This document shows positions 1 to 5,836 of a DNA stretch of 5,836 nt, piece after piece. Origin of the DNA: Methylomarinum sp. (lineage in GTDB: Bacteria; Pseudomonadota; Gammaproteobacteria; Methylococcales; Methylomonadaceae). Numbering within the stretch: position 1 is the stretch's first letter; each line of letters opens with the position of its first letter. The stretch lies in assembly GCA_013139755.1 (NCBI GenBank), contig WTAG01000203.1, positions 1 through 5,836 on the forward strand, in the 5' to 3' direction. Under the pieces are notes generated by a model. That model was not told the origin of the DNA, searched no databases, and saw nothing but the letters and a program-made list of their open reading frames with translations. Both the position numbers and the translations under genes were made by a program.

Positions 1-873
1 GCTTTGTGGGATAAATTAGAAACATTACCTACTGCAAGCTGTATCAGTGATGCTAAAGTCTCACAAATGCAAGCATTAGAACAAGGGCGTATGCTTACAC
101 TTGAGGATGGGCAGCAGTTTGAGGCTGATTTAATTATTGCTGCTGATGGACGCGATTCAAAGTTGCGCGCTATGGCGGGTATTGATGTGACGGGATGGCC
201 TTATCTGCAAGATGGCTTGGTGGCAACAATTACGACAGAAAATAGTCATCAGCTCACTGCCTGGCAACGTTTTTTAGATGAAGGCCCACTGGCTTTTTTA
301 CCATTAAAAAACGGACAATGTTCTATTGTCTGGACCTTGAAAACAGAAACTGCCAAAGCATACTTGCAGCTTAGTGATGAAGTATTTTTAGAAAAATTAG
401 AACAAGCTTCAGCAGGTATATTAGGGAAAATGTTATCGACAGGGCCAAGAGCCTCATTTCCTTTGCGTTTTCAATATGCTAATCAGTATACCGATCAGTC
501 ATTTGCCTTAATGGGCGATGCAGCACATGCCATGCATCCATTAGCAGGGCAAGGTGCAAATGCCGGGTTGTTAGATGCAGCGGCATTAGCTGAATTAGTG
601 ATAAAAGCCAAACAAGCAGGCAGGCCATTGTCCAGTCATAAGTATCTACGTCAATATGAGCGCTGGCGTAAGGGCGATAATCTATTAATGATGTCCAGTA
701 TGGATGTGATTAATAAGACTTTTGCAGCAAAGGCAGTATCAATGGTTTCTTTGCGATCAACAGGTATGAACGTGATTAATAATACCCCGCTAATTAAAGC
801 AATGTTTAATGATCCTGCCATTGGGTTAAGGGATGATTTGCCAGTATTGGCAAAAAAACAGGCTTGCTGGTAG
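1..873 (+). CDS. FAD-dependent ubiquinone-biosynthesis hydroxylase, UbiH/UbiF/COQ6 family (5' partial)
   Basis: This is the C-terminal 290 residues of a class A flavoprotein monooxygenase. Such enzymes use NAD(P)H and O2 to hydroxylate the aromatic ring of ubiquinone precursors. The reading frame is open through base 1, so the N-terminal FAD-binding GxGxxG region lies outside the window; family members are usually about 390-410 residues. Two family motifs are visible, numbered from the first codon here. ADGRDS at residues 48-53, followed by R56, is the second FAD/NAD(P)H contact motif. GDAAHAMHPLAGQGANAG at 172-189 is the ribityl-binding GD motif with the Hx2HPxxGQGxN signature typical of UbiH/UbiF/VisC proteins. 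The C-terminal helical part (about 200-290) fits the family. Which ring position it hydroxylates (UbiH, UbiI, UbiF or UbiM) cannot be decided from this fragment, so no symbol is given. No terminator follows, so the next gene could be co-transcribed. Confidence 0.9.
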   Translation, partial: ALWDKLETLPTASCISDAKVSQMQALEQGRMLTLEDGQQFEADLIIAADGRDSKLRAMAGIDVTGWPYLQDGLVATITTENSHQLTAWQRFLDEGPLAFLPLKNGQCSIVWTLKTETAKAYLQLSDEVFLEKLEQASAGILGKMLSTGPRASFPLRFQYANQYTDQSFALMGDAAHAMHPLAGQGANAGLLDAAALAELVIKAKQAGRPLSSHKYLRQYERWRKGDNLLMMSSMDVINKTFAAKAVSMVSLRSTGMNVINNTPLIKAMFNDPAIGLRDDLPVLAKKQACW

Positions 874-941
874 TACCATTTGCCTAGTGTATCTGGTATT
901 TTAATTTGGTTAATAATAAAAATAAAAAATGAGGAAAAACG

Positions 942-1412
942 ATGGCAGAACTATTATTTGTTTTAGTAACAGTCTATGTTGTTTACGTTGTACATAAAGT
1001 TATCAGTGATAAGCAGGCAAAAAAACCGGAAACATTAGCAGAAAAACCCAAGGCTTCAGTAGAAGTCGTTAGCAAAAAAGAAGAAGTAAAGGTTGCTGTT
1101 AAGGTAGAAAAACCGATAGCTAAAAAAGCGGCACCTGTAAAAGCAAAAGAAAAAGCCAAGGCTAAACCGAAAGCTAAGGCAAAGGCTAAAACTAAAGCGG
1201 TTGTGTCTAGCGGGATTGTACGTCATCCAGAAACAGGTGAAGAAGCAAAAATATCAAATAATTACCGCATGGTCAAACGCTGGATTAAAGAGGCGTTGGT
1301 GACAGAAGGGTTGTTAGATAAAGTTTATAAAATCAATGAGATAGATGATGCTGCCAAAGTAAAAATTAATAAGGCATTAGATAAACTAGGTAAAATGAAG
1401 AAATATCAATAA
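942..1412 (+). CDS. Membrane-anchored Lys/Ala-rich protein of unknown function
   Basis: I do not recognise this 156-residue protein. Three parts are visible. Residues 3-21 form a hydrophobic segment rich in Val, Leu and Tyr, probably a single N-terminal membrane anchor or uncleaved signal. Residues 24-86 are a charged, low-complexity linker dominated by Lys, Ala, Val and Glu, ending in histone-H1-like KAKAKPKAKAKAKTKA repeats (71-86). Residues 91-156 look like a small folded helical domain beginning with RHPETGEEAKISNNY and containing KRWIKEAL. The ATG is supported by a GAGGA ribosome-binding site at 931-935, six bases upstream. It lies 68 bases after the hydroxylase in the same direction, so it may share its transcript. 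With an inner-membrane anchor the basic linker would probably be cytoplasmic (positive-inside rule), where it could touch nucleic acid or acidic lipids; this is inference only. I am confident that the gene is real and have no functional assignment. Confidence 0.8.
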   Translation: MAELLFVLVTVYVVYVVHKVISDKQAKKPETLAEKPKASVEVVSKKEEVKVAVKVEKPIAKKAAPVKAKEKAKAKPKAKAKAKTKAVVSSGIVRHPETGEEAKISNNYRMVKRWIKEALVTEGLLDKVYKINEIDDAAKVKINKALDKLGKMKKYQ

Positions 1413-1414
1413 GA

Positions 1415-1459
1415 TTTAAAGCTAAGTATTTATCTAATGATGCAGATAATTAGCTTAAA
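1415..1459 (+). repeat. Inverted repeat / RNA hairpin just after the Lys-rich gene
   Basis: An interrupted inverted repeat starts three bases after the stop codon. TTTAA (1415-1419) pairs with TTAAA (1455-1459), and GCTAA (1421-1425) pairs with TTAGC (1450-1454), with a single bulged A at 1420. After an internal loop, TATCT (1431-1435) pairs with AGATA (1444-1448) around an 8-base loop. It is AT-rich and is followed by AGGTGCGTG, not by a T tract, so it is not a canonical intrinsic terminator. A 3'-end stabilising or processing structure is plausible. Apart from this and the terminator at 1611-1647, I see nothing in 1413-1694. Confidence 0.5.
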
Positions 1460-1610
1460 GGTGCGTGAGGATATTCGTGCTAGTAATCAGTTCTTGCTTT
1501 GAGCAGCATTTATACATTCATCTACTTAGTAAACTTTGATGCATAATTTTTAATATCAACTTTCTGCATCGCTGCTGGAAATTGTGCTGAATAATTCTAA
1601 TTGGCTATAT

Positions 1611-1647
1611 AAAAAAAGCGCCCTGCCTTGTTTAGGGCGGACGCTTT
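1611..1647 (-). terminator. Rho-independent terminator of the porin gene
   Basis: Read on the minus strand, AAAGCG (1647-1642) and CCCT (1637-1634) pair with AGGG (1624-1621) and CGCTTT (1620-1615), with a small CGGA-complement bulge on one side. The hairpin runs into seven consecutive T residues (A7 at 1611-1617 on the + strand). It starts 48 bases beyond the porin stop codon. On the + strand the stem is followed by a poorer T-rich stretch (TTTAGTTGTTTT), so it may also stop leftover transcription from the Lys-rich gene. Confidence 0.85.
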
Positions 1648-1694
1648 AGTTGTTTTCTGTTATCAAAAATTACGTTTAGATGTGATGACAGTTA

Positions 1695-2867
1695 TTAGAA
1701 AGTAAGGATCATGTCCATAGAGACAGCAACTTGATCGTTTTCTGCTCCATTGTCGTAAGCAAAACCGGCACCATTAGTATCCGCCCAATCATAACGTACT
1801 TCCGGACGAAATTTTAGCCATGGTACTGGCGAATAATTAACACCTGCTGAAACAGCATAATAGTTGGCGCCAAAGCCTGAAATACGGCCGTCACTGTCGC
1901 TAAACCATTCTGCTCTAAGGCCGGCAGCTAACTGATCATTAATATCATATGTAAGGTATTGGTTAATACCATACCAGTCAGCATCGTCGCCAGGTCCTGC
2001 TCCGTCTTCAGTAATACCTAAGTCGTGTTGGAAAACATAGTGCAGTTTATCGTTGATGTCGTGAGTCAGTACGATACTGTACATGGTGGTATTTTGGTCA
2101 ACAGAGTCGTCGCCGTTCTCACCTGTAATTAAAGATACTGCCACAGCTGTTTTTTCATCATCGCTGGTCCAGTTAGCGCCACCCAGAAAACTCCAGTCAC
2201 CGCCGTTCTCACGGAAGTTGTCCCAGCCAGTGACAGCGCCACCGGATACCGACAAGTTATCATTTACCTGATAGGTTAATAATGCACCGCTATGAGTGAA
2301 TGGTTCTGCATAGAGCATGGTGTAAGCATGCGAATAAAAAAAGTTATCCGGTGCAGTGACCACTTCATAACCGATATTGGTGTAGAAATGACCTAGTTTT
2401 GCAGTCAGGCCGTTACCGATAGGCGCGTAGATTTCTGCATAAGCCTGTGGGAAGGCTACGTCATAGCTGTTAAATTCTTTGTCTAGAATTCGATTGTCCC
2501 AGCCAGTTGCTTGAGTGTTATCAGCGTCGGTACCAAACATAAAATCAACTCGCCCACCTATTTGCCAGTCATTACTACTGGTGTCTACTGCGCGTTCAAT
2601 AAAAAGATTAAGTTGGTTTAATTGAAAGTCATTATTACGATCATTAAAAGAGATGGGGGCGTTTGAATGATGGTCGCCATTATGTGATGCATAGGTGATA
2701 CCTGCTGCTGCCCAACCACCGATCTCAATACCTTGGTCTTTTAAAATCTGTGCGTCATTAACATTTGTACCCGTTAATGATTCTATGGCGCCTTCAGCAT
2801 GAGCGTTAATAGTGGCAGTGAGTAAAACGCTACCCAATAGATGAGTTGTAATAAGATTTCTTTTCAT
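1695..2867 (-). CDS. Outer-membrane beta-barrel porin (BBP2/OmpL-like), predicted nitrogen-regulated
   Basis: This 390-residue protein has a 24-residue signal peptide: KR at 2-3, a hydrophobic core, and an AHA cleavage site before EG. The mature part shows alternating beta-strand patterns, many Gly, Asn, Asp, Tyr and Trp residues, and a C-terminal Phe of the kind recognised by the BAM complex. Strands such as GGWAAAGITYAS, GGRVDFMFGTDAD and KLGHFYTNIGYEVV resemble the putative beta-barrel porin-2 family. The solute is unknown. The mature chain is strongly acidic (by hand count about 53 Asp/Glu against 15 Lys/Arg), which would suit cations, but this is inference. The ATG at 2867 is chosen over an in-frame ATG eight codons upstream (2891) because GGAGA lies seven bases before it and the signal peptide then starts properly. 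The gene runs divergently from glnK-amtB, with its own sigma-54-type promoter and NtrC-like sites, so expression in nitrogen limitation is expected. Confidence 0.85.
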   Translation of the reverse strand: MKRNLITTHLLGSVLLTATINAHAEGAIESLTGTNVNDAQILKDQGIEIGGWAAAGITYASHNGDHHSNAPISFNDRNNDFQLNQLNLFIERAVDTSSNDWQIGGRVDFMFGTDADNTQATGWDNRILDKEFNSYDVAFPQAYAEIYAPIGNGLTAKLGHFYTNIGYEVVTAPDNFFYSHAYTMLYAEPFTHSGALLTYQVNDNLSVSGGAVTGWDNFRENGGDWSFLGGANWTSDDEKTAVAVSLITGENGDDSVDQNTTMYSIVLTHDINDKLHYVFQHDLGITEDGAGPGDDADWYGINQYLTYDINDQLAAGLRAEWFSDSDGRISGFGANYYAVSAGVNYSPVPWLKFRPEVRYDWADTNGAGFAYDNGAENDQVAVSMDMILTF

Positions 2868-2873
2868 AAAATA

Positions 2874-2878
2874 TCTCC
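2874..2878 (-). promoter_or_regulatory. Ribosome-binding site that fixes the porin start
   Basis: On the minus strand GGAGA precedes the ATG at 2867 by about six bases (GGAGATATTTTATG). It lies inside the coding sequence that would result from using the upstream in-frame ATG at 2891, which argues for the shorter protein. Confidence 0.8.
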
Positions 2879-2900
2879 ATAATAAATTCAAATTAAACGC

Positions 2901-2916
2901 AGCAATATCCAGGCCA
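2901..2916 (-). promoter_or_regulatory. Sigma-54 (-24/-12) promoter of the porin gene
   Basis: The minus strand reads TGGCCTGGATATTGCT, close to the RpoN consensus TGGCACGN4TTGCA. The GG (2915-2914) and GC (2903-2902) are exactly ten bases apart and the TTGC block is intact. With C at 2902 as -12, transcription would start near 2890, leaving a leader of about 22 bases before the porin ATG. Two NtrC-like sites lie about 96 and 117 bases upstream of that start. Confidence 0.75.
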
Positions 2917-2978
2917 GAATATAATGTGTTGATTTTTATGGAATAAATATGTTGTTAATAAACAAAAGATGTTGCAGA

Positions 2979-2993
2979 AAACCCATTTGGTGC
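2979..2993. promoter_or_regulatory. NtrC-like site, porin-proximal
   Basis: AAACC-CATTT-GGTGC matches the NtrC dyad GCACC-N5-GGTGC at 8 of 10 positions, with the right half perfect. Its centre at 2986 is about -96 from the predicted porin start and exactly 21 bases from the next site, so both would lie on the same face of the helix. Confidence 0.5.
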
Positions 2994-2999
2994 GTTAAA

Positions 3000-3014
3000 G
3001 CACGTTTATGGTGC
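3000..3014. promoter_or_regulatory. NtrC-like site, porin-distal
   Basis: GCACG-TTTAT-GGTGC matches the NtrC dyad GCACC-N5-GGTGC at 9 of 10 positions. It is the better of the pair, centred at 3007, about -117 from the predicted porin start. It is about 400 bases from the glnK start, so it most likely serves the porin, although action at a distance on glnK is possible. Confidence 0.6.
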
Positions 3015-3290
3015 GTGTTTTATATCTGTTGAGCAGGAAAAATGTGTGACTATGATAATCAAGTATAAATGGCTATCAATTGTTGCGGAAGGCATGCCGA
3101 GCTTAAATTAATAAGATAGTTCAATTATCTCTAAAGCCAGTAGGCTTGAAACAAGCAAGGTTAATAACAGCGTTATAAGATATTTATTGTTGATAATTAA
3201 TTTGTAAAATTTTGCTTTCAAAATGAGCGCGTAGGCTGAAAATGTAATAGGAATAAAATTTGTTATAAAACGTAAGGTTATGTCCGTATG
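3015..3290. other. AT-rich intergenic stretch without a recognisable gene
   Basis: This middle part of the divergent region holds no convincing ORF with a ribosome-binding site. It contains the palindrome GGCATGCC (3091-3098), a weak hairpin AGATA/TATCT (3114-3130) and a small hairpin GCTTG-AAA-CAAGC (3144-3156). None is followed by a T tract, so I do not call a small RNA. No clear sigma-70 promoter was found either. Confidence 0.6.
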
Positions 3291-3305
3291 AGAGTTTTAT
3301 GGTGC
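3291..3305. promoter_or_regulatory. Possible NtrC half-site upstream of glnK
   Basis: The right half GGTGC (3301-3305) is perfect and sits in TTTATGGTGC, the same ten bases as in the better porin site at 3005-3014. The left half (AGAGT) does not match. Its centre at 3298 is about -116 from the predicted glnK start and 31 bases (about three helical turns) from the next site. Confidence 0.35.
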
Positions 3306-3321
3306 ATTTTTAATGAGATTG

Positions 3322-3336
3322 GCACCAATTTGGTTT
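3322..3336. promoter_or_regulatory. NtrC-like site upstream of glnK
   Basis: GCACC-AATTT-GGTTT matches GCACC-N5-GGTGC at 8 of 10 positions, with the left half perfect. Its centre at 3329 is about -85 from the predicted glnK start, inside the usual enhancer range. The overlapping TTGGCACC also resembles a -24 element, but the -12 position reads GT, so the enhancer reading is preferred. Confidence 0.5.
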
Positions 3337-3387
3337 GTTTTTTTTGTATTTTTAACTAAAGCCATTAATTTTAAGGGCCTTTAACAT

Positions 3388-3403
3388 TGGCATGTTAAGT
3401 GCT
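3388..3403 (+). promoter_or_regulatory. Sigma-54 (-24/-12) promoter of glnK-amtB
   Basis: TGGCATGTTAAGTGCT fits the RpoN consensus TGGCAYGN4TTGCW with one mismatch in the -12 block. GG (3389-3390) and GC (3401-3402) have the required ten-base spacing. Transcription would begin near 3414, giving a leader of about 38 bases to the glnK ATG. RpoN/NtrC control of glnK-amtB is the known arrangement in enteric bacteria, and that supports the call. Confidence 0.85.
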
Positions 3404-3412
3404 TTCCATTAA

Positions 3413-3790
<378 letters not shown>

Positions 3791-3817
3791 AAATTATAAC
3801 GATTAGAGGGGTAACAA

Positions 3818-5083
3818 ATGGAAGCTTTAAATAAATTGGCCGAGTTAAGTTATGCACTAGATACGTTCTATTTTCTAATGAGTGGCGCATTGGTCATGTG
3901 GATGGCGGCAGGCTTTGCCATGTTAGAGGCAGGCTTAGTTCGTGCTAAAAATACCACGGAAATTCTAACTAAAAACATCGCCTTGTTTGCGATTGCCTGT
4001 GTGATGTACATGCTCTGTGGCTATAACATTATGTATCCGGGGGAAGCGGTAAATAGTGTCTGGCCAGGTATCAGTTTTTTACTGGGTGAAGATAATTCTG
4101 TAGAGGCTGTATTAGGTAGTAAAGGCGAAACATATTACTCAAAAATGTCTGATTTTTTCTTTCAGGTAGTCTTTGTTGCTACAGCAATGTCTATCGTATC
4201 TGGTGCAGTTGCTGAACGAATGAAATTATGGGCGTTTTTAGTCTTTGCAGTGGTTATGACCGGTTTTATTTATCCTTTACAAGGCTACTGGAAATGGGGT
4301 GGTGGCTTTTTAGATGAGCTAGGCTTTTTGGATTTTGCAGGCTCAGGTGTCGTACATTTATGTGGTGCAACAGCAGCATTTGCCGGTGTCTTATTATTAG
4401 GTGCACGTAAAGGTAAATATGGTGCAAATGGTGCAATTCATCCTATTCCAGGATGTAATATGCCATTAGCGACGTTAGGAACATTTATATTATGGTTAGG
4501 TTGGTTTGGCTTTAATGGTGGTTCTGAGTTGAAGATTTCAGATATTGGTGAAGCCAATGCAGTAGCAATGATCTTTGTAAATACCAATGCAGCGGCGGCA
4601 GGTGGTGTCGTAGCTGCTTTATTAACAGCGCAAATGATGTTTGGAAAAGCCGATTTATCAATGACCTTAAATGGTGCTTTGGCAGGATTGGTTGCAATTA
4701 CAGCAGAACCTCTTACTCCAACACCTTTAGTTGCAACCATGATTGGTGCAGTGGGTGGATTAATTGTAGTTTTTTCAATCGTAACCATTGATAAATTGAA
4801 AATTGACGATCCAGTCGGTGCTACCTCTGTACATGGTATCGTCGGTATTTGGGGGCTACTGGCTGTTTGTTTTACAAATCCGGATGCCACGCTTCAAGCA
4901 CAGTTAATTGGTATTGTGACGATAGTCAGTTTTGTCTTTCTAGCGAGTTTATTAACCTGGTATATCATTAAATTAGTGATGGGTATTCGAGTGAGTGAAG
5001 AACATGAATATCAGGGTGTTGATTATTCTGAGTGTGGTATGGAAGCTTATCCTGAATTTACAGATAGCAGCAGGGGGGGGTAG
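3818..5083 (+). CDS. amtB: Ammonium channel AmtB
   Basis: This is a 421-residue Amt/Rh-family inner-membrane channel that forms trimers and passes ammonium into the cytoplasm. It shows about eleven hydrophobic segments between residues 15 and 390. Diagnostic features are AGFAMLEAGLVRAKN (31-45), W160 in YWKWGGG, D172 in DFAGSGVVH (the conserved Asp behind the recruitment site), the pore twin histidines H180 and H339 (SVHGIVG), and GWFGFN (228-233). The cytoplasmic tail RVSEEHEYQGVDYSECGMEAYPEF (391-414, quoted only in part: EEHEYQG and GMEAYPEF) matches the GlnK-interacting tail of this subfamily. There is no signal peptide, unlike E. coli AmtB, and the TM2-TM3 loop (about 74-111) is long. 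The ATG is preceded by AGAGGGG (3805-3811), six bases away. Co-transcription with glnK, 27 bases upstream, is clear. The final codons run through a G8 tract directly before the stop. Confidence 0.96.
   Translation: MEALNKLAELSYALDTFYFLMSGALVMWMAAGFAMLEAGLVRAKNTTEILTKNIALFAIACVMYMLCGYNIMYPGEAVNSVWPGISFLLGEDNSVEAVLGSKGETYYSKMSDFFFQVVFVATAMSIVSGAVAERMKLWAFLVFAVVMTGFIYPLQGYWKWGGGFLDELGFLDFAGSGVVHLCGATAAFAGVLLLGARKGKYGANGAIHPIPGCNMPLATLGTFILWLGWFGFNGGSELKISDIGEANAVAMIFVNTNAAAAGGVVAALLTAQMMFGKADLSMTLNGALAGLVAITAEPLTPTPLVATMIGAVGGLIVVFSIVTIDKLKIDDPVGATSVHGIVGIWGLLAVCFTNPDATLQAQLIGIVTIVSFVFLASLLTWYIIKLVMGIRVSEEHEYQGVDYSECGMEAYPEFTDSSRGG
5073..5080 (+). repeat. Homopolymeric G8 tract at the amtB 3' end
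   Basis: Eight consecutive G residues encode the last part of AmtB (Arg-Gly-Gly) and abut the TAG stop. In an AT-rich genome such a tract stands out and is prone to slippage. Losing one G would extend the protein by a short tail ending at a TGA near 5100; gaining one would extend it to a TAA near 5115. Neither change touches the membrane domain or the PEF tail motif. Confidence 0.8.
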
Positions 5084-5120
5084 TATCCTTAAAAAATTCT
5101 GAGTTTTTAGAATATTAAAA

Positions 5121-5148
5121 ACGGGCGCATGATGTGCCCGTTTTTTTT
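5121..5148 (+). terminator. Rho-independent terminator of glnK-amtB
   Basis: ACGGGCGCA (5121-5129) pairs with TGTGCCCGT (5133-5141) with one G-T wobble around a TGA loop, followed by eight T residues (5141-5148). It begins 37 bases after the amtB stop. An A-run just upstream (5117-5121) would let it work in the opposite direction too. It separates glnK-amtB from the nitrate reductase gene. Confidence 0.93.
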
Positions 5149-5164
5149 GCACCAAGAAAATGCA
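5148..5164. promoter_or_regulatory. NtrC-like site upstream of the nitrate reductase gene
   Basis: TGCACC-AAGAA-AATGCA matches the full NtrC dyad TGCACC-N5-GGTGCA at 10 of 12 positions, with the left half perfect. It starts in the last T of the amtB terminator. The centre at 5156 is about -149 from the predicted start of the downstream gene, near the distance of the far NtrC site at E. coli glnA. A further GGTGT at 5177-5181 may be a half-site, but its partner half is poor. Confidence 0.55.
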
Positions 5165-5278
5165 ATTGTTTAAATGGGTGTTTATTTAGAGATAAAAACC
5201 CTTTGATTATTGTTTGATTTGTTATTTTAACTAATTGATTTTAAATGGTTATTATTTGTTTTTGCTGTTTTGTTAAGT

Positions 5279-5294
5279 TGGCTTGATTACTGCA
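5279..5294 (+). promoter_or_regulatory. Sigma-54 (-24/-12) promoter of the nitrate reductase gene
   Basis: TGGCTTGATTACTGCA matches TGGCACGN4TTGCA except at one position in each block plus the tolerated Y. GG (5280-5281) and GC (5292-5293) are ten bases apart. Transcription would start near 5305, giving a leader of about 70 bases that contains the hairpin at 5312-5341. Confidence 0.75.
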
Positions 5295-5311
5295 TTACAA
5301 ACAATAAGATT

Positions 5312-5341
5312 TCGCTGTTTTTCGTAAGAAAAATCATGCGA
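5312..5341 (+). promoter_or_regulatory. Leader hairpin in the nitrate reductase 5' UTR
   Basis: TTTTTC (5318-5323) and GAAAAA (5328-5333) form a perfect stem capped by GTAA, a GNRA-type tetraloop. The stem extends through TG/CA (5316-5317 with 5335-5336) and TCGC/GCGA (5312-5315 with 5338-5341), with single bulged T residues at 5334 and 5337, giving twelve pairs in total. It starts about seven bases after the predicted transcription start and ends 34 bases before the ATG. No T tract follows. The loop is not the hexaloop with A1 and G4 expected for ANTAR (NasR/NasT) antiterminators, so its role is open: mRNA stability or a pathway-specific leader are possibilities. Confidence 0.5.
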
Positions 5342-5375
5342 CCTAGCTATTAAAAATAAAACGACAATAAACAGT

Positions 5376-5836
5376 ATGTTATTTGGTAGAAACAAAAAAA
5401 ATCCGATAAAAATTGCTGATAAAGGCATAACAAAGTGGAGTTATTCAACCTGCGGCTATTGCTCTACAGGCTGTGCGATTGAAATTGGCACCAACAAAGA
5501 TGGTATTCCTGTGGGCACAAGAGGTGCTGCAGGTGCTGATGTCAATCGTGGAAAGCTTTGTGTTAAAGGTATTTTTGAACATGAAATTTTTGAGTCTTCA
5601 GGGCGAGGTAAAACACCTTTATTGCGTACAAATATTCAAGATGAGTATCAGGAGGCTGGTTGGGATGATGCCTTGGGCAAAATGGCATCGGAAATTAAGC
5701 GCATACAAGAAAAATATGGGCCAGATTCATTTGCCATTGTCTCTACGGGGCAAATTTTAACAGAAGGTTTTTATACTCTGGGTAAACTGGCGCGAGGAGT
5801 AATTGGTACTAATAATTACGATGGTAATACCACCTT
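5376..5836 (+). CDS. nasA: Molybdopterin oxidoreductase, probable assimilatory nitrate reductase NasA (3' partial)
   Basis: The first 153 codons of a large bis-MGD oxidoreductase are visible; full-length relatives have roughly 700-900 residues. Near the N-terminus four cysteines, C26-x2-C29-x3-C33-x28-C62, form the [4Fe-4S] binding domain, and K64 (in CVKG) is the conserved lysine between cluster and molybdopterin. The segment VNRGKLCVKGIFEHEIF and the later GTNNYDGNTT fit nitrate reductases of this superfamily. No twin-arginine signal precedes the cysteines, so the enzyme should be cytoplasmic, as NasA is and periplasmic NapA is not. The neighbourhood (glnK-amtB, sigma-54 promoter, NtrC-like site) favours nitrate assimilation over formate dehydrogenase, which shares the N-terminal domain and remains the main alternative. 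The ATG has no clear Shine-Dalgarno sequence (ACGACAATAAACAGT before it), but no other ATG fits: an in-frame stop lies at 5325-5327. Confidence 0.78.
   Translation, partial: MLFGRNKKNPIKIADKGITKWSYSTCGYCSTGCAIEIGTNKDGIPVGTRGAAGADVNRGKLCVKGIFEHEIFESSGRGKTPLLRTNIQDEYQEAGWDDALGKMASEIKRIQEKYGPDSFAIVSTGQILTEGFYTLGKLARGVIGTNNYDGNTT

What the first reader, a model, noticed from the sequence alone, without database searches (positions are those of the whole stretch)
2901..5376. Three transcription units each carry a sigma-54 promoter plus NtrC-like sites: a compact nitrogen-limitation island
Seen: GG-N10-GC elements at 2901-2916 (minus), 3388-3403 (plus) and 5279-5294 (plus), each 22-71 bases before a real start codon and pointing the right way. 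Also seen: GCACC-N5-GGTGC-like dyads at 2979-2993, 3000-3014, 3322-3336 and 5148-5164, each about 85-150 bases upstream of a predicted start. Known: NtrC and RpoN drive glnK-amtB in enterics. Inference: one starvation signal co-activates porin, ammonium channel and nitrate reduction.
Basis: partly seen in the sequence, partly recalled or inferred. Interest (0 to 1): 0.72.

Follow-up and report, generated by a model that had tools for sequence, protein, structure and literature searches.

The report
Methanotroph nitrogen-starvation porin and ammonium locus
This piece of DNA from a methane-eating bacterium's relative group carries three likely nitrogen-starvation switches, for an outer-membrane pore, an ammonium channel and a nitrate reductase, and comparison with relatives shows that the pore gene comes from one of two seemingly unrelated families that replace each other.

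Summary
The three sigma-54 elements sit where stated and rank 1, 2 and 4 in the window; with a matrix from relatives, 0 of 5000 shuffles had two or more units at the lowest observed score. The window is from a Methylococcales bacterium (Amt 95% identical to L001). Relatives support the glnK and porin promoters strongly: an element before glnK in 48 of 78 loci, NtrC dyads of at least 9/12 in 32 of 44, about 1.8 expected, an element before the BBP2 porin in 13 of 17 orthologues. The nitrate-reductase promoter has moderate support: 5 of 9 orthologues, degenerate in the nearest relative. RpoN is in 10 of 10 and NtrC in 9 of 10 relatives; the window's own genome is not held. New here: the porin beside glnK-amt is BBP2 or a doubled TorF. 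Of 37 genomes 25 have BBP2, 11 TorF, 0 both, 1 neither, with 6-8 switches on the GlnK-Amt tree. Co-activation itself is untested.

The parts
1615..1647 (-). intrinsic terminator of the porin unit
   Evidence: folds at -17.8 kcal/mol, z -4.15, followed by a T run
1698..2867 (-). BBP2 (OmpL-like) beta-barrel porin, 390 aa
   Evidence: PF07642 3.7e-98; predicted 16 strands, pLDDT 70.9, pTM 0.75; Foldseek finds general porins
2901..2916 (-). sigma-54 element of the porin, 33 bases before ATG
   Evidence: 16.7 bits, best in the window; elements of at least 12 bits in 13 of 17 orthologues
2978..2994 (.). NtrC-like dyad, 8 of 12
   Evidence: weak alone
2999..3015 (.). NtrC-like dyad, 9 of 12, 99 bases upstream of the porin sigma-54 element
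   Evidence: 10 of 17 orthologues have a dyad of at least 9/12 at 77-111 bases before their best element
3084..3099 (-). possible second sigma-54-like element on the porin side, 216 bases before ATG
   Evidence: 14.5 bits with the relatives' matrix, 9.8 with the consensus matrix
3301..3337 (.). NtrC-like half sites GGTGC (3301) and GCACC-N5-GGTTT (3322) upstream of glnK
   Evidence: both halves in place in 7 of 9 near relatives
3388..3403 (+). sigma-54 element of glnK-amt, 48 bases before ATG
   Evidence: 14.2 bits, 17.7 with the relatives' matrix; TGGCAT-N6-TGC shared by the window and all 9 relatives aligned
3452..3790 (+). glnK (P-II signal protein)
   Evidence: PF00543; NF007946 just over its cut-off
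3818..5083 (+). amt ammonium channel, marine subtype
   Evidence: TIGR03644, 688 bits; PF00909
5117..5148 (+). intrinsic terminator of glnK-amt
   Evidence: -18.6 kcal/mol, z -4.97, T tail
5148..5164 (.). NtrC-like dyad TGCACC-N5-AATGCA, 10 of 12, upstream of the nitrate-reductase promoter
   Evidence: 0.012 expected in the intergenic bases
5279..5294 (+). sigma-54 element of the nitrate-reductase gene, 81 bases before ATG
   Evidence: 12.9 bits, 12.5 with the relatives' matrix; 5 of 9 orthologues have one of at least 12 bits
5376..5836 (+). N-terminus of a molybdopterin oxidoreductase, probably an assimilatory nitrate reductase; cut by the window end
   Evidence: PF04879, PF00384; the 733-aa orthologue in L113 has LCMASAV (taken as the Nap/Nas-type Mo ligand motif, recalled)

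Best explanation
This is a nitrogen-limitation locus of a Methylococcales methanotroph. When fixed nitrogen runs short, NtrB-NtrC (found in relatives, often in the same locus) would bind the dyads and switch on RNA polymerase with sigma-54 at three promoters: a divergent pair for an outer-membrane porin (BBP2) and for glnK-amt, and a third for a cytoplasmic nitrate reductase. The porin would let ammonium and other small nitrogen compounds through the outer membrane, Amt would carry ammonium through the inner one, GlnK would gate Amt, and nitrate would be the alternative source. Shown: promoter elements above chance, their conservation, separate terminators, gene order. Inferred: binding, induction, what the porin carries. 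In relatives the porin place is filled by one of two families without detectable sequence kinship, BBP2 or a doubled TorF, never found together, so they probably do the same job.
For: Sites above chance with two matrices. glnK elements in 48 of 78 loci, window included. Dyads of at least 9/12 before close glnK elements in 32 of 44, about 1.8 expected; the window is one of the 44, with 8/12. BBP2 elements in 13 of 17 orthologues. Of 23 TorF genes in the same direction as amt (22 lead glnK-amt, L051 follows it) 17 have an element of at least 12 bits, all 17 with a dyad of at least 9/12; shuffles give 2.5% and 0.3%. Other genes of the same loci: 8 of 194 with an element, 3 of 194 with both. RpoN 10 of 10, NtrC over cut-off 9 of 10 relatives. 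Porin, glnA, ntrB and ntrC stand together in relatives. Mutual exclusion 25/11/0/1 in 37 genomes.
Against: No expression data; no own genome. Four of 17 BBP2 orthologues lack an element of 12 bits (L123, L128, L130, L134), and in L131 and L133 it lies 257 and 275 bases from the start. Divergent TorF has an element in 7 of 11 but element plus dyad in only 2 of 11. Thirty of 78 glnK loci lack an element, mostly those with a leading TorF. The nearest relative's nitrate-reductase promoter is degenerate. Window dyads are imperfect. sigma-70-like sites also occur, e.g. 5227-5255 (+) and 3079-3052 (-), at chance frequency (16 found, 17.3 expected).
Confidence: 0.72

Rival explanations
1. Only porin and glnK-amt belong to the NtrC/sigma-54 regulon; the nitrate-reductase site is a decayed or chance element and that gene is driven by sigma-70.
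For: The nearest relative L082 has an 8.3-bit element and no dyad of 8/12; 3 of 9 orthologues have no element. A sigma-70-like site lies at 5227-5255. Adjacency to amt is not conserved.
Against: 12.9 bits with a 10/12 dyad upstream, P 0.0046 in shuffles. 5 of 9 orthologues have element plus dyad of at least 9/12; in two of the three without an element (L086, L087) the gene follows others in the same direction and may share their promoter.
Confidence: 0.25
2. The promoters are sigma-54 dependent but serve another enhancer-binding protein, so the signal is not nitrogen limitation.
For: Relatives have 9 to 70 profile matches to the NtrC model each, receiver-only hits counted. Several promoters lack good dyads.
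Against: Dyads fit the NtrC consensus and are enriched at glnK; porin, glnA, ntrB and ntrC stand together in relatives.
Confidence: 0.12
3. Chance: AT-rich intergenic DNA that happens to hold GG-N10-GC.
For: The bare pattern is common, and one 14-bit match lies inside a gene.
Against: 0 of 5000 shuffles and conservation across relatives.
Confidence: 0.02

Closest known systems
NtrC/RpoN regulon of enteric bacteria (glnK-amtB, glnA-ntrBC)
   Same: glnK-amtB and glnAntrBC are named as members of the NtrC-RpoN regulon (PMC3224663, one passage); site layout recalled
   Different: Here a porin promoter faces glnK, and in relatives a porin stands before glnA-ntrBC. glnA shows no element of 12 bits there (0 of 16, best 11.9), also in the two loci without a porin (L048, L066).
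Herbaspirillum seropedicae nlmA-glnK-amtB operon
   Same: A nitrogen-limitation membrane-protein gene with glnK and amtB; NtrC dependent, 21 times higher under limitation (PMC3023670, passages)
   Different: There one co-directional operon, NlmA thought to be periplasmic; here the porin is divergent and of the BBP2 family. Whether NlmA is TorF-like was not tested.
NasT/ANTAR-controlled nitrate assimilation (leader antitermination)
   Same: One relative (G024; L090 and L119 are the same place) has an ANTAR gene before nas and a terminator-like hairpin in the leader
   Different: The window's leader is about 70 bases and shows no terminator.
General 16-strand porins (BpsOmp38, DcaP, OmpU)
   Same: Predicted 16-strand barrel; these are the top Foldseek hits
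   Different: 11-15% identity; no relative of known structure by sequence at E 0.1.

Membership tests
NtrC/sigma-54 regulon | -24/-12 element with extended consensus near the start | tested here: met
   three units
NtrC/sigma-54 regulon | NtrC dyad upstream | tested here: met
   9/12 (porin), 8/12 (glnK), 10/12 (nas) in the window; enriched in relatives; the glnK one is weak by itself
NtrC/sigma-54 regulon | rpoN and ntrC in the genome | tested here: inconclusive
   10 of 10 and 9 of 10 relatives; own genome not held
NtrC/sigma-54 regulon | induction on nitrogen limitation that needs NtrC and RpoN | not testable with these tools
   no expression data
nlmA-glnK-amtB type operon | membrane-protein gene cotranscribed with glnK-amtB | tested here: not met
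   the porin is divergent, on the other strand; co-directional TorF-glnK-amt occurs in other gammaproteobacteria
BBP2 porin (PF07642) | full-length match over the cut-off, barrel fold | tested here: met
   329 bits against 26.2; 16 predicted strands
Assimilatory nitrate reductase | match over the curated cut-off of a Nas or Nap equivalog | tested here: not met
   the full-length orthologue in L113 scores 509 against 1100 (NasC) and best, 567 against 666, for formate dehydrogenase alpha
Assimilatory nitrate reductase | Nap/Nas-type Cys ligand motif | tested here: met
   LCMASAV in the L113 orthologue (meaning of the motif recalled); the window ends before this place
Assimilatory nitrate reductase | nitrate and nitrite genes alongside | tested here: inconclusive
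   NarK-type transporter in L119, 2.6 bits under its cut-off; nirB- and nirD-like ORFs in L115 and L116 named by eye only

The most novel reading that the evidence does not exclude
Methylococcales keep one dedicated outer-membrane slot for nitrogen starvation, wired to NtrC/sigma-54 beside the ammonium channel or before glnA-ntrBC. It is filled by either of two unrelated porin architectures, a 16-strand BBP2 or a tandem-duplicated TorF, which replace each other in place together with their promoters, at least six times, and never coexist. That implies functionally equivalent nitrogen channels, and some pressure on surface proteins, perhaps phages that use them as receptors, that drives the exchange.
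Probability: 0.4. Interest if true: 0.65.

Novelty: new variant of a known kind. Interest (0 to 1): 0.48.

Why it matters
Ammonium uptake is usually discussed at the inner membrane: a word search of the main text of a 2023 review of prokaryotic ammonium transporters (PMC10433425) found 0 uses of porin or outer membrane. Here an outer-membrane porin is tied by promoter, position and regulator genes to GlnK-Amt across methane oxidisers, which makes a testable claim about how methanotrophs scavenge nitrogen. The either/or use of two porin families is a natural experiment in porin replacement.

Tried and rejected
Own-genome search for rpoN was not possible. Rfam gave nothing in the window. The terminator scan missed the two strong terminators that folding found. 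An attenuator in the window's nas leader was considered and not supported (z -1.31). A conserved island of nas with amt was rejected. Profile kinship of BBP2 and TorF: none (probability 0.3%), but both alignments are shallow. Charge of the porin (53 acidic, 15 basic residues after residue 24) would suit cations, but acidic surface proteins are common in marine bacteria (recalled), so it gets little weight. A porin-glnA operon was considered because glnA has no element of 12 bits (0 of 16); since the two loci without a porin lack it too, this is left as a weak inference. Ten paper searches: in the titles and abstract starts listed I saw none on this porin link; only the listed rows were seen, and most subscription journals are not held.

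Limits of the counts. BBP2 was sought at 1e-40 in 26 genomes, at 1e-20 in 12 handles of which one (G024) repeats, and at 1e-5 in the 11 TorF genomes and G007, none found. The doubled TorF was sought at 1e-20 in the same genomes, so distant or single TorF porins in BBP2 genomes are not excluded. In the second set G037 has two BBP2 matches and G040 and G044 have fragments; G024 has two TorF matches. Many genomes are incomplete drafts and related, so the chance figure of 1.4e-8 overstates independence. On the tree the porin state of L001, L002, L020 and L023 comes from the genome searches, not from the place facing glnK; shuffled states needed as few changes in 51-64 of 500. The matrix and the NtrC consensus are recalled approximations.

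Full report
What is in the window. The end of a UbiH-family hydroxylase (1-873, +), a lysine-rich 156-aa protein without a family (942-1412, +), a BBP2 porin (1698-2867, -), glnK (3452-3790, +), amt of the marine subtype (3818-5083, +) and the start of a molybdopterin oxidoreductase (5376 to the end, +). The nearest records by Amt are named Methylococcales, Methylomonas or Methyloprofundus, several of them from marine animals; L001 is 95% identical. On a GlnK-Amt tree the window pairs with L001 at 99/95 support. No whole genome is held for the window.

The observation. The three sigma-54 elements are at the stated places and strands. With a matrix approximating the recalled consensus they score 16.7, 14.2 and 12.9 bits, ranks 1, 2 and 4; Markov sequence like the 876 intergenic bases holds 0.07 hits of 12 bits or more. 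With a matrix from 47 relatives' glnK sites (57 found, 10 dropped, window excluded) they score 14.4, 17.7 and 12.5, and 0 of 5000 dinucleotide shuffles had two or more of the three units at 12.5 or more. That matrix gives a second porin-side site (3084-3099, -) 14.5, and the porin's P of 0.0046 was computed on it. Gaps to the start codons are 33, 48 and 81 bases. NtrC-like dyads score 8, 9, 8 and 10 of 12; 5 intergenic sites reach 8 (1.07 expected; one of them lies in the amt terminator), 2 reach 9 (0.14) and 1 reaches 10 (0.012). Terminators at 1615-1647 (-) and 5117-5148 (+) fold with z -4.15 and -4.97, so the units are separate.

Comparative test, glnK. Of 78 loci with enough upstream sequence (window included) 48 have an element of at least 12 bits within 250 bases of glnK; random 250-base stretches of these loci reach that in 2.7%. 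Of 44 loci with a close element (window included, at 8/12), 32 have a dyad of at least 9/12 in the 200 bases before it, about 1.8 expected. The window and nine near relatives share TGGCAT-N6-TGC, and 7 of the 9 keep the GGTGC and GCACC halves in place. In other gammaproteobacteria, where TorF leads glnK-amt, the element lies before TorF: of 23 co-directional TorF genes (22 leading, L051 behind amt) 17 reach 12 bits, all 17 with a dyad of at least 9/12; five more score 11.4-11.8, L051 2.9. A further glnK downstream of amt has an element of 12 bits in 1 of 38 rows (L038). Control: 8 of 194 other genes of the same loci have an element, 3 of 194 both.

Comparative test, porin. At 1e-40, 17 of 26 relative genomes have one BBP2 orthologue each. 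Of these 17, 13 have an element of at least 12 bits within 450 bases (257 and 275 bases away in L131 and L133); L123, L128, L130 and L134 do not. Ten of 17 have a dyad of at least 9/12 at 77-111 bases before the best element; for L121 only 82 upstream bases were held. By a stricter rule (250 bases, intergenic gap of at least 100) 10 of 21 BBP2 genes have an element and 6 both, against other genes Fisher 2.2e-7 and 2.9e-5. Divergent TorF: 7 of 11 with an element, 2 of 11 with both.

Comparative test, nitrate reductase. Ten of 26 genomes hold an orthologue of 75% identity or more, and G012 a fragment. Nine have upstream sequence: five have an element of at least 12 bits, each with a dyad of at least 9/12 (L084, L085, L088, L089, L090), one is degenerate (L082, the genome of L001), three have none (L083, L086, L087); in L086 and L087 the gene follows others in the same direction. 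The 733-aa orthologue in L113 carries LCMASAV, the pattern I recall for nitrate reductases, but it passes no curated cut-off shown and scores best against formate dehydrogenase alpha. Next to it stands a 634-645-aa gene in 7 of 8 loci that reach so far, in two pieces in L118; the one in L113 joins a DmsB-like iron-sulphur part to a DmsC-like anchor. Within the flanks held (up to 7 kb) it lies near amt only in the window and in L019, there about 4 kb off.

The regulators. Relatives carry rpoN (10 of 10) and an NtrC over the curated cut-off (9 of 10); in the tenth, G002, the contig with glnA ends inside ntrB. Gene order ties them to the porin: ntrC-ntrB-glnA-TorF facing glnK-amt in L003, L004, L008, L009, L031, L033, L036 and L037; the same with BBP2 in L059; BBP2-glnA-ntrB-ntrC in L138 and L139, and BBP2-glnA-ntrB in L140. 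glnA shows no element of 12 bits (0 of 16, best 11.9), ntrB does in 6 of 13. It is tempting to read glnA from the porin promoter, but the two loci without a porin (L048, L066) lack a glnA element too, so this is weak.

Two porins, one place. Facing glnK stands BBP2 in 18 loci (window included) or a doubled TorF in 11. Over 37 genomes: 25 with BBP2, 11 with TorF, 0 with both, 1 (G007, a 2.2-Mb draft) with neither; no BBP2 at 1e-5 in the 11 TorF genomes or G007. On a GlnK-Amt tree of 33 rows the state changes 8 times, at least 6 forced by well-supported branches. In L014 (TorF) and L019 (BBP2) the flanks match; the match breaks near the porin's end and 73-79 bases before glnK, so exchange (or very fast divergence) covers the porin and its promoter. 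L059 and L036 show the same, 59 bases before glnK. Profile comparison finds no kinship. Models differ: BBP2 has 16 strands (pLDDT 70.9, pTM 0.75), TorF 12 plus 12 (pLDDT 73.1, pTM 0.50). BBP2 resembles general porins at 11-15% identity among the first hits.

Known precedents. H. seropedicae nlmA-glnK-amtB is NtrC dependent and 21 times higher under limitation (PMC3023670, passages). A 2025 survey of sigma-54 regulons has 0 uses of porin, Methylococc or glnK in its main text and reports nitrate reductases among predicted targets (PMC12316311, passages). A Methyloprofundus paper showed no such porin in the passages seen (PMC8788690); nor did passages of PMC3916325.

Verdict. The regulation is of a known kind and very likely real for porin and glnK-amt, likely for the nitrate reductase. 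The new part is the porin as a fixed but exchangeable member of the nitrogen-limitation locus of methanotrophs. What it carries, and whether all three units rise together, remains to be measured.

Noticed in passing
L085:2010-2130, L090:1255-1400, L119:4749-5339: Long leaders with a terminator-like hairpin between sigma-54 element and nitrate-reductase start. In G024 (L090, L119) an ANTAR regulator gene stands just before; G019 (L085) has no ANTAR match. 5 of 16 genomes searched have one.
   Followed up: partly
L004, L008, L009, L031, L048, L066, between glnA and ntrB: ntrB has its own sigma-54 element of at least 12 bits in 6 of 13 cases, glnA in 0 of 16.
   Followed up: partly
L003, L004, L008, L009, L012, L014, L031, L033, L036, L037, L043: The TorF porin facing glnK is 458-496 aa long and, in the two scanned, shows two Gcw_chp stretches: a tandem duplication. 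Co-directional TorF ORFs elsewhere are 204-346 aa.
   Followed up: partly
L113:4268-6175: 635-aa fusion of a DmsB-like ferredoxin part and a DmsC-like membrane anchor next to the 733-aa nitrate-reductase-like gene (7 of 8 loci): perhaps a quinol-fed assimilatory nitrate reductase.
   Followed up: partly
942-1412: 156-aa lysine- and alanine-rich protein with a hydrophobic N-terminal stretch, no Pfam or NCBIfam match.
   Followed up: no
5073-5080: Run of eight G just before the amt stop codon, a possible slippage site.
   Followed up: no
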